The notes below the pieces were generated by a model. It was not told the DNA's origin, did no database searches, and saw nothing but the letters and a program-made list of their open reading frames with translations. Source: Gordonia polyisoprenivorans (GTDB lineage Bacteria > Actinomycetota > Actinomycetes > Mycobacteriales > Mycobacteriaceae). Taken from it: a stretch of DNA of 64,000 nt. Both the position numbers and the translations under genes were made by a program. Positions 1 to 64,000 of the stretch are shown in pieces. The DNA lies in NCBI RefSeq assembly GCF_017654315.1, contig NZ_CP072203.1:434001-498000 (forward strand), in the 5' to 3' direction. The stretch's first letter is position 1. The number at the start of each line of letters is the position of its first letter.

Positions 1-39
1 TGGAACGCTGTACGAGCTGCATACGCCACCCCTTCGCGA

Positions 40-1299
40 TTGTGCCGTTCGTCCGATACGACACGCCTGCCGAAGAACCTAGTCGATAGCATCGGTGGCG
101 TGCCCAGGAAGTTTGCGAGTAGATGGTTCGGGGCCAGCTCACGCGCACAAGCCGATCTCAGTGCGTACACAACTCGAATGACGTCGGCGTTCCTCGCCTC
201 CGAATCCGCACTCTCCGACATCGACTCCGCGGTGCAGACCGCACACGATCTCGATCCCCGATCCCGCGTCCGAGACCAGTGGATCTCGGTCCGCGAACGC
301 TACGCCGAGGTGACCGCCGAGTATCTCCGACTCTCGGCCGCGGCGGGCGCGCCCGAAGGACCGCGCCCGGGCGTCGAGGAGCTCACACGCTGTACCGACG
401 CGCTGGAAGCGATGACCGAGGAGATGAGCCGCTTCGGGCAGACCCACGCCGCCGAACTCGACCGTGCCCGGCATTCGATCACCGAACTCGGCGTGCTCGA
501 GCAACGCGCACGGGTCGCGGCGACGACGTCGGCGGCCGCACTCGATGAGGCCCCACCCGGACTCCTCGGGCTGCGTACCGTCTCCCGCGCCGCCGACGCG
601 TTGCGCGACGCGACGATCTCGTTCGGCAACGCCGAGGGCATCCGCTCCCGGAAGTCGGCGGCGACAGCAGTGCTCGCCGCCGCCGAACGCGTCGGGTCGG
701 CGTTGTCGGACGCTCCCGGCTTCGCCGACCGCGCCCTGCGCGTCATCCGGTCGGTCGACACCCGCCGCAGCGCGATCGAGACCCGCCAGGCTCAGATCCC
801 CGACCAACTCTCGGCCCTGCGACGCGAGTTCAGTGGGGACTGCTCGCAGGATCTGCAGAACTCCGACGCCGTCATCCGCGAGCACCTGCGGGCCGCCGAC
901 GCCCACCTCGAAGCGGCGCGGACCGCTTTGCGCACTATGCCCGACCAGGCCATTGACGATGCGGAGGCCGCCCGCGACGATCTCGACGCCGCCGAGCAGG
1001 CCGTCGACGCCGTCGGTGACCGGCTACGACTGCTGCGTGAGGTGCGCGCCGATCCGGCGGCCACCGAGCAGCGGGTGCGGTTCCGGTTACGAGACGCACA
1101 ACACTTCGCGGTCAACAACGCTCTGGTTGACGAATGGGGCTCGGTGCTCGATGCTCAGGCCGACCGGATCTCGAGGGCGCGGGGGGTGCTCGACCGAGTT
1201 CACCCCGATTACTGGTCGTATCTGACACAGCTGCGTGCCGTGGACCAGCGCATCGTCGAGATCGTTGACCGCATGAGAGGACAGGTGGCCGCACGATGA
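40..1299 (+). CDS. Coiled-coil protein heading the Ter module (5' end uncertain)
   Basis: An almost entirely helical, Ala/Arg/Asp-rich protein with heptad-like stretches throughout. There is no signal peptide, membrane segment or catalytic motif, and I do not recognise a named family. The listed start is a TTG at 40, but the frame stays open to base 1 with no stop, so the gene may begin before the window; an in-frame GTG lies at 100 and an ATG at 178. Its TGA overlaps the ATG of the HpcH/CitE gene by four bases, which ties it to the Ter biosynthetic operon. A scaffold or partner for the TerD-type proteins is an inference from that linkage only. Confidence 0.7.
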   Translation: MCRSSDTTRLPKNLVDSIGGVPRKFASRWFGASSRAQADLSAYTTRMTSAFLASESALSDIDSAVQTAHDLDPRSRVRDQWISVRERYAEVTAEYLRLSAAAGAPEGPRPGVEELTRCTDALEAMTEEMSRFGQTHAAELDRARHSITELGVLEQRARVAATTSAAALDEAPPGLLGLRTVSRAADALRDATISFGNAEGIRSRKSAATAVLAAAERVGSALSDAPGFADRALRVIRSVDTRRSAIETRQAQIPDQLSALRREFSGDCSQDLQNSDAVIREHLRAADAHLEAARTALRTMPDQAIDDAEAARDDLDAAEQAVDAVGDRLRLLREVRADPAATEQRVRFRLRDAQHFAVNNALVDEWGSVLDAQADRISRARGVLDRVHPDYWSYLTQLRAVDQRIVEIVDRMRGQVAAR

Positions 1300-2522
1300 C
1301 CACGACCGCGCCGCGGGGTGTCGACTCGACGAATCAATTCACCGACTCGACGGCCGAAGTCACCGGACCGAGGCATTTTCACCAGCTCGCTCCCGACGTC
1401 CTCGACCGGCTGTTCCTGCGTCGGCCCGAGCCGATCACGGCCCAGTGGTCCACACAACGCACCGCCGTCGCCCTGGGTGCGACGCTCTACGTTCCGGCCA
1501 CCCGCCCCGACCTGGCCGAGGTCATCGCACGACGTCATCGTGAGGGCGTCATCTCCATGGTCATCGACCTCGAGGACGCCGTCGCCGACGAGCATTCCGA
1601 CGAGGCCATCGACGCGACCGTCGCCGCCCTGCGCCAACTCGACGGGTCCGCGGCCGGGCAGATGTTGTTGTTCGTGCGGGTCCGGGAGGTCTCCCAGATC
1701 TCCTCCATCACCTCCAAGCTCGAATCCGCCGGGGCGCTCTCCGGGTTCGTCATCCCTAAATTCATTGGCGACGAAGCAGATACGGCGTTGCGGGAGATCA
1801 ATCGGTCCGCGCGACGTCTGGGCGGTCACCTGTGGGCGATGCCGGTGCTCGAATCGGCGGCGCTGGTGCACCGGGAGTCGCGTGATGACGAATTGGCCAC
1901 CATCGCAACAGCTCTCGATGATCACCGCGATCAGGTGCTGGCGGTGAGGATCGGCGCCACCGACATGTGCGGGTTGTTCGGCATCCGGCGCGACCGCGAT
2001 CTGACGATCTACGACGTACGGGTGGCGGCCGACGCGATCGCCTGCGTGGTCAACATCCTCGGCCGCGCGGACGGGACCGGTCACGTCATCACCGGGCCGG
2101 TGTGGGAGTACTTCGCCGATCACGAGCGACTTTTCGCCCCACAACTGCGCACCACCCCGTTCCGCGATCACGACGCGGTGTGGTTCCGCCAGCAGCTCGT
2201 CAGCCGCGACATCGACGGTCTCCTCCGCGAGATCGCTCTCGACCGCGCCAACGGCATGCACGGCAAGACCGTCATCCACCCCGCACACGTGGCACCGGTG
2301 CACGCGTTGAGCGTGGTCACCCACGAGGAGTACCACGACGCCGTCGACATCCTGGCCGGCACGACCGGCGGGGTGGCCGCATCGGCGTACCGCAACAAGA
2401 TGAATGAGATGAAACCGCACCGCAAGTGGGCCGAGCGGGTGATGGACCGGGCCGCCGCATTCGGCGTCACCGCCCCCGGCATCAACTTCGTCGACCTGCT
2501 CACCGCGATGGATGCCGCGTGA
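1296..2522 (+). CDS. HpcH/HpaI aldolase/citrate lyase (CitE-like) family protein of the Ter module
   Basis: 408 residues. The CitE-type TIM-barrel signature is visible: DLEDAV at residues 91-96 (metal/substrate acidic residues), VRVR near 127-130, and HGKTVIHP near 319-326. The family makes or breaks C-C bonds next to a carboxylate or CoA ester. In Ter operons a CitE homologue accompanies two phosphoribosyltransferases and a HAD enzyme, in a set predicted to make a nucleoside-like metabolite. The ATG overlaps the previous stop (ATGA), and its own TGA overlaps the next gene's GTG (GTGA), so translation is probably coupled. The exact substrate is unknown. Confidence 0.88.
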   Translation: MTTTAPRGVDSTNQFTDSTAEVTGPRHFHQLAPDVLDRLFLRRPEPITAQWSTQRTAVALGATLYVPATRPDLAEVIARRHREGVISMVIDLEDAVADEHSDEAIDATVAALRQLDGSAAGQMLLFVRVREVSQISSITSKLESAGALSGFVIPKFIGDEADTALREINRSARRLGGHLWAMPVLESAALVHRESRDDELATIATALDDHRDQVLAVRIGATDMCGLFGIRRDRDLTIYDVRVAADAIACVVNILGRADGTGHVITGPVWEYFADHERLFAPQLRTTPFRDHDAVWFRQQLVSRDIDGLLREIALDRANGMHGKTVIHPAHVAPVHALSVVTHEEYHDAVDILAGTTGGVAASAYRNKMNEMKPHRKWAERVMDRAAAFGVTAPGINFVDLLTAMDAA

Positions 2523-3763
2523 GTTCATCGAGCCACGTCAGCACCGCCGAGCGGCCCGCGGACTGGGTGACCGAGCAGTTCGGGGTGTCGATGACCGGTA
2601 CCGATGATCTGGTGATCCTCGGGCTGCGGCGCAATCGTCGTCGGGCGCACCTGTTGGTGTCGACGGTGCTGGGCAAGCACATCCCCACCCGGCCTGCCCG
2701 GGTGCGTGGTGCCGCCGACGCCCTCGGCGACGCCGTGATCGAGCTTGTCGGTGCCGACCTCGCGGCGCGGGCCACGGTGCTCGGGTTCGCCGAGACCGCG
2801 ACCGGCCTCGGACATTGTGTGGCTCACCGCTGTTCGGCGCGCCTGTATCTGCACTCCACGCGGCGACACATCGCCGGTGTTCGGGTGTCGGGGACCTTCG
2901 AGGAGGGCCACTCGCACGCCACCACCCATCTCCTGCAACCACATTCACCTGAGTTGTTGGCGCTCGACCCGGCGGCACCGGTAATACTCGTCGACGACGA
3001 GATCTCCACCGGCTCGACCGCCTTGCGCGCGATCACCGCGCTACAGCGGATCACCCCCCGCGACCGGTATGTGGTGGCCTCCCTGGTGGACATGCGCACC
3101 GATGCCCATCGCACCGAATCCGCGCGTGTCGCAGCCGAACTCGGTGTCCGGATCGATCACGTCGCACTCGCCGACGGCAGCATCGAGCTACCCGAGGGGC
3201 TCGTCGACGCCGTGTGGGACAGCGTCGCCGACCCGCTCAACCCGGTCGATGACCGACGCGGCCACGTCACCGAGATCGCTCTGCGGTGGCCGTCGGGCGT
3301 ACCCGACGGTGGCCGACATGGGTTTGCGCACAGCGACTCCGAGGCTTTCGCTCATGCGGTCGCCGACGCCGCCGCGGCAGTGGCCGACCACCTCGACCCG
3401 GCGCTCGAGGTGGTGGTCGTCGGTCACGAGGAGCTCATGTACCTGCCACTGTGTCTGGCCGAGGAACTCGACCGGCGTGGCATCCCGACGCGATATCAGA
3501 CGACCACCCGCTCGCCGGCGCACGTCCGCGACGTCGACGGTTATCCATTGCGTCGCGGATTCACCTTCACCGCGCCCGAATCCGACCCCGGGACACCTCG
3601 TTTCGTCTACAACCTGGTGCCGGGTGCACCAGTGGTGATGGTCATCGACACCCCCGCCGACACCGACCTGCTGCGCGCGCCGGGCGGGCTGCTCGACGTG
3701 GTGACCGCCGCGGGCCACGACGTGTGCCTGGCGATCCTCCCGACCGGCAAGGGGCCCCGATGA
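2519..3763 (+). CDS. Phosphoribosyltransferase with TRSP domain (Ter module)
   Basis: 414 residues from the GTG at 2519, chosen because it overlaps the upstream TGA and because longer N-terminal extensions would run inside the CitE gene. The N-terminal half is a type I PRTase with the PRPP-binding loop VILVDDEISTGSTA at about 155-168. The C-terminal half carries the TTRSPAH motif near 327-333, which gives the TRSP domain its name. In Ter systems this PRTase-TRSP protein is one of two PRTases expected to transfer phosphoribose to a base-like acceptor. Neighbours on both sides overlap by four bases. The domain assignment is strong and the reaction is inferred. Confidence 0.88.
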   Translation: MSSSSHVSTAERPADWVTEQFGVSMTGTDDLVILGLRRNRRRAHLLVSTVLGKHIPTRPARVRGAADALGDAVIELVGADLAARATVLGFAETATGLGHCVAHRCSARLYLHSTRRHIAGVRVSGTFEEGHSHATTHLLQPHSPELLALDPAAPVILVDDEISTGSTALRAITALQRITPRDRYVVASLVDMRTDAHRTESARVAAELGVRIDHVALADGSIELPEGLVDAVWDSVADPLNPVDDRRGHVTEIALRWPSGVPDGGRHGFAHSDSEAFAHAVADAAAAVADHLDPALEVVVVGHEELMYLPLCLAEELDRRGIPTRYQTTTRSPAHVRDVDGYPLRRGFTFTAPESDPGTPRFVYNLVPGAPVVMVIDTPADTDLLRAPGGLLDVVTAAGHDVCLAILPTGKGPR

Positions 3764-4881
3764 CCACACCGGCACCACCGCCGTTACGCGGACCGGCATT
3801 CGGGTCATACGGCCCCGACGAGGTCACCTGGCTGCTGAAGGACCTCTCACACGTGGCGCTCGAAGGAGAGCTGGCCGAGCGTGAGCGTCGCATCCAGTCC
3901 GGTGCCGCACACTACGCCGAGTCCCTGCCGATCGAGTACCAGCCGGGCGCGCAGTACCAGGAGCTGTTCCATACGGCTCTGCGGGATTCCGCTGCCCGAC
4001 TCGCACACGCCACCGCAGTGGTCAGCGAACTCGTTGTCGCCGAACGTGACCGGCAGCCCACGCTGGTGTCACTGGCGCGCGCCGGCACGCCCGTCGGCAT
4101 CCTGATGCGGCGGTGGATACGTTTCGCACACGGCGTCGACGCACCGCACTACACGATGTCCATCGTGCGGGACCGCGGCATCGACACCGTCGCCCTCGAC
4201 CACATCACCGCACGGCACCGACCCGAGTCGGTGGTCTTCGTCGACGGGTGGACCGGTAAGGGCGCAATCCAACGCGAACTCACCGACGCCCTCGACGCCT
4301 ACGCCCGTGCCGGCGGCGCGCGGCTGGCCGACGAGCTCGCGGTCCTCGCCGATCCCGGGTCGTGTACCCGCACCTACGGCACCCGCGACGATTTCCTCAT
4401 CGCCTCGGCGTGCCTGAACTCGACGGTGTCGGGATTGGTGTCGCGCACGGTGCTCAACGCCGACCACATCGGCCCCGGGGAGTTCCACGGCGCCAAGTTC
4501 TACCAACACCTCCGGGAGTTCGACGTGTCGAACCTGTTCCTGGACACCGTGTCCGAGCGTTTCGCCGAAGTGGAGCCCGACGTCCGGAGGAGCATCGAGC
4601 GCATCCTCGACAGTGATCGAGAGCCGCGGTGGTCCGGCTGGGCGTCGATGGAGCGCCTACGCGACGAGTACGGGGTGTCGTCGGTGAACTTCGTCAAACC
4701 CGGTGTCGGCGAGACCACCCGCGTGCTCCTGCGGCGCGTGCCCTGGATGGTTCTCGTCCGCGAGCCGGATCTGCCCGAACACCACCACATCCGGATGCTC
4801 GCCGCCGAACGCGGCGTTCCCGTCGAGGTGCGCTCCGATCTGGCCTACTCCTGCGTCGGGCTCGTCAAGGAGGATGCGTGA
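3760..4881 (+). CDS. StiP-family PRTase-PELOTA protein (Ter module)
   Basis: 373 residues from the ATG at 3760 (ATGA overlap). Family blocks are clear: FGSYGPDEVTWLLKDLS near the N-terminus, IQSGAAHYAESLP, the LARAGTPVGIL block near 104-114, and FVDGWTGKGAI (a PRTase-like PRPP loop) near 160-170. The last ~65 residues fit a PELOTA-type RNA-binding fold. Databases often call this family 'cysteine protease StiP', but the visible motifs are those of a phosphoribosyltransferase, so that name is probably misleading. It sits between the TRSP-PRTase and HAD genes, as in other Ter biosynthetic operons. Confidence 0.9.
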   Translation: MTTPAPPPLRGPAFGSYGPDEVTWLLKDLSHVALEGELAERERRIQSGAAHYAESLPIEYQPGAQYQELFHTALRDSAARLAHATAVVSELVVAERDRQPTLVSLARAGTPVGILMRRWIRFAHGVDAPHYTMSIVRDRGIDTVALDHITARHRPESVVFVDGWTGKGAIQRELTDALDAYARAGGARLADELAVLADPGSCTRTYGTRDDFLIASACLNSTVSGLVSRTVLNADHIGPGEFHGAKFYQHLREFDVSNLFLDTVSERFAEVEPDVRRSIERILDSDREPRWSGWASMERLRDEYGVSSVNFVKPGVGETTRVLLRRVPWMVLVREPDLPEHHHIRMLAAERGVPVEVRSDLAYSCVGLVKEDA

Positions 4882-5747
4882 GCGACCCTGCCACCCCGGG
4901 ACAGTTCGCCACCGGTCTGGTCGCCACCGACCTGGATCGCACCCTGATCTACTCCCGAACGGCGATGGGCGAGAGCCAGTTTGCCGACGTCGATCCGGTG
5001 TGCGTGGAGATCTATCAGGACGCGCCGCTCTCCTACATGACCCGCCGGGCGCACGGTCTGCTGTCGCGGCTCACCGAGCTGGTGCCCGTGGTCCCGGTGA
5101 CGACCCGAACCCCGGCGCAGTTCGCGCGGATCACATTGCCCGGCAGTCCGTTTCGCCATGCGGTCGTCTCCAGCGGCGGTCGTGTGCTGTGCGACGGCGC
5201 CGACGACGCGGCGTGGCGGGCCCGGATCGAGCGACGTGTTGCCGCCACGTCGGCACCGCTGGCCGAGGTGACGGCCGGGCTGGCGGCCCGCATCGACGAC
5301 GGCTGGGTGCGCTCGCTGCGCACCGCCGACGATTTGTTCTGCTACATCGTCGTCGACCTCGACGCCCAGCCCGCGGGCTTCCTCGACGACTGGCGCGCGT
5401 GGTGCGCGACCCGAGGGTGGACGGTCTCGCAGCAGGGCCGCAAGATCTATGCGCTGCCGCGAGAGGTCACCAAGTCTGCGGCCCTGGCCCACGTCCGCGA
5501 GCGGCTCGTCGACGACGGCACGCTGGCCACCGCGAACGAGGTCTACGCCGCCGGCGACGGTCGGCTCGACATCGACCTGCTCACCTACGCCGACGCGGCC
5601 GTCCGACCGTGCCACGGCGAACTCGACCAGATCGGTTGGACGCGCCCCGATCTGACGATCACCGCCGATCCCGGGGCGCTGGGCGGGGAGCAGATCGTCG
5701 AATGGTTCCTCGCCCGTGTCGGCGCGGATGCCAGGATGGGGACATGA
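4878..5747 (+). CDS. HAD-superfamily phosphatase of the Ter module
   Basis: 289 residues from the GTG at 4878, which overlaps the previous TGA and is preceded by a good ribosome site (AAGGAGG, 4867-4873). HAD motif I is DLDRT at 18-22, with the nucleophilic first Asp. The acidic motif IV is in AAGDGRLDIDLL near 225-236. It resembles HAD IIB (Cof/sucrose-phosphatase type) enzymes with a cap between motifs II and III. A phosphatase acting on a phosphoribosylated intermediate fits the operon, but the substrate is not visible in the sequence. Confidence 0.85.
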   Translation: MSDPATPGQFATGLVATDLDRTLIYSRTAMGESQFADVDPVCVEIYQDAPLSYMTRRAHGLLSRLTELVPVVPVTTRTPAQFARITLPGSPFRHAVVSSGGRVLCDGADDAAWRARIERRVAATSAPLAEVTAGLAARIDDGWVRSLRTADDLFCYIVVDLDAQPAGFLDDWRAWCATRGWTVSQQGRKIYALPREVTKSAALAHVRERLVDDGTLATANEVYAAGDGRLDIDLLTYADAAVRPCHGELDQIGWTRPDLTITADPGALGGEQIVEWFLARVGADARMGT

Positions 5748-7042
5748 CCGTACTGACCAAGGGCCAGAACGCACCACTGCCGGGAAGCGAGGTCCTCGTC
5801 TCCGTCGATGTGGGAGCTCCCGCCGATCTGTCGGCGCTGCTGGTGACCGACGCGATGACGGTTCGCACCGACGCCGACTTCGTGTTCTACAACCAGCCCA
5901 CCGGACCGGGCGTGGACCTGCAGAATCCGACGAACCGACCCGTGCTGCGGGTCCGGACCGACGCGGTGCCCACCGACATCCACGCCGTACGCGCGGTGAT
6001 CACCCTCGACGACGCGTCGTCGAGCTTCGGCCGACTCGGGGCTCCGGTCGCCCACGTGACCGACGCCCGCGGCGTCGAGCTGTTCACGTACACGATCGAC
6101 GGGCTCTCCTCCGAATCGGTGGTCGTGGCGCTCGAGTTGTACCGGCGCGGCGGCGGCTGGAAGGTCCGCGCGGTCGGTCAGGGTTACGCGGGCGGATTCG
6201 CCGACCTCGTGCGTGATCACGGCGTCTCGGTCGACGATGCGCCGGCCGCCACTGTGACCCCGACACCGGCGGCCCCGACGCCGACCGTCCCGGTGACCCC
6301 ACCCCCGCCACCGCCACCCGCGCCGACATCCGGATATGCCCCGCCACCACCGGGATTCACTCCGCAGGCTCGCGCGCCGCAGGGATTCGCCCCGCCGCCT
6401 CCGGCACCCCCGGCACCGGCACCGGCACCACCCAGCGTGCCCGGCGAGGTCAGCCTGACCAAGAACCGGCGCGTGGATCTGTCCAAGGGACAGAAGGTGT
6501 CGCTGCGCAAGGACGGTGGCGTCGCACTCACCCGCATCCGGATGGGCCTCGGATGGGACCCGATCAAGCGCGGTGGGTTCTTCGGCGGACGTCAACGCGA
6601 CATCGACCTCGACGCCTCAGTGCTCATGTTCAGCCGCGGGCAGGTCGCCGACGTCGTCTACTACGGCAGCCTGCGCAGCGACGACAACTCGATCGTGCAC
6701 TCCGGCGACAATCTGACCGGTCAGGGCGAGGGCGACGACGAGGTCATCAACGTCGATCTGACCGCGATTCACCCGGCCATCGACAATCTCGTCTTCACCG
6801 TCACCTCATATCAGGGGCAGACCTTCCAGGAGGTCGACAACGCCTACTGCCGCCTCGTCGACGAGACCACGGGCGCCGAGCTGGCCCGGTTCACGCTTGC
6901 CGGCGGGATGGCGTTCACCGGGGTGACGATGGCGGTCATCTGCCGTGAGAACGGGGAGTGGAAGCTGCGCGCGATCGGTGACGGATTCCAGGGCAAAACC
7001 CCGCGCGATGCGGTGCCGCACGCGGCACGCCATCTGGCCTGA
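5744..7042 (+). CDS. TerD-family protein with two TerD domains and a proline-rich linker
   Basis: 432 residues from the ATG at 5744 (ATGA overlap with the HAD gene). Residues ~1-165 are a divergent TerD domain beginning VLTKGQNAPLP. A Pro/Ala/Thr linker spans ~168-232. A canonical TerD domain follows from ~235, with LTKNRRVDLSKGQKVSL and the acidic Ca-binding block SGDNLTGQGEGDDEVI near 320-335. TerD proteins bind calcium and act with membrane TerC and von Willebrand proteins in metal and stress resistance. The first domain lacks most of the acidic Ca-binding residues, so only the second looks fully functional. This is the last gene of the coupled operon and converges on the tetR gene. Confidence 0.92.
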   Translation: MTVLTKGQNAPLPGSEVLVSVDVGAPADLSALLVTDAMTVRTDADFVFYNQPTGPGVDLQNPTNRPVLRVRTDAVPTDIHAVRAVITLDDASSSFGRLGAPVAHVTDARGVELFTYTIDGLSSESVVVALELYRRGGGWKVRAVGQGYAGGFADLVRDHGVSVDDAPAATVTPTPAAPTPTVPVTPPPPPPPAPTSGYAPPPPGFTPQARAPQGFAPPPPAPPAPAPAPPSVPGEVSLTKNRRVDLSKGQKVSLRKDGGVALTRIRMGLGWDPIKRGGFFGGRQRDIDLDASVLMFSRGQVADVVYYGSLRSDDNSIVHSGDNLTGQGEGDDEVINVDLTAIHPAIDNLVFTVTSYQGQTFQEVDNAYCRLVDETTGAELARFTLAGGMAFTGVTMAVICRENGEWKLRAIGDGFQGKTPRDAVPHAARHLA

Positions 7043-7063
7043 CGCACGCGGTTCGGCCTGACG

Positions 7064-7666
7064 TCAGTCCGTCGGGCCGTACATCGCGCCGTACCACAGC
7101 GCGGTCATGGTGGCGATCGCCGTCTCGTCGTCGGGCGCCTCGACACCGATATCGCCCTTGCCCGCCAGCCATGTCCAGCAAAAGGATTCGAGCATCGAGA
7201 TGATCGCCGACGCCATCGTCGGCAGATCGACGCCGGCCAGGTGGCCGGCCTTGCGGGCGCGCTTGAGGTGCGTCATGACCCCGCGCATCCCGACCGCGCG
7301 CATCTCGCGCGCACGTTGCGCGTACCTCTCGTCGGTCATCGCCATCTGCGTCAGCCCGATCATCTCCGGCAGATGCTGGCGCGACGTCGTCCAGTAGGCG
7401 GTGACCGCACCGCGCACACTCTGGTACGGGTCGTCGGACATCGCGGCCATCGACTGCTCCATCACCTCACCGGTGAACTGGTCGAGGAGGGCGTCGAGTA
7501 ACTGCGCCTTGTTCTCGTAATAGTTGTAGAACGATCCCGGCGAGCGACCGGCTGCGCGCGTGATGTCGGCGATCTTGGCGTTGAAATAGCCCTGCTCGGC
7601 AAACACCTCGCGGGCGGCGTCGAGCAGCGCCCCCTCGGTGCGCTCACCCTTGCGCTTGGTCGCCAT
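7064..7666 (-). CDS. TetR/AcrR family transcriptional regulator
   Basis: 200 residues. The N-terminal helix-turn-helix spans ~20-62, with REVFAEQGYFNAKIADITRAAG followed by SPGSFYNYYENKAQLLDALL, typical of TetR repressors. The C-terminal ligand domain is not diagnostic. The gene is divergent from the acyl-CoA ligase; the 154-bp gap between them holds a palindromic operator candidate (7772-7797) that is repeated in front of the catabolic operon ending at 18850. The regulator is therefore a good candidate to control both. An acyl-CoA or aromatic ligand is an inference. Confidence 0.92.
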   Translation of the reverse strand: MATKRKGERTEGALLDAAREVFAEQGYFNAKIADITRAAGRSPGSFYNYYENKAQLLDALLDQFTGEVMEQSMAAMSDDPYQSVRGAVTAYWTTSRQHLPEMIGLTQMAMTDERYAQRAREMRAVGMRGVMTHLKRARKAGHLAGVDLPTMASAIISMLESFCWTWLAGKGDIGVEAPDDETAIATMTALWYGAMYGPTD

Positions 7667-7771
7667 CGCCGCTCTCTCTGTGTCCGTTCATGCCGGTGGC
7701 CACGCCGCGCGTGAGTCCGGATTGGAGATTACGGGACCGGCCGATCTGACCGTAACCGAACGCGGAACTGT

Positions 7772-7797
7772 TTCTAAATCTAGACTCAGTTTCAGAA
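7772..7797. promoter_or_regulatory. Candidate TetR operator A (shared with 18903-18928)
   Basis: Arms TTCTAA (7772-7777) and TCAGAA (7792-7797) are separated by 14 bases. The right part, CTAGACTCAGTTTCAGAA (7780-7797), matches CTAGATTCAGATTCAGAA at 18911-18928 in 16 of 18 positions, with the same arm spacing. It lies 24 bp before the ligase ATG in the tetR/ligase divergent gap, where a TetR repressor would be expected to bind. Confidence 0.6.
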
Positions 7798-7820
7798 TCA
7801 GCATGTTCGGAGGTTCCGCC

Positions 7821-9326
7821 ATGACCGCACAGGCCATCATCCACGACAGCATCGATGCCGCGGTCCGTCGGCGCGCCCGCGAGCACGCCGACGACATCGC
7901 CGTCGTCGACCCATATCGCCACCTCACGTGGAGCGACCTCGATGCGGCCGCCGACCGGCTGGCCGCCACGCTGTCGGCACAGGGCGTCGGGCGCGGTGAT
8001 CGGGTGGCGTGGTTGGGACCGAATGTCGCCGCGTATCCGATCACCGTGCTGGCCGCGTGGCGCCAAGGCGCGTCCATCGTCGGGCTCAATCTCCGTCTGC
8101 CTGCGACGGATCTCGACGCGATGACGCAGGCGGTGCGTCCCACCCATCTGGTCTACGACGCTCACCATTCGGAACTTGCTGCCGCCCTGGATGTTCCGAG
8201 CCGAACCGTGGCGGCTCCCGACGACGAGGTATGGCCGACCATTGTGTCGGCGGGTGATGCCGGCGTCGATCGTGCGGCGATCGATACCGACGCCGACGAC
8301 GAGGCGCTGATCTACTTCACCTCGGGATCGACCGGACATCCGAAGGCGGTGCCGTTGACCCGCGGCGCGATCGAGGCGACGCTGCCCTATGCGGCCGTCC
8401 ACCGCTTCGACGAGAACTCCCGAGCGCTGGTGATCCCACCGAACTTCCATGCCGCCGGGGCAACCTGGGCCAACTACGGCATGTTCATCGGGATGCGGCT
8501 GGTCTACATCGCCGACACCTCTCCGGCCGGTATCGCCGATGCCATCGTGGAGCACGGCATCACGCACACGCTGATGGTGCCCACCCTGATCCACTCGCTT
8601 CTCGGCGAACTCCGCGAGCACCCCCGTGCGCTTCCGTCGCTGCAACACGTCGGCTACGGCGCCTCGTCGATCACCCAGCAACTGCTCGGTGAGGCCATCG
8701 GACTCCTCGGCTGCGAGTTCGCACAGGTCTACGGCCTCTCCGAAACCGGTGGCGGCGTGGCCTTTCTGGAGGTCGAGGATCACCGGGGCGATCACCCCGA
8801 GCGACTGTCGTCCGCCGGAAAGCCGGGTGTCGGTATCGATGTCGAGGTCCGCGCTCCGGACGGGTCGGTACTCGGGGCCGGCGAGTCCGGCGAACTGTGG
8901 TTTCGCTCGCCCTGTGTGACCCGTGGCTATCTCGACAATCCCGATGCGACCGCGCGGGTGCTCGTCGACTGCTGGTTCAACACCCGTGACATCGGCTTTC
9001 TCGACGACGACGGCTACCTGTATGTGCAGGGCCGTTCGGACGACATGATCTGCACCGGTGGGGAAAACGTCCATCCGCAGGTCGTCGAGGAGGTCCTCGC
9101 TGCGATGCCCGGTGTCGAGGAATGCGCGGTGTTCGGCGCACCCGACCCGCATTGGGGCCAACGGGTGTGCGCGGCGGTGGTCGCCACGGAACCGATCAGC
9201 GATGCCGACGTGATCGCCTGGTGCACTGAGCGTCTCGGACGTTTTCAGGTACCCAAGTCGGTGGTACTCCTCGACGAACTGCCCCGCACGGCGACCGGGA
9301 AGGTCAAGAGGTCGGCGTTGATGTAA
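7821..9326 (+). CDS. Acyl-CoA ligase / AMP-binding enzyme
   Basis: 501 residues, from the ATG at 7821 preceded by GGAGG (7809-7813) at 7-base spacing; an ATG at 7803 lacks such a site. Adenylate-forming motifs are complete: phosphate-binding YFTSGSTGHPKAV at ~165-177, the hinge GRSDDMICTGGENVHP near 404-419, and the C-terminal PRTATGKVKR near 487-496 with the catalytic lysine. It activates a carboxylic acid with ATP and CoA. It is divergent from tetR, and its upstream operator is shared with the HpaB/ACAD/HGD-like operon, so it probably supplies the first CoA-ester step of that pathway. Substrate unknown; fatty and aromatic acids are both possible. Confidence 0.9.
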   Translation: MTAQAIIHDSIDAAVRRRAREHADDIAVVDPYRHLTWSDLDAAADRLAATLSAQGVGRGDRVAWLGPNVAAYPITVLAAWRQGASIVGLNLRLPATDLDAMTQAVRPTHLVYDAHHSELAAALDVPSRTVAAPDDEVWPTIVSAGDAGVDRAAIDTDADDEALIYFTSGSTGHPKAVPLTRGAIEATLPYAAVHRFDENSRALVIPPNFHAAGATWANYGMFIGMRLVYIADTSPAGIADAIVEHGITHTLMVPTLIHSLLGELREHPRALPSLQHVGYGASSITQQLLGEAIGLLGCEFAQVYGLSETGGGVAFLEVEDHRGDHPERLSSAGKPGVGIDVEVRAPDGSVLGAGESGELWFRSPCVTRGYLDNPDATARVLVDCWFNTRDIGFLDDDGYLYVQGRSDDMICTGGENVHPQVVEEVLAAMPGVEECAVFGAPDPHWGQRVCAAVVATEPISDADVIAWCTERLGRFQVPKSVVLLDELPRTATGKVKRSALM

Positions 9327-9581
9327 CGCACCTCACGGACAACTCGAACCCGCAAGCGTCCTGCGGATATCAGCCGCACTCGCGCGCGACCCCAAGGGTT
9401 CGGTCTTCGCGAAAAACTATCACCACCGCTTGCCTTTTGATGTCGACGGAGTTGCTTGAGAGCCCCTTGCTGCCGATGCCCCGGTCTGCGAGCAGGCCCG
9501 ACACCGGGGCTTCCACTTCACGCCAGCGCGGCAGTCTTTCATGTTGTCAAATCGACGAGATTGTGGTTTGGTCACTCACAC

Positions 9582-9746
9582 ATGACGCCCGCAACGTCGG
9601 CCCGCAGCTCATGGTTCGTCGAGCGGAGGCGGGAGCGCACGTATTTGGCGCGGCACTGGACTGATGGGCATCACCGGGATTACCTGATCACGGTGGCGGC
9701 GAAGGAGACGAGCTTGCTGAGTCAGCTGAGAGCAACCAGGTCATGA
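9582..9746 (+). CDS. Possible small protein upstream of a membrane-protein pair
   Basis: A 54-codon frame rich in Arg and aromatic residues, with no recognised family. Its TGA (9744-9746) overlaps the ATG of the next gene (9743) in an ATGA arrangement. That is the same coupling as between the next two genes, and it is the main argument for reality. There is no clear ribosome site at 9582, and the frame could begin further upstream. The stretch 9327-9581 holds nothing else I can support. Confidence 0.3.
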   Translation: MTPATSARSSWFVERRRERTYLARHWTDGHHRDYLITVAAKETSLLSQLRATRS

Positions 9747-10024
9747 AAGCGGTGCTCGGCGCAGTGATCGGCGCGGTTTCCTGCGCACTCACGTACACGA
9801 TCTTGCGGTGGACCGCCGCCGATGTACTGGGTGTGAGCGCCCTACCCGGGACCGGGTCATGGTGGTTGTGCGCGATTTCACCCATGTTCGCCGCCGCAAT
9901 TGCCGCCGTGCTGACGACAATTGTCGGTAACCAGACCGTACGAGTACCGGTGGCCGCATTTCTTATTGCATACGTCGCGTTGGGCACGGCGCTGGCAGTC
10001 TTCACCTATGGGTACTATGCATGA
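9743..10024 (+). CDS. Small hydrophobic membrane protein
   Basis: 93 residues with about three hydrophobic segments: ~1-21, ~41-63 and ~69-92. It has very few charged residues and no recognised domain. It is flanked by ATGA overlaps on both sides and so is probably co-transcribed with the larger membrane protein at 10021. GC content looks lower than in the surrounding enzyme genes, hinting at a less conserved accessory locus. Function unknown. Confidence 0.6.
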   Translation: MKAVLGAVIGAVSCALTYTILRWTAADVLGVSALPGTGSWWLCAISPMFAAAIAAVLTTIVGNQTVRVPVAAFLIAYVALGTALAVFTYGYYA

Positions 10025-10572
10025 CCACACGGGGCGAGACTTCGCCTCGACCATTTCGGTTGACGGGAAATATCCACGGAATCGAAGGGTCCGAGATGGC
10101 CTCGGATGACGGCCCTGATCTGCAACGTCGACGCAACGCGGGCTCACCGGCGGAACGTGCCGGCGTATCGGACTCCAGCTCGGCGCCCCGGAAGTTCCCG
10201 GTGCTCCGTACGACCCTCACACCGTTCGTCGGTGCATTCGGCGTGATGCTGGTGGGCATATACGTACTTGCACAACAGTGGTCGACGTGCGATATCAATC
10301 AACTTCCCCTCGCCTCGACCGTTGGGCTGGCCATGTACACCCCGGTTGCGTACATGATCGGCCTGGTCACGCTTTTCCTAACCTCAGGGGCCCTCATGAG
10401 GGCAAGCAACCCCGTGTATTTCGTGTCGATGACGGTCGCTCTGCTGCTGAGCATCTGGCTCTTCTTGACATTCTGTTTCAGCCAATATGACAGCTACCCG
10501 GCACTATCGCCTGCGTGTCCTGAAGGGGTGCCACAGTGGTGGCCGCCATTTATCCCCTTGCTTCTCTTCTGA
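10021..10572 (+). CDS. Hypothetical membrane protein
   Basis: 183 residues. A polar N-terminal ~60 residues is followed by three hydrophobic segments: ~68-86, ~105-125 and ~135-155. The C-terminal tail is Pro/Trp-containing with three cysteines. No family recognised. The ATG overlaps the TGA of the preceding small membrane protein by four bases, suggesting a coupled pair. An internal ATG at 10096 would give a shorter product. The following ~230 bases up to the hydrolase hold no gene I can support. Confidence 0.6.
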   Translation: MTTRGETSPRPFRLTGNIHGIEGSEMASDDGPDLQRRRNAGSPAERAGVSDSSSAPRKFPVLRTTLTPFVGAFGVMLVGIYVLAQQWSTCDINQLPLASTVGLAMYTPVAYMIGLVTLFLTSGALMRASNPVYFVSMTVALLLSIWLFLTFCFSQYDSYPALSPACPEGVPQWWPPFIPLLLF

Positions 10573-10800
10573 ATTTCTGTCCTTGCGTGGCAATCATCGC
10601 CCACGACGGTCACGTGACAACCCGTCCCGCACCGTGCGGGAAAGATCGCGGCCCATGGCTTCGACAGCCCGTGTCGCCCAAAGGCACTCGGCATTGATCG
10701 CCGGATCGTATGAATACGCCGATATTCCGTCCTTGTCTTCCATGGATGGCAAACCTAGCGTGGCAAAGGTATGGGGTGGATCACAGCTGAGAGGTCGCAC

Positions 10801-11562
10801 ATGTCCACATTCGTTCTCGTCCACGGTGCTTGCCATGGCGGGTGGTCCTGGCGACCGGTCGCCGAGATCCTGCGCGAGCAGGGTCACACCGTCTACACGC
10901 CGACGTTGCCGGGACTCGGCGCCGAAGACGCACGCGCCGAGGTCAGATTGTCGGACTCCGTTGCAGCACTGGTTGATTACGTCGAGGCTCGGGACTTGCA
11001 CGATATCGTTCTCGTGGGACACAGCTGGGGCGGGTTCCCCGTGTCCGGCGCCGCCGCGGCGATCGCCGATCGGATCGAGCGCCTCATCTACTGGAGCGCG
11101 TTCGTCCCGCTCACGGGCGAATCGCTCATCGATCTGTGCCCTCCCGCTTACGGTGACATGTTCCGGGCCTCGGCCCAGTCGTCGCAGGACAACTCGGTGA
11201 TGTTCCCCTTCGAGGTCTTCGCAGGAGCGTTCATGCAGGACGTCGGTGCCGAGGTCCAGCGGGTGATCCACCCGCTCCTCGAACGCCAGCCCTTCCACAC
11301 CATGAACGACTCGCTCGACCTCGACGACTGGGCGCGGCTCGCACTTCCCGCGGTGTATCTACTCGCCGACGACGACTTGGCGCTGCCGCCAGGCGAATAC
11401 GGCTGGGAACGCTTCGCCGAGCGCCTCCCCGCAGGCTCGCCGATGCTGCGGACCCCCGGTAGCCACGAAGCACAACTGTCGTCGCCCGCCACACTCGCTT
11501 CGAGCTTTGTCGAGGCGGCGACGGTGCCACTGCAACCGAAGGTGTCCGCTGCTCGGCAGTAG
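10801..11562 (+). CDS. Alpha/beta-hydrolase (esterase-like)
   Basis: 253 residues, starting at the ATG of MSTFVLVHGACHGGWSW, the typical first strand and oxyanion loop of small esterases related to plant methylesterases. The nucleophile elbow is GHSWGG with Ser75. A late ADDDLALP segment and the GSHEAQLS block supply the likely acid and histidine. A flavin monooxygenase follows 20 bp downstream in the same direction, so the two probably act together, for example ester cleavage plus ring hydroxylation. The substrate is not visible. Confidence 0.85.
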   Translation: MSTFVLVHGACHGGWSWRPVAEILREQGHTVYTPTLPGLGAEDARAEVRLSDSVAALVDYVEARDLHDIVLVGHSWGGFPVSGAAAAIADRIERLIYWSAFVPLTGESLIDLCPPAYGDMFRASAQSSQDNSVMFPFEVFAGAFMQDVGAEVQRVIHPLLERQPFHTMNDSLDLDDWARLALPAVYLLADDDLALPPGEYGWERFAERLPAGSPMLRTPGSHEAQLSSPATLASSFVEAATVPLQPKVSAARQ

Positions 11563-11582
11563 CCGAGGCGGAGGAGTGAGAC

Positions 11583-12758
11583 GTGCACAGCCCACGCATC
11601 GCGATCATCGGCGCAGGAATCGGCGGCCTGACGCTGTCACTCGCGCTTCGTCGCCATGGCATCGCCAGTGAGATCTACGAACGCACCGAGGAACTCCGGG
11701 AGGTCGGTGCAGCCGTCGCGCTGTCGGCGAACGCGATGCGCTTCTATGAGGGTCGGCTCGAACTCGGTGACCAATTCGCGAAGGTGTGGGCCGAGATTCC
11801 CGAACTGATCTTCCGCGACGGCCGCTCCGGCGAGGTCATCGGCCGGCACTACGGCGGCGAGGAGTACCGCCGCCGTTACGGCGCGCCCTACGCCGGCGTG
11901 CACCGGGCCGATCTGCAGGCCATCCTGTCGGAGGCAGTGGGTCCCGACACCCTGCATCTGGGCCGCACGCTCATCGACATCGACGACAGCGGCACCGAGG
12001 CGATTCTGACCTTCCACGACGGCTCCACCGCCGCAGCCGATCTCGTCATCGGTGCCGACGGCGCCCGCTCCACCGTGCGACGACTCGTGCTCGGCTACGA
12101 CGACGCCCTCTACTCGGGCTGCTCCGGCTTTCGCGGCATCGTCGACCCGTCGCACCTACGGTCACTACCCGACCCGGAGGCCATTCAGTTCTGGATGGGG
12201 CCGGGTGGTCACCTGCTGCACTACCCGATCGGGTCCGGCGCACATAACTTCTTACTCGTCGAACGGGGCCCGGCACCGTGGCCCTACCCTGCCTGGACTG
12301 CGCCGGCCACTGATCATGAACGGATGAAGCACTTCTCGGGCTGGCATCCGGCGGTGACGGAGATGGTGGAGGCGGCCCCCGTCGGGGATCGCTGGGCGTT
12401 GTTCCACCGCCCGCCGCTCGCGCGATGGAACCATGGCCGCGTCACGCTGCTCGGCGACGCCGCGCACGCCCTCGTCCCGCACCACGGTCAGGGCGCCAAC
12501 CAGTCCATCGAGGACGCCATCGTCCTCGCCGACCAACTCGCCGCGGGCACCGATCTCGACGCCGCGCGCGCCGGCTACGAGGACCTCCGTCGAGACCGCA
12601 CCCGGCGGGTGCAGTACGCCTCGATCACCACCGCCGACGTGCTCCACCTCCCGAATGACTCGCCACTTCTTTACGGGCGCAACGCCCGTCTGGGAGCACC
12701 CGGCTTACCCGCTCGCCATCTGGACTGGATTCACGGCTTCGTTGCCTCCCACTCCTGA
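11583..12758 (+). CDS. FAD-dependent aromatic monooxygenase (salicylate/3-hydroxybenzoate hydroxylase type)
   Basis: 391 residues from a GTG at 11583 with GGAGG eight bases upstream. Class A flavoprotein motifs: GAGIGG at 10-15 (FAD dinucleotide fold), GADGARSTV near 157-165 (the DG motif), and GDAAHALVPHHGQGANQSIEDA near 290-311. These enzymes hydroxylate aromatic rings using NAD(P)H and oxygen. It follows the hydrolase closely. Its last ~54 bases are antisense to the end of the acyl-CoA dehydrogenase gene. An aromatic acid substrate is likely, the exact one unknown. Confidence 0.9.
   Translation: MHSPRIAIIGAGIGGLTLSLALRRHGIASEIYERTEELREVGAAVALSANAMRFYEGRLELGDQFAKVWAEIPELIFRDGRSGEVIGRHYGGEEYRRRYGAPYAGVHRADLQAILSEAVGPDTLHLGRTLIDIDDSGTEAILTFHDGSTAAADLVIGADGARSTVRRLVLGYDDALYSGCSGFRGIVDPSHLRSLPDPEAIQFWMGPGGHLLHYPIGSGAHNFLLVERGPAPWPYPAWTAPATDHERMKHFSGWHPAVTEMVEAAPVGDRWALFHRPPLARWNHGRVTLLGDAAHALVPHHGQGANQSIEDAIVLADQLAAGTDLDAARAGYEDLRRDRTRRVQYASITTADVLHLPNDSPLLYGRNARLGAPGLPARHLDWIHGFVASHS
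12673..12689 (-). terminator. Hairpin just past the catabolic operon's last stop
   Basis: Perfect inverted repeat ACGGGCG-CAA-CGCCCGT, 7-bp arms and a 3-base loop. It lies 16 bases beyond the stop of the minus-strand acyl-CoA dehydrogenase and inside the 3' end of the convergent monooxygenase gene. There is no U-tract, which is common in actinobacteria. It could terminate the leftward operon. Confidence 0.4.
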
Positions 12759-13931
12759 GATCACGAGGTCCAGGCACCCGTCCAACACCGCGCGATCGTA
12801 GTACTCCGCCGGGGTTCCGCCCGCCACCGCGAGAGTTCGAGCGTGCCGAAAGTGGAGGTGCGCGTCGTGTTCCCAGGTGAATCCGATGCCACCGCTGACC
12901 TGGATGAGTGAGCTCGACGCCGCGAGATAGGTCTCGCCGGCCGCGGCATGGGCCAGTGATGCGAGGTGCACCGCGGTATCGGGGTCGGTAAACGTCGTGC
13001 GATCCAGCGCCGCGGCGCCCGCGGTCACCAGTCCGCGGGCACCGGCCACGTCGACCGCGGTCTGCGCGCACCGGTGCGCAATGGCCTGATAGCTGCCGAT
13101 CGGGTGACCGAATTGCTCTCGGACTCCGGCGTATTCGACCATCAACGACACACATCCTTGAGCGCCGCCGACCTGCTCAGCGGCCCGCAGGAGCGTCGAC
13201 GCATCGCGGAATCGTTGCAGCGCAGTATGATCGCCCGGCTCGGTGACGAGCAGGGCCGGCGCATCGGTGACGGTCACATCGGCGCGCGGCAGTGCGAAGT
13301 CGACGGTGGTTCGGGATCTCCGGTCGGCGGAGTCGTCGAGTACCACCAGCGCGGCGGCAACGCCGTCGGCGGTGCGCACCTCGGTGACGGCGAGCCCGGC
13401 AACAACACCGTGCGACAGTGCCACGAGCACACCGGTCGCCACGCCGGCACGCCAGAGCGGAAGAGATTGCGGCTCTGCGATTTCGGTGTCGAGAGTCGAC
13501 CCGGGGACGGCCATACCAGCGAGCAGACCGTCGATGGTCCCGGTGAGGTCGACAGCATCATTGAGGCCACCCAGCGCCCCCTCACCCAGGGCTCCCTCAC
13601 CCAGCGCCCCCGCCGCGAGGACGGCGGCCCGCACCGGTCCGGGATACAGGGCGGCTCCACACTCCTCGACGGCGGCCACCAAGCAATCCAGACCCAAACC
13701 CAGACCACCCCACCGCGGCGGCATACCCAAGCTGCACAGCCCGACGTCCGTGGCGAGCGCCCGCCAGCTGCTCTCGTCGAATCCACTCGGCTGCCGGCCA
13801 TCCCTGGTGCGGCGTACCTCGTCGAGACCGGGTCGGGTCGCGAAGTAATCGCGCAGGGCGGCACGCACCTCGTCCGGCGAGATGTCGGGTGTGGTGCCGG
13901 TCGGACGGGTGCTGCTCAGAGACTCGTCCAT
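12705..13931 (-). CDS. Acyl-CoA dehydrogenase (first of two in the operon)
   Basis: 408 residues from the ATG at 13931, which overlaps the preceding hydrolase gene by 16 bases. The ACAD C-terminal half is clear: GAQGCVSLMVEYAGVREQFGHPIGSYQA at ~256-283 (FAD-binding region), and GGIGFTWEHDAHLHFRHA with Glu354 in the usual catalytic-base place. A short GEGALGEGALGG duplication sits at 111-122. It is the last gene of the leftward operon. With the second ACAD it may oxidise the acyl-CoA side chain of the pathway's substrate; two different ACADs may form a heteromer, as in steroid catabolism, but that is inference. Confidence 0.88.
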   Translation of the reverse strand: MDESLSSTRPTGTTPDISPDEVRAALRDYFATRPGLDEVRRTRDGRQPSGFDESSWRALATDVGLCSLGMPPRWGGLGLGLDCLVAAVEECGAALYPGPVRAAVLAAGALGEGALGEGALGGLNDAVDLTGTIDGLLAGMAVPGSTLDTEIAEPQSLPLWRAGVATGVLVALSHGVVAGLAVTEVRTADGVAAALVVLDDSADRRSRTTVDFALPRADVTVTDAPALLVTEPGDHTALQRFRDASTLLRAAEQVGGAQGCVSLMVEYAGVREQFGHPIGSYQAIAHRCAQTAVDVAGARGLVTAGAAALDRTTFTDPDTAVHLASLAHAAAGETYLAASSSLIQVSGGIGFTWEHDAHLHFRHARTLAVAGGTPAEYYDRAVLDGCLDLVISGVGGNEAVNPVQMASG

Positions 13932-15109
13932 GACCGCTCGCCCAGCCACTCGGTGATGGTGTCGACCGCCTTCTTCAGGTACGGCAGCTGAGCACGACCC
14001 GAATAATAGTGGGTGGCACCGACTATCGTGTGCATCTGCTTGTCCGGGTGGCCGACGGCGTCGTAGAGACGTTGGGTGTGGCTCGGCGTGCACGCATTGT
14101 CGGCACTGTTACCGAGCACCAGCGTCGGCACGGACAGATCGGCGGCACACCGCGGACCATCGCCGTTGGCGTCGTCGAAACTCCACTGCGACAGCCAACT
14201 CCGCAGTGTCGTGAAACGTGCCAGGCCCACCGGTCCCATGTTGACGATTCGCGGGTCGCCGAGGTAGCAACCCGGTTCACGGTCGTTGGGGTCCTGGGTG
14301 AGGTCGAGCCACCGGGGGTCAGCCATCGTGCCGTGCACAACGAATCCCCGCTCCATCAACGGTTCCCCCTTGGCCCGCAGATCCTCGAGCTGCTCAAGCA
14401 CCCACGCCGTGATGCGCCGGTTCCGGTCGATCTGGGCCGCACGGTATCGGGTGAGGAACTCGTCGGTGTACGGCGGCTGATTCGGGTTGTTCGGGTTGTA
14501 GAGATCGAGTTCGGGATCACGCTTGTCGGGATCGGTCTCGTCGAGGATCGACGGGTCCATCCATTCGGTGAGCGTGCCGTGTCTGCTGACGTGCGCGGCG
14601 AGCAACATCATCCCGTCCGCCGCAGGCAGATCGAGCTGCGTCAGATCGGGCGGCTCGCCGGCGGGGGTCGCGGTGACCGTCGCCTGTTGCGCCTGCTGCT
14701 GGTAGTACAGCGACAACGCTCCGCCGCCACTCCATCCGGCGAGAACGACATTGCGGTACCCGAGCCGATCGCGCGCGTCCTTCACGCATGCGCCGAGATC
14801 CTGGACGACCTTCTCCATGATCAACGCGCTGTCGACACCTCGGTAGCGGCTGTTGCAGTAGATGACGTGGTGGCCGGCGCGGGCCAGTGCATTGGTCATC
14901 GGTAGGTAGGCTCCACCGCCGATGGGGTGCATGAACACGATGACGGTGTCCGAGCTGATTCCCTTGGGCTGCAACAGATAACTCTCGAGCACCACGCTCT
15001 CGGTGACACCGCCGTAGGTGTCCCGGTAGGCCGAGGTGTCGTCGAAGACGACGAGATAGGGGATGCGGTCGTAGTCGAATTTGCGCGCCGTCGAATCCGT
15101 GGGGCTCAT
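13916..15109 (-). CDS. Alpha/beta-hydrolase family protein in the catabolic operon
   Basis: 397 residues from the ATG at 15109 (ATGA overlap with the HGD-like gene). An HPIGGG oxyanion segment follows the first strands, the nucleophile elbow is GWSGGG, and ATHYYSG near the C-terminus gives the histidine. It is longer than ordinary esterases, with a ~100-residue insertion before the acid/His region. A C-C or ester hydrolase acting after ring cleavage would suit its place next to the dioxygenase. The substrate cannot be read from the sequence. Confidence 0.82.
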   Translation of the reverse strand: MSPTDSTARKFDYDRIPYLVVFDDTSAYRDTYGGVTESVVLESYLLQPKGISSDTVIVFMHPIGGGAYLPMTNALARAGHHVIYCNSRYRGVDSALIMEKVVQDLGACVKDARDRLGYRNVVLAGWSGGGALSLYYQQQAQQATVTATPAGEPPDLTQLDLPAADGMMLLAAHVSRHGTLTEWMDPSILDETDPDKRDPELDLYNPNNPNQPPYTDEFLTRYRAAQIDRNRRITAWVLEQLEDLRAKGEPLMERGFVVHGTMADPRWLDLTQDPNDREPGCYLGDPRIVNMGPVGLARFTTLRSWLSQWSFDDANGDGPRCAADLSVPTLVLGNSADNACTPSHTQRLYDAVGHPDKQMHTIVGATHYYSGRAQLPYLKKAVDTITEWLGERSWTSL

Positions 15110-16215
15110 ACCTGTGCCTCCGCGGCGACCTCGGTGGCAGCGGCGGCCGTCATCACCGGGGTGGCGGTGAGTCGAAGACGGGTGTCGATCGCGATGACCT
15201 GCCATTCGACGCGTTGGTCGACCTCGAATCGGCGCCGGGCTCGTTCCCGAGCGCGTTCGGGAATTCCGTGGTGGATTCCTTGTGGCGCATGCGAAATCAG
15301 ACCGGGCGGCATGTCGATCCCGAAGACGCTGCCGCCGTGGTAGAAGGCGATCTCGTCGAAGTCGGTGTTGCGGTGATACCAGGGCAACCGTTCGGTGCCC
15401 AGGCGGCCTTCGACGGGCCGGGGTAGGAAGTTCATGACGTACACGCCGGTGGCCTGCATGAACAGATGCACCGTCGGTGGCAGATGCACTGTCTCGGAGG
15501 TGATGACGTCGTAGTCCTCGATGTTGAAGGTGAATGCGAAGTTGTCTCCGCGCCAGCCTTCGACGTCGAGCGGGTTGAACGGGTAGAAGAGCGACGTGGC
15601 GCCCTCACGCTGCCGGAAGCGCACCTCGTACTCCTCGCGCCCGTCGTCGGGGAACACCTCCGCCTCGGGCACGACCACCAACGACGGGTCGAACGGGAAG
15701 AAACGTCCCAGCACGCCGGCGTCGGGGACCCGGTACTCCTCGGCGGCCTCGATGATCAGGAAGTGGCAGCGATCGTCGGGGATCTGTCGGAAGGTGGTGC
15801 CCTTCGGGAGGTAGACCCAGTCGCCCGGGCGGTAGGCCAATCGCCCGAACTCGGTCTCGAAGTGACCGGTGCCGTCGTGGACGAAGATCAACTCGTCGCC
15901 ATCGACGTTGCGTGTGTAGAAGGGCGCCACGGTGTCTCGACGCGACAACGAGATCCGACAATCGGCGTTGTGGAACATGAGCAGCGGCTCACCGGCCGGA
16001 TCAATCTGATCGGTCGGCGTCAGATCCGTTGTCGCGCGGTCCACCCCGGCGAGATCTCCGACGACACTGTACTGCGTCGGGTCGTTGCGGCGGTACAGGT
16101 GTGCGGTTCGCCCGGTGAACCCGTAGCGGCCGAGCTCGTCGTCCTTGAGGTCCTCGACGTCGCGGTGAACCTGACGAGGCGTCCGGCCCTTACGGTGGGT
16201 GATGAACGACTCCAT
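15106..16215 (-). CDS. Homogentisate 1,2-dioxygenase-like protein
   Basis: 369 residues, from the ATG at 16215 with an AAGGAGT site upstream; shorter than classical HGD (~430-445). The double-cupin HGD family is seen in GDWVYLPKGTTFRQIP (130-145) and the iron-site region YHRN-TDFDEIAFYHGG (280-295) plus HAPQGIHHG (309-317). In classical HGD the ligands are His and Glu six apart in HRNxMSE. Here the Glu is seven after the His (His281/Glu288, with Asp287 between), so substrate or metal geometry may differ. It lies between an ACAD and a hydrolase, so I infer cleavage of an aromatic ring, not necessarily homogentisate. Confidence 0.8.
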   Translation of the reverse strand: MESFITHRKGRTPRQVHRDVEDLKDDELGRYGFTGRTAHLYRRNDPTQYSVVGDLAGVDRATTDLTPTDQIDPAGEPLLMFHNADCRISLSRRDTVAPFYTRNVDGDELIFVHDGTGHFETEFGRLAYRPGDWVYLPKGTTFRQIPDDRCHFLIIEAAEEYRVPDAGVLGRFFPFDPSLVVVPEAEVFPDDGREEYEVRFRQREGATSLFYPFNPLDVEGWRGDNFAFTFNIEDYDVITSETVHLPPTVHLFMQATGVYVMNFLPRPVEGRLGTERLPWYHRNTDFDEIAFYHGGSVFGIDMPPGLISHAPQGIHHGIPERARERARRRFEVDQRVEWQVIAIDTRLRLTATPVMTAAAATEVAAEAQV

Positions 16216-16259
16216 CTCGACACTCCTTCGTGGGTGGTGCGGCACGGTCGTGCCGGAAA

Positions 16260-17477
16260 TTATCGGCGGGGCAACCCGAGTCCGCGTTGGGCGATCACGG
16301 AGAGCTGGATCTCGTCGGTGCCGCCGGCCAGGTGCAGGGCGGGGACGCCGAGGATGAATTCCGACCACGCGAAGGTGTCGGGGTCACCGTTGTCGACGAA
16401 TGCCCGTTCCCCGAGCACTTCGGTTGCCAGACGGGCGATCTCATCGGCGGCGCGGACCATCAGCAACTTGAGCACCGATCCGCTGACCGGCGCCATCCGG
16501 TGGCTCCACGATCCGGGGCTGAGCCCGGCCGCGGCACGCATGGCGGTCACGGCGGTTACGGTACGCGCGATCTGCGGCCGATGGACCGGATCCGACTCGG
16601 CGTCGAGGCGGCGCACCAACTCGACGAGCCGCGCCATCACGACCGGCGTCAGCGGGCCACCGGGTCCGCTCATCGTCGACCGCTCGCTACCCAGGCTCGT
16701 CGACGCCACCGCCCAGCCCTCACCGATCCCGCCGATCCGGCGGCTGTCGGAGACCCGGACGCCGTCGAGAAAGACCTCGTTGAACGCCGCACCACCGGTC
16801 ATCTGCCGGATCGGGCGCACCGTGATGCCGGGCGCATGCATGTCGAGCAGGAACATGGTGAGGCCGGCGTGTTTGGGCGCCTCGGGATCGGTGCGCACCA
16901 GGGCCTCGCCGACGTCGGCGAGATGACCCATCGAGGTCCACACCTTCTGACCGGTGATCACCCAGTCGTCACCGTCACGCACCCCACGGGTGGTCACCGA
17001 CGCGAGGTCCGATCCGGCGCCGGGCTCGCTGAACAGCTGGCAGCCGATCAGATCGCCCCGGAACAGCGCGGGCAGCACGGAGTCACGCAAGTGCGCGGGC
17101 GCGTGTCGGAGCAGGGCCGGCGCGACGATGTTCAATCCGACGAAAAGTGCCTCCCTGGACGGGAATCCGAGCTCGTCGAGGACGTTCTCCAAGACCTCGT
17201 CGTGTGCCGCGGACAGCCCGAGGCCGCCGAGTTCGACCGGACCGCCGGGCCACGCGACACCCGCGTCGAACAGCGCGCCCTGCAGTCGGCGCATCCGCGC
17301 GACCACCTCCTCGTGACCCGCACGAAGCTCTTCTACCGCCGCGATCCGGTCGCCTCTGAAATCGTCGGTGGCGGGAGCTTCTGCGGCAGAGCAGAACTCA
17401 CCGGTCAGGCCTGCGAGACGACGCCGCAGATATCGGGCGAAGGCGTCGAGCCCCGTGGGAATCCCGGTGAGCGTCAT
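16260..17477 (-). CDS. Acyl-CoA dehydrogenase (second of two in the operon)
   Basis: 405 residues. ACAD motifs are visible: CQLFSEPGAGSDLASVTTRG (middle beta domain, substrate and FAD contacts), DDWVITGQKVWTS, and a C-terminal AGGTDEIQLSVIAQRGLGLPRR. The aligned catalytic Glu is not obvious to me. The ATG overlaps the stop of the HpaB-like gene (ATGA), so translation is coupled. Only 44 bp separate it from the HGD-like gene. It probably oxidises a CoA ester in the same pathway as the ACAD at 12705. Confidence 0.9.
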   Translation of the reverse strand: MTLTGIPTGLDAFARYLRRRLAGLTGEFCSAAEAPATDDFRGDRIAAVEELRAGHEEVVARMRRLQGALFDAGVAWPGGPVELGGLGLSAAHDEVLENVLDELGFPSREALFVGLNIVAPALLRHAPAHLRDSVLPALFRGDLIGCQLFSEPGAGSDLASVTTRGVRDGDDWVITGQKVWTSMGHLADVGEALVRTDPEAPKHAGLTMFLLDMHAPGITVRPIRQMTGGAAFNEVFLDGVRVSDSRRIGGIGEGWAVASTSLGSERSTMSGPGGPLTPVVMARLVELVRRLDAESDPVHRPQIARTVTAVTAMRAAAGLSPGSWSHRMAPVSGSVLKLLMVRAADEIARLATEVLGERAFVDNGDPDTFAWSEFILGVPALHLAGGTDEIQLSVIAQRGLGLPRR

Positions 17478-18850
17478 GCCAATCCCGCGAGCTCCAGAGC
17501 CGCGCGCTTGGCCTTGTCCATGTCGTAGTGTTTGCGTGCCACCAGACGTTGCGCGTACAGCCCGCCGCCGGACTGCAGCATCGTCACCAGCTGCCAGCCA
17601 CCGTAGGCGTCTGCGGTGAAGTCGCGGATGGCGTGGAACAGTCTGGTGCGGTAATCGCCGTCGACGCCGTCCTTGGTGCGCATGTACTTCTTGATCAGCG
17701 GGCCCACCTCGTCGTTGTCGAGGTCGGCGGTCGACGGTGCGGTGAGAATCGAGCCGCCGCCGATGTCATGGAGATGTCGGACCATCAGGCTGTAATCGGC
17801 TGCGGCGTAATGCTTCGCGGCATTGGTGTAGAGCTCGCTCGGGAAGTACCAGCCCTCCGGGCTCTCCTCGGCGTTGGCGATCGCCGCCTCGAGGCCGGAC
17901 CGGACCATGGTGGCGTAGATGATCATTTCGGCGATCTTCTCGCGGATGTGGTTGATGCGTTCGGTGCCGTTGGCCTCGGCGATCAGCTGCGCCAGCCCGA
18001 CGAGTTGATCGGCGAACTCCGACATGTGGGCGGTTCCGCCGAGACGCTCCCACAGTCCGAGGGCGTGGGCGAAGGTCGCCGAATGGCCGACCTGACCGTC
18101 GAGGAAGACCCGCTCGGCGGGGACGAAGACGTCGTCGAAGATGATGAAGCCCTCGGGCATATTGTGTTTCGCGCTGACCGGGAAGTCGCCCTCGCGCTCA
18201 CGGGGCGCGTAGCTGGTGTTCACGATGCGCACGCCCGGCGCGTTGACCGGCACCGCGCACGCGATCGCGTAGTCCTCTTCGCCCGGTTTCATGTTCTTGG
18301 TCGGCATGACGACGAGTTCGTGACAGACCGCCGCCGACGAGATGTGCAGTTTGGCGCCACGGATGACGACCCCGTCGGGGCGGCGCTCGACGATCCGCGT
18401 GTAGACGTCGGGATCGTCCTGCGCCCCCGGCGGCAGCCGACGGTCGCCCTTGGCGTCGGTGATGGCCTGCACGCAGCGCAGGTCGCTGCGCCGGCAGTAG
18501 TAGAAGTAGTCCTCGATGCGTGCGGACGCCTCGGGGTGATCGGCGCGCATGCGGGCGGCCGCGGTCAGCAGCGCGAGCAGGCCCTGGCTGGTGGTGACGG
18601 TGACCATGTCCCAGTGCAGCAGGTCCGACAGCAATTCCTTGAGTTGGACAGGGCTGCGCGGGATGTCGAAGTACGGACCGCTCGCATCATCGCCCGGCCG
18701 GTAGTGGTCGGCGTAACCCTGGCCCACGAGTTCGATCGCGGTGGCGAATTGCGGGTGCCGGGAGAGGTCCTTGACCTGCTCTCCCTCGGCGAAGATCCGG
18801 CGACCGTCATCGAGGGACGCGACGTAGGAGTCCCTGGTCATCATCGCCAT
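17474..18850 (-). CDS. 4-Hydroxyphenylacetate 3-hydroxylase (HpaB) family flavoprotein
   Basis: 458 residues and first gene of the leftward operon. ATG at 18850 with AAAGAGG upstream. The HpaB/4-hydroxybutyryl-CoA dehydratase fold is recognised from RDSYVASLDDGRRIFAEG, the HWDMVTVTTSQGLLAL block and the C-terminal GGGSILTAPS region. The dehydratase branch needs a CxxxC and a His-x6-Cys for its iron-sulfur cluster. Here the only nearby cysteines are 119 and 126, and the FAHALGLWERLGG region has no Cys, so a flavin-dependent aromatic hydroxylase is more likely. No flavin reductase partner is adjacent. A probable operator lies 53 bp upstream. Confidence 0.85.
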   Translation of the reverse strand: MAMMTRDSYVASLDDGRRIFAEGEQVKDLSRHPQFATAIELVGQGYADHYRPGDDASGPYFDIPRSPVQLKELLSDLLHWDMVTVTTSQGLLALLTAAARMRADHPEASARIEDYFYYCRRSDLRCVQAITDAKGDRRLPPGAQDDPDVYTRIVERRPDGVVIRGAKLHISSAAVCHELVVMPTKNMKPGEEDYAIACAVPVNAPGVRIVNTSYAPREREGDFPVSAKHNMPEGFIIFDDVFVPAERVFLDGQVGHSATFAHALGLWERLGGTAHMSEFADQLVGLAQLIAEANGTERINHIREKIAEMIIYATMVRSGLEAAIANAEESPEGWYFPSELYTNAAKHYAAADYSLMVRHLHDIGGGSILTAPSTADLDNDEVGPLIKKYMRTKDGVDGDYRTRLFHAIRDFTADAYGGWQLVTMLQSGGGLYAQRLVARKHYDMDKAKRAALELAGLA

Positions 18851-18902
18851 GTGAGGCCTCTTTCGGGGTGAGGGGATTGGGCGCGCGAGTTCGGCTCGAC
18901 TT

Positions 18903-18928
18903 TTCTGATGCTAGATTCAGATTCAGAA
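18903..18928. promoter_or_regulatory. Candidate TetR operator B of the catabolic operon
   Basis: TTCTGA (18903-18908), 14 bases, then TCAGAA (18923-18928): a perfect 6-bp inverted repeat. CTAGATTCAGATTCAGAA (18911-18928) matches the site at 7780-7797 in 16 of 18 positions. It lies 53-78 bp upstream of the HpaB-like start codon, in the divergent gap to the GNAT gene. The local AT-richness suits a promoter. Confidence 0.6.
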
Positions 18929-18990
18929 ATATACAAGCGCAGGTATGCCAGCCGTTGCTCCTGCACGCCAAGTGGGTGAGGCTGGTTGTC

Positions 18991-19563
18991 ATGACCGTGA
19001 AGGTACGCCCGGCGACGCATTTCGACGACGTCGCCACCATGGTCGGGCCGAAGCGTCCCGACGCCAACGTCTGCTGGTGCCTGAGCTATCGAATCCCCAA
19101 CGCCCTGAACCGCACTTTGGCGAAGCAGGAGCGGGGACGATACGTCCGGAAACTCTGTGCCGCCGATCCCCCGCCGGGTGTTCTTGCCTACCTCGACGAC
19201 GAGGTGGTCGGCTGGGCCGCTATCGCACCTCGCGCGGAGACCACCTTCGCGACGAACCGCAGGATCCCCCACGTCGACGACCTCGACGTCTGGTCACTGT
19301 GGTGTATACGAATCCGGCCGGGTCACCGCAAGACCGGGCTCGTGCACCCCCTCATCGCCGGTGCCGTCGAGTTCGCACGGGATCGGGGAGCACCCGCTGT
19401 CGAGGCGTACCCCGTGGACAACCGCGGCGAACGTGTCGATCTCACGATGGCCTACGTCGGCACCCGCGCCATGTTCGAGACCGCCGGGTTCGTCAAGGCT
19501 TCCGACACGACGTCGGTGCTCAACGGCTTTCCGCGGATCATCATGCGGTTGCCGCTGGGGTGA
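18991..19563 (+). CDS. GNAT family N-acetyltransferase
   Basis: 190 residues from the ATG of MTVKVRPATHFDDVATMVG; upstream in-frame codons would run into the operator region. The GNAT core is visible: GVLAYLDDEVVGWAAIAPR (strand 4), LWCIRIRPGHRKTGLVHPLIAGAVEFARDRGA (the acetyl-CoA-binding A motif with R/G-x-x-G-like turn), and a late MFETAGFVKASDT. The N-terminal CWCLSYR segment is typical of a YafP/ActR-like subgroup. Acceptor unknown. It is divergent from the catabolic operon and is probably unrelated to it. Confidence 0.85.
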   Translation: MTVKVRPATHFDDVATMVGPKRPDANVCWCLSYRIPNALNRTLAKQERGRYVRKLCAADPPPGVLAYLDDEVVGWAAIAPRAETTFATNRRIPHVDDLDVWSLWCIRIRPGHRKTGLVHPLIAGAVEFARDRGAPAVEAYPVDNRGERVDLTMAYVGTRAMFETAGFVKASDTTSVLNGFPRIIMRLPLG

Positions 19564-19599
19564 GGGTGCGCGCTGGCCCGGATACTTTTCGGCACAAGG

Positions 19600-19755
19600 G
19601 GTCTCGAGGCTCCGTCGCTATCGCTCCTACGCACCTCGACCACCGGGAGGACAGCCACCCGTCCTGTCGGTCCCGTGCCCGTTTCCCCGATGGTCGAGGT
19701 GCGAGCCGCGTGCGGCGAGCCTCGAGACCGCTTGCCACGGTGCTGGTTCCAGCTC
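19600..19755. repeat. Dispersed palindromic repeat (copy 1)
   Basis: GGTCTCGAGGCTC (19600-19612) and CACCTCGACCACC (19632-19644) are answered by ATGGTCGAGGTGCGAG (19690-19705) and GAGCCTCGAGACC (19717-19729). The unit can therefore fold back on itself. The flank CACGGTGCTGGTTCC (19737-19751) recurs in degenerate inverted form near 35110-35130. The same modules surround the HNH gene at 33141-33280 and 35108-35295. Here it fills the convergent gap between the GNAT and DUF429 genes and may also end transcription. Confidence 0.8.
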
Positions 19756-20494
19756 ACCGCGACCAGCGCAGCGCATCCAGCGAGCAGTCGGGAACGTGAA
19801 TCCAGCCCTCCCGCAGCGCCACCGACCTGTCGGCCTCGTCCGGTAGACGAGTGTGCCCCAGCTGCGCGGCTCGAGCGATGAGTGCGGTGACGACGGCGTC
19901 GAAGGCGTTGTCGTCACGGCACATGAGCGCGTAATGATCGCCGAGGTCGAGCCACCCGGCCGCGTCCTGCAGCGCCGACACGAGATCAGCCAGCGACTCC
20001 CGGTTACCCGCCCGCTTGTAGCCGCGGGATCGCAGGCCCCAATGCCGCAGAGCGCCTGCGGGATACGCCTCCACCGCCCAGCCGTCCACACGATCGACGA
20101 CGCCGAGGTCGGCCAGTAGCCCGGCGCAGCGGAACGCGACATGGGCGATCTGATCGGCGGACACGCTCAACGGTCGCCCCAGTCCGTGCTCGACGAGAAA
20201 CCGGTCGGTGCGCCGAAATGCCAAGGGACGTCGGCGGTCGATGGCGTCGAGCCCGCTGCCGGTCGGCGTCGATCCTCGGTGGTGGGCGACGACGAAGTCG
20301 ACGAACTCCTCCGGCCACCCGAACGGCGAATCGATCCCCACCCGCGCAGACCCGGCCACCAGGGCCCGGATCGTCGCATCGCCAGCGGGGGTCACCAGCT
20401 CGACCAGCCGCGCAATGCCTGCCGACCAGTCGATCACCGCGACCGCGGTCGATGCCGGTGCAGCCGCGAGATCGACTCCGGCAGTGCGTGTCAC
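19754..20494 (-). CDS. DUF429 domain protein (predicted nuclease-like fold)
   Basis: 246 residues from a GTG at 20494. The start GVDLAAAP, then VGIDSPFGWPEEFVDFV, RRTDRFLVEHG and VEAYPAGALRHWGL match the DUF429 family, which has an RNase H-like fold with conserved Asp residues. Here the likely acidic set is the Asp in GVDLA, the Asp in GIDSPFG, and DDNAFDAVVTALIA near the C-terminus. It lies 23 bp after the TrpB-like gene on the same strand. Biological role unknown. Confidence 0.82.
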   Translation of the reverse strand: MTRTAGVDLAAAPASTAVAVIDWSAGIARLVELVTPAGDATIRALVAGSARVGIDSPFGWPEEFVDFVVAHHRGSTPTGSGLDAIDRRRPLAFRRTDRFLVEHGLGRPLSVSADQIAHVAFRCAGLLADLGVVDRVDGWAVEAYPAGALRHWGLRSRGYKRAGNRESLADLVSALQDAAGWLDLGDHYALMCRDDNAFDAVVTALIARAAQLGHTRLPDEADRSVALREGWIHVPDCSLDALRWSR

Positions 20495-20517
20495 CCGCGT
20501 GACCGGTCGAGAGGCAC

Positions 20518-21822
20518 TCAGGCCATCGCGCCGTCGAGGAACTCCGCGTAGGCGGGCAGATCGAGCTGACCGTGGCCCGACAATCCGATGACGACGACCT
20601 GCTCGGTGGGATCGTCGGCGACGTGGGCCGCGGCTGCGGCGATGGCATGCGTCGACTCCGGCGCGGGCACGATGCCCTGCGTCCGCGCGAACTGGACACC
20701 GGCCTCGAAGGCCTTGCGCTGGGCGATGGCGATGCCCTGCACGAGTCCGAGTTCGACGGTGTGGCTCAGCGCGGGCGCCATGCCGTGGTAGCGCAGGCCA
20801 CCGGCGTGGATCGGGTCCGGCACGAAATCCATTCCGAGCGTGTGCATCTTGAGCAGCGGGGTCAGTCCGGCGACGTCACCGTGGTCGTACCGGTACTCAC
20901 CCTGCGTGATCGACGGGCAGGCGGCGGGTTCGGCGGCAACGATCCGCGGATTCGACCGTCCGGCCAGCTTCTCCCGCAGGAACGGGAACGAGAGACCGGC
21001 GAGGTTCGATCCGCCTCCGGCGCACCCGAAGACGACGTCAGCGCCGCCCGGCTCGACGCCGGCGAGCTGCTCGACGGCCTCCTGGCCGATGACACTCTGG
21101 TGGAGCACAACGTGATTGAGGACGCTACCGAGCGCATACCGGGTGTCGTCGTGAGTCGCGGCGACCTCGACGGCCTCGCTGACCGCCATCCCCAGGCTCC
21201 CGGTGGTGTTCGGGTCCTTGGCGAGCATCGCGCGGCCGGCATCGGTGAGGTCGGACGGACTCGGGTGCACCGTCCCTCCGTAGGTCCGCATCAGATATCC
21301 GCGGTACGGCTTGGAATCGTAGGACGCGCGCACCTGCCACACCTCGACGTCGATGCCGAACTGCGCTCCGGCGAAGGCCAGCGCGCTACCCCACTGGCCC
21401 GCCCCGGTTTCTGTCGTCAGTTTGCGCACTCCGTCGACGCAGTTGTAATAGGCCTGCGCGACAGCCGAATTGGTCTTGTGACTGCCGACCGGGCTGACGC
21501 CCTCGTACTTGACGTAGATCCGCGCACCGGTGTTCAGCGACTCCTCGAATCGTCGCGCCCGGATCAGCGGCGAAGGCCGCCACATCCGGTAGATCTCCCG
21601 GACCGGCTCGGGGATCTCGATGTAGGGCTCGGTCGATACCTCTTGAGCGATCAACCCCGCGGGGAAGAGCGCGGCGAGATCGTCGGGACCGACCGGCTCC
21701 TTGGTGCCCGGGTGTAGATGCGGCGGAATAGGCTCGTCGAGCTCGGCTGCCAGGTTGTACCAGTGCGTCGGCACGTCCACGGTGATCAGATCCGGGCTGG
21801 TGGCGTCCACGTGCGTCGTCAT
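20518..21822 (-). CDS. TrpB2-type tryptophan synthase beta-like protein
   Basis: 434 residues from the ATG of MTTHVDATSPD. The PLP lysine is Lys116 in GVSPVGSHKTNSAVAQAYY. ETGAGQWGSALAFAG and the phosphate-binding GCAGGGSNLAG confirm the beta-subunit fold. The N-terminal HWYNLAAELDEPIPPHLHP and the insertion after the active-site Lys are typical of the TrpB2 group, which works without TrpA and is found outside trp operons. It makes tryptophan from indole and serine or acts as a salvage enzyme. No trp genes are nearby. Confidence 0.92.
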   Translation of the reverse strand: MTTHVDATSPDLITVDVPTHWYNLAAELDEPIPPHLHPGTKEPVGPDDLAALFPAGLIAQEVSTEPYIEIPEPVREIYRMWRPSPLIRARRFEESLNTGARIYVKYEGVSPVGSHKTNSAVAQAYYNCVDGVRKLTTETGAGQWGSALAFAGAQFGIDVEVWQVRASYDSKPYRGYLMRTYGGTVHPSPSDLTDAGRAMLAKDPNTTGSLGMAVSEAVEVAATHDDTRYALGSVLNHVVLHQSVIGQEAVEQLAGVEPGGADVVFGCAGGGSNLAGLSFPFLREKLAGRSNPRIVAAEPAACPSITQGEYRYDHGDVAGLTPLLKMHTLGMDFVPDPIHAGGLRYHGMAPALSHTVELGLVQGIAIAQRKAFEAGVQFARTQGIVPAPESTHAIAAAAAHVADDPTEQVVVIGLSGHGQLDLPAYAEFLDGAMA

Positions 21823-21925
21823 GGCTGACAACTGTAGCGGGCCCGCGCACGGCAAGTTGCCGGGTCGGCGGTCCGGGAGTCTGCGACATTGCGGAGAGTT
21901 TGCTATGTTTAATACTCAATCATTG

Positions 21926-21944
21926 GTACTCGCACAGGGAGTAC
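21926..21944. promoter_or_regulatory. Inverted repeat in the leader of a small secreted-protein gene
   Basis: GTACTC (21926-21931), 7 bases, GAGTAC (21939-21944): a perfect 6-bp inverted repeat 25 bp before the GTG start. It is preceded by an AT-rich stretch, TTTAATAC, at 21908-21915 that could serve as a -10 region. It could be an operator or a 5'-leader hairpin. Confidence 0.35.
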
Positions 21945-21968
21945 TCACGACAAGGGGAGGTTGTTGAA

Positions 21969-22352
21969 GTGCGCAAGAAACTCGTAGGTCTCCTGGTGGC
22001 GCTGGCTGCCGTGACCGGGCTGCTTTTCATCGGGGGCGGGCACGCGAGTGCGGCCGACGTTCGGGACACACCGACAAAAGTGTGGGTGGGTTTCACCCCC
22101 GCCGAAACCAAGCAGATCGCGGCCAGCGGCGTTGAGTCGATCTTCGACACACCGCAGCTGCGCCCGTACTGGTACGCCAACCCGGACCGCGACTCCCGGT
22201 ACAAGACGTTCTACGTCCCCGGTAAGGGCTACGTCGTCTACACCAGCGCCCAGGCGATGGTGAGGGAGGCCGCAAGCCACCCCAACGGCCGAGTCTGGGT
22301 GTCGTACAACAAGACACTGCCCAAGCCGCTGACCTTGTGGACCGAGTTCTGA
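21969..22352 (+). CDS. Small secreted protein of unknown function
   Basis: 127 residues from a GTG at 21969 with GGGGAGG upstream. The N-terminus is a classical signal peptide: RKK, a hydrophobic core LVGLLVALAAVTGLLF, and HASA-ADV as cleavage site near residue 28. The ~100-residue mature part is rich in Tyr/Trp/Lys (WYANPDRDSRYKTFYVPGKGYVVYTS) and has no Cys. No family recognised. It is alone on its strand between divergent trpB2 and convergent phosphoketolase, with its own promoter region and a strong terminator. Confidence 0.8.
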   Translation: MRKKLVGLLVALAAVTGLLFIGGGHASAADVRDTPTKVWVGFTPAETKQIAASGVESIFDTPQLRPYWYANPDRDSRYKTFYVPGKGYVVYTSAQAMVREAASHPNGRVWVSYNKTLPKPLTLWTEF

Positions 22353-22381
22353 TCCGGTGACGTGCTGATCCACTGACGGGC

Positions 22382-22416
22382 AACGGCACCCGGCGAGACG
22401 TTCGCCGGGTGCCGTT
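22382..22416. terminator. Strong bidirectional hairpin terminator
   Basis: A perfect 15-bp stem, AACGGCACCCGGCGA with its complement at 22402-22416, closing a GACGT loop. It lies 30 bases after the secreted-protein stop and 22 bases after the stop of the convergent phosphoketolase gene, so it can serve both. Confidence 0.8.
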
Positions 22417-22438
22417 ATCGTCTCCGAGGAGCCCCAGA

Positions 22439-24862
22439 TCAGCTCCAGGTCCAGTCCCGGACCTCGGGGAGGTCTTCGAAGTGCTCGCGCACATAGTCGG
22501 CGTGCCGGGCCAGTTGTGTGCGGCAGTACTCGACGAGTTCGGCGCTCTTCTCCGGGGCGCGTCGCGAGCGGCGCAGCGCCTCGAGAACCAGGTGATAGCG
22601 ACTCATCTTGTTGAGCACCACCATGTCGAACGGCGTTGTCGTGGTGCCCTGTTCGGAGAATCCGCGGACGTGGAACCGTCCGGGATGGGTGCGGCCGTGC
22701 ACGAGTTGATGGACCGCGCGCGGGTAGCCGTGGAAGGCGAAGACGACGTCGGTGTCGCGGGTGAACAGGTCGATGAATTTCTCCTCGGACAAGCCGTGCG
22801 GATGATCGTTCTGCGGCAGCAGCACCATCAGGTCCATCACGTTGACCACCCGCGTGCGCAGATAAGGCACCCACTCCCGGAGCAACTGCGCGGCCGCGAG
22901 AATCTCCTGGGTCGGGACGTCCCCGGCGGCGGCGAGTACCACGTCCGGCGGTGCGGCGTCGTCGAACCCGTCGTCGGCGGACTCGGTGCCGGCCCACTCC
23001 CAGATCGAGGCGCCCGCCGCGGCCTGCTCGTTGGCCTCCTCGAGCGTCAGGTATTGCAGATGCGGCTGTTTGTCGACGACGAGGACGTTGACGTGATCGC
23101 GGCTGCGGAAGCAGTGATCGGCGATCGACAGCAGCGAGTTGGAGTCCGGCGGCAACCACACCCGCACGACCCCCGGCGACAGCGGCAACACCAGGTCGAT
23201 GAGGCCGGGACCCTGATGGGAGAAGCCGTTGTGGTCGTTGCGCCAGCACGTGGACGTCAGCAGGATGTTGAGCGAGGCGACCGGCTCGCGCCACGGTAGT
23301 TCGGCGGCGTGTTGGAGCCACTTGGTGTGCTGCACGACCATCGACGCACTCACCATCGCGAACGCCTCGTAGGTCGCGAACAATCCGTGCCGCCCCGACA
23401 GCGTGTAGCCCTCGAGCCAGCCCTGACACAGGTGCTCGCTGAGAACCTCCATCACCCGCCCGGACGCCGAGAGCCCGTCGTCGAACTCGGTGGTCGGGAG
23501 TTGCCAGCACCGGTCGGTGGCCTCGAAGACCGCGCCGAGGCGGTTGCTCGACGTCTCGTCCGGACAGAACAACCGGAAGTTGCCGCCGTCGTCGGGAGTC
23601 CCGTTCTCCCGGTAGATGTCGCGCATGAACTCGCCGAGCACGCGCGTGGTCTCGTGCAGGACCACGCCCGGCGAGTCGATGTCGAGGGCGTAGGACGAGA
23701 TCGGTGGCAGACGGAGGGGGCGGAGCAGGCGGCCCCCGTTGGCGTACGGGGTGGCGCCCATCCGCAGATCGCCCTTCGGTGCGAGCGCGCGGATGGAGTC
23801 GACGACGCCGCCGTCCTCGTTGAACAGCTCCTCGGGCTTGTAGGACCGTAGCCAGTCGGAGAGGATCGCCAGATGTTCCGGGTTCTCCCGGACCCCCGAC
23901 AGCGGCACCTGATGCGCCCAGTGCGTGCCCTCGATCTTCTTGCCGTCCACGAACTTCGGGCCGGTCCAGCCCTTCGGCGTCCGCAACACGATCGCCGGCC
24001 ATGCGGTGTCCGGGCGCGGGCCGTCGCCGCGCGCGGCGGCCTGGATCTCCCGGATCGTGCGATAGGAGTCCACCAGCGCCGTGTGCAAGGCGGGGAACAC
24101 CTCCCGCGGGTCCTCGCCCTCCACGAACACCGGACGCCACCCCTGCCCACTGAGGTAATCGCTGATCTCGGCGTCGGTGCTGCGACCGAGGACGGTGGGC
24201 CCGGCGATCTTCGCCCCGTTGAGATGCAGGATCGGCAACACCGCACCGTCGCGGGCCGGGTTGAGGAAGGCAGGTATCTTCCACGACCCCGACAACGGAC
24301 CCGTTTCGGCCTCACCGTCACCGACCACCGCGGCGACGATCAGGTCGGGATGGTCGTAGGCCGCACCTGCGGCGTGCACGAGCGCGTAGCCGAGCTCGCC
24401 GCCCTCGTGGATGCTCCCCGGCGTCTGCACGCTGACGTGGCTGGGGATGCCACCGGGCGTCGAGAACTGCCTGCACAGTGCGCGTACGCCGGCGGCATCG
24501 AGGGAAATGTGCGGATAGATCTCGGTATAGGTGCCCTCGAGATATGTGTTGGCCACCAATGCCGGACCGCCATGCCCGGGTCCGGTGATATACAACCATT
24601 CCGACCCGGTGTCATTGATGATTCGATTGAGCACCGTGTAAATCGCCGACAATCCCGGGCTGGTGCCCCAATGGCCCAGCAACCGTGGTTTGATGTGGTC
24701 GACGGTCAGCGGCTCGGTCAGTAAAACGTTGTCCTGCAAGTAGATCTGCGCGATGTTGAGGTAGTTGGCGGCGGCCCACCAGCGCAGGTCTGCGTCGATG
24801 TCGGCGTCGTCGTAGCTGCTTTCGTCCTGGGGACGGTGGGCAATTCCGGTGCTGTGGGACAT
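22439..24862 (-). CDS. xfp: Xylulose-5-phosphate/fructose-6-phosphate phosphoketolase
   Basis: 807 residues, the usual family length, from the ATG of MSHSTGIAHRPQ. Thiamine-diphosphate phosphoketolase features: WWAAANYLNIAQIYLQDN, the GPGHGGPA block, VVGDGEAETGPLSGSW (the ThDP/Mg-binding GDGE...) and LAATHGFxx-equivalent FSHQGPGLIDLVLPL near the C-terminal third. It splits xylulose-5-P (and often fructose-6-P) with phosphate into acetyl-P and a triose or tetrose phosphate. No ack or pta is adjacent here. It lies 126 bp downstream of the MerR-HEAT pair on the same strand, probably with its own promoter. Confidence 0.95.
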   Translation of the reverse strand: MSHSTGIAHRPQDESSYDDADIDADLRWWAAANYLNIAQIYLQDNVLLTEPLTVDHIKPRLLGHWGTSPGLSAIYTVLNRIINDTGSEWLYITGPGHGGPALVANTYLEGTYTEIYPHISLDAAGVRALCRQFSTPGGIPSHVSVQTPGSIHEGGELGYALVHAAGAAYDHPDLIVAAVVGDGEAETGPLSGSWKIPAFLNPARDGAVLPILHLNGAKIAGPTVLGRSTDAEISDYLSGQGWRPVFVEGEDPREVFPALHTALVDSYRTIREIQAAARGDGPRPDTAWPAIVLRTPKGWTGPKFVDGKKIEGTHWAHQVPLSGVRENPEHLAILSDWLRSYKPEELFNEDGGVVDSIRALAPKGDLRMGATPYANGGRLLRPLRLPPISSYALDIDSPGVVLHETTRVLGEFMRDIYRENGTPDDGGNFRLFCPDETSSNRLGAVFEATDRCWQLPTTEFDDGLSASGRVMEVLSEHLCQGWLEGYTLSGRHGLFATYEAFAMVSASMVVQHTKWLQHAAELPWREPVASLNILLTSTCWRNDHNGFSHQGPGLIDLVLPLSPGVVRVWLPPDSNSLLSIADHCFRSRDHVNVLVVDKQPHLQYLTLEEANEQAAAGASIWEWAGTESADDGFDDAAPPDVVLAAAGDVPTQEILAAAQLLREWVPYLRTRVVNVMDLMVLLPQNDHPHGLSEEKFIDLFTRDTDVVFAFHGYPRAVHQLVHGRTHPGRFHVRGFSEQGTTTTPFDMVVLNKMSRYHLVLEALRRSRRAPEKSAELVEYCRTQLARHADYVREHFEDLPEVRDWTWS

Positions 24863-24988
24863 CGTGGGGCCTCTCACGGGCGTTGGGTGATTTCCGCAGT
24901 TCCTCCTCCATTCATACGTGCCGGGAGCGACCCGCGTCAGCCGGAAACGACAAAACGCCGAGACACGACCCATTCGGTCACCGGGTGG

Positions 24989-25999
24989 TCACCGACCGAT
25001 AACCCTTGGGCCCACATCCCTGGCGCGCAGCACCGCCGTGGCCGTGGCCGCGACGGTGGGGTCGTCGTCGGCGGCCATCTCTTCCAGCAGACGCTGCCCG
25101 TCCACGCCGGGAATCTCGGCGAGTGCCTGGACAATTCGCAATCGCACAGCCGGATCGGCGGCGTCGAGATGATGACGGAGCCGGGCCAGGACGCGGCCCG
25201 AGCCTCCTCGCTCGGCGAGGGCGCCGAGGTACTCGGCGGCCTCGACGTCGCGCCGCCCGGCGACGATCATCGCGACCAGCGGATCGATCGACTCCGCCGA
25301 ACCCCGCGCGGCCAACGCCGTCGCGGCACGATCGCGCACGTCGTCGTCGGCATCGGCGAGTGCGGGCAGAAGGATCGTGGCGGTCCGCTCGGAGTCGATG
25401 GCGGTGACGGCCTCGACGGCGCGCAGCCGTACCCGCGGATCGGTTGCGGCCAGGCCGTCGGCGAGGTGGTCGAGTGCGGCGTCGCCGGCACGCGCCAACG
25501 ACCACCGTAGTGCCCCGAACACATTCGGATCATCCTCGGCCAGAGCAGCTTTCGCCAACTCCGGGACAGGCAGACGGGTGTCGTCGCCACTGAGTGCGGC
25601 CCGGATGCGTTGCGCGCCGGACGGTGACTGCAACGCGCGCAGCATCGCGACCGCGTCGAGCACGTCGGCCCACTGCGTGGGCGCGGTGGCGGCGACGCGC
25701 TGCAGTCGGGCCAGCAGTTCCTGCTCGGCGGCGATCCGGTCCCGGGTCCGGTCGATGAGGTCCTCCACCACCTGCATCGGCTCGTAGGCCGCCTCGTCGA
25801 GCGCGGCGCCGACCTCCGGCAGTGTGAGGCCCAGCGTGCGCAGACTCTCCACCTCGAACAACCGGCGAACGTCGGCGTCGGAGTACTCGCGGTAGCCGCC
25901 CGATGTCCGCCCGGTGGGGGTCACCAGCCCGAGTCGGTCGTAGTGACGCAGCATGCGGGTGGAGACCCCCGAACGGCGGGCGAGTTCACCGATGAGCAT
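24989..25999 (-). CDS. MerR-family regulator fused to HEAT-like repeats
   Basis: 336 residues. Residues 1-70 are a MerR DNA-binding domain (MLIGELARRSGVSTRMLRHYDRLGLVTP, GGYREYSDADV). A dimerisation helix follows to ~115. The remaining ~210 residues are short helical repeats with DP-x-VR/R-x-A turns (ATDPRVRLRAVEAV, DADDDVRDRAATAL, AADPAVRLRIVQAL, ADDDPTVAATATAVL), i.e. HEAT/PBS-type. The gene overlaps the upstream HEAT-only gene by 14 bases. The pair may sense a protein or ligand through the HEAT surface rather than a metal; no metal-binding Cys is present. Confidence 0.9.
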   Translation of the reverse strand: MLIGELARRSGVSTRMLRHYDRLGLVTPTGRTSGGYREYSDADVRRLFEVESLRTLGLTLPEVGAALDEAAYEPMQVVEDLIDRTRDRIAAEQELLARLQRVAATAPTQWADVLDAVAMLRALQSPSGAQRIRAALSGDDTRLPVPELAKAALAEDDPNVFGALRWSLARAGDAALDHLADGLAATDPRVRLRAVEAVTAIDSERTATILLPALADADDDVRDRAATALAARGSAESIDPLVAMIVAGRRDVEAAEYLGALAERGGSGRVLARLRHHLDAADPAVRLRIVQALAEIPGVDGQRLLEEMAADDDPTVAATATAVLRARDVGPRVIGR

Positions 26000-26582
26000 C
26001 GGCGAACCCCGAGTCGGGATCGTCGAACAACCGGATCGTCGCCGCGGCGTGGTCGGCGACGGCGGCGACCGGATGCGTCAGCCGCGCTTGCGCGACGTCG
26101 CGCCCGGGCTGTCCGAGCCCGATGAGAGCCCGGCTCAGACTCCGGCGTACCTCGTCGGTGCGCCGTCCGAACTCGGTGGCCAGATCCGCGGCAAGGCTGT
26201 CAACGGCGTCGGCGGGAACGAGCGCGACGGCCGCACGCCACGCGGTTCGCGCCACCTCGTCGTCGTCCTCATGCAGCATGGTCGACACGAACGGCCATGC
26301 CCGGCCATCCCCGATCTTCGAAAGAGTGTGCAGTGCTTGGCTTCTCGCCTGGACGACGTCGGAGTCGAGTTCCTTGAGCAGCTTCGGCACCGTGACGTCG
26401 GCGGGCTGGCGGCACAGCGCCCACGTCAGCATGTCGCGGACGAAGAAGTCCGGCTCGATCGCACTCCGCGCGATCAGACGGTCGGTCACCTCCTCGGCGT
26501 CGAGATCGGCTCCGGCCGTACCCACCGCCATCGCTGCGCGCAGACGTACCGACTGATCGGGGTGCTCGAGTGCTTGCCACAT
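25986..26582 (-). CDS. HEAT-repeat protein, partner of the MerR regulator
   Basis: 198 residues from an ATG at 26582 preceded by an excellent AAAGGAGGTGG site. Repeated helices with DQSVRLRAAMAV, DSDVVQARSQALHTL, DDDEVARTAWRAAV and THPVAAVADHAAATI mark HEAT/PBS-like repeats. Its end overlaps the MerR-HEAT gene by 14 bases, so the two are co-expressed. A 21-bp MerR-type palindrome lies 33 bp upstream, implying autoregulation. No enzymatic residues are seen; a protein-interaction role is likely. Confidence 0.85.
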   Translation of the reverse strand: MWQALEHPDQSVRLRAAMAVGTAGADLDAEEVTDRLIARSAIEPDFFVRDMLTWALCRQPADVTVPKLLKELDSDVVQARSQALHTLSKIGDGRAWPFVSTMLHEDDDEVARTAWRAAVALVPADAVDSLAADLATEFGRRTDEVRRSLSRALIGLGQPGRDVAQARLTHPVAAVADHAAATIRLFDDPDSGFADAHR

Positions 26583-26614
26583 CGTCCACCACCTCCTTTC
26601 CCCGTCCACTCCAC

Positions 26615-26635
26615 ACCTTGTCACTGTGTCAAGGT
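26615..26635 (-). promoter_or_regulatory. MerR-type operator/promoter
   Basis: A 21-bp palindrome: outer arms ACCTTG (26615-26620) and CAAGGT (26630-26635), inner CAC/GTG, and single central and flanking unmatched bases. CTTG...CAAG arms of this sort are typical of MerR operators, which sit between a widely spaced -35 and -10. It is placed 33 bp upstream of the HEAT gene. Confidence 0.7.
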
Positions 26636-26670
26636 CAAGTCGTGGTGGCCGGCCCGCGGCGTCGGGTCAC

Positions 26671-26739
26671 GCGTTGTCCTTGCTGCCTGGGTCAGGCGTT
26701 GTCCCTGCTGCCTGGGTCAGGCGTTGTCCTTGCTGCCTG
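26671..26739. repeat. 25-bp tandem repeat containing the FUSC gene's stop codon
   Basis: The unit GCGTTGTCCTTGCTGCC... (25 bp) occurs at 26671-26695 and 26696-26720, plus a 19-base partial copy at 26721-26739. The copy at the gene end encodes the C-terminal GSKDNA and the stop; the two further copies lie downstream of it and repeat the same codons and stop. This looks like recent slippage or duplication. Confidence 0.85.
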
Positions 26740-27733
26740 CCCAGATCAGATAACCGAAGACGACGGCGATCACCGCGCCGGCGAGGGTGTCGAGCAGCCG
26801 GATCTCCGGACCGAGGGCATCCGGGGCGCCCACCGACGCGGACAACAGTGCCGAGAGGGTGATGCCGACGACTCGGAGCCCGTACAACTTGGGTCCGGTG
26901 AGCACGGCGAAGGCCAGCCCGACCGACGCCGCCACCGCGACCACGATGCCGCTGGGCCAGATCGCGACCACCGCGGCGGCCACCGCCGCACCGATCACCG
27001 TGCCCGCCACCCGGTTCACCGTTCGCCCGACCACCGATCCGTACTCGGGCCGGACGATGACAGCCACTGTCAGCGGCAACCAGAACCCGTGCTGCGGGGC
27101 GTGTGCAGCGACGGTGATCGCGGTGGCAACACCGAGGCACAGCGCCGTCCGAACACTGTTGTGGACCGCTGCCGGGGTGCGCATCCTGTTCAGGACCCGA
27201 ACGGCATCGCCTCTGATCGAGTGCGGCTGCGTGTCGGTCGTCGTGGCGAGCGGAGATCGTCGGAGGTCGGCCCGGAACGGCCACTCGACGAAGTGGGCCA
27301 CGCCGACCACCAATGCGCCGACGAGGTACCACACCGCCTGGTTCAGCGGGCTCAGCCCCGAACCACCGAACTGGCCGTAGGCGACACCGATACTGAGCAT
27401 CATCCCGAAGGCGGGTCCGCCTGGCCCGACGACGCCGACCAGCCCCGACACCGCTGCGGCCACCACCGCGCCGACGATGATCGGCAGCACGCCGTGGCCG
27501 GTCGTCGAGCCACCGACGACGATCCCCACCGCGGCGCCGGCAGACGCCGCCGCGAGCACGGTGAACCGGACCCGGTAACTTTCGCCGAGCACGAACGCCA
27601 CCGAACACGCGGCGCCGAGATAGGCGACCCCCAGCCTGGCCCAGTCGCCGAGCAGCACACCGAGTATCAGGAGGGCGCCGCCCGCCGCGAGCGCGCGTAG
27701 CGCACCCGCCGTGTCCAGCGGGGCGTCCGACAT
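26717..27733 (-). CDS. FUSC-family membrane transporter
   Basis: About 338 residues from the ATG of MSDAPLDTAGALRALAAGG; a TTG at 27805 would add 24 residues. Two hydrophobic blocks of several membrane helices (~10-150 and ~220-330) flank a soluble loop with FRADLRRSPLATTTD. The second block contains RTALCLGVATAITVA...HGFWLPLTVAVIVRPEYGSVVGRTVNRVAGT, the FUSC (fusaric-acid/aromatic-acid exporter) signature. It is half the size of the two-domain E. coli AaeB. It lies downstream of the citrate two-component genes on the same strand; a functional link is uncertain. Confidence 0.85.
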   Translation of the reverse strand: MSDAPLDTAGALRALAAGGALLILGVLLGDWARLGVAYLGAACSVAFVLGESYRVRFTVLAAASAGAAVGIVVGGSTTGHGVLPIIVGAVVAAAVSGLVGVVGPGGPAFGMMLSIGVAYGQFGGSGLSPLNQAVWYLVGALVVGVAHFVEWPFRADLRRSPLATTTDTQPHSIRGDAVRVLNRMRTPAAVHNSVRTALCLGVATAITVAAHAPQHGFWLPLTVAVIVRPEYGSVVGRTVNRVAGTVIGAAVAAAVVAIWPSGIVVAVAASVGLAFAVLTGPKLYGLRVVGITLSALLSASVGAPDALGPEIRLLDTLAGAVIAVVFGYLIWAGSKDNA

Positions 27734-27814
27734 CTGAAACGCCGACAACGCACTCGACTCCCGAAACCTTCGCACGAAGCCATCATCGCGTGTGTGAGGT
27801 TGCAAACGAGCTGA

Positions 27815-28501
27815 TCAGTTGCGCGGCTTGCGATACTCCTGCCGTGGGCGTCCGGTGCCGCCGTACTGCAATGACATGATCAACCGTCCCGCCGACACCA
27901 GCGCCGCGAGGTGCCGGCGGGCGGTGGCCGCCGAGATGCCGATGGCGTCGGAGACCTGGTCGGCGAACAATCCCTCGTCGGTGTCGTCGAACAATTCGAG
28001 GATCCGCTGCTCGGTCGGCGAGGCGCCCGAGGACCGCTCGGCGGGCGCCGTCCCGAACCGCAGGCCCGACAACGCCGCATCGACCTGGGTCTGATCGACC
28101 CGAGGCGCGTCGAGCACCCGCCGATAGTGCGCGTAACCGGCGAGACGACGCGCCAGCTCGGTGTCGGCGAAGGGTTTGATCAGATAGGCCAGCGCACCCC
28201 CGCGGGTGGCCGCGCGCACCGCCCGCGCGTCGGTCTCGGCGCCGACGATGAAACAGTCACAACGCAATTCGGCAAGCAGGTCGATGCCGGAACCGTCGGG
28301 CAGGTAGACATCGAGCAACACCAGCTCGATGTCGGGGTGCTCGGCGAGCGCCGTACGCGCCTGCGCCAGTGTCCCGGCGCGGGCGACCACCCGGAATCCG
28401 CGGACCGCCGTGACGATCGCGGAATGCAATGCGGCAACCCGGAAGTCGTCGTCGACGATCAGCACGCCGTGGCCGTCGGTGCTTGGCGTCTCGCCGGTCA
28501 T
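27815..28501 (-). CDS. Response regulator of the CitB/DctR (DpiA) type
   Basis: 228 residues. The receiver domain has VLIVDDDFRVA (acidic pocket), phospho-acceptor Asp in LVLLDVYLPDGSG, and a conserved LIKPF Lys. The C-terminal ~70 residues hold a winged-helix-like domain (ADQVSDAIGISAATARRHLAALVSAGRLIM). Its start overlaps the histidine-kinase stop by four bases, and the CitMHS carrier lies just upstream of the kinase, so this pair most likely senses citrate or a related di/tricarboxylate and turns on the carrier. Confidence 0.92.
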   Translation of the reverse strand: MTGETPSTDGHGVLIVDDDFRVAALHSAIVTAVRGFRVVARAGTLAQARTALAEHPDIELVLLDVYLPDGSGIDLLAELRCDCFIVGAETDARAVRAATRGGALAYLIKPFADTELARRLAGYAHYRRVLDAPRVDQTQVDAALSGLRFGTAPAERSSGASPTEQRILELFDDTDEGLFADQVSDAIGISAATARRHLAALVSAGRLIMSLQYGGTGRPRQEYRKPRN

Positions 28502-30144
28502 GACCGGCCTCCCTCCTCGATCACGCCCGGTAGCCGCGCCACGAGTACCGCACCTCCGCGCCCGGTTCCGCCCGGCTCGGCGATGGTCACGTCACCGCCG
28601 ATTCGCCGCGCGAGTTGCCGGACGATCGACATGCCCATCCCGCGGCCGCCGGGGACGGCCGGGTCGGTCTTGGTGGTGACGCCCTCGGTGAAGATCTCCG
28701 CCGGGTCGTCAAAAGCGATGCCGGGTCCCGAATCGGCCACCGTCACCAACAGTGTCGAGTGTGTCCTACCGTCGTCGGCAGTGGGGCCCGGATCGGTCAA
28801 CAGCTCCACCTCCACCTCGGCATCGGCGCTGCCGGCCGCGGCGTCGATCGCATTGTCGACGAGGTTGCCGACCACCGCGGTCACCGTGACCGCATCGGTG
28901 AGCGCGCCCGCCACCCACGTCTGTGGTCCGAGGCGCAGCGTGACACCCCGCTCTCGTGCGTGGCTGGCCTTGGCCTCGAGGAATGCCTGCAGGTGCGGTT
29001 CGTCGACGTTCTCGATGCCGTCGACGGTGCGGGCGTGCGGTCCGGTGAGGTCGTCGAGGTAGGCGCGCGCCTCGTCGACGTTGTTGTGCCGCAGCAATCC
29101 CGCGAGCACGTGCATGCGGTTGGCGGTCTCGTGACGTTGCGCGCGCAGGGCCACGCTCATCGCCCGGACGGCGTCGACCTCGCGGGTGAGTTCCTCGACG
29201 TCGGTGCGATCCACCACCGACAGCACCATGCCCAGGTCACGTCCGTCGGCGGTGACCCGATGCGACGACACGAGCACGATCCGATCCCCGACGGTGGCGG
29301 CGACCGGCTCAGGCCTCGGCGTTTCGACCACACCACGCACCCGGGGCGTCAGCCCGAGCGCGTCGACGGGCGTGCCCACCGGCGCGGACACCTCCAGCAG
29401 TCGGCGGGCGCGTTCGTTGGCGACCCGCAGCACGTTCGCGCTGTCGACGGCGAGGACACCGTCATCGAGCGAGTGCAGCACGGCCCGTTGCTCACGCACG
29501 AGTTCGGCGAGGTCGTCGGGCTCCAGTCCGAGAGTCAGACGCCGCCATCGGCGGGCGAGCAGCACCGACCCCACCGCACCGACAGCGAGGGCCACGAGCG
29601 CGATGAGCCCGGTGGCGAGGATGTCGCGGCGGGTGTCGCGGGTGAGTTTCTGCGTCGAGACGCCGACACTGACCAGGCCGATCGGACGGGTGAGCCCGGG
29701 CTGCAGGATGGGCACCTTTGCGCGGACCGAGTCGCCGAGTGTTCCCCGATCGGTGGTGATGTCGATCTGACCGGACAGCGCCCGGGACGGATCGGTGGAG
29801 ACGTGCACTCCGACCTCGTCGACGTCGGGGTGGGCCAACCGGATTCCGTCGGCGTTGGCGATGACCACGAAGAGCGCACCGGTGCTGCGGGCCACGGCGG
29901 TCGCCTGGCGTTGCAGGGACGAGTTCACGAGTTCAGCTCGGTCGAGGTCGGTGCCCTGATGTGCGGCGACGGAGGCGACGACGTCGGGATCGTCGGCCAT
30001 GGTCTGGGCGATGGCCAGGGCCCGTTGGGCGTATTCGTCGCGGACCCGGTCGTCGGATCCGTAGACCACGACGCCGAAACCCACGCCGAGGCTGACCGCG
30101 ATGACGGCGAGTTGCAGGAGCAGTACCTGCGTTCGCAATCGCAT
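28498..30144 (-). CDS. Sensor histidine kinase of the CitA/DcuS (DctS) type
   Basis: 548 residues. One membrane helix at ~7-28, an extracytoplasmic sensor (DEYAQRALAIAQTMADDPDV... ADGIRLAHPDVDEVGV, a PAS-like CitA/DcuS domain), a second helix at ~177-198, a cytoplasmic PAS domain (HSLDDGVLAVDSANVLRVANERAR), the phospho-His region RAQRHETANRMHVLAGLL, and ATPase boxes VVGNLVDNAIDA, DSGPGI and GRGMGM. It probably reads an external carboxylate and phosphorylates the overlapping response regulator. Located 72 bp downstream of citMHS on the same strand. Confidence 0.93.
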   Translation of the reverse strand: MRLRTQVLLLQLAVIAVSLGVGFGVVVYGSDDRVRDEYAQRALAIAQTMADDPDVVASVAAHQGTDLDRAELVNSSLQRQATAVARSTGALFVVIANADGIRLAHPDVDEVGVHVSTDPSRALSGQIDITTDRGTLGDSVRAKVPILQPGLTRPIGLVSVGVSTQKLTRDTRRDILATGLIALVALAVGAVGSVLLARRWRRLTLGLEPDDLAELVREQRAVLHSLDDGVLAVDSANVLRVANERARRLLEVSAPVGTPVDALGLTPRVRGVVETPRPEPVAATVGDRIVLVSSHRVTADGRDLGMVLSVVDRTDVEELTREVDAVRAMSVALRAQRHETANRMHVLAGLLRHNNVDEARAYLDDLTGPHARTVDGIENVDEPHLQAFLEAKASHARERGVTLRLGPQTWVAGALTDAVTVTAVVGNLVDNAIDAAAGSADAEVEVELLTDPGPTADDGRTHSTLLVTVADSGPGIAFDDPAEIFTEGVTTKTDPAVPGGRGMGMSIVRQLARRIGGDVTIAEPGGTGRGGAVLVARLPGVIEEGGRS

Positions 30145-30216
30145 GCGGTCAGCCTAGGCGTGGGAGGGATCGGCCGACAGGGAGATCCTGTTTGCGGCGA
30201 CCCGGTCGGGGACTCC

Positions 30217-31719
30217 TCAGAAGGGGATGGCGCCGAATAGGCAGCCGGCGAGGAGCATCACCAGCGAGACCACCGCCGCACGCCACAGCACCTTCTTGTG
30301 GTGATCGGCCAGTCCGACGCCGGCGAGCGCGACGAGCAACAGGATCGCCGGAACCAGCGGGCTCTGCATATGGAAGGTCTGACCGGTGATCGATGCGCGC
30401 GCCATCTCGGCGGGGTCGATGCCGTAGCGCGTCGCGGTCTCCGAAAGCACGGGCAGCACACCGAAGTAGAAGGCGTCGTTGGACATCAGGAAGGTCAGCG
30501 GGATCGACAGCACGCCGATGACCACGGCCATGTGCGGGCCCATCCAGGTCGGGATGCCGTCGGCCATCCAGTGCGCGATCGCATCGACCATGCCGGTTCC
30601 GCTGAACACGCCGGTCAACACCGCGGCGGCGAGCACCATCGCGACCACCGAGACGATGCTCGAGCTGTGCCGGGTGATGGCCTCCTGCTGATCCTTGATG
30701 TGCGGGAAGTTCACCGCGAGAGCGATTCCGGCGAAGATCATGAACAGCACGGGGATGGCGACGACGTCCATGCCGAGGATCGCCAGCAGCGCCACGGTGA
30801 GTGCGGCGTTGATCCAGAACAGTTTGGGCCGCAGCGACTTCCGGTTCGGGTCGAGCACGCCGGTGAAGGAGGCCGTGGCGTCGGAGTCGTCGTGGGCAGC
30901 ATCGTCGTGGGGTTGGGCGGGCAGGTCGCCGGTCGCGGCGGGGCCGGCCGAGTCGCCACCGGCGCCGGAACCGGTTGCCGCGCTGCTGGTTCCGCGACCG
31001 CGGAAGCGTCGACGGCCGGTGGGCGTGTCGGTGCCACTGCCACCGCCTGCTCCGGCGAGGACGAGTTCCTCGCTCGGGGCCAGCATCGACTCCTTGATTT
31101 CCATACGGCCGATGCGACGACGCTCGAGCACGCCGAGGTGGTAGGCGAACGCCAGAACGACGAGCATGCCGATCGCGAGCGCGGGAACCATCGGGAGAAA
31201 GACGTCGTTGGTGTCGATCTTGAGCGCACTGGCCGCGCGGGCTGTCGGCCCGCCCCAGGGGAGGATGTTCATGGTGCCGTTGGCCAGGCCGGCGACGACG
31301 GTCAGAACCACCGGGGAGACACCGAGTTTCAGGTACAGCGGCAAGAGTGCCGCGGTGGTGATGATGAAGGTGGTCGATCCGTCGCCGTCGAGTGACACCA
31401 CGGCCGCGAGGACCGCGGTACCGACGACGAGCCGGGCCGGATCGTTGCGCACCATGCGGACGATGAAGCGGATGATCGGGTCGAACAGGCCCACGTCGAT
31501 CATGATGCCGAAGAAGATGATCGCGAAGAACAGCATCGCCGCGGTGGGGGCGAGCTCCTTGATGCCGTCCTTGATCATGTCGCTGATCCCGAGGCCCGCG
31601 CCGGCGAAGAGGCCGAAGGCGACGGGAACCAGGATCAGTGCGACAACGGGTGTCGCGCGTTTGGTGATGATGAGGAACATGAAGGTGGCGACCATCGCCA
31701 ACCCGAGTGCTACCAACAT
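30217..31719 (-). CDS. CitMHS-family citrate/metal-citrate symporter
   Basis: 500 residues with ~11-12 hydrophobic segments. The family's N-terminus (MLVALGLAMVATFMFLIITKRATPVVALILVPVAFGLFAG) and PWGGPTARAASALKI motif are clear. A long polar cytoplasmic loop (~220-275: Ala/Gly/Ser/Thr plus Asp/His) divides the halves. Related proteins import citrate complexed with Mg or Ca together with protons. It forms a leftward operon with the CitA/CitB-type pair. A tandem TTTTGCGCA element 108 bp upstream may be the regulator's site. Confidence 0.92.
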   Translation of the reverse strand: MLVALGLAMVATFMFLIITKRATPVVALILVPVAFGLFAGAGLGISDMIKDGIKELAPTAAMLFFAIIFFGIMIDVGLFDPIIRFIVRMVRNDPARLVVGTAVLAAVVSLDGDGSTTFIITTAALLPLYLKLGVSPVVLTVVAGLANGTMNILPWGGPTARAASALKIDTNDVFLPMVPALAIGMLVVLAFAYHLGVLERRRIGRMEIKESMLAPSEELVLAGAGGGSGTDTPTGRRRFRGRGTSSAATGSGAGGDSAGPAATGDLPAQPHDDAAHDDSDATASFTGVLDPNRKSLRPKLFWINAALTVALLAILGMDVVAIPVLFMIFAGIALAVNFPHIKDQQEAITRHSSSIVSVVAMVLAAAVLTGVFSGTGMVDAIAHWMADGIPTWMGPHMAVVIGVLSIPLTFLMSNDAFYFGVLPVLSETATRYGIDPAEMARASITGQTFHMQSPLVPAILLLVALAGVGLADHHKKVLWRAAVVSLVMLLAGCLFGAIPF

Positions 31720-31826
31720 TGCCTGAACTTTCTGCCGTGTTTCCCGACGACTCTGCGGTGTCGTCGGCTACACGAGGAGTCTGTGGGTAATGCGGATCAC
31801 AGTCACTGTTGTGCTCGTAAGTCGTG

Positions 31827-31844
31827 TTTTGCGCATTTTGCGCA
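31827..31844 (-). promoter_or_regulatory. Tandem TTTTGCGCA element upstream of citMHS
   Basis: Two perfect, directly adjacent 9-mers, TTTTGCGCA at 31827-31835 and 31836-31844. They lie 108-125 bp upstream of the carrier's ATG and just past the end of dinB. Direct-repeat, AT-containing boxes of this kind suit a CitB/DctR-type response regulator; the assignment is inferred from position. Confidence 0.4.
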
Positions 31845-31858
31845 CCGTGTCGTCCGGT

Positions 31859-33067
31859 TCAGTCGGGCAGCATCGGGGCGTCGTCGCCATGGTCGCGTCC
31901 GACGAGCACTGCTCGGGTGACGGAGTCCCGGCCGAAGCGGTTACGGAGTTCGTCCATCGTGGCGTCGAGTTCCGGCTGATGATCGTCGTCGAAGGGCAGG
32001 GTCATCTGCAGCGAGTCGGAGTCGTCGAGGTTGGCCAGCGACAGCCCGATCAGCGTGCACCCGCGTTCCCGGATGAGGGGCAGGGCGTCATCGAACAACG
32101 CCCGGGCACAACCCATCAGTACCTGGGTGCGGTCGGTGGCCTCGGGCAGGGTGCGTGAGCGCGTGGCGCGGGAGAAGTCGTCGAAACGCAAGCGCAGCAC
32201 CACGGTTCGACAGACACGATCGGCGCCGCGCAGTCGCTTGCCGAGCCGTTCGACGATGGCGATGATCGTCGCCTCGATCTCGGCCTCGGGCCGGGGCCTG
32301 CGGCCGAGGGCCCGCTGTGAGCCGATCGAGCTGCGCCGCTTGCCGGTCTCGACACGGCGCGGGTCTTGCGCGAGCGACAGCGCGAACAGGTGTCGGCCGG
32401 CGCCGGGACCGACGATGTGGCACAACGCCTTCTGGCCCAGACGCGCCATGTCACCGACCGTCGCGACCCCCGCGTCGGCGAGTTTGGCCTCCGTCACGGG
32501 ACCGACACCCCAGAGCCGGCGGACCGGAAGCGGGTGCAGAAACGCCAGTTCGGTACCCGGCGCGACCTCGAGCAAGCCATCGGGCTTGCCGACGGCGCTT
32601 GCCACCTTGGCGAGGAACTTCGTGCGCGCGAGGCCGACCGTGATCGGTAAGCCGACCTCGGTGCGTACGCGGGACCGCAGGGTCTCGGCGATGGCGACCG
32701 GATCGCCGACGAGACGCCGGAGTCCGGCCACATCGAGGAATGCCTCATCCACGGAGATCCCCTCGACGAGAGGCGTTGTGTCGCGGAAGATCTCGAAGAC
32801 CGCTCGACTGGCCTCCATGTACGCCTCGAACCGCGGACGTACCTCGATCGCATCGGGACACAGTGCCCGCGCCTCCCGGCCGGGCATCGGCGTCCGGACA
32901 CCGCGCGCCTTCGCCTCGTAACTGGCGGCCAACACCACTCCACCACCGACGATAACCGGCCGACCCCGCAGCGCCGGATCGTCACGCTGCTCGACGGAGG
33001 CATAGAAGGAGTCCAGGTCGGCGTGGAGTATCGATGCCTCCCGTCTCGTCCCGCTGTCGATGCGCAT
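31859..33067 (-). CDS. dinB: DNA polymerase IV (Y-family)
   Basis: 402 residues. Catalytic motifs: ILHADLDSFYASVEQ (metal-binding Asp17) and GISVDEAFLD (Asp107-Glu108). Helix-hairpin regions LWGVGPVTEAKLADAGVATVGDMA and a little-finger domain follow. The C-terminal LPFDDD tail resembles a beta-clamp-binding motif (QMTLPF). It copies past damaged bases at low fidelity. The upstream region has only a degenerate LexA-like half site, so SOS control is not established. Stand-alone gene before the repeat region. Confidence 0.93.
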   Translation of the reverse strand: MRIDSGTRREASILHADLDSFYASVEQRDDPALRGRPVIVGGGVVLAASYEAKARGVRTPMPGREARALCPDAIEVRPRFEAYMEASRAVFEIFRDTTPLVEGISVDEAFLDVAGLRRLVGDPVAIAETLRSRVRTEVGLPITVGLARTKFLAKVASAVGKPDGLLEVAPGTELAFLHPLPVRRLWGVGPVTEAKLADAGVATVGDMARLGQKALCHIVGPGAGRHLFALSLAQDPRRVETGKRRSSIGSQRALGRRPRPEAEIEATIIAIVERLGKRLRGADRVCRTVVLRLRFDDFSRATRSRTLPEATDRTQVLMGCARALFDDALPLIRERGCTLIGLSLANLDDSDSLQMTLPFDDDHQPELDATMDELRNRFGRDSVTRAVLVGRDHGDDAPMLPD

Positions 33068-33140
33068 CGGTCGAGCCCTTCTATCCGGCGCGTATGCGCA
33101 TCGAACGTATGGGCGAATACTACCTCAGCTCTTCGACCAA

Positions 33141-33280
33141 TGGTCGAGGTGCGAGGCGCCCCGGCCCTTCCCGGATCGGTCGTCGAGGTGCTCCGCCGAG
33201 CCCTTTCCGATCGGTGGTCGAGGTCCTTCCCCGATCGGTGGTCGAGGCGCGAGGCGCCCCAGGCGGCGAGCCTCGAGACC
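33141..33280. repeat. Dispersed repeat cluster left of the HNH gene (copy 2)
   Basis: Four TGGTCGAGGT/GTCGAGG-type modules (33141, 33174-33190, 33209-33226, 33233-33258; three are preceded by GATCGGT) lead to GCGAGCCTCGAGACC (33266-33280). The GCGAGGCGCCCC stretch also occurs twice. The same modules occur in inverted order right of the HNH gene (35135-35227) and at 19600-19729. Confidence 0.8.
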
Positions 33281-33342
33281 CTGCCGAACCCCAGGCTGGA
33301 ACCCCACCACTAAACCTACTCGAAGAAACTTTCGACAACCGC

Positions 33343-33371
33343 TTGCCAACCCGACAAACCCGGCATATGAT
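33343..33371 (+). promoter_or_regulatory. Sigma-70-like promoter of the HNH gene
   Basis: TTGCCA (33343-33348), a 17-base spacer and TATGAT (33366-33371) form an unusually good housekeeping promoter for this GC-rich sequence. The -10 box covers the ATG at 33367, so translation most likely begins at the ATG at 33424, which has its own GGGGGTGA ribosome site. Confidence 0.65.
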
Positions 33372-33423
33372 CGAACACAACAGCACACAAACACATGTGC
33401 GCTTATCGCCGGGGGTGACAATC

Positions 33424-35085
33424 ATGGTCGACACCGCACTCCCTGACGTGTCTGGGTTGTCGACCACCCAGAAAATCGCCCTCGCCCACACGCTGATGGA
33501 CGAGTTGGCCACCGATGATTTGACCGGCCTGTCCAACGATGACCTGGTGTCGGTCGCTCAGTCCACCGAACGGTTGATCACCCGCGTCACCGTCCAAGGC
33601 GATCGGCAGATCGTCGAGTTCTCCGACCGCCATCTGGCGCGGGAGTACGGGTTCGGGTCGATCATCGACGCCATGATCGGCTTGTTGCGTGTGTCGGAAC
33701 CGTGGCGGCGGTGGAAACAACTCAAAGCGACCGCCACCTTCCACACCGTCACCGGCGAGGTTGCTGCGCCGAAATATCCGGCGTTGGCCGAGGCGATGGC
33801 CTCCGGGGCGGCCGGCCCCTCCCACGCCGCAGTCGTCATCGACGTGTTGGACCGCATACCTACGACAGTGCCGTTCGACGAAAAAATGTCGGCCGACGCC
33901 ACGATGGCCGGGTTCGCCCGCACCCACACCCCCTCCGATCTCCGGATCCTGGGGGCACGGGTGTTGGCGCACCTCGACCCCGACGGTGAGTTGACCGACG
34001 ATGCTGATCGGCAACGCCACCGCCAGATCCGCATCGGCCGTCAAGACGCCCAAAAAATGAGTGGGCTATCGGGGCAGATGACTCCCACTCTGACCGCGCA
34101 CCTCGAAGCAGTACTCGCCGCGTGGGCGGCGCCTGGAATGAACAACCCCGCCGACCCGGAGTCCCCGACCGGTAGTCGCGAGGATGCCGACCCCGACCAG
34201 GTGGCGGCTGCCGCAGCCCGCGATCACCGGGATCAGGTGCAACGCAACCACGACGCGTTGGAAGCGGTCCTACGTGCCGGACTCGATGTCGGACTCGGCC
34301 CGCACTCCCATCGCGGCCTGCCACCGCACCTGATCATCAAAACGTCGCTGTCGGAGTTGATCGCGCAAACCGGGATGGGCGTCACGGCGACCGGCACCCT
34401 CCTCCCAATCCGGGATGTGATCGCTTTGGCGGCCCACAGTCAGCCGTGGTTGGCGGTGTTCGACGACCACACCAGTCTTCCCCTGTATTTGGGTCGGGCG
34501 AGGTTAGCGAGTCAAGGGCAGCGGATCGCCCTGTTCGCCAAAGACGGCGGTGAGTACTGCTCGTTTCCCGGATGTACCCAACCCGCCGCGCACGTCGAAA
34601 TTCATCACGCCACCAAAGACCACGCGAAAGGCGGACTCACCAACATCGGTGACCTCGCCCCCGCCTGCGGCAAACACAACCGGATGGTCGGCGACAAACC
34701 CGGACAATTCACGACCGGCATCTATCGCGACGGGCCGTGGGCCGGACGATGCTGGTGGCGCACAAACACCCCCGTCGGCGCAGCCGAACCGAACCCGAAA
34801 CGCACCAACGCGCTCCCCGACGTCGGGGCCACCTACGCTGCGGCGTTGGCTCGCGTCCGGGCGGAGTTGCATCCACCACCCGACCCACCACCAAGTGGTG
34901 CCGATACCGATCTCGCCACAAGCGACGACCGGGACTCGATGCTGCCCACCAACCGAATCCGGCGCAGCCAGGTCCCGATCGGACACGGATACTACGACCT
35001 CGTCGAAATCCTCCACCCTGACCCCACGTCAGACTCGCCGGTCGAGAACCGACTCGCCCAACTCCTCGGCGACCGCGCGTTCTAG
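33424..35085 (+). CDS. DUF222 / HNH endonuclease domain protein (13E12 repeat family)
   Basis: 553 residues from the ATG at 33424, chosen because the promoter -10 box overlaps the earlier ATG and GGGGGTGA lies upstream. The long helical DUF222 region covers ~1-330. The C-terminal HNH nuclease has a zinc-type CSFPGC pair, the VEIHHATKDHAKGG active-site His pair and LAPACGKHNRMV near 378-420. The protein ends in a Pro-rich, variable tail. These genes occur in many copies in Mycobacteriales (REP13E12) and are suspected to be mobile or recombinogenic. This copy is bracketed by inverted dispersed repeats. Confidence 0.88.
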   Translation: MVDTALPDVSGLSTTQKIALAHTLMDELATDDLTGLSNDDLVSVAQSTERLITRVTVQGDRQIVEFSDRHLAREYGFGSIIDAMIGLLRVSEPWRRWKQLKATATFHTVTGEVAAPKYPALAEAMASGAAGPSHAAVVIDVLDRIPTTVPFDEKMSADATMAGFARTHTPSDLRILGARVLAHLDPDGELTDDADRQRHRQIRIGRQDAQKMSGLSGQMTPTLTAHLEAVLAAWAAPGMNNPADPESPTGSREDADPDQVAAAAARDHRDQVQRNHDALEAVLRAGLDVGLGPHSHRGLPPHLIIKTSLSELIAQTGMGVTATGTLLPIRDVIALAAHSQPWLAVFDDHTSLPLYLGRARLASQGQRIALFAKDGGEYCSFPGCTQPAAHVEIHHATKDHAKGGLTNIGDLAPACGKHNRMVGDKPGQFTTGIYRDGPWAGRCWWRTNTPVGAAEPNPKRTNALPDVGATYAAALARVRAELHPPPDPPPSGADTDLATSDDRDSMLPTNRIRRSQVPIGHGYYDLVEILHPDPTSDSPVENRLAQLLGDRAF

Positions 35086-35107
35086 ACCCGGGGCGCACTT
35101 CCGTTCG

Positions 35108-35295
35108 GGGTTGGAAACCAGCAGCGGTGCAACAGGTCTCGAGGCTCGTCGCTAACGCTCCTCGGCACCTCGACCACCGGAAGAAGGGGAACGCCGCTAT
35201 CGCTCCTCGGCACCTCGACCACCGAGGATGAGATTTCCCGGCGTCTTCTGTGATCGCCGGCGACTCCCCCTCCCGATGGTCGAGGCCTCGAGACC
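35108..35295. repeat. Dispersed repeat cluster right of the HNH gene (copy 3)
   Basis: TTGGAAACCAGCAGCGGTGC (35111-35130), GGTCTCGAGGCTCGTCGC (35135-35152), then CACCTCGACCACCG twice (35166 and 35211), and finally GATGGTCGAGGCCTCGAGACC split over 35275-35295. The first modules are the reverse complement of the 19717-19755 segment and of the left flank of the HNH gene, so the HNH gene sits between inverted copies. Confidence 0.8.
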
Positions 35296-35343
35296 GCCGA
35301 CAGCCGACATCGGAAACCCCACAGCGGTGATAGACAAGAGGAC

Positions 35344-36549
35344 ATGACCGGTCGAGAGCTGCCGAGACCGACGGCGCCGTCGCTGGCGGAGCTGCGTCGG
35401 CGCAACAGCGAGAAGTGGCGCAGCTACCCCGACGACGTGTTGCCGTTGTTCGTGGCGGAGATGGACTATCCGATCGCGCCGGTCGTGGCCAACGCCATGC
35501 GCACCCAGATCGAGACCTCCGACCTCGGGTACGCCGGCACCACCGGCAACGTGGGACCGGCGTTCTCCGGATTCGCCGAACGGCACTGGGGCTGGCAGGT
35601 CGACCCCGACGACGTGCACCTCACCACCGACGTCAGCGTGGTGATCGTCGAAGCACTCCGGGCCGCGATCTCACCCGGCGACCGCGTGATCATCACGCCA
35701 CCGGTGTACCCGCCGTTCTTCGAACTCATCCCGGAAGCCGGCGGAACACTCGTCGAGACTCCCCTCGTCGCAGACCCCGCGCGTCCCACCGGCTACCGCC
35801 TCGATCTCGACGCGATCGGCGCGGAATTCGCTGCTGGCGCGCGCGCAATCCTGCTGTGCCATCCGCACAATCCGCTCGGCCTCGTGCATCCGCGCGAGGA
35901 CCTCGTCGCCCTGGCCGAGATGGCCGACGATCACGGTGCTGTCGTCGTCAGCGACGAGATCCACGCCCCGCTGGTGCACCCGCCGGACATCACGCCGGAG
36001 GCTCCACCCTTCGTGCCGTTCCTGTCCGTCAGCGGTGCCGCTCGCAAGGTCGGCATCGCCGCCCATTCCGCGAGCAAGGCGTTCAACATCGCCGGCACCA
36101 AGTGCGCGCTCACCGTAGTCGGCAGCGACCTCATGCGCGCCGTCGTTCGACGCCAACCGCACGAGGTCGCCTTCCGGACCAGCATTCTCGGCCGTGCAGC
36201 CTCCGCGGCCGCCTACACCCACGGCGACGACTACCTCGCAGCGACGCACAACACCATCGGCGACAGCCTCGACCTGCTGGAGCAGCTTCTCGCGCAACAT
36301 CTTCCACAGGTCCGCTACACCCGACCGCACGCGTCCTACCTCGCCTGGCTCGACTTCGGCGACACCGGCCTCGGGGACGACCCGGCCGAACCGATCCTCG
36401 ACGAAGGGCGCGTCGCCCTCCACCGGGGTCCCGCCTTCGGCGATCAGGGCAACGGATTCGCGCGAATCAACGTCGCGTGCTCACCCGAGGTACTGACCGA
36501 AGCGATCGAACGGATTGCGCGCGTCGTCGACGCTCACGGCCAGAACTAG
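35344..36549 (+). CDS. MalY/PatB-type PLP-dependent C-S lyase / aminotransferase
   Basis: 401 residues. Fold-type I features: LRRRNSEKWRSYPDDVLPLFVAEMDYPIAP (the MalY/PatB start, with the family's W-x-x-Y-x-D and AEMD), LCHPHNPLGLVHPREDL (PLP Asn region), VVVSDEIHAPLVHP (PLP Asp), and HSASKAFNIAGTK with the Schiff-base Lys245. It cleaves cystathionine or cysteine conjugates to a thiol, pyruvate and ammonia, and may act in sulfur recycling. The stop lies 3 bp from the convergent methyltransferase stop. Confidence 0.9.
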   Translation: MTGRELPRPTAPSLAELRRRNSEKWRSYPDDVLPLFVAEMDYPIAPVVANAMRTQIETSDLGYAGTTGNVGPAFSGFAERHWGWQVDPDDVHLTTDVSVVIVEALRAAISPGDRVIITPPVYPPFFELIPEAGGTLVETPLVADPARPTGYRLDLDAIGAEFAAGARAILLCHPHNPLGLVHPREDLVALAEMADDHGAVVVSDEIHAPLVHPPDITPEAPPFVPFLSVSGAARKVGIAAHSASKAFNIAGTKCALTVVGSDLMRAVVRRQPHEVAFRTSILGRAASAAAYTHGDDYLAATHNTIGDSLDLLEQLLAQHLPQVRYTRPHASYLAWLDFGDTGLGDDPAEPILDEGRVALHRGPAFGDQGNGFARINVACSPEVLTEAIERIARVVDAHGQN

Positions 36550-36552
36550 CAC

Positions 36553-37155
36553 CTACGTGCGCCGCACCCGCAGCACCACATCGTTGATGTGGTGACCGCC
36601 GCCGGCAGGGCGCCCCCGTTCACGGATCTCGTGCGTGATCACCTGCCAACCGTCGCCCAGCATCTCGGCGATGTCGTCGGGCTGAACGTAGTCGGCCGGA
36701 TCGAAGCCGTGGGCTCGCACACCCTCGGGGGCGTGTGCCACCACCAGCAGCGTTCCGCCTGGTCCGACCGCATCGATGAGCTTGCGCGCCACCGCCACAT
36801 CGGCCGCTGCAATCGGAAAGTAGTGGGCGGTGACCAGTGCGAAATCGCGACCCGGGACATCGTCGGCGACGAGATCGGCCTGCAGCCAGGTGATCGCCGC
36901 ACGCGTATCGATCTCCCGCGCGCGGTCGACGGCGACCTGGGAGATGTCGAGCGCCGTGACCTGCCAGCCGTGGTCGGCGAGCCACCGGGCGTCTGCTCCC
37001 TCACCGGAACCCACCTCCAGCGCGGTACCCGGCGTCAGGTCCGAAACCTCGATCGGTAGTGCGGGATTGACGTCGCTCGTCCACAACCTGTCGGTATCGC
37101 GATACCGCGCATCCCATTCGTCCGCGGTGTGGGGATTGCGGTCTGTAGTGCTCAT
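36553..37155 (-). CDS. Class I SAM-dependent methyltransferase
   Basis: 200 residues from the ATG at 37155. It starts with HTADEWDARYRDTDRLWTSDVNPAL, typical of tellurite/thiopurine-type and UbiE-like small methyltransferases. Motif I is ALEVGSGEGADARWLADHG (~45-63), motif II VTALDISQVAVDRAREI, then ADLVADDVPGRDFALVTAHYF and PGGTLLVVAH. The N-terminal W-D-x-R-Y pattern suits the TehB/TPMT-like group, so the substrate may be small and thiol- or metalloid-like, but this is not certain. Divergent from the LLM gene. Confidence 0.85.
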   Translation of the reverse strand: MSTTDRNPHTADEWDARYRDTDRLWTSDVNPALPIEVSDLTPGTALEVGSGEGADARWLADHGWQVTALDISQVAVDRAREIDTRAAITWLQADLVADDVPGRDFALVTAHYFPIAAADVAVARKLIDAVGPGGTLLVVAHAPEGVRAHGFDPADYVQPDDIAEMLGDGWQVITHEIRERGRPAGGGHHINDVVLRVRRT

Positions 37156-37293
37156 GCCTCGACTCTGGCACGACCGCACCCGAACGTCGACGCCCCTTGC
37201 CCCAGCGGCAAGAAGTGGCGCCCAGGGCGACGAAGTGAACCACTGAGAACCGGGGGGTGCGCACACCCGGCCCGTGGGGGCAGACTGGGACCC

Positions 37294-38076
37294 ATGGCAT
37301 TCCCCATTCGCATCGGTGTCCAGATCCAGCCCCAGCACGCTCCCGACTATTCCCTCATCCGCGACGCGGTCCTGCGCGCCGAGGATGCCGGCGTCGACGT
37401 CATCTTCAACTGGGATCACTTTTATCCGCTCTACGGCGATCCCGAGGGCGCCCACTTCGAGTGCTGGACGATGCTCGGCGCCTGGGCCGAGCAGACCGAG
37501 CGCGTGGAGATCGGCGCGCTGGTCACCTGCAACTCCTACCGCAACCCTGAACTGCTCGCCGACATGGCACGCACCGTCGACCACATCTCCGGCGGCCGGC
37601 TGATCCTCGGGATCGGCGCCGGCTGGTTCCAGAAGGACTACGACGAATACGGCTACGAGTTCGGGACCGCGGGTTCGCGACTCGCCGACCTGGCAGAGGC
37701 GTTGCCGCGTATCGACTCGCGGCTGAAGAAGCTCAATCCGGCACCCACCCGCCATATTCCGGTGCTAATCGGCGGCAGCGGCGAGCGCAAGACGCTGCCC
37801 CTCGTCGCGCAGTACGGCGACGCGTGGCACGGCTTCAACGACGTCGAGACCTACCGCCACAAGTCCACCGTGCTCGCCGAGCACTGCGCCGCCGCCGGCC
37901 GCGACCCAGAGACCATCGAGCGGTCCGCGGGCGTGCAATACAAGGACGACGTCGATGCCCTGCTCCGCGACGCCGACGCCATCAGCGCCGAAGGCGTGAC
38001 CCTGCTGACTGTGGGCATCACCGGCCCCGACTACGACATGACCGCCGTCGAGGCACTGTGCCGCTGGCGCGGATGA
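37294..38076 (+). CDS. LLM-class F420-dependent oxidoreductase
   Basis: 260 residues from the ATG at 37294. It has a luciferase-like TIM-barrel: IRIGVQIQPQHAPDYSLIRDAVLRAEDAGVDVIFNWDHFYP (strand 1-2), VEIGALVTCNSYRNPELLADMARTVDHISGGRLILGIGAGWFQKDYDEYG (the actinobacterial F420 signature), and IPVLIGGSGERKTLPLVAQYGDAWH. These enzymes use the deazaflavin F420 to reduce or oxidise varied substrates. The DUF1295 gene follows 9 bp later and is probably co-transcribed. Confidence 0.92.
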   Translation: MAFPIRIGVQIQPQHAPDYSLIRDAVLRAEDAGVDVIFNWDHFYPLYGDPEGAHFECWTMLGAWAEQTERVEIGALVTCNSYRNPELLADMARTVDHISGGRLILGIGAGWFQKDYDEYGYEFGTAGSRLADLAEALPRIDSRLKKLNPAPTRHIPVLIGGSGERKTLPLVAQYGDAWHGFNDVETYRHKSTVLAEHCAAAGRDPETIERSAGVQYKDDVDALLRDADAISAEGVTLLTVGITGPDYDMTAVEALCRWRG

Positions 38077-38085
38077 GCTGACGCC

Positions 38086-38904
38086 ATGTCGGTGCTGTGG
38101 GTCGTCGGAATAGTCGCGGCAGTCGTCTGTACAGGATGCTGGGTGGCGTCGCTGATCACCGGCGACACCTCGTGGGTGGATCGGATCTGGTCGATCACCC
38201 CGGTGGTCTACATGTGGATCTTCTGCGGCGCAGCCGGTTTCGACGACCCACGGCTGTGGGTGATGACGGTACTGGTCACCGCGTGGGGCGCACGATTGAC
38301 GTTCAACTTCGCCCGACGCGGTGGCTACACCGGCATGGAGGACTACCGATGGCAGATCCTCCGATCGAAGATGAGCGGATGGCAATTCGCCCTGTTCAAC
38401 CTGTTCTTCATCGTCATCTACCAGAACCTGCTGCTGGTGCTGATCTCCCTGCCGGGTTACACCGCGCTGCGCCATCCCGGCGGTTTCGGTGTGCTCGACG
38501 TGATCCTCACCCTGCTGTTCGTGGCGTTCCTCGCCGGTGAAACCGTTGCCGATCAGCAGCAATGGGAGTTCCACCGGCGCAAAGCGGAGACGCTGGCGCA
38601 GGGCGCCACGCCGCCGTCGCGCTTCCTCACCGAGGGCCTGTTCCGCTACTGCCGTCACCCCAACTACTTCTGCGAACAGGCGCAGTGGTGGATGATCTTC
38701 GCGTTCGGCGCGACGGCCGCTGGCTCGGTGCTGCAGCCGACCATCCTCGGCGCCGTGCTCCTGACCCTGTTGTTCGTCGGGTCGACGAAGTTCACCGAGT
38801 CAATCACCCTGGGCAAGTACCCGGAGTACGCCGACTATCAGCGCCGCACGGCCGGCTTCGTGCCGATGCCACCGCGGCACCGCACGCTCGGCGCCACGTC
38901 GTGA
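38086..38904 (+). CDS. DUF1295 / steroid 5-alpha-reductase-like membrane protein
   Basis: 272 residues with ~7 membrane helices. Signature segments are DTSWVDRIWSITPVVY near the N-terminus and FLTEGLFRYCRHPNYFCEQAQWWMIFAFG near 180-208, where RYCRHPNYF is the conserved NADPH/lipid-binding region shared with 5-alpha-reductases and isoprenyl-Cys methyltransferases. It lies 9 bp after the F420-type LLM gene, hinting at a shared redox or lipid role. The substrate is unknown. Confidence 0.9.
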   Translation: MSVLWVVGIVAAVVCTGCWVASLITGDTSWVDRIWSITPVVYMWIFCGAAGFDDPRLWVMTVLVTAWGARLTFNFARRGGYTGMEDYRWQILRSKMSGWQFALFNLFFIVIYQNLLLVLISLPGYTALRHPGGFGVLDVILTLLFVAFLAGETVADQQQWEFHRRKAETLAQGATPPSRFLTEGLFRYCRHPNYFCEQAQWWMIFAFGATAAGSVLQPTILGAVLLTLLFVGSTKFTESITLGKYPEYADYQRRTAGFVPMPPRHRTLGATS

Positions 38905-38943
38905 CGCCGAGCGCTGGGCTCATCCTTCGGGCGCAATGGGCAC

Positions 38944-40299
38944 TCACCCCTTGAACGCCGGATCGAGCGAGACCTGGTCGGAGTCCGAGTCGTAGTCGAA
39001 CATCTCCCCGTAGCGTCCCCAGTCCACGGCGATCGCGAACTGCCGTTCGGCGTCGGCGGTGCCGAAGCCGCGGCTGAGCAGGTCGAGGAAGAACCCGGCC
39101 CGCAATCTGCCGTCGGCACTGCTGCGCAGGGCGCGGATGATGGTGCGTACCAACGGCGCCCGCGTGCTGGCCTGGGTGGCGAAGATCTCCTTGCTGTCCT
39201 GGATGCTGGCGCCGTCGAACCGCGTGCCGACGTCGGTGATGTGCAGGTCACCGTCCCGGGCCTCCATCAGGCCGAGCAGCACCGCGGCGTCGACGAGCGG
39301 GAGGAGGTCGTCGATCTCGAAGTTGAGGGTGGTGGCGAGGTCGGGCAGATCGGCGTCACCACCTTGCGCGACGAGGATCTCGATGAGTCCGGCGATCCCG
39401 CCGACCGACGCGGCGGGCAGCGGCCGGTTCACCGGGGTCGCCTCGACGGCAACGGCATTCGGCTCGGTCACCGGAACCGACCCGTTGGGGTCGAACCGCC
39501 CGGTGAGCACCCCGTACAGCTCGTCGACCAACGACACGAACTGCGGCGACTCCCGATCCCGGGGCCGGGGCATCGGCACTCGTGCCTCGTGGATGATGCG
39601 GCCGGGCTTGGAACCGAGGACGACGACGCGGTCGGCGAGCAGCACCGCTTCCTCGATGTTGTGGGTCACGATGCAGATGCTCTTGGTCGGGAAGTCCGAT
39701 CCGGTCCACAGATCGATCAACTCGTTGCGCAGGTTCTCCGCGGTCAGCACGTCGAGGGCGGAGAACGGCTCGTCCATCAGCAGTAGGTCCGGCTGCAGTA
39801 CGAGCGCCCGCGCGAATCCGACGCGTTGCCGCATGCCACCGGAAAGCTCACGCGGGTAGGCGGATTCGAAGCCGTCGAGTCCGATGGTGTCGATGGCGAC
39901 CAAGGCCCGCCGGCGCCGCTCGTCGGGGCTCACACCGAGCGCGGCCAGCCCGAGCTCGACGTTGGCCTGCACCGTCAGCCACGGCATCAGCGCGAACGAC
40001 TGGAAAACCATGGCCGTCGACGCGTTGGCCCCCGACAACTCCTTGCCGTTGGCGAGTACCGATCCGGTGCTGGCCGGGATCAGCCCGGCGATGATACGCA
40101 GCAGCGTCGACTTACCCGAGCCGGAACGTCCGAGCAGTGCGACGATCTCACCCGGTTCGATACGGAGGTCGATGCCGTCGAGCACGGTCAGCACGTCGCC
40201 GCGCGGGCCGTCGAAACTCTTGGTCAGTCCGCTGATCTCGATCAGGGGCGCGGGCACGGTGCCACCTCGGGTCTTCTCGTCGGTGATGGTGACGGTCAT
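38944..40299 (-). CDS. ABC transporter ATPase (nitrate/sulfonate/bicarbonate type) with C-terminal domain
   Basis: 451 residues from the ATG at 40299 (GAGGAA upstream). Walker A is GRSGSGKST at 58-66. The signature LSGGMRQRVGFARAL lies near 155, Walker B LLLMDEPFSALD near 173, and the switch His in IVTHNIEEA. The extra ~150 residues are an 'AAA-associated C-terminal' domain with a winged-helix-like fold, seen in NrtC/SsuB-like actinobacterial importers. It is paired with the fused permease 25 bp upstream. No periplasmic binding protein gene is adjacent. Confidence 0.92.
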   Translation of the reverse strand: MTVTITDEKTRGGTVPAPLIEISGLTKSFDGPRGDVLTVLDGIDLRIEPGEIVALLGRSGSGKSTLLRIIAGLIPASTGSVLANGKELSGANASTAMVFQSFALMPWLTVQANVELGLAALGVSPDERRRRALVAIDTIGLDGFESAYPRELSGGMRQRVGFARALVLQPDLLLMDEPFSALDVLTAENLRNELIDLWTGSDFPTKSICIVTHNIEEAVLLADRVVVLGSKPGRIIHEARVPMPRPRDRESPQFVSLVDELYGVLTGRFDPNGSVPVTEPNAVAVEATPVNRPLPAASVGGIAGLIEILVAQGGDADLPDLATTLNFEIDDLLPLVDAAVLLGLMEARDGDLHITDVGTRFDGASIQDSKEIFATQASTRAPLVRTIIRALRSSADGRLRAGFFLDLLSRGFGTADAERQFAIAVDWGRYGEMFDYDSDSDQVSLDPAFKG

Positions 40300-40324
40300 G
40301 GGAATTCCTCTTTCGCAAGCAGTT

Positions 40325-42088
40325 TCACAGTGAGTAGCGGCGCTCGGCAAGGGCATAGAGCCGGCGCCAGAAGGCGGCGTTGGTGGCGACGACGAACAGA
40401 CACATCACGACGATGCCCAGCAACAGCAGCGCGGTGTGTCCCGGCGCCGACGACGCGGTCTGTTCGGCGATGTAGTTGCCCAGCCCGTAGGCATGGTGGT
40501 CGGTGCCGTTGTAACTGACGAATTCGGCGACGATGGAGGCGTTCCACGCCCCGCCGGCCGCGGTGATGCCGCCGGTGACGAAACTGGCGAAGATGCCCGG
40601 CAGCAACACATATCGCCAACGCAACACCCGGGTCAGCCGCATGTCACGGGACGCCTCGAGCAGATCGTTGGGGATCGCGCCCGCCCCGGCGATCACGTTG
40701 AACAGGATGTACCACTGCGTGCCGAGGGCCATCAGGACGATGCCGCCGATGTTCAGCGGAATGTGCCAGGCGATGAACACGGCCATCACCATGGGGAACA
40801 AGAAGTTCGCCGGGAAGCTGGCACACACCTGCACCACCGGCTGCAGCATCCGGGTCAGCCTGGGGTTGAGTCCGATGATCACACCGATCGGCACCCAGAT
40901 CGCGCTGGCGACGATCATCAGCACCACCACGCGCGCCATGGTCGCCAGACCCATGGCGAACACGCTGCCGACGGTGCTGAGATCAGCCCAGGCCGCGATC
41001 GATTCGACCACCCGCCACGTCGTGTAGACCAGGACCGCGAGCACCGCGACGACGAAGATGACGTCACCGGTGCGGCGGCGGGTCACGGTGGTCGTGGTCA
41101 CCGGTTGCGTGCGGCCACCGAGGAAACCGCAAACCCGATCGAGGAACGCGGACACCGGCGCGAACACGATGCCCGCGGCCCGGCCGGCGTTCGATCGGCG
41201 CAGCAGCGAGAGCATCACCGACTTGGGTTCCACGCCCGATGCCGAGTTCTCGATGCGGAACCGCTCGACCCAGGCGGTCAGCGGGCTCCAGAACACCGCG
41301 TTGAGGGCGACGACGACGATCACCATCGTCAGGATCGCCCACCAGATCCGGGACAGCTGACCGGCATCCGACGCCGAGGCGACATAGGCGCCGATCCCCG
41401 GCAGCGCGTAGGACTTGCCGCCGACGGTGACCGCCTCCGACGCGGTGAGGAAGAACCACGCACCACCGAAGCTCATCATCGCGTTCCACACCATCGGGAT
41501 CAGGCCGCTGGGCACGTCGAGCCGCCAGAATCGTTGCCAGCGAGTCATTCTCAGGTTCACCGCGGCCTCGGTGAGATCGCGGGGCTGGCTGACGAGCGAC
41601 TGGTAGAACGCGAACGTGATGTTCCAGGCCATCGAGGTGAAGATCGCGAAGATCGACGCGCACTCCAGGCCGAGCTCCGATCCGGGGAACAGGGCGACGA
41701 AGAACGTCACGGTCACCGACAGGAAGCCGAGGATCGGAACCGATTGCAGGATATCGAGAATCGGCAACAGCACCGTCCGCGCGCGCCGCGACCGGGCCGC
41801 CAGCGTCGCGTACACGAGGGTGAACACGATCGACAGCCCCAGGCCGATGAACATCCGGAGAAGCGAACGTGCCGCGTAGTAGGGAAGTTTCGCGGGATCG
41901 GTGTCGATCGACGAAGGGGCACCGGCCAAGTCGGCGGGTGCGCCCATGGCGTGGGCCAGGGTGATGATGCACCAGATCAGGGCCGCGGCCCCGACGAGTA
42001 CCAGGATGTCGGCGGGCCAGGCGCGCGGACGCACCCGCTCGGGGCGCCCGGCGGTCGGCGGCGCACCCCGACGCAATACTGTGGTCAT
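40325..42088 (-). CDS. ABC transporter permease, two fused BPD domains
   Basis: 587 residues with ~12 membrane helices in two homologous halves. Each half has an EAA loop: EAAVNLRMTRWQRFWRLDVPSGLIP in the first and EASRDMRLTRVLRWRYVLLPGIFAS in the second, so one polypeptide supplies both transmembrane subunits. The relatives are importers of oxyanions (nitrate, sulfonate, bicarbonate). The operon has only permease and ATPase; the binding protein must lie elsewhere or be absent. The 574 bp before the start hold a leader ORF and hairpins. Confidence 0.92.
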   Translation of the reverse strand: MTTVLRRGAPPTAGRPERVRPRAWPADILVLVGAAALIWCIITLAHAMGAPADLAGAPSSIDTDPAKLPYYAARSLLRMFIGLGLSIVFTLVYATLAARSRRARTVLLPILDILQSVPILGFLSVTVTFFVALFPGSELGLECASIFAIFTSMAWNITFAFYQSLVSQPRDLTEAAVNLRMTRWQRFWRLDVPSGLIPMVWNAMMSFGGAWFFLTASEAVTVGGKSYALPGIGAYVASASDAGQLSRIWWAILTMVIVVVALNAVFWSPLTAWVERFRIENSASGVEPKSVMLSLLRRSNAGRAAGIVFAPVSAFLDRVCGFLGGRTQPVTTTTVTRRRTGDVIFVVAVLAVLVYTTWRVVESIAAWADLSTVGSVFAMGLATMARVVVLMIVASAIWVPIGVIIGLNPRLTRMLQPVVQVCASFPANFLFPMVMAVFIAWHIPLNIGGIVLMALGTQWYILFNVIAGAGAIPNDLLEASRDMRLTRVLRWRYVLLPGIFASFVTGGITAAGGAWNASIVAEFVSYNGTDHHAYGLGNYIAEQTASSAPGHTALLLLGIVVMCLFVVATNAAFWRRLYALAERRYSL

Positions 42089-42270
42089 GTCTGAAAGCCT
42101 TTCGCGGACAGTGTCATTGGCGGGCCAGTGCCGTTGGCACAGTGGACTCCTCGGGCGTCAGCCACCCGATGGCACAGCAGTGAACGGCCGCGTCGGATCG
42201 GTCGTGCGGCTACGCGGGCACGACAACGAACCGGCGGGCAGCCGGAAGAGTCAGTTGATCAATGGGGGGT

Positions 42271-42295
42271 GGTACCCGTGTCAGCGCCGGGTACC
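42271..42295. promoter_or_regulatory. Hairpin at the end of a putative leader ORF
   Basis: GGTACCCG (42271-42278), a 9-base loop, CGGGTACC (42288-42295): a perfect 8-bp stem. On the minus strand it overlaps the last codons and stop of the 12-residue leader ORF, 183 bp before the permease start. It could take part in attenuation or translational coupling. Confidence 0.45.
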
Positions 42296-42319
42296 GGATA
42301 TAGACGGGCCGTCACTCAT
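42281..42319 (-). CDS. Putative 12-residue leader peptide upstream of the ABC genes
   Basis: The minus-strand ATG at 42319 is preceded by a near-perfect AGGAGGT at good spacing and encodes MSDGPSISGTRR and a TGA. The stop falls in the loop of the 42271-42295 hairpin. So strong a ribosome site in front of so short a frame, in an otherwise empty 574-bp leader, suggests a regulatory uORF. No residue is strongly enriched to point to the sensed amino acid. It could also be a relic or chance. Confidence 0.4.
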   Translation of the reverse strand: MSDGPSISGTRR

Positions 42320-42671
42320 GTGCCCACCTCCTACGTCTCCTCGTCAGACCTTTGGCACTTCGCGGCGTCACCCGTACGACGACGGGAGCCAATCGGGACT
42401 CACCCTTGATCCGAATGAATCTGTCCTGACCCTTGGCGTCTCTCGACGTTCGGGGTCGCTGGCCTGTTTCCGCGAAGGAGCCTCAGCGAACAAGCGCACC
42501 TTGCGAAGCAAGGTTGGCACCGAAGCGCGCTGCGCGCAAGCCCGGACCCGCCGACCCCGGCAATACCGGCGACCTGCCACCGGCGGTGGGCCGCATTACG
42601 GGCAAGTCGGTCGTCGCCCGACGCACCTCACCTCGCCGTAACCTGCGCACTGATGCCCTAGATTGAGTGTC
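42320..42671. other. Non-coding stretch with hairpins between divergent promoters
   Basis: No gene is supported here. It contains ACCTTGC-GAA-GCAAGGT (42498-42514, 7-bp arms) and GCGCGC-T-GCGCGC (42535-42547), both perfect inverted repeats. It should carry the promoters of the leftward ABC operon and the rightward TPM gene. TAGATT (42662-42667 area) just before the TPM ATG could be a -10 box. Confidence 0.5.
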
Positions 42672-44735
42672 ATGCTGTGTTCGGGATCGCCGGGGCAGAC
42701 CCGGCACGCGATGCGATCATCGGGGCGTGTCTCGCCGACCACCTTCGGGTTTGCGGCGGTGATGCTTCTCGCTGCCGTCCTGTTCGGGCCGCTTCTGCTC
42801 GGGACGGGCGCCGCTCACGCCGAGCCGCCGAGCCGGCTGCCCGAGCCGATCTCCGACCCGGCCGGCGTCTTGTCGGTCGATCAGCGCACCCAGATCCAGA
42901 CCGCGACCGACAACCTGTACAACGATCACAGCGTTCAGCTGTGGGTGGTCTACGTCAAGAATTTCGACGGTCAGACCCCGGAGCAGTGGGGTCGCAAGGC
43001 CGCCGAACTCAGCGGGCTCGACGATCACGAGGTGTTGCTCGCCGTCGCCACCGAGGATCGCGCCTACTGGCTCGGCACCATCGGTTCCGTTGACGGGGTA
43101 ACCCAGTCGAACCTGTCCGACATCGCAACCGGCGACGTCGTCCCCGCTCTCAAGAAGGGCAACTTTCCGGGCGCCGGCGTCGCTGCCGCCGACGGCCTCT
43201 CCGATGCCCTCACCCCGTCGCACACCGGGCTGATCGTCGCCGGCTCGGTGGCCGGTGTCGCCGTCGTCGGGGCGGGTGGGATGTGGGTTTACTCCCGTCG
43301 ACGCAAGCGCCGCGCCCTCGACAGCGGGCTCGAGACGCTGCGGGAGCAAGAACTGACCGTCGACCAGTTGGCCGCGCAACCGCTCGATGTGCTCGACCCG
43401 TGGTCGCGGGAGGTGCTCACCGACACCGACAACGCAATCCGCACCAGCGAGGAGGAATTGCGGCTCGCGGTCGGCGAGTTCGGTGAGGCGCAGACCGCTC
43501 CGTTCACCGCCGCGGTGGCGCGAGCGCGTGAGGCGCTGGCGGCGTCGTTCACGGTGCGGCAGCGTCTCGACGACAACATCCCCGAGACCCCCGACGAGCA
43601 ACGGTCGATGCTGCTGCAGATCATCACCGCCTGCACCGACGCCGACGGCGCGCTCGACGCGCAGGTGGCCGCGTTCGACGAGATGCGCAACCTGCTGATC
43701 AACGCCGACGCCCGGTTCGACGAGATCACCCGGCGGCTGGTCGATCTGCGTACCCGCGCCGACGCCTCGGCCCGGCAGCTCGAGGCACTCGTCGCTCGCC
43801 ACGGTGCGCAGCAGTGCGCCTCGATCCTGCACAACGTGGAGCTGGCGCGTCAGGAGATCGGATTCGCCGAGCGCAGCGCCGATCAGGGTCGCGAGGCGAT
43901 CGCCCGGCCGGCCGGCGAACAGGGTCCGGCGGTCGCCGACATCCGCGCCGCCGAGGGCGCGATCACCCAGGCGACCCACCTGCTCGACGCCATCGACAAC
44001 GCCGAGGGCAACATCGCCGCCGCGCACTCCCGGATGCCGGCACTGATCACCGAGGTCGAGGGAGAGCTGGCCGAGGCCACGCAGCTCGGTGCCGACGGCG
44101 GGCCGGAGCTGGCGTCGGCGGTCGCGACGGCGACCACGGCCCTGCAGTCCGCGCGCACCGGATTCGACGCCGACCCGCTCGGCGCGTTCACCGCGCTCGT
44201 CGACGCCGACGCCGCGCTGGACAAGGCTCTCGACACCGCGCGCGGCGCTGCCGCCGAACGCACCAGACGGTCCGAGATGCTCGGTGCCGCACTGACATCG
44301 GCGCAGGCCAAGGTGTCGGCGGCACGCGATTTCATCGGCACCCGACGCGGCGCGGTGCAGTCGGTCGCGAGGACCCGCCTCTCCGAGGCCGAGCGATTGC
44401 TGGGCAGCGCGCAGGACATCGGCGCCACCGATCCTCTCGCGGCCGCCGATGCGGCGCGGCGCGCGGGCTCGCTGGCCGATCAGGCGCTGATTGCCGCACA
44501 GGGTGACGTCGTCGGGTGGCAGCAGGGTCAGCAACCGCGCGCGCACGGATCATCGACGGCCGGAGCGGTTCTCGGTGGCATTCTGGTCGACAGCTTCTTG
44601 CGCGGGACGATGCGCGGCGGTGGCGGTTTCGGTGGAGGTGGTTTCGGGGGCGGCTACACCAGTGGTGGGCGCAGTCCCGGGTCGTTCGGCGGGTCGTCGA
44701 GTTCCGGCCGGATCGGGGTCGGCGGTCGGTTCTGA
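42672..44735 (+). CDS. TPM-domain membrane/secreted protein with long coiled coil
   Basis: 687 residues from the ATG at 42672; ATG 42711 and TTG 42663 are alternatives. A hydrophobic signal (FGFAAVMLLAAVLFGPLLL...AHAEP) precedes a TPM (TPM_phosphatase) domain with DPAGVLSVDQRTQIQTATDNLYNDHSVQLWVVYVKNFDGQTPEQWGRKAAELSG. A second hydrophobic helix (TGLIVAGSVAGVAVVGAGGMWVYSRRRKR) follows, then ~380 residues of coiled coil and a Gly-rich tail. Related actinobacterial proteins are envelope-associated. The coil resembles in style the protein at 40-1299. Confidence 0.88.
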   Translation: MLCSGSPGQTRHAMRSSGRVSPTTFGFAAVMLLAAVLFGPLLLGTGAAHAEPPSRLPEPISDPAGVLSVDQRTQIQTATDNLYNDHSVQLWVVYVKNFDGQTPEQWGRKAAELSGLDDHEVLLAVATEDRAYWLGTIGSVDGVTQSNLSDIATGDVVPALKKGNFPGAGVAAADGLSDALTPSHTGLIVAGSVAGVAVVGAGGMWVYSRRRKRRALDSGLETLREQELTVDQLAAQPLDVLDPWSREVLTDTDNAIRTSEEELRLAVGEFGEAQTAPFTAAVARAREALAASFTVRQRLDDNIPETPDEQRSMLLQIITACTDADGALDAQVAAFDEMRNLLINADARFDEITRRLVDLRTRADASARQLEALVARHGAQQCASILHNVELARQEIGFAERSADQGREAIARPAGEQGPAVADIRAAEGAITQATHLLDAIDNAEGNIAAAHSRMPALITEVEGELAEATQLGADGGPELASAVATATTALQSARTGFDADPLGAFTALVDADAALDKALDTARGAAAERTRRSEMLGAALTSAQAKVSAARDFIGTRRGAVQSVARTRLSEAERLLGSAQDIGATDPLAAADAARRAGSLADQALIAAQGDVVGWQQGQQPRAHGSSTAGAVLGGILVDSFLRGTMRGGGGFGGGGFGGGYTSGGRSPGSFGGSSSSGRIGVGGRF

Positions 44736-44773
44736 GCCCGGCGACCCATCGGTGACGTCGTGCGGTTCAGCGG

Positions 44774-44821
44774 TTCAGCAGCACAGGGCTTCAGCAGCAC
44801 AGGGCTTCAGCGGCACGGGGT
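44774..44821. repeat. 16-bp tandem repeat in a convergent intergenic gap
   Basis: TTCAGCAGCACAGGGC occurs at 44774-44789 and 44790-44805, with a degenerate third copy TTCAGCGGCACGGGGT at 44806-44821. It adjoins the stop codon of the minus-strand PhyH gene, whose TCA lies in a further TTCAGCGGG. This is a second example in the window of repeat growth at a gene's stop. Confidence 0.85.
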
Positions 44822-44822
44822 T

Positions 44823-45665
44823 TCAGCGGGCGGCGTTCTTGACGAACTCGGCCGGGGCACCGACGGGTGGCCGGGTCCCGGCGAAGAACCCGCCGCGCAC
44901 ATGCCGGCGGGTGGTGTCGTCGTCGGTGGCGCGCGCTGCGGAATGCCACAGGTATCCGTCGTGCAGCAGGACGTCTCCGCGCTCGAGGTAGACACCGATC
45001 TCGCCGGGCACCTTCTCGAAACCGAGCGGCATCGCGAACGGCGGTGCGGTGTCGGTCCATCCGCGGGCGGGCACCGCGGTCGGCGGCACCTCGACGTTGT
45101 TGATGTTGCGGAACGGTGCGGGTGTGGCCCATCGGTGACTGCCGGGCACCACGCGGAGGAAGCCGTTGGCCGGCGAAGTGGCGTCGATGTGGATGGTGAA
45201 GGCCGCCGACGGCCAGATGTCCATGCTGGGGCTGGCCTGCCAGTCCGAATGCCAGCCGATCCGCGAGTACCCCGACTCCCGGCCCGGGCGGGCGTCTTGA
45301 TAGACCACGCCGAAGCCGTCGTCGGAACGCAGCCACGCGTTCTCACCGATCGCCGCCCGGACCGCGGCGAGCAATGCCTCGTCGGCCAGGAGCGCGGGCA
45401 CCGACGGGGCTAGTTCGTTGACGTACTCGACGTAGTTGGCGAATCGTTGCGCCTTCGATGCGTCGTCGAGGAACACCGTCGAACCGTAGCGGTCGTCGAG
45501 CTCACCACGAATCACCTTGTCCTGAGCCGAAACACACTCGCGTTCGATCGCGGCGATTCCCTCGGCGTCGAGTAGTCCGCGCAGCGTCGCGTACCCGTTC
45601 GCGTGATAGAAGTGCGCGAGTTCGGTGGTCTGGTCGGGTGTGAAGATGCCCGGTTCGCCGCTCAT
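44823..45665 (-). CDS. Phytanoyl-CoA dioxygenase (PhyH) family protein
   Basis: 280 residues from the ATG at 45665; a GTG at 45674 would add three. Fe(II)/2-oxoglutarate dioxygenase residues are in place: His139 and Asp141 in WHSDWQASP, the distal His241 in DGYLWHSAARATDDD, and Arg253/254 for 2-oxoglutarate. The N-terminal FYHANGYATLRGLLD is typical of PhyH hydroxylases. The substrate may be a lipid-CoA, an amino acid (ectoine-type) or a small natural product; context does not decide. Confidence 0.88.
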   Translation of the reverse strand: MSGEPGIFTPDQTTELAHFYHANGYATLRGLLDAEGIAAIERECVSAQDKVIRGELDDRYGSTVFLDDASKAQRFANYVEYVNELAPSVPALLADEALLAAVRAAIGENAWLRSDDGFGVVYQDARPGRESGYSRIGWHSDWQASPSMDIWPSAAFTIHIDATSPANGFLRVVPGSHRWATPAPFRNINNVEVPPTAVPARGWTDTAPPFAMPLGFEKVPGEIGVYLERGDVLLHDGYLWHSAARATDDDTTRRHVRGGFFAGTRPPVGAPAEFVKNAAR

Positions 45666-45842
45666 GCGCGTCACGATAGTCCGGTGCGGCGCACCTCGCC
45701 GTGCGAGCGCGCACCGGCTGTTCGCCCCGTGTTCACCCGGAGATCGCCGCCGGTTCCACCGGCCTCCCTACTTCTCTGACAAGGTTCGCAAACAGCCCTT
45801 TGCGGACACTCGTCGTCCACCCCAGTTCCGGAGGTCTTCCTC

Positions 45843-47945
45843 GTGCGTATTCCGTTGCAGCTGTTCACCTCCGCAGACGATGCCGCCCGCAATGCCGGCG
45901 TCGGCACCTCTGCGCGCGCCCGGATCACCTGCCGATACAAGTGCGGCGAGGCCTGCTGGCACGAGCCCGGCAACACCAGCGACAACGCCTACTTCCGAGA
46001 CATCGTGCGCGCCGGGGTGTCTCGACGCGGATTCCTCAAGGGGTCGGCCGTGGTGGCGGGCAGCGTGGCGGCCACCTCTCTACTCGCGGCCTGTGGTGAC
46101 GACGCGGCGAGCACCGCGTCGGCGACACCACGGCCCGGCATGGATTTCACCCCGGTGGCCCCGAACACCACCGACGCGGTGGTGATCCCGGACGGGTATC
46201 GCCAGCAGGTGGTGATCCGGTGGGGTGACCCGGTGCTGCCCGGTGCACCCGCCTTCGACTTCGACAACCAGACACCGCAGGCGCAGTCCATGCAGTTCGG
46301 CTTCAACAACGACTTCGCCGGGCTGATCCCGATCGACGGCGTCAACGGTGGTGCCGGCGCGCCCGACCACTTCTATCTGGTGGTGAACCAGGAGTACACC
46401 ACCGAGGAGTTCATGTTCCGCGGGTACGTGCCCAAGGAGCCAACCGAGCAACAGGCCCGCATCTCGATGGCCGCGCACGGGATCACCGTCGTCGAGGTGG
46501 CCGCGGTCCCCCGCTCGGGTGCGTTGACTCCGGTTGTGGGGGAACACAATCGGCGTATCACCGCGTCAACCCCATTCCGGTTGACCGGGCCGGCGGCGGC
46601 CAGCGAATACGTTCGCACGTCGGCGGATCCGGCGGGGACGACCGTGCTCGGCACGATCGGCAACTGCTCCGGTGGCATCACGCCGTGGGGCACGATGCTC
46701 TCCGGTGAGGAGAACTTCAACAACTACTTCTCCAACGCGAGTCGGGTGACCGAACCCGCCGCCGTCGAGAATCTCGAACGCTACTCGTTCGCCGACGACG
46801 CCGACTATCACCAGTGGGGTCGCTACGAGACACGCTTCGATCTCGCGCAGGAACCCAACGAGGCCAACAGGTTCGGCTATGTCGTCGAGGTCGATCCGCA
46901 GGACCCGGCGTCGACGCCGATCAAGCACAGCGCGCTGGGCCGGCTCAAGCACGAGTCGGCGACAATCCATGTGGTGCAGGGTGGTTCGAATGCCGGCACC
47001 GTAGTCGCCTACAGCGGCGACGACGAACGCTTCGAGTACATCTACAAGTTTGTCTCGAGCCGCAAGGTCACCGAGGGACGCTCGAAGACCGCGCGTGCGG
47101 CGAACCTACGCATCCTCGACGAGGGCACCCTCTACGTCGCGAGCTTCACCGGCGATCATCCCGAGCAGATCGACGGCAGCGGCCGGGTACCCGACGGCGG
47201 GTTCACCGGCACCGGTCGCTGGCACAAGCTGCTGACCGTCGACGAGAACGGTTCGGCCACTTCTCATGTCGAGGGCATGACGCCGCAGCAGGTGGCGGTG
47301 TTCACCCGGGTCGCCGCCGACAAGGCCGGTGCCACCAAGATGGACCGTCCCGAGGACATCGAGCCGCATCCGCAGACCGGCAAGGTGTATTGCGCGCTGA
47401 CCAACAACACCAAACGCGGCACCAAGGGCAAGGCCGCCGCCGACACCGCCAATCCGCGCAACGAGAACAAGAACGGTCAGATCATCGAGATCGACGACGA
47501 CCATGCGGGAACCGAGTTCACCTGGAATCTGCTTCTGGTGTGCGGGGATCCGGCCGAGGCCGACACCTACTACGCGGGCTTCGACAAAACCGCGGTGAGC
47601 CCGATCTCGTGCCCGGACAACGTGGCCTTCGATCCGCACGGCAACCTGTGGATCTCCACCGACGGCAACGCCCTCGACAGCAACGACGGTCTCTTCGCGG
47701 TCGCGCTCGACGGACCTCGACGCGGCGAGACCAAACAGTTCCTCACCGTGCCGGCCGGCGGTGAGACGTGCGGACCGATCATCACCGACGACCGCGTCGT
47801 GGTGTGCGTGCAGCACCCCGGCGAGGATGACGACCACTCCGCGGACAATCCGATGTCGCACTGGCCCGACGGGGGAAACTCGCAACCGCGGCCCTCGGTG
47901 GTGGCGGTGTGGCGCGACGGAGGCGCGATCGGCGTCAACGCCTGA
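45843..47945 (+). CDS. PhoX-type (DUF839) Tat-exported phosphatase, probable lipoprotein
   Basis: 700 residues from a GTG at 45843 with CGGAGG upstream. A ~55-residue lead (ITCRYKCGEACWHEPGNTSDNAYF) is usual for PhoX proteins. It is followed by twin-arginine SRRGFLKG (60-67), a hydrophobic stretch and a lipobox LLAAC (Cys84). The body has the DUF839 Ca/Fe phosphatase features, for example WGDPVLPGAPAFD, GNCSGGITPWGTMLSGEENFNNYF, MDRPEDIEPHPQTGKVY and PDNVAFDPHGNLWISTDG. It acts outside the membrane to release phosphate from organic esters. No pho box was identified. Confidence 0.92.
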   Translation: MRIPLQLFTSADDAARNAGVGTSARARITCRYKCGEACWHEPGNTSDNAYFRDIVRAGVSRRGFLKGSAVVAGSVAATSLLAACGDDAASTASATPRPGMDFTPVAPNTTDAVVIPDGYRQQVVIRWGDPVLPGAPAFDFDNQTPQAQSMQFGFNNDFAGLIPIDGVNGGAGAPDHFYLVVNQEYTTEEFMFRGYVPKEPTEQQARISMAAHGITVVEVAAVPRSGALTPVVGEHNRRITASTPFRLTGPAAASEYVRTSADPAGTTVLGTIGNCSGGITPWGTMLSGEENFNNYFSNASRVTEPAAVENLERYSFADDADYHQWGRYETRFDLAQEPNEANRFGYVVEVDPQDPASTPIKHSALGRLKHESATIHVVQGGSNAGTVVAYSGDDERFEYIYKFVSSRKVTEGRSKTARAANLRILDEGTLYVASFTGDHPEQIDGSGRVPDGGFTGTGRWHKLLTVDENGSATSHVEGMTPQQVAVFTRVAADKAGATKMDRPEDIEPHPQTGKVYCALTNNTKRGTKGKAAADTANPRNENKNGQIIEIDDDHAGTEFTWNLLLVCGDPAEADTYYAGFDKTAVSPISCPDNVAFDPHGNLWISTDGNALDSNDGLFAVALDGPRRGETKQFLTVPAGGETCGPIITDDRVVVCVQHPGEDDDHSADNPMSHWPDGGNSQPRPSVVAVWRDGGAIGVNA

Positions 47946-48180
47946 CGTCGCGGCCCCAGACGAAGTACGCGATGGGGCCGAAGAAATTCACGAAGGACGC
48001 GGCCACCCACGCCCGCTTGGTGCCGCGGATCTCGGCTGCCGGGCGGCGGGACAGATCCCACAGTGCCGCCGCCTGCAGCGCGACCTGCGCGAACGCGCCG
48101 ACGCGGATCGCGGTCCGCGACCGTGGGGACAGTTCGGAGAACTTCTTTTTGCGTCGGGTCACAAAGGTCACAGTACCCAC
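47935..48180 (-). CDS. Small membrane protein, PLDc_N (phospholipase D-nuclease N-terminal) type
   Basis: 81 residues with two hydrophobic segments. The pattern AALWDLSRRPAAEIRGTKRAWVAASFVNFFGPIAYFVWGRD matches the short PLDc_N family (W-L, RP, G-K-x-x-W, GP-x-x-Y-x-x-x-GR). It is convergent with phoX and overlaps its end by 11 bp. Its start faces the MarR promoter region. Function unknown. Confidence 0.8.
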   Translation of the reverse strand: MGTVTFVTRRKKKFSELSPRSRTAIRVGAFAQVALQAAALWDLSRRPAAEIRGTKRAWVAASFVNFFGPIAYFVWGRDVRR

Positions 48181-48197
48181 CGCTTTTATTTCGTATC

Positions 48198-48210
48198 TCT
48201 AAGTATTAGA
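48198..48210. promoter_or_regulatory. MarR-type operator in the marR promoter
   Basis: TCTAA-GTA-TTAGA: a perfect 5-bp inverted repeat with a 3-base centre, ending ten bases before the GTG start. The TATTAG inside it (48204-48209) could itself be the -10 box of a leaderless message. MarR repressors often bind such sites over their own promoters. Confidence 0.55.
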
Positions 48211-48220
48211 CTCACGAAGC

Positions 48221-48694
48221 GTGACCACCACACATCAGGACACCGCCTCCATAGCCCGGGCCATTCGCCCGGCCCTGACCCGTCTGTACCTGATGTTGCG
48301 ACGCCACACACCAATTCCCGAGTATTCGTCGGCCCAAGCCTCCGGCCTGGCGACCCTGCTCGACCACGGACCGATGCGCATGGGTGACTTCGCCGCACGC
48401 GAATCCATCCGCATGCCCACCGCCACCAGCCTCGTCGACGGTCTCATCCGCAACGGGCTGGTCCTACGCGAACCCGATCCCACCGATCGCCGCGCCGTGC
48501 TGGTCTCACTGACCGACCACGGCCGGGCGGTACTCCAACGGGTTCGCGAACAGCGCGATGACGTGCTCGCCCACGCCATCGCCGAACTCTCCGACGACGA
48601 CCGCGCCGCGCTGGCCGCCGCCGCACCGGCCCTGCGAGCGCTGCACGAAGTGCTCGACGGCACCGTTCCGACACGTCAGCGAGGAGATCAATGA
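48221..48694 (+). CDS. MarR-family transcriptional regulator
   Basis: 157 residues from a GTG at 48221 that lacks a ribosome site, consistent with a leaderless start. The winged helix is LLDHGPMRMGDFAARESIRMPTATSLVDGLIRNGLVLREPDPTDRRAVLVSLTDHG, with the DxRR wing typical of MarR. The ATG of the MFS gene overlaps its stop by four bases, so the regulator probably controls its own operon and the exporter. Confidence 0.92.
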   Translation: MTTTHQDTASIARAIRPALTRLYLMLRRHTPIPEYSSAQASGLATLLDHGPMRMGDFAARESIRMPTATSLVDGLIRNGLVLREPDPTDRRAVLVSLTDHGRAVLQRVREQRDDVLAHAIAELSDDDRAALAAAAPALRALHEVLDGTVPTRQRGDQ

Positions 48695-49959
48695 CCACCC
48701 GAACACCGGCTGCCACAGCCACATCCGACGACCACTCACTGCTCGCCACCTTCGCCGCACAACCCCGTACCGTCTGGGTGACCGCGTTCGCCGCGGTCAT
48801 CGCGTTCATGGGGATCGGCCTGGTCGACCCGATCCTCAACAGCATCGCCGAGGCGCTCAACGCGCCGCCGGACAAGCTGACGCTGCTCTTCGGCGTGTAC
48901 GTCGGCGTGCAGTGCGTCGCCATGCTGATCACCGGGTGGTCTGCCTACCGATTCGGCCCGAAACGCACTCTGACCGTAGGGCTTTCACTGATCGTCATCG
49001 CCGCGGCCATATCCGCGTTCGCCGGCGGCATCGACCAGTTGATCGCCTACCGGGTGATCTGGGGACTGGGCAACGCGCTGTTCATCGCCACCGCACTCGC
49101 CTTCATCGTGAGCTCGGCCAAGGGCCCCACGCACGGCGCGATCATGCTGTACGAGGCCGCACTGGGCGTCGGCCTGGCCGTCGGACCATTGCTCGGGGCG
49201 ATCCTCGGCTCGTGGACCTGGCGTGCACCGTTCGGTGGCACCGCGATCCTCATGCTGATCGGCGCCATCCTGTGCGCGGTGATGCTCCCCGCCGACGGGC
49301 CGCGCACCAGTCGCGAGCCGGTGGCCATTCTCGATCCCATCAAGGCGCTGCGCAACCGTACGTTGCTGATCACCTCGATCGGCTCCGCCTTCTACACCGG
49401 TGCTCTGTTCACCGTCATCGCCTGGGCGCCGATTGCCATGGGGCTCAAGCCCATCTGGGCCGGACTGATCTTCTTCGGTTGGGGTCTGCTCACCGCACTC
49501 GCCGGTGTCTTCGTCGCGCCGCGCATCGCCGAGGCACTCGGTCAGCGTGGTGGAGTGATGTCGGCGATCGCCGCGTACGCCGTGGTGATGGCGCTGGCCG
49601 GCGTCGGCACGTTCACCGGTCACGTGTGGCTGATCGGCCTCGCCGTCGTCCTGTCGGGTATTCCGTCCGGTGTGCTCAACACGCTGTTCACCGGTGTCGC
49701 GATGGGATCCGGTGACGGCTCGACGCCGCGGTCGGTCTCGAGCGCCGGCTACTCGTTCCTGCGGTGGGCCGGTGCGGCGGTGGCCGCCGTCCTCGTCGCG
49801 CATCTCGCCGAGTGGTTCTCCTCGACGGCCGCCCCGTGGTGGTTCGCCGCCGCGTACTGCGTCGTCGCGGTCATCGCGGTGTGCTTCGTCCGCACCACCA
49901 GCGCCGAATCCCACGAGGTGGCCGAAGAAGCGGTGCTCGTCGGGGCCGAGGAGTACTGA
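48691..49959 (+). CDS. MFS transporter (drug/metabolite exporter)
   Basis: 422 residues with 12 predicted helices. An N-terminal AFAAVIAFMGIGLVDPILNSIAEAL, GWSAYRFGPKRTLTVGLSL (the loop 2-3 motif G-x-x-x-D/F-x-x-G-x-R/K) and AALGVGLAVGPLLGAILG (motif C of antiporters) point to a drug:H+ antiporter. ATGA overlap with the MarR gene suggests substrate-induced efflux. The drug or metabolite is unknown. Confidence 0.92.
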   Translation: MTTRTPAATATSDDHSLLATFAAQPRTVWVTAFAAVIAFMGIGLVDPILNSIAEALNAPPDKLTLLFGVYVGVQCVAMLITGWSAYRFGPKRTLTVGLSLIVIAAAISAFAGGIDQLIAYRVIWGLGNALFIATALAFIVSSAKGPTHGAIMLYEAALGVGLAVGPLLGAILGSWTWRAPFGGTAILMLIGAILCAVMLPADGPRTSREPVAILDPIKALRNRTLLITSIGSAFYTGALFTVIAWAPIAMGLKPIWAGLIFFGWGLLTALAGVFVAPRIAEALGQRGGVMSAIAAYAVVMALAGVGTFTGHVWLIGLAVVLSGIPSGVLNTLFTGVAMGSGDGSTPRSVSSAGYSFLRWAGAAVAAVLVAHLAEWFSSTAAPWWFAAAYCVVAVIAVCFVRTTSAESHEVAEEAVLVGAEEY

Positions 49960-49991
49960 GGTCGGGAGTGCTGGGACTGTTCCCATCCACG

Positions 49992-50018
49992 ACCGCTCAC
50001 CCACCGGGTGGGCGGTCG
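49992..50018. terminator. Bidirectional hairpin terminator
   Basis: GACCGCTCACCC (49992-50003), loop ACC, GGGTGGGCGGTC (50007-50018): a 12-bp stem with one G-U pair. It lies between the MFS stop (49959) and the stop of the convergent GH63 gene (50035). Confidence 0.75.
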
Positions 50019-50034
50019 TCGTGTCGCTGGTGTG

Positions 50035-51402
50035 TCAGTCCAACCAATCCAGCACCGACGCGGCGGTCCAACTCTGCTGCATGCTGCCCAGCGGTTCGCC
50101 GGTGAAGGGTTCGTAGTACTCGGCGAAGGCGCCGTCGGTGGCCTGACGCAGACCTTCCTCGCGCAGTCGCGCCGACCGCTCGGGCCAGCCCCTACGCGCG
50201 AACGCCCAACTGAACAACCACGTCATCACCGGCCAGACCGGGCCGCGCCAGTACTCGCGCGACCGGAAGTCCGCGGAGATCGGCGACGTCGACGGGGGTA
50301 CGGCGTAACGCAGGTCCGGATGTCCGCAGAACCGCGGTCCGTCGAACAGGCGGAGCAGTGCCCGTTCCTGCTCGCGCGACAACCCGCCGCACAGCAGCGG
50401 TGCGAACTGCGCGATCGTCTCGGTGGTGATCCACCTGTCGGCCCGGAGGTCGAAATCCCTTGCTGCGCCGTTACGTTCGTTGGACGCCGCGGCCACACCG
50501 GTCCGGTAACGATCAGCCCAGGCCCGAAGGTCCCGGACGTCGGACCGCGGTTTGGAGTAGTCCTCCCCGATGGTCGCCAGCACGTCGCAGGCGAGAGAGA
50601 AGATGGCGCTGACGAAGACGTCCTCCACGGCGAAACTCATCACCTTGGGGAGCAACTCGTCGTCGTAGTTGGCGCGCTTCATCTCCTCGACCAGCCAGAT
50701 ATAGCGGTCGTACTCGTGGTCGGTGGGTCGCATCGACAGGTCGGTGACGTGGTCGAGGTCGGCGCGCTGGTACGGGGGGAGATCGTCGCCGGGGGTCACG
50801 CCCGCGTAGGGCTTGTCCCAGCGTGGGGAGTTGTCCATCCCTGACTCCCACCCGTGATAGATCGTGATGCGTCCACGACCGTTGGGGTCACGGGCGTGCG
50901 CGAGCCAGCGGTGCCAGCGCACCAGGGCGCCCCACCGCCGGTCGATGAACTCGTTGGCCATCGAGCGGGTGGTGCGACCGTGGCGTCGCGAGTGGTCGAG
51001 GATGCGTTGCACGGCGATCGCGTGCACGGGCGGCTGGGTGATCCCGGAGGTGTCGGGGTAGTCGGGCGCGCACTCGGCCAGGCGCGCGCACTCCCAGCGT
51101 CGGGGTCCGGGGAAGTAGCCGTCGCGGCCATTGGCGAACACGATGTGCGGGATCATCCCGTTGGACCACTGCGCCGAGAGCAACGTGTCCATCTCGATGA
51201 CCGCGCGTTCCACCGACAGCGGCGCCAGTCCCACGGTGACGAACGCCGCATCCCAACTCCACATGTGCGGGTACAGGCGGGGGGCGGCGCTGGTCATCGT
51301 GCCCAGGTCGTTGCCGCGCAACAGGTACGCGGCGCGTGCCGCGAGCTGGGTGGGGGTGAAACCGTTGCGCGCCATGCGGAGATTCTGCCCCGCCGTGCTC
51401 AT
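50035..51402 (-). CDS. GH63-family glucosylglycerate hydrolase-like enzyme
   Basis: 455 residues from the ATG at 51402; a later ATG would remove nine. LRGNDLGTMTSAAPRLYPHMWSWDAAFVTVG near the N-terminus, YHGWESGMDNSPRWD (the Asp is the expected acid of this GH63 group) and GAFAEYYEPFTGEPLGSMQQSWTAA at the C-terminus (expected Glu base) match the (alpha/alpha)6 enzymes of mycobacteria that hydrolyse glucosylglycerate. Such hydrolases help recycle the compatible solute after nitrogen stress. Substrate range inferred from family. Confidence 0.85.
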   Translation of the reverse strand: MSTAGQNLRMARNGFTPTQLAARAAYLLRGNDLGTMTSAAPRLYPHMWSWDAAFVTVGLAPLSVERAVIEMDTLLSAQWSNGMIPHIVFANGRDGYFPGPRRWECARLAECAPDYPDTSGITQPPVHAIAVQRILDHSRRHGRTTRSMANEFIDRRWGALVRWHRWLAHARDPNGRGRITIYHGWESGMDNSPRWDKPYAGVTPGDDLPPYQRADLDHVTDLSMRPTDHEYDRYIWLVEEMKRANYDDELLPKVMSFAVEDVFVSAIFSLACDVLATIGEDYSKPRSDVRDLRAWADRYRTGVAAASNERNGAARDFDLRADRWITTETIAQFAPLLCGGLSREQERALLRLFDGPRFCGHPDLRYAVPPSTSPISADFRSREYWRGPVWPVMTWLFSWAFARRGWPERSARLREEGLRQATDGAFAEYYEPFTGEPLGSMQQSWTAASVLDWLD

Positions 51403-51456
51403 CGGCGCCGGATGAGGATCGGCGGACAACGCGACGCCGGGTTCTAAGCTCGGCTC

Positions 51457-52206
51457 ATGCCCACCGCATTGATCACCGGGGCCAGTCGCGGCCTCGGCGC
51501 CGCCATCGCCCGTCAGCTTGCCCCGACCCACGATCTGCTGTTGGGCGGACGACCATCGGCTGAGCTCGACGCGCTGGCCATCGAATTGGACGGCGCCGGG
51601 AGCGAAGCGAGCGGGCCGAATAGTCACGGCGCCGGGAGCGGAGCGAGCGGGCCGCATGCCAACCGCGCATCAACGTTTGCGGTCGAGTTGACCGATCACG
51701 AGGAGGTGGCGGCGGCCGCGGAGGCCATCTCGTCGCTGGATGTGCTCGTGCACAACGCGGGTGTCGGGAGCAGTCTGTTGCCGGTCGGGGAGACTCCCGT
51801 CGAAGAATGGCGTCACGTCCTCGAGGTCAATCTCGTCGCGGCGGCGGAGCTGACCCGCGTCCTGCTCCCGGCGCTGCGTGCGGCGCGCGGTCACGTCGTC
51901 TTCATCAACTCGGGTGCGGGCCTGCGCGCCAATCCGGGCTGGGCCGCCTATGCGGCGAGCAAGTTCGGGTTGCGCGCGCTCGCCGACGCGTTGCGGCTCG
52001 AGGAACCGTCGTTGCGGGTCACGTCGGTCTTCCCCGGTCGGATCGACACCGACATGCAGCGCGACCTGATCGCGATCGAGGGCAAGGAGTACGACCCGGG
52101 TCAGTTCCTCAAGCCGGAGACCGTCGCGGCGGCCGTCGTACATGCCATCCATACGCCTGCCGATGCCCATCCCGCCGAGATCGTGCTGCGGCCGACGGGG
52201 CGATGA
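51457..52206 (+). CDS. Short-chain dehydrogenase/reductase with inserted repeat
   Basis: 249 residues. The Rossmann cofactor motif is TGASRGLGAAIA (8-19). The catalytic Ser is in FINSGAG and the Tyr-Lys pair in YAASKFG near 167-173. A Gly/Ala/Ser-rich insertion near 45-67, DGAGSEASGPNS followed by HGAGSGASGPHA, is two 36-bp tandem units also found in the membrane-protein gene at 52889. It sits where classical SDRs keep a short loop after strand 2, so the enzyme may tolerate it. Substrate unknown. Confidence 0.88.
   Translation: MPTALITGASRGLGAAIARQLAPTHDLLLGGRPSAELDALAIELDGAGSEASGPNSHGAGSGASGPHANRASTFAVELTDHEEVAAAAEAISSLDVLVHNAGVGSSLLPVGETPVEEWRHVLEVNLVAAAELTRVLLPALRAARGHVVFINSGAGLRANPGWAAYAASKFGLRALADALRLEEPSLRVTSVFPGRIDTDMQRDLIAIEGKEYDPGQFLKPETVAAAVVHAIHTPADAHPAEIVLRPTGR
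51592..51653. repeat. Two 36-bp-period intragenic repeat units (SDR gene)
   Basis: A 26-bp core beginning GGCGCCGGGAGCG at 51592-51617 and 51628-51653, separated by a variable 10-bp spacer. The SDR frame reads it as GAGSxASGP. The same core and spacing recur at 52933-52994. Confidence 0.9.
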
Positions 52207-52216
52207 CCGCCGATCG

Positions 52217-52255
52217 GTGTGACGTTGTGCCCGGTTTCCGGGCTCAACGTCACAC
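52217..52255. terminator. Very strong bidirectional terminator
   Basis: GTGTGACGTTG ... CAACGTCACAC (11 bp) enclosing GCCCGG-TTT-CCGGGC (6 bp), with one T-T mismatch between the two stems. It lies between the SDR stop (52206) and the stop of the convergent ketosteroid-isomerase gene (52267). Confidence 0.85.
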
Positions 52256-52266
52256 GGGATGGTGTC

Positions 52267-52677
52267 TCAGAGCTGGACGAGATCGGCGGGTTGCCACACC
52301 GCTCGCATCGAGGCGATCTTGCCGTCGGCGTCGAAGACCATGATGTCGACCGGGGTGATCTCGAAGCGCATGCCGGAGGTGCCGGTGACGAGGGTGAACT
52401 CGAAGACCGCGGTGTCGCCGGCGATCTTCTTCCACTTCAGCGTCGCGGTGCGCTCGTCCATGTTGGTGATGATCGAGTAGAACTCGACGAGTTGCTCGCG
52501 GGTGTTGCGGACGTCGGCGCCGATCGGGTCCTCGACGGTCGCGTCGGGTGCGTAGAGGTCGGCGATCTGCTCGGCGGTGCCGTTGGTCAGGAAGTCGATG
52601 TAGTTCTCGACGACCTCGGTGATCCGGGCCTGCGTCCTGTCGGTGTCCTGCGCACTGCTGTCCTGCTCGACGCTCAT
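52267..52677 (-). CDS. Delta5-3-ketosteroid isomerase (SnoaL-like)
   Basis: 136 residues from the ATG at 52677 with AGAGGGG upstream. All three classical catalytic residues are present in context: Tyr26 (ENYIDFL), Asp50 in DATVEDPIG, and Asp111 in ITPVDIMVF. It moves the 5,6 double bond of 3-ketosteroids into conjugation by proton transfer. A perfect KstR-like palindrome lies 26 bp upstream, consistent with cholesterol/sterol-catabolism control. The rest of the sterol cluster is not in the window. Confidence 0.88.
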   Translation of the reverse strand: MSVEQDSSAQDTDRTQARITEVVENYIDFLTNGTAEQIADLYAPDATVEDPIGADVRNTREQLVEFYSIITNMDERTATLKWKKIAGDTAVFEFTLVTGTSGMRFEITPVDIMVFDADGKIASMRAVWQPADLVQL

Positions 52678-52702
52678 CGAGTGTCCCCTCTGCTCAAGAA
52701 TT

Positions 52703-52714
52703 AGAACGTGTTCT
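52703..52714. promoter_or_regulatory. KstR-like operator
   Basis: AGAACGTGTTCT, a perfect 12-bp palindrome. With its flanks it fits 13 of the positions of the known KstR pattern TnnAACnnGTTnnA except the final base (C for A). Placed 26 bp before the ketosteroid-isomerase ATG. Confidence 0.65.
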
Positions 52715-52888
52715 CGTTTGACGATAGCAGCGGCACGTAGCACCCGGAATAGGTTCTTCGGTCATCCGGACAACCGATACCCACAGCTGTCCGCACAGCA
52801 TCGGACATCCCGAATTTGATAGGTTCGCGCACACACTGTGTGTCCGACGACGGCGCGGACGCGATCATCGGTTCGTCGAGGGAGCCCC

Positions 52889-54019
52889 ATGACCCAGCCA
52901 CCGGGAGACGGCTCTCGGGATCAGGGGTGGGTGGCGCCGGGAGCGGAGCGAGCGGGCCACGATGCGGTGGCGCCGGGAGCGGAGCGAGCGGGCCCGGTCG
53001 ACGAGTGGACGCCGACGCCACCGCCTCCGCCGATCACCGGCCCGCTGTGGGGGGCTGCGGTCGGTGGGCAGCCGGGTGCCGCGTCGCAGAATCCCGGGTA
53101 CGTGCCGGGTCACTTCGGTCCGCCGCCGACGCACAAGCCGGGCATCATCCCGCTGCGTCCGCTGAACGTCGGCGATCTGATCAGCGGCACGTTCGCGGCG
53201 ATCTTCGGTAATCCGCGCGTCTACTTCGGGTGGTCGGCGGTGGTGAGTGCGATCGTCACGGTCTGCGGCCTGCTGGTCCTGGTGGTTGTCCGGATGGTGA
53301 GCGACTCGGGACTCTTCGATGCGGCAGCATGGCTGGCCGGCGGGCCCGACGCGATATCGGACGCCGCGTGGGTCGGGCGATGGATACTTGCCGGCTTGGT
53401 GGCCTACCCGGTCGCGCGCGATGTCATGGGTGCCCGCTCGGGTTGGGTCGAGTCGTGGCGGTTCGCGCGCGGTTCGATGTGGCGAATCCTGGGCAGCACA
53501 GCGCTTCTCGGGCTGGTGACCCTCGTGTGCTTCGTTCCTGCCCTGGTTCTGATCGAGCTCGGTCTCGATTCGGCGGACGTCGGTACGCTCGTCGCGGTGC
53601 TGATGGTCACCGCGGTGTTGGTGCTCGGATACTCGTGGCTCTACATCCGGATGTCGCTGTCGGTGCCCGCGGCTGCCGTCGAGGGGCTGGGTCCCGTTGC
53701 CGCCCTGGCACGTTCGGTCTCACTCACCCGACGCTCGTTCGGCCGCTACTTTGCCGTGGTCCTCTTACTGAACCTCATCAGCGTGGTCATCGAGGTCGTA
53801 GTGTCGTACATGGTCGACTCAGTGACCAGAATCGGTGGTGGTGTGTTCGGCGATGTCGTCGCCATCGTGCTGGCTGTGATCGTCGCAGCGCTCGTGCAGC
53901 CGTTGATCGCGGTGGCGTCGGCACTGATGCATGTCGATGCCCGAATCCGCAAGGAGGGCTTCGATATCGAGCTGAACCAGTCGTCGTCCGGAGGAGGTGT
54001 GCCGTGGGCGCCACGTTGA
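52889..54019 (+). CDS. Multi-pass membrane protein at the head of the moxR cluster
   Basis: 376 residues from the ATG at 52889 (GAGGGAG upstream). A disordered N-terminal ~100 residues (Pro/Gly/Ala, including two VAPGAERAG repeats) precedes RPLNVGDLISGTFAAIFGNPRVYFGWSA, then six or so membrane helices, with LARSVSLTRRSFGRYFAVVLLLNLISVV near the end. The family is that of Rv3689-like (glycerophosphodiester-phosphodiesterase membrane-domain-like) proteins. It overlaps the DUF4129 gene by 16 bases and is therefore the first gene of the envelope operon. Confidence 0.85.
   Translation: MTQPPGDGSRDQGWVAPGAERAGHDAVAPGAERAGPVDEWTPTPPPPPITGPLWGAAVGGQPGAASQNPGYVPGHFGPPPTHKPGIIPLRPLNVGDLISGTFAAIFGNPRVYFGWSAVVSAIVTVCGLLVLVVVRMVSDSGLFDAAAWLAGGPDAISDAAWVGRWILAGLVAYPVARDVMGARSGWVESWRFARGSMWRILGSTALLGLVTLVCFVPALVLIELGLDSADVGTLVAVLMVTAVLVLGYSWLYIRMSLSVPAAAVEGLGPVAALARSVSLTRRSFGRYFAVVLLLNLISVVIEVVVSYMVDSVTRIGGGVFGDVVAIVLAVIVAALVQPLIAVASALMHVDARIRKEGFDIELNQSSSGGGVPWAPR
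52933..52994. repeat. Two 36-bp-period intragenic repeat units (membrane-protein gene)
   Basis: The same 26-bp core (GGCGCCGGGAGCG...) as in the SDR gene, at 52933-52958 and 52969-52994, with another 10-bp spacer. Here the reading frame is shifted and gives APGAERAG. Confidence 0.9.
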
Positions 54020-54678
54020 CCGTGCTGGCCGACGGCTTGACGCCGGGCAACGACGAGGCCCGCGAGTGGGCCCGCGATGCGTGGTCGGATTCTCGCGGAT
54101 CGGGGCCCAGCGCCGCCGACCGGCTCGGCGACGACATCGGACGCTGGATCACCGATCGCCTACTCGATGTGGTGGGTGCGGGCAAGACCGTGCCGGGCAT
54201 CATCGCGATCATCGCGGCACTCGTGGTGGTCGCCCTGCTGATCTACGGCATCCGATTCATGCGCCGTACCCCGCGTGCTGTTGCCGACGTCGATCACAGT
54301 GTGTTGTCCGATGACCCGTCATCGGCGCGCACTCTGCGAGCCCGCGCCGAATCGCTGCTCGCAGAAGGGGACACGAACGGCGCCGTCGTCTTCGCGATGC
54401 GCGCTCTGACCCGACGCAGCATCGAGCGCACCGTGCTCGACGATCTGCCGTCGCTGACCGCACACGAGGTCGCGACCCGGCTGCGCCCGGTGTTCGCCGA
54501 CCACGCAACCGATCTGGGCGCGGCCGCCGACCTGTTCGACAGGGTCGCGTACGGTCATGCATCGGCGACCGCCGACGAGGCCCGACGACTGTTGGCCCTC
54601 GAGACCGAACTGGATTCGGCGCGGCCGTCTGCGGCGCGGGGCAACGATTCCGGCGCAACGTATGCGGTGCCACGATGA
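54004..54678 (+). CDS. DUF4129 domain membrane protein
   Basis: 224 residues from a GTG at 54004, six bases after AGGAGG (53992-53997). One membrane helix at ~61-82 (VPGIIAIIAALVVVALLIYGIRFM). The C-terminal ~130 residues are the helical DUF4129 domain (ARAESLLAEGDTNGAVVFAMRALTRRSIERTVLDDLPSLTAHEVATRL...FDRVAYGHASATADEARRLLALE). In actinobacteria such genes accompany moxR, DUF58 and DUF4350 genes. It is coupled to its neighbours by overlaps on both sides. Confidence 0.9.
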   Translation: MGATLTVLADGLTPGNDEAREWARDAWSDSRGSGPSAADRLGDDIGRWITDRLLDVVGAGKTVPGIIAIIAALVVVALLIYGIRFMRRTPRAVADVDHSVLSDDPSSARTLRARAESLLAEGDTNGAVVFAMRALTRRSIERTVLDDLPSLTAHEVATRLRPVFADHATDLGAAADLFDRVAYGHASATADEARRLLALETELDSARPSAARGNDSGATYAVPR

Positions 54679-56000
54679 GCGCACCGAACATCACGTCGGC
54701 ACTCGAGAAGACCGGTGGACAAGCGAATTCGAGCTCGGGCACTCCGGGACCCGGACGCACGCGATCACACCGCTGGGTGTGGTGGGTGCTCGGCGGTGTC
54801 GCCGTCGCGGTGGTCCTCGTACTCGCCGTGCTCGCACTGGTGTCGGCGGCCGGTAGCCGCTCGTCGAATACCACCCCGCTCGATCCCGGCAATCGTGGCT
54901 CCGACGGAACGAGCGCGCTCGCGTCCATCATCGACGACCACGGCGTGAACGTCTCGGTCGTCCGTGGTCTCGACAGCCTGCGGACGACTTCGACCCCGGG
55001 TTCCGACACCACCGTGGTCATCAGCGGCCAGACGGTGATCTCCACCGATGTCGCCGAAGCCATCTTCGACCGGGTGCGGTCGGCGCATCGGGTCGTCCTG
55101 ATCGATCCGTCGTACCCGCTGCTCGCGGCCTTCACCTCGCAGGTCAGCACCTCCTACGGCGAAAGCCTTTTACCGGTGAGCAAGGCCGACTGCACCCTCG
55201 ACGGCATATCGCCCTCCGACCTCGTCACCTCCGATTCGTCGAACGGCTTCACCGGCGGGCTGGATACCACGACGGGTGTGACCCAATGCTTCTCACGCGG
55301 TCAGGGCGGCGGCGCCAATCTGGTCAGCGTTGCCGCAGAGCTGGGCGGCCCACCGGTGGTGGCGATGACCGCCCCGATGACCCTCAACCAGAATCTGGCG
55401 CGCTACGACAACTCCGGTGTCGCGGTACGCACCATTGCCACCACCGACCACGTCCTCTGGTACGTCCCGCAACGCGACGACACGGTGCCGGATCAGAGTT
55501 CGAACTCCGACCAGCACAGCTCTCAATCGGTGTTCCCGCGCGCCGTCGGGCCGCTGTTCCTGCTGGCGTTCTTCGCGGTGCTGGCGCTGATCCTCTGGCG
55601 GGGACGCCGCTTCGGACCGCTGGCGACCGAGCCGTTGCCTGCCGTCGTCAAGGCCATCGAGACCACCCGGTCACGCGGCCGCATGTACCGCAGGGCCGGG
55701 GCCGCCGATCGCGCGGCGGCCGTGCTGCGGGTGCACACCATCGCCGGGATCGCCGGCTATCTGGGACTGCCGTACGACCCCGGCCATGCTCTCGACGCCC
55801 TCGACGAGCCGGATGTCCATACGTCCTCGACCGATCCCGCTCTGGCTGCGATCATCTCGGCCGTCGCCGATGCCACCGGCCGGGACCCGGCGCAGGTGAA
55901 AAACCTACTCGCCGGCCCGCTGCCGACCACCGATCCCGACCTGGTTCGGTTCACCGACGCCCTGACCGCCCTCGACAAGGAAGTCCTCCGCAGACCATGA
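54675..56000 (+). CDS. DUF4350 domain membrane protein
   Basis: 441 residues. An N-terminal helix at ~35-56 (WWVLGGVAVAVVLVLAVLALVS), an extracytoplasmic DUF4350 domain beginning NTTPLDPGNRGSDGTSALASIIDDHGVNV, with VVISGQTVISTDVAEAIFDR, and a second helix near 290-308 (VGPLFLLAFFAVLALILW) leading to a cytoplasmic helical tail (RAAAVLRVHTIAGIAGYLGLP). ATGA overlaps join it to DUF4129 and moxR. It probably belongs to a membrane complex with the MoxR ATPase. Confidence 0.9.
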   Translation: MSAPNITSALEKTGGQANSSSGTPGPGRTRSHRWVWWVLGGVAVAVVLVLAVLALVSAAGSRSSNTTPLDPGNRGSDGTSALASIIDDHGVNVSVVRGLDSLRTTSTPGSDTTVVISGQTVISTDVAEAIFDRVRSAHRVVLIDPSYPLLAAFTSQVSTSYGESLLPVSKADCTLDGISPSDLVTSDSSNGFTGGLDTTTGVTQCFSRGQGGGANLVSVAAELGGPPVVAMTAPMTLNQNLARYDNSGVAVRTIATTDHVLWYVPQRDDTVPDQSSNSDQHSSQSVFPRAVGPLFLLAFFAVLALILWRGRRFGPLATEPLPAVVKAIETTRSRGRMYRRAGAADRAAAVLRVHTIAGIAGYLGLPYDPGHALDALDEPDVHTSSTDPALAAIISAVADATGRDPAQVKNLLAGPLPTTDPDLVRFTDALTALDKEVLRRP

Positions 56001-56998
56001 ATCCCGAGACACCCGCTTCGGCCACATACTCCCCCGTCGACACCCCGCCGCGAGATCTGCGCGCCGCGCTGAGCGCGGTGCGCGCAGAGGTCGCCAAAGC
56101 CGTCGTGGGTCAGGACCCGGCGGTCGCCGGCATCCTCATCGCCCTGCTGTGCCGTGGCCACATCCTTCTCGAAGGTGTTCCGGGCGTGGCGAAGACGTTG
56201 CTGGTGCGGTCGGTCGCGTCGGCGTTGTCCGTGGACACCAAACGCGTGCAGTTCACTCCCGATCTGATGCCCGGTGACGTCACCGGCTCGCTGATCTTCG
56301 ACAACGCCACCTCCGAGTTCACCTTCCGCCCCGGACCGGTGTTCACCAATCTCCTTCTGGCAGACGAGATCAACCGGACACCGCCGAAGACGCAGGCGTC
56401 GCTGCTCGAGGCGATGGAGGAGCGGCAGGTCTCGGTCGACGGTGTGCCCCGCCCGCTCCCCGACCCGTTTCTGGTGGCCGCGACCCAGAATCCCGTCGAG
56501 TACGAGGGCACCTATCCACTGCCGGAGGCCCAGCTCGACCGGTTTCTGCTCAAGGTGACCCTGCCGGTACCACCCCGTGACGACGAGATCACCGTGCTCG
56601 CACGGCATGCCGCGGGATTCGACCCGAAGGATCTCGGCGCGGCCGGATTGCGGCCGGTGGCCTCCTCGGCCGACATCGTCGCCGCCGCCGATGCCGTCCG
56701 CCACGTTGCGGTGGCCCCGCAGGTGGCGGCGTACATCGTCGACATCGCCCGGGCCACCCGGACCTCACCGTCACTGGCACTCGGGGTCAGCCCGCGCGGC
56801 GCCACCGCCCTGTTGTCCACCAGCCGGGCGTGGGCGTGGCTGGGTGGACGCGACTTCGTCACGCCCGACGACGTCAAGGCGTTGGCCCAATCGACGCTGG
56901 CACATCGTCTTTCGCTGCGACCGGAGGCGGAACTCGAAGGCGTGTCGGTGGCGGCGGTCCTCGACGCCGCGATCGCCTCGGTGCCCGTGCCGCGCTGA
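55997..56998 (+). CDS. moxR: MoxR-family AAA+ ATPase
   Basis: 333 residues from the ATG at 55997 (ATGA overlap). Walker A is GVPGVAKT (60-67), Walker B LLADEINR, then sensor 1 in ATQNPVEYEGTYPLPEAQLDRF and an arginine-rich sensor 2 region with GVSPRGATALL. MoxR ATPases act as chaperones that assemble complexes with von Willebrand-type DUF58 proteins. The DUF58 gene follows with a one-base overlap. I recall the order as that around Rv3692 (moxR2) of M. tuberculosis. Confidence 0.95.
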   Translation: MNPETPASATYSPVDTPPRDLRAALSAVRAEVAKAVVGQDPAVAGILIALLCRGHILLEGVPGVAKTLLVRSVASALSVDTKRVQFTPDLMPGDVTGSLIFDNATSEFTFRPGPVFTNLLLADEINRTPPKTQASLLEAMEERQVSVDGVPRPLPDPFLVAATQNPVEYEGTYPLPEAQLDRFLLKVTLPVPPRDDEITVLARHAAGFDPKDLGAAGLRPVASSADIVAAADAVRHVAVAPQVAAYIVDIARATRTSPSLALGVSPRGATALLSTSRAWAWLGGRDFVTPDDVKALAQSTLAHRLSLRPEAELEGVSVAAVLDAAIASVPVPR

Positions 56999-58290
56999 TG
57001 GTGCTCACCGGCCGCTTCTTCGCGCTCGTGGTGGCGGGCGCGATCCCGGTGATCGCCTACCCGCGCTATTGGGTGGCCCTGCTGTGGGTTCTGGGATGTG
57101 TGATCCTCATGGTCGCCGACGTCGTCGCCGCCGGATCGACGAGAACCCCTCGGCTCTACCGGCTTCCGTCGGCACCCATCCGCCTCGGTGAGACCGGGAG
57201 CTCGGTTCTGATGGCGCACAACGTGACCGCCCGCCGGTTCCGGGCGCGGATCAACGATTCGTGGCAGCCGTCGGCGGGCGCGTCGAACGCCGTGCACGCG
57301 GTGTCGCTGGCTCCTGGCGAGCAGCAACAGCTGGTGACGTCCCTGCAGCCCACCCGCCGTGGCGATCGGCTCACACATCGGGTGACGGTACGGCGGATGG
57401 GTCCCCTCGGACTGGCCGGGCGGCAATCGGGTTACGTCGTGCCCGGCTCCATCCGGGCGCTGCCGCCGTTCGACTCCCGAAAGTTGTTGCCGTCCAGGCT
57501 CGCCCGCCTCCGTCAGCTCGACGGCCGCTCGGCGGTCCGGATTCGTGGACAGGGCACCGAGTTCGACTCCCTGCGTGACTACGTCGACGGCGACGACGTG
57601 CGCAGCATCGACTGGCGCGCCACCGCCCGGCGACGGTCGACGGTGGTGCGGACCTGGCAGCCCGAGAAGGACCGGCACATCGTGATCGTGCTGGACACCT
57701 CGCGCACCTCCGCGGGCCGCATCGGTGATGCCCCGCGTCTCGACGCGGCGATGGACGCGGCGTTGCTGCTCGCCGCCCTCGCCGCGCACGCCGGTGATCG
57801 CGTCGATCTGATCGCCGGTGATCGCGTCGTCCACCGGCGCGTGGTCGGCGCATCGCGCACCACCGTGCTCGGCGATCTGGTCAACGCGATGACCGCGTTG
57901 GAACCGGCTCTACTGGAAGCAGATTGGCCGCTGCTGGCCGCCGAGGCGAGCAAACTGACCCGGCAACGGGCGCTGCTCGTGTTGTTGACACCCCTGGAGC
58001 CGGCGGCGATCGAGGAGTCGATGCTGGCACCACTGTCGGTGCTGGCGCAGCGCTACAAGGTGGTGATCGGATCGGTCCGTGACCCGCAGCTCGCCGCGAT
58101 GGCGGCGCTGCGCGACGACGCGGCAGACATCTACGACGCCGCCGCTGCCGCCCGCACCCTGGCGCTGCGCGGACGCACCGAATCGGCGGTGTCACGCCTG
58201 GGCGTCGACGTCGTCGACGCCGACCCGGCAGGTCTGCCGGCGGCTCTCGCCGATCACTACCTCACCCTCAAGTCGCGCGGTCTGCTCTGA
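56998..58290 (+). CDS. DUF58 (von Willebrand A-like) membrane protein
   Basis: 430 residues. It begins with two hydrophobic segments (FFALVVAGAIPVIAY; WVALLWVLGCVILMVADVVAAG). The DUF58 signature FDSLRDYVDGDDVRSIDWRATARR lies near 195-218. A vWA-like MIDAS stretch VIVLDTSRTSAG follows, then AMTALEPALLEADWPLLAAEA. Its ATG overlaps the moxR TGA (TGATG). It is the usual partner of the MoxR ATPase and last gene of the coupled run of five. Confidence 0.93.
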   Translation: MVLTGRFFALVVAGAIPVIAYPRYWVALLWVLGCVILMVADVVAAGSTRTPRLYRLPSAPIRLGETGSSVLMAHNVTARRFRARINDSWQPSAGASNAVHAVSLAPGEQQQLVTSLQPTRRGDRLTHRVTVRRMGPLGLAGRQSGYVVPGSIRALPPFDSRKLLPSRLARLRQLDGRSAVRIRGQGTEFDSLRDYVDGDDVRSIDWRATARRRSTVVRTWQPEKDRHIVIVLDTSRTSAGRIGDAPRLDAAMDAALLLAALAAHAGDRVDLIAGDRVVHRRVVGASRTTVLGDLVNAMTALEPALLEADWPLLAAEASKLTRQRALLVLLTPLEPAAIEESMLAPLSVLAQRYKVVIGSVRDPQLAAMAALRDDAADIYDAAAAARTLALRGRTESAVSRLGVDVVDADPAGLPAALADHYLTLKSRGLL

Positions 58291-58333
58291 CCCAGTCGGT
58301 GTGCTCCCCGACCCGGTCTGTTCACTCTCCCAT

Positions 58334-58367
58334 TGGTTGTCAGACGCCCCAATCTGGTTGACAACCA
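58334..58367. promoter_or_regulatory. Inverted repeat upstream of the PE-PPE gene
   Basis: TGGTTGTCA (58334-58342), 16 bases, TGACAACCA (58359-58367): perfect 9-bp arms. The right arm includes TTGACA (58358-58363), a perfect -35 box, so binding here should affect the PE-PPE promoter. Starts 44 bases after the DUF58 stop. Confidence 0.55.
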
Positions 58368-58443
58368 TCGCTACTCGCCACCTGCACATCGTCGTCGTGT
58401 AGCGTCGGAGCGGGCTGGGGACCGTGTCAGGAGGGGAAATCCG

Positions 58444-59703
58444 TTGCGCCCGACTCACCTCAACGCCCCGGCCTCGGTGGCCGCCCTTTCGCTGATCGCC
58501 GCGGCGCTCGCGGCCGGGCATGGGACCAATGCCGCGACCGTGTCCCCGGCAGCGTTGTCGCCGGCGAACGTTCGCCTGGCCTCGACCGTGCTGACGGTCG
58601 CCGGCAACACCTCCATCGTGAGCACGCCCATGCCACAGGAGCTCCGAGGCGAACTCTGCCACTCCCCCAATACGTGTCAGGTGGTGGTCTATCCGTCCGG
58701 TGCAATCGGCGGTGCCGCACTGCAAGTGGGGGTCACGGCCCTCACCTCGGATATCGCGACCACGCCGGGCAAGAAGATCGTCTTCGCCTACTCGCAGGGC
58801 GGCATGATCACCACGTCGTGGCTGCAGGACACCGCCTCCTCACCGTCGGCGCCGCCGGCATCGGATCTCACCTTCGTGCTCCTCGGCAATCCGCAGCGCG
58901 GGCTCAACGGTCTGGCACCGACTTCCGGTGCCGGGTCGGCCACCCCCACCGACACCGGATATACCGTCATCGACATCTCCCGCGAGTACGACGCCGAATC
59001 GGACTGGCCGAACAACCCGCTCAACGGGCTCGCCGTGGCCAACGCGATCGCAGGCTACTTCCTGGTGCACACCGACTACACCGGGGTCGACGTCGACGAC
59101 CCGAACAATTTGGTCCAGACCGTCGGCGGCACCACCTACGTCCTGGTGCCGACCACGAATCTCCCTCTGCTCGAACCACTCCGGATGATCGGCCTGAGCA
59201 GTGTGGCCGACCAGCTCAATGGTCCGCTCAAGACGATCGTCGATCAGGGATACAACCGGACCGGCTACACCACCCTCGGCGACGATCCGGCCGCGCAGCA
59301 GACGATCGGCAGCGTCTTCGGGACCTCTGCCACCGCGAACACCGCGAGATCCGCCGAGAACACCGCATCCCGCGCCGCGGCCCGTCAGAGCGTCGCGGCA
59401 CCGGCGGCGACCGGGTACGCCGTGACGTCAAGCGCATCCTCGGCCCTCGGAACACCCACCCCGACATCGGCTCCCGCTGCCACCACGACTACTCCGTCGG
59501 TGCCGACACCAACACCGGAGGAATCAGTCACCGCGACACCGGAGTCCGGCGGCTACGTCGGACGGCACCGAGCGCCGGACTCCACCGCCGGGCAGGACTC
59601 CTCTGGGCAGGACTCCTCCGGGCAGGACTCCGCTCAGGCCGCGACCGGCACAGCGTCCCCGCGATCGGGATCGGGGATGTCGCCGCGCTCACCGTCGTTG
59701 TAG
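58444..59703 (+). CDS. PE-PPE domain (cutinase-like serine esterase) secreted protein
   Basis: 419 residues from a TTG at 58444, seven bases after GGAGGGG. A hydrophobic leader (SVAALSLIAAALAAG) suggests export. The PE-PPE fold is seen in VVVYPSGAIGG, the nucleophile FAYSQGG with Ser117, and later IDISREYDAESDWPNNPLN (Asp region) and FLVHTDYTG (His). After ~330 the chain is Thr/Pro/Ser/Ala-rich with three GQDSS repeats. It lies between the DUF58 and SpoIIM-like genes, where I recall no such gene in the mycobacterial version. Its end overlaps the convergent gene by 70 bp. Confidence 0.85.
   Translation: MRPTHLNAPASVAALSLIAAALAAGHGTNAATVSPAALSPANVRLASTVLTVAGNTSIVSTPMPQELRGELCHSPNTCQVVVYPSGAIGGAALQVGVTALTSDIATTPGKKIVFAYSQGGMITTSWLQDTASSPSAPPASDLTFVLLGNPQRGLNGLAPTSGAGSATPTDTGYTVIDISREYDAESDWPNNPLNGLAVANAIAGYFLVHTDYTGVDVDDPNNLVQTVGGTTYVLVPTTNLPLLEPLRMIGLSSVADQLNGPLKTIVDQGYNRTGYTTLGDDPAAQQTIGSVFGTSATANTARSAENTASRAAARQSVAAPAATGYAVTSSASSALGTPTPTSAPAATTTTPSVPTPTPEESVTATPESGGYVGRHRAPDSTAGQDSSGQDSSGQDSAQAATGTASPRSGSGMSPRSPSL
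59590..59634 (+). repeat. 15-bp tandem repeat in the PE-PPE tail
   Basis: Three in-frame copies of GGGCAGGACTCCTCT-like units (59590-59604, 59605-59619, 59620-59634) encode the GQDSS repeats of the low-complexity tail. Confidence 0.9.
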
Positions 59704-60629
59704 GCCCACCGGCCTGCGGTGAACACGTAGACGAAGAAACCCACCCAGACGAACACGCCGATCCCGATACGTGCCCAGGTGGGTAACCCCGACGGCGTCA
59801 CGAACGCCTCGATGAGCCCGGTGATCAGCAGTAGGACCACCAATCCCAGCGCGATGCCGATCGCCGCGCGACCCTGCTCGGCCAGTGACTGCATCCGTGT
59901 TTTCGGGCCGGGCGCGATCCATGACCAGAAGACCCGTAGACCCACCCCGGCGGAGACGAACAGACAGGTCATCTCCAGCAGTCCGTGCGGGGTGATCAAG
60001 CCGAAGAACACGTCGGCGCGGCCGTGCCGGATCATGATCGACGCGGTGACCGCGACGTTGAGAATGTTGCTCCACACCACCATGACAATCGGAAAACCGA
60101 AGACGCCGAATGCGATACAGGTGGCGGCGAGCCAGAAGTTGTTGGTCCACACCCGCAACGCGAACGACGTCGCGGCGTTCTCGGTGTAGTAGTTCGCGAA
60201 ATCGTTGTCGACGAGTCGTTGGATGTCGGCCGGGCTGCCGAACGCGGTCTCGGTGCTGGGATGGTCCAGGAACCACCACGTCATCGCGAACATCCCGACG
60301 AACGACACGATCAGAACGCTGAGCCACCACCAGCGCATCGCATACAACGCCGCGGGGAACGTCCGACCGAAGTAGCGGCCGACGATCGCCCAACTGCTCT
60401 CCTTGACACCGGCAGACCGGGTCCGGGCCTTGGCCAACAACGCAGAGAGGTAGCCGACGAGGGAGGCGTCGGGAGCGGTGGACCGGATGACCGAGAGATG
60501 CGTGGCCACCCGCTGGTAGGTGTCGATCAGTTCGTCGGCCTCCGCCCCGGAGAGCCTGCGGCGCTTGGTGAGCTGCTCGAGCCGCTCCCAGGTCGGTCGC
60601 TTGTCGCTCACGTAGGCATCGAGATCCAC
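59634..60629 (-). CDS. SpoIIM-like (stage II sporulation protein M domain) membrane protein
   Basis: 331 residues from a GTG at 60629. The N-terminal cytoplasmic part is MDLDAYVSDKRPTWERLEQLTKRRRLSGAEADELIDTYQRVATHLSVIR. Five or six helices follow, with FGVFGFPIVMVVWSNILNVAVTASIM and FFGLITPHGLLEMTCLFVSAGVGLR (the SpoIIM-like H-x-x-x-E). Non-sporulating actinobacteria keep it beside moxR and RDD genes. Divergent from RDD; its last 70 bases are antisense to the PE-PPE tail. Confidence 0.9.
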   Translation of the reverse strand: MDLDAYVSDKRPTWERLEQLTKRRRLSGAEADELIDTYQRVATHLSVIRSTAPDASLVGYLSALLAKARTRSAGVKESSWAIVGRYFGRTFPAALYAMRWWWLSVLIVSFVGMFAMTWWFLDHPSTETAFGSPADIQRLVDNDFANYYTENAATSFALRVWTNNFWLAATCIAFGVFGFPIVMVVWSNILNVAVTASIMIRHGRADVFFGLITPHGLLEMTCLFVSAGVGLRVFWSWIAPGPKTRMQSLAEQGRAAIGIALGLVVLLLITGLIEAFVTPSGLPTWARIGIGVFVWVGFFVYVFTAGRWAYNDGERGDIPDPDRGDAVPVAA

Positions 60630-60721
60630 CTCGACAGCTTAGAACGCGAGAGGATCGAGGAGTGGCGATGTGTTCCGTTTGATCGACGCCGCTCTCGGCG
60701 TGGTGGCCTAGAGTGTGGCGC

Positions 60722-61582
60722 ATGTATCCGCAGCAGATGACCTATCCGGTGCGGCCGTATCCGCCGGTCACCTGGGGTCGGGGCGCGGTCGGCACGGTCG
60801 GCGTCGGTCGCGACGACCAGGTGTCGGGTGAGGCCGTCGCCCTCGACTTGCCTGCCGCCTCGTTCGGGCTGCGGATTCTGTCCGGGGTGATCGATCTGAT
60901 CCTCGGTTACCTCGTGTTGATCCTCGGCATCTACCTGTCGTTCAAGCTGGCCTATGACGTCGACGACGCGTTGTTCGGCGCCTGCCTCACGGTGTCGACG
61001 GTGATCGCATTCGCCGCGGTGCCGACGACGTGGGAGACACTGACGCGTGGGAAAACCCTCGGGCACGTGATACTCGGGTTGCGGACCGTGCGCGACGACG
61101 CCGGCCCGATCCGATTCCGCCACGCCCTGACCCGGGCGATGATCGGCGTGGTCGAGATCTACACGTTCTTCGGTGTCCCGGCGATGATCTGCGCGGCGGT
61201 GAACCGCCGCAACAAACGCATCGGCGACCTCGTCGCCGGCACATACGTGATCCGCGAACGATTCAAGATCACGCTGCCCGAACCGATCCCGATGCCGCCG
61301 CCACTGGCCCCGTGGGCGAGCACAGCCGACATCGCCGCTCTCCCGGACCCGTTGGCGGTGTCGGTACGGCAGTTCCTGAATCGTCGTGAGGGCTACAATC
61401 CGGCGGCGCGCTCGGCTCTCGCGGAGCGTCTGATCTTCGCGATCGCGCCGTACGTCGCGCCCGCTCCTCCGCCGCAGGCGCCGGCCGAGGATGTCCTCGC
61501 CGCAGTCATGGCAGCACGACGCGAACGCGACACCGCACGGCTGGCCCGCGAGGACCGGCTGCGAACACGTTTGCTGCGCTGA
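60722..61582 (+). CDS. RDD-family membrane protein
   Basis: 286 residues from the ATG at 60722. A TAGAGT box (60709-60714) ends seven bases earlier, so the message is probably leaderless. The RDD core is AVALDLPAASFGLRILSGVIDLILGYLVLILGIYLS (the first Arg and Asp), ETLTRGKTLGHVILGLRTVRDDAGPIRFRHALTRAMIGVVEI and NRRNKRIGDLVAGTYVIRER. Three helices are followed by a ~90-residue cytoplasmic tail. Divergent partner of the SpoIIM-like gene in the same cluster. Confidence 0.92.
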   Translation: MYPQQMTYPVRPYPPVTWGRGAVGTVGVGRDDQVSGEAVALDLPAASFGLRILSGVIDLILGYLVLILGIYLSFKLAYDVDDALFGACLTVSTVIAFAAVPTTWETLTRGKTLGHVILGLRTVRDDAGPIRFRHALTRAMIGVVEIYTFFGVPAMICAAVNRRNKRIGDLVAGTYVIRERFKITLPEPIPMPPPLAPWASTADIAALPDPLAVSVRQFLNRREGYNPAARSALAERLIFAIAPYVAPAPPPQAPAEDVLAAVMAARRERDTARLAREDRLRTRLLR

Positions 61583-61623
61583 GCTTTCCGGTCATCCGCC
61601 TCGGCGGCCGATGGACCCGTCGG

Positions 61624-62820
61624 TCATTTGAGGTCGGCGCTGGACTTTCCGAGGATGCGGCGGGCGATGATCAGCTGCTGGATCTGCTGCGTGCCCTCGA
61701 AGATGTCGAGGATCTTGGCGTCGCGAGCCCACTTCTCGAGCAGCATGGTCTCCGAGAATGCCGCGGTCGCACCGAGTTCCACCGCCTTGTTGGTGATGTC
61801 GGTGACGGTGCGGCCCGCCTTGGCCTTCGACATCGACGCCTCGGTGGAGTTGGGCTCCTTGTTGTCGGCCATCCAGGCCGCCCGGACCGCGAGCAACCAG
61901 GAAGCCTCCCAATCGGATTCGAGCCGGATGAACTCGGCGACCGCAGCATGCTGGGTGGCCGCGGGGGCGTCGTAGTCGATGGTGTGGCCGGCGTCGCCGA
62001 GCAGGCTGCGCAGTTCTTCGAGCGCGGCCCGGCCGAGTCCCACGGCCATCGCGGCGACCACCGGGCGGGTGTTGTCGAAGGTCTGCATGACCCCGGCGAA
62101 GGCCTTCTTGGTCTCCACTTCCCGTGAGCCGAGCAGGTTTTCGGCGGGCACACGCGCGTTCTCGAACCGCAGGACCGCGGTGTCGGAGGCCTTGATGCCC
62201 AGCTTGTGCTCGAGACGCACCACGCTCACGCCGTCGGCGTCGAGGGGCACGACGAAGCTCTTGATCGCGGCGCGGCCGGCACTCTTGTCGACGGTCGCCC
62301 AGACGACCACATGGTCGGCGCGGGAGCCGGCGGTGACGAAGATCTTCTCGCCGTTGATGACGTAGTCGTCGCCGTCGCGTGTGGCCGTCGTCGACACGGC
62401 CGCCGAGTCGGAGCCGAAGCTCGGTTCGGTGATCGCCATCGCCGCCCAGACACCGGAGAACTTCTCGAGTTGTTCCGGCGTGGCCACCGCGGAGATCGCG
62501 GCGTTGCCCAATCCCTGGTACGGGATGGACAGCATCAGGGCGACGTCGCCCCAACCCATCTCGACGCCGTGCAGCACGCCACGGATGTTGGCGCCGTTGA
62601 CGGTGCCCGCATCGGCATCGGTTCCACCCGACTTGTCCGACTCCTTGGCCGCCTCGCGCGCCTTCTTGGCGAGTGCGCCGAGGTCGTCGAGTTCCTTGGG
62701 GTATTCGTGCTCGGCCTTGTCGTACTTGCGCGAGACCGGTCGGAAGATGTGCTCGGCCGCGAGGTGGGCTTGCTCGACCGCCGAATCGAACTTCTTCGGG
62801 AGCTCCAGATTGATCGCCAT
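61624..62820 (-). CDS. Acyl-CoA dehydrogenase (FadE23-like)
   Basis: 398 residues from the ATG at 62820. The start MAINLELPKKFDSAVEQAHLAAEHIFRPVSRKYDKAEHEYP resembles mycobacterial FadE23 as I recall it. Middle domain: AMAITEPSFGSDSAAVSTTATRDGDDYVINGEKIFVTAG. C-terminal catalytic Glu375 in DIFEGTQQIQQLIIARRILGK. It oxidises acyl-CoA at the alpha-beta bond. A TAAGAT box eight bases before the ATG suggests leaderless transcription, overlapped by a palindromic operator (62830-62845). No FadE24-like partner is seen next to it. Confidence 0.92.
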   Translation of the reverse strand: MAINLELPKKFDSAVEQAHLAAEHIFRPVSRKYDKAEHEYPKELDDLGALAKKAREAAKESDKSGGTDADAGTVNGANIRGVLHGVEMGWGDVALMLSIPYQGLGNAAISAVATPEQLEKFSGVWAAMAITEPSFGSDSAAVSTTATRDGDDYVINGEKIFVTAGSRADHVVVWATVDKSAGRAAIKSFVVPLDADGVSVVRLEHKLGIKASDTAVLRFENARVPAENLLGSREVETKKAFAGVMQTFDNTRPVVAAMAVGLGRAALEELRSLLGDAGHTIDYDAPAATQHAAVAEFIRLESDWEASWLLAVRAAWMADNKEPNSTEASMSKAKAGRTVTDITNKAVELGATAAFSETMLLEKWARDAKILDIFEGTQQIQQLIIARRILGKSSADLK

Positions 62821-62829
62821 GCGGGCTAT

Positions 62830-62845
62830 CTTACTCAGAAGTAAG
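62830..62845. promoter_or_regulatory. Operator over the fadE promoter
   Basis: CTTACT-CAGA-AGTAAG: perfect 6-bp arms, 4-base centre, beginning 10 bp before the ATG. It overlaps the probable -10 box (TAAGAT on the minus strand), which suits a repressor of the TetR or GntR type that senses acyl-CoA. The regulator is not in the window. Confidence 0.55.
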
Positions 62846-62888
62846 TTGCTGTCCAGCCCACCTTCCCGAGCGCGATGCCTACCCTCGA

Positions 62889-63227
62889 GTGGTGGCCTAC
62901 GACGATGAACTCGCGTTTCGGATCCGCGCATTGCTCAGCGGTGAGAGCAACGTGGACGAGAAGCCGATGTTCGGCGGTCTCGCGTTCCTCATCAACGGCA
63001 ACATGGCGTTGGCGGCGAGTTCCCGCGGTGGACTCATGGTGCGGGTCCCGCCCGAGCAGACCGAGGTACTCCTGGAGTATCCGCACACCGAGCCGATGAT
63101 CATGTCCGGCCGCGAGACACGCGGCTGGCTCCGCGTCGGCGGCGAGGGCGTGCGCACCGAGCGCCAGTTGAGCCGATGGGTGACCCTAGGATCGGATTAC
63201 GCCCGCAAACTCCCGGCGAAGTACTGA
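62889..63227 (+). CDS. TfoX N-terminal domain protein
   Basis: 112 residues from a GTG at 62889 (another GTG at 62892). AYDDELAFRIRALLSGESNVDEKPMFGGLAFLINGNMALAAS and GLMVRVPPEQTEVLLEYPHTEPMIMSGRETRGWLRV match the TfoX_N fold (the family's KPMFGG-x-x-F is intact). In actinobacteria such short proteins stand alone and their role is unknown; competence control, as in gammaproteobacteria, should not be assumed. Confidence 0.88.
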   Translation: MVAYDDELAFRIRALLSGESNVDEKPMFGGLAFLINGNMALAASSRGGLMVRVPPEQTEVLLEYPHTEPMIMSGRETRGWLRVGGEGVRTERQLSRWVTLGSDYARKLPAKY

Positions 63228-63263
63228 CCCACCGGAGTGCCGAGGAACTGAAGCGCCGAAGAA

Positions 63264-64000
63264 CTAGGGGATGAGCCTGCGCTCCCGGAGTTGCTCGAAG
63301 ATCCTGGTGAACATCGCGTCGGTCTCGACGTAGTCGTGGAAACCGGCGCGTCGGCTCTTGGAGGTATCAGCGATCACGTCGTAGTCCCAGCCGAACACGA
63401 AATCGCCGAATTGCCAGGAGGAGACGTCCTCGTAGGGGGTGGGCTCGAGTTCGTACTCGGCGACCATCGCGTCCCATACCTGCTGCTTGTCGGCCATCAC
63501 CTCGGACAACGACATGGGCAACGGATCCGCGACCGGGATGTCGAAGAAGTCGGCGACCACCGACCACATGCGCTGCCACCGGAACATGTCGCCGTTGGTG
63601 ATGTTGAAGGCCTCGTTGGCGGCCGACGGAGTCGTCGCCGCCCATTCGGTGGCGCGCGCGAGCAGGCCCGCGTCGGTCATTTCGATGAGGCTGGAGTAGG
63701 CACCCGGCTTGCCGGGAAAGCGCAGTGGGATTCCGAGTTCCTTGCTGATCGACGCGTACACGGCGAGCACCATCGCGATATTCATCGGATTGCCCACGGT
63801 GACTCCCGCAACGACCGACGGGCGGATCGCCGACCACGACCAGCTCTGTCCCCGCTGCCGTCGCTCGAGCAATTGTTGCTGATCGACATTGAACTCGGGC
63901 GGCATGTGCGGCGGATCGCTCTCCCTGGCCGGGGTCGCGAACGGACCGAGATGGGCCCCGTAGACCTTGTAGCCCTGCATCAGGCTGACGTGCTCCAAGG
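63264..64000 (-). CDS. PRISE-type NAD(P)-dependent reductase (5-beta-reductase/iridoid-synthase-like), truncated by the window
   Basis: About 245 C-terminal residues are present; the reading frame runs off the right edge and the N-terminal Rossmann motif lies outside. YKVYGAHLGPFATPARESDPPHMPPEFNVDQQQLL is the PRISE signature (K-x-Y-x-x-H-x-GP-F-x-TPA-x-E), followed by WSAIRPSVVAGVTVGNPMNIAM and EAFNITNGDMFRWQRMW. These enzymes reduce activated enones, including steroid enones in plants. Substrate here unknown. Confidence 0.88.
   Translation of the reverse strand, partial: LEHVSLMQGYKVYGAHLGPFATPARESDPPHMPPEFNVDQQQLLERRQRGQSWSWSAIRPSVVAGVTVGNPMNIAMVLAVYASISKELGIPLRFPGKPGAYSSLIEMTDAGLLARATEWAATTPSAANEAFNITNGDMFRWQRMWSVVADFFDIPVADPLPMSLSEVMADKQQVWDAMVAEYELEPTPYEDVSSWQFGDFVFGWDYDVIADTSKSRRAGFHDYVETDAMFTRIFEQLRERRLIP

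Follow-up and report, generated by a model that had tools for sequence, protein, structure and literature searches.

The locus raises the question whether two promoters that lie about 11 kb apart in the window (the whole 64,000-nucleotide stretch of Gordonia polyisoprenivorans DNA that was analysed) are controlled by one regulator, and whether the genes behind them serve a common catabolic route. Both promoters carry a 26-bp imperfect palindrome of the form TTCTRA-N14-TCAGAA (Table 1), one of them preceding an acyl-CoA ligase gene next to a tetR gene and the other an operon of five minus-strand genes (12705-18850). The two copies are identical at 21 of 26 positions, and 8/13 and 9/13 of their pairs, respectively, are complementary. 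An earlier note on this DNA had described an 18-mer common to the two promoters with 16/18 matching positions, and both copies (7780-7797 and 18911-18928) were indeed located with this identity and the same arms. Their placement upstream of both genes was likewise correct, but the spacers to the ATG codons of the ligase (7821) and of the HpaB-like gene (18850) are 23 and 52 bp instead of 24 and 53 bp. The hydrolase/FAD-monooxygenase pair lying between them (10804-12758), which the note had held to be devoid of the site, contained no copy of the motif at ≤3 mismatches in the 18-mer or ≤1 mismatch in the arms.

Table 1. Features of the tetR/ligase region and the HpaB-like operon in the window
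Feature	Position	Strand	Remarks
TetR-family regulator, 200 aa, proposed to repress both promoters	7064..7666	-	PF00440; in relatives, orthologs adjoin this operator too
Operator 1, TTCTAAATCTAGACTCAGTTTCAGAA	7772..7797	.	tetR/ligase intergenic; predicted from sequence
Acyl-CoA ligase, 501 aa	7821..9326	+	PF00501, PF13193
ACAD2, acyl-CoA dehydrogenase, start inferred	12705..13931	-	PF00441 (in longer frame)
ABH2, alpha/beta hydrolase, 397 aa from inferred start	13916..15109	-	PF12146, PF00561
HGD, homogentisate-dioxygenase-like cupin, 369 aa from MESFI	15106..16215	-	PF20510 36.3 bits, cut-off 20.2
ACAD1, acyl-CoA dehydrogenase	16260..17477	-	PF02770, PF00441
HpaB/4-hydroxybutyryl-CoA-dehydratase-like protein, 458 aa, first operon gene	17474..18850	-	PF11794, PF03241
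Operator 2, TTCTGATGCTAGATTCAGATTCAGAA	18903..18928	.	precedes HpaB-like operon; predicted from sequence
Putative -10 box, TAGCAT	18908..18913	-	inside operator 2; TANNNT here in 24/24 aligned sites
Putative -35 box, TTGTAT	18931..18936	-	17 bp from -10; TTGTCA in most relatives

The scan for the 18-mer at ≤3 mismatches gave two matches (100 shuffles: mean 0.01, largest value 1), and the same scan of the whole genome also gave two (reversed control, 1). Perfect arm matches occurred in the 6.03-Mb genome only at the two window operators, while TTCTRA-N14-TYAGAA was found at six places when one mismatch was tolerated (two with none and four with one; reversed control, 1). The 60-bp flanks of the two operators were identical at 18/60 and 17/60 positions, which is the background level, thus the operators are not parts of a copied segment.

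The search of 121 related genomes gave 24 occurrences of the motif, spread over 21 members of the genus of the window, while the reversed control gave no match. Frequent occurrence at unrelated genes, which the earlier note had named as evidence against a regulon, was not observed, since all 24 sites adjoined tetR, operon or ligase genes. At 13 of the 24 sites tetR and the HGD or HpaB operon face each other across the operator, and at 4 tetR and a ligase gene do so. The order tetR-operator-HpaB was repeated in six further loci, belonging to Actinomadura (four), Microtetraspora and a Nocardiopsis bin, and three Actinomadura genomes have a further site preceding a CoA-transferase/ligase pair. 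The site pattern of the mycobacterial loci, which was drawn up after inspecting the sequences, occurred in 57 of 59 (four non-mycobacterial loci of the 63, L153-L215, were left out). On the other hand, an HpaB ortholog (at least 77% identity) was absent from 14 of the 21 motif genomes, which counts against the regulon.

The helix-turn-helix of the window TetR was recognized by the TetR_N model (PF00440, 53.1 bits against a cut-off of 24, 2.8e-14), while the 17 NCBIfam families that matched the protein, with no KstR model among them, all remained under their cut-offs (best 55.8 bits). A TetR of ≥47% identity was encoded in every one of the 21 motif genomes but in only 4 of the remaining 38 in the genus (Fisher p 2.4e-12, uncorrected for kinship). 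The identity line was chosen after seeing the matches (30/121 genomes at E≤1e-25), the best candidates of each genome being scored (26 for TetR, 25 for the ligase), and the test did not include five genomes with TetR matches at 32-39%, of which three belong to the genus. Of the four genomes in the genus with TetR and no motif, two show a weak site preceding the operon (G032, 27.4 bits; G050, 19.8 bits) and G033 has one beside tetR (10.5 bits), while in G038 not even a weak site was detected in 14 kb. In the TetRs encoded beside a site, the DNA-binding part was 68-79% and the remainder 41-54% identical to the window TetR, its three near-identical copies being left out of these ranges. The recognition helix SFYNYY also occurs in several TetRs whose genes have no good site close by, therefore it is not diagnostic.

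Alignment of the 24 sites revealed a TTG at the place of the -35 box in 20 of them, namely in all 20 operon sites, and in none of the four tetR/ligase sites. In each of the 20 operon promoters, 2 bp separate this TTG... -35 box from the site, within which a TANNNT -10 box lies; the pair proposed for the window matches only 7 of 12 consensus positions and is tied with another placement. Since the operator takes in the -10 box and the -35 box ends 2 bp ahead of it, we propose that TetR bound at the operon would block RNA polymerase, and it likely acts there as a repressor. Some TetR proteins activate, and NCBIfam names FasR an activator, so an activating role at the operon was also considered, but it seems very improbable as the position of the site at all 20 operon promoters favours exclusion of the polymerase.

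That this genome has two sites only might still suggest that they resemble each other by chance or through the copying of a stretch of DNA. Hardly any credence can be given to this, as the shuffles, the genome scans, the flanks and the conservation of the site in 21 genomes rule out both chance and segment duplication. It is also conceivable that both sites are real and share one regulator, the main binder being another TetR-type protein, while the ligase-side TetR regulates only itself. G006 and G010 fit this, because they keep the operon operator without an adjoining tetR, and the sole TetR found in them (50-51%) is encoded elsewhere. Nevertheless, many relatives, and members of other orders too, have a TetR ortholog gene opposite the operon with the operator in between, and the window genome has a single match to the window TetR at E≤1e-25 among the best 26 of 123 candidates scored, which makes a second binder distinctly improbable.

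The place of the ligase is a related question, since it could be a passenger, controlled by tetR through neighbourhood and not feeding the HGD pathway. The ligase search took in 61 of the 121 genomes; of the 15 motif genomes among them, 11 had no relative at E≤1e-95, and the match in Gordonia oryzae was limited to residues 1-86. Against this, close relatives were found in 4 of the 61 genomes and were linked to the system in all four. In G016 a relative of 60-62% follows the operon on the same strand, in G003 one of 50% is encoded opposite tetR with the operator between them, and in L147, L148 and L149 ligases of 45-51% likewise come after the operon. A passenger ligase is therefore rather unlikely. 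Building on the sites, on their uniqueness, conservation and overlap with promoters, and on their linkage to tetR and the operon, as read from sequence, we concluded that the window TetR is very probably the local repressor of the ligase and HpaB-HGD promoters for one catabolic route. The TetR-linked regulon claimed previously is thus supported by the co-occurrence of TetR and operator, the facing sites and the four linked ligases.

As to the reactions of this route, the first operon protein resembles HpaB, the oxygenase of 4-hydroxyphenylacetate 3-monooxygenase, in having the same Pfam pair, but it scored only 164.3 bits against the 480.2-bit cut-off of the HpaB-1 equivalog (TIGR02309). R100, Y104 and H142 of Thermus HpaB, which we take to be its catalytic residues, find no counterparts in the profile-based alignment with 2yyg, which is weak over the Arg/Tyr stretch, and Pfam detected no flavin reductase domain in the five operon proteins. 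Consequently, the former designation "HpaB-type oxygenase" holds for the fold and not for the catalytic residues. The closest solved relatives by profile were 6vjr (4.1e-70) and 1u8v (3.8e-66), that is, the 4-hydroxybutyryl-CoA dehydratase/vinylacetyl-CoA isomerase group. However, none of C99, C103, H292 and C299 of the dehydratase, presumably the ligands of its [4Fe-4S] cluster, was aligned with Cys or His (1u8v profile, weak around C99/C103), and no invariant Cys occurred among ten aligned HpaB-like sequences, thus the reading as an Fe-S dehydratase was rejected. In Mycolicibacterium wolinskyi an HsaA-like gene precedes HGD; a role for it as a substitute for HpaB was considered and dropped, as such a gene occurs in some mycobacterial loci only.

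The HGD-like protein shares the HgmA_N domain, above cut-off, with homogentisate 1,2-dioxygenase (HmgA) of the hmg pathway, but it reached only 47.2 bits against the 510.75 of TIGR01015, and the chains align only in part. We take H331, E337 and H367 to be the iron ligands of the dioxygenase (3zds). WYHRN of the HGD-like protein aligned to H331, E337 aligned with an Asp having an adjacent Glu, and H367 fell outside the aligned part; further invariant His is present in the HGD-like sequences. The hmg cluster of Rhodococcus ruber Chol-4 includes hmgB and a MarR-type hmgR and differs in gene set from the window operon (PMC6498646). Both PMC6498646 and PMC4591350 deal with hmg clusters of the ordinary kind. 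A relative of HGD was also present in 61 plasmid records, each below 60% identity and uninformative here. ABH2, which accompanies HGD in relatives, has no solved relative at E≤1e-3. The best solved matches were 6wy9_A, 6wy8_B and 4x28_A for ACAD1 and 4x28_D and 6wy8_A for ACAD2, so each of these two proteins of one operon has a different partner chain of the complexes as its best match (Tcur3483 and 4x28_A for ACAD1, Tcur3481 and 4x28_D for ACAD2). These heteromers (4x28; Tcur3481/Tcur3483 in 6wy8/6wy9), which we regard as steroid-type, are only distant relatives.

In the proposed model, TetR would bind the palindrome at both promoters and be released by a small molecule, most likely the ligase product, a CoA thioester, or an intermediate further along the route. 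The ligase would form the acyl-CoA, which ACAD1/ACAD2, a putative steroid-type heteromer, would desaturate. A ring may be modified and opened by the HpaB-fold protein together with the HGD-like dioxygenase, and the product would be processed by the hydrolase. KstR and KstR2 of steroid catabolism offer a parallel, being TetR-family repressors of clusters with an acyl-CoA ligase and heteromeric ACADs, and repressors of this type are released by CoA thioesters. KstR2 structures were among the weak matches of the window TetR (4w97, E 6.4e-5); however, it reaches no NCBIfam equivalog cut-off, the genes regulated are different and the operator is presumably unlike those of KstR and KstR2.

The open-access literature searched yielded no account of this regulon. 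Genes 11 kb apart are joined here into one testable regulon, and the operator would be a genome-readable tag for a catabolic route present in several actinobacterial orders. As TetR regulators of this kind often bind intermediates of the pathway they control, the present one offers a direct way to the substrate. Tentatively, the route might degrade a steroid-, terpenoid- or prenylated-hydroquinone-type acid at the CoA-thioester level around a core of the HGD-like protein and a new hydrolase, the HpaB-fold protein of Gordonia and Actinomadura, devoid of both known catalytic sets, catalysing a reaction new to the fold, and the core, with a diverged operator, also serving 59 mycobacterial genomes; this is possible, if doubtful. 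In Actinomadura an HMG-CoA lyase gene adjoins the operon, from which an isoprenoid substrate might be guessed.

The 26-mers of operator 1, in the tetR/ligase intergenic region (TTCTAAATCTAGACTCAGTTTCAGAA), and operator 2, before the HpaB-like operon (TTCTGATGCTAGATTCAGATTCAGAA), proved to be identical at 21 of 26 positions, and the identity of their flanks was at background level. The window belongs to a single-contig genome of 6.03 Mb, all of which was searched. The arm pattern matched without mismatch at these two places only and with one mismatch at four more, while the 18-mer with up to three mismatches gave two matches and its reversed control (the same pattern, reversed) one. The identity and the exclusive exact arm matches bear out the earlier proposal that two distant promoters share one operator. 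The five operon genes are contiguous, with overlaps of 4–16 bp or a single 44 bp gap, their inner starts being inferred. The region between both regulated units (10804–12758) encodes an alpha/beta hydrolase and a 3-hydroxybenzoate/salicylate-hydroxylase-like FAD monooxygenase; it contains no operator, as the earlier note had stated.

Features of the tetR/ligase region and the HpaB-like operon (window coordinates)
Feature	Position	Strand	Remark
tetR	7064–7666	minus	divergent from ligase
Operator 1	7772–7797		tetR/ligase intergenic
Acyl-CoA ligase	7821–9326	plus	divergent from tetR
ACAD2 (acyl-CoA dehydrogenase)	12705–13931	minus	fifth in operon
ABH2 (alpha/beta hydrolase)	13916–15109	minus	fourth in operon
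HGD-like gene (homogentisate-dioxygenase-like cupin)	15106–16215	minus	third in operon
ACAD1 (acyl-CoA dehydrogenase)	16260–17477	minus	second in operon
HpaB-like gene	17474–18850	minus	first of five-gene operon
Operator 2	18903–18928		before HpaB-like gene

The operon is adjoined by a frame at 18868–19563, GNAT-like by eye. Since its homolog adjoins tetR in many relatives, tetR seems to have changed place in the window's lineage.

When 121 genomes were searched with the pattern TTCTRANNNTARAYTCAGNTTCAGAA allowing two mismatches, 24 sites were found in 21 genomes, all of the window's genus, and the reversed control gave none. The neighbouring genes were assigned by running the window's proteins against the 24 loci with tblastn. 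Twelve sites lay between tetR and the HGD gene, one between tetR and HpaB, six before HpaB with tetR not adjacent, four between tetR and the ligase or a ligase fragment (in the window's genome, in its kin G. polyisoprenivorans NBRC 16320 and Gordonia oryzae, and in G. rhizosphera), and one before an ACAD1 remnant with HGD after it; none of the 24 was located elsewhere. The scan of relatives, proposed earlier as a check, thus placed every site beside tetR, operon or ligase genes. HpaB orthologs of at least 77% occurred in eight of the 121 genomes, seven with the operator before HpaB and the eighth, G032, with a degenerate site. In genome G010 (loci L006/L025) the HpaB ortholog has an inner stop, the ACAD1 match is short and the operator is kept; it is also the sole motif genome of the 21 without an HGD relative at E ≤ 1e-40. 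This operon is decaying, with its operator retained. The promoter of G. desulfuricans (L036) leads into a frame whose start is HpaB-like and whose end is ACAD1-like, as if a deletion had fused the two genes and so produced the short operon form there.

A TetR at least 47% identical to the window's, a line chosen after seeing the data, was present in 21/21 motif genomes versus 4/38 others of the genus, and HGD relatives (E ≤ 1e-40) in 20/21 versus 3/38. Among those four, a weak site precedes the operon in G032 and in G050 and adjoins tetR in G033, and G038 has none within 14 kb. Compared with the window's TetR, and omitting its three near-identical copies, the TetRs beside a site are 68–79% identical in the helix-turn-helix and 41–54% in the rest. 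They carry the recognition helix SFYNYY, which supports assigning this TetR to the operator; the helix is no proof, however, since it is also retained in several TetRs that have no good site close by. Near the roughly 50%-identical TetRs of G016, G010 and G006 lies another conserved palindrome, TTCCAAAACTGTGTTCATTTTCAGAA with its variants (L134 8826, L135 5248, L079 3375); a sister regulator may use it as operator.

The earlier note placed the ligase in the same regulon. Relatives at E ≤ 1e-95 were found in four of 61 genomes searched and were linked in all four: the ligase faces tetR across the operator in the window's genome, NBRC 16320 and G. rhizosphera. The fourth, in G016, is downstream of the operon and on its strand, about 1.5 kb past ACAD2, with an enoyl-CoA-hydratase-like gene between. 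However, of the 15 motif genomes covered by this search, 11 had no such relative. Ligases of 45–51% lie downstream of the operon in L147, L148 and L149. In G. oryzae (L024 18494–18751) only ligase residues 1–86 match, beside tetR, and the operator is kept with one end base changed.

All 24 aligned sites contain a TANNNT hexamer inside the operator, and in 20 of them a TTG... hexamer precedes it by 17 bp and the operator by 2 bp; the four without are the tetR/ligase sites. The pair is TTGTCA/TAGCAT in most relatives and TTGTAT (18931–18936) with TAGCAT (18908–18913), a modest match, in the window. Judged from these sequences, the simplest reading is steric repression, in which TetR on the operator would block RNA polymerase. 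The tetR/ligase operator could act on both flanking genes, in which case tetR may also control itself. By analogy with known regulators, we infer that a CoA thioester formed in the pathway would be the inducer. The whole is probably a conserved TetR regulon locally repressing a catabolic route; the regulatory system is of a familiar kind, and greater novelty may lie in the pathway.

ACAD1 matches Tcur3483 and 4x28_A, and ACAD2 matches 4x28_D and Tcur3481, so in each solved complex the two proteins match different chains. Heteromeric acyl-CoA dehydrogenases occur in steroid catabolism; the matches suggest such a heteromer here, which in turn suggests a bulky or cyclic CoA thioester as substrate. 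The HGD-like protein and ABH2 remain together in Gordonia, Actinomadura and mycobacteria, even in short Gordonia operons without HpaB and ACAD1, and therefore look like the pathway core. The HpaB-like protein, termed an HpaB-type oxygenase earlier, is HpaB-like by similarity, but the three catalytic residues of Thermus HpaB, R100, Y104 and H142, have no aligned counterparts (the Arg/Tyr stretch aligns weakly). It is closest to 4-hydroxybutyryl-CoA dehydratase structures, yet lacks all Fe-S cluster ligands of that enzyme, C99, C103, H292 and C299 (the stretch with C99 and C103, too, aligns weakly). As many positions are nevertheless invariant in a ten-sequence alignment, it may catalyse a different reaction.

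A scan with an HGD alignment yielded 320 loci, of which 80 were kept; the order tetR-operator-HpaB-ACAD1-HGD-ABH2 was seen in six of these (four Actinomadura, Microtetraspora niveoalba and one Nocardiopsis bin), with TetRs 58–62% identical to the window's. A lineage pattern searched in these six genomes and Williamsia limnetica gave 13 sites in six of the seven (reversed control, 0): six before HpaB, three before a CoA-transferase/ligase pair (L223, L225, L228), two before a second tetR convergent with a ligase (L226, L227), one 237 bp before a gene that is SDR-like by eye (L224) and one, with no clear target, immediately after the stop codon of a gene that is dehydrogenase-like by eye (L222). 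The Williamsia genome had no match to this pattern and has a weaker site (26.7 bits) between tetR and HGD.

The conserved mycobacterial cluster comprises HGD, hydrolase, CoA-transferase, TetR, ACAD and APH-like kinase genes. Here tetR lies downstream of HGD, at about 3.4 kb, and its product is 32–39% identical to the window's TetR, with the recognition helix VFYRYF in 7/9 sampled. In 57 of 59 mycobacterial loci (among L153–L215) the HGD-like gene is preceded, at 41–68 bp, by a AACAAAAAGTAATGTCACTTTCAGTTTT site, whose pattern was composed after inspecting the sequences and which differs from the Gordonia operator. Since helix and site both differ, regulator and site may have changed together. 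In L213 (14062–16274), near the HGD core, an APH-like phosphotransferase gene comes immediately after an ACAD gene, a pair reminiscent of ACAD10/11-type 4-hydroxyacyl-CoA handling.
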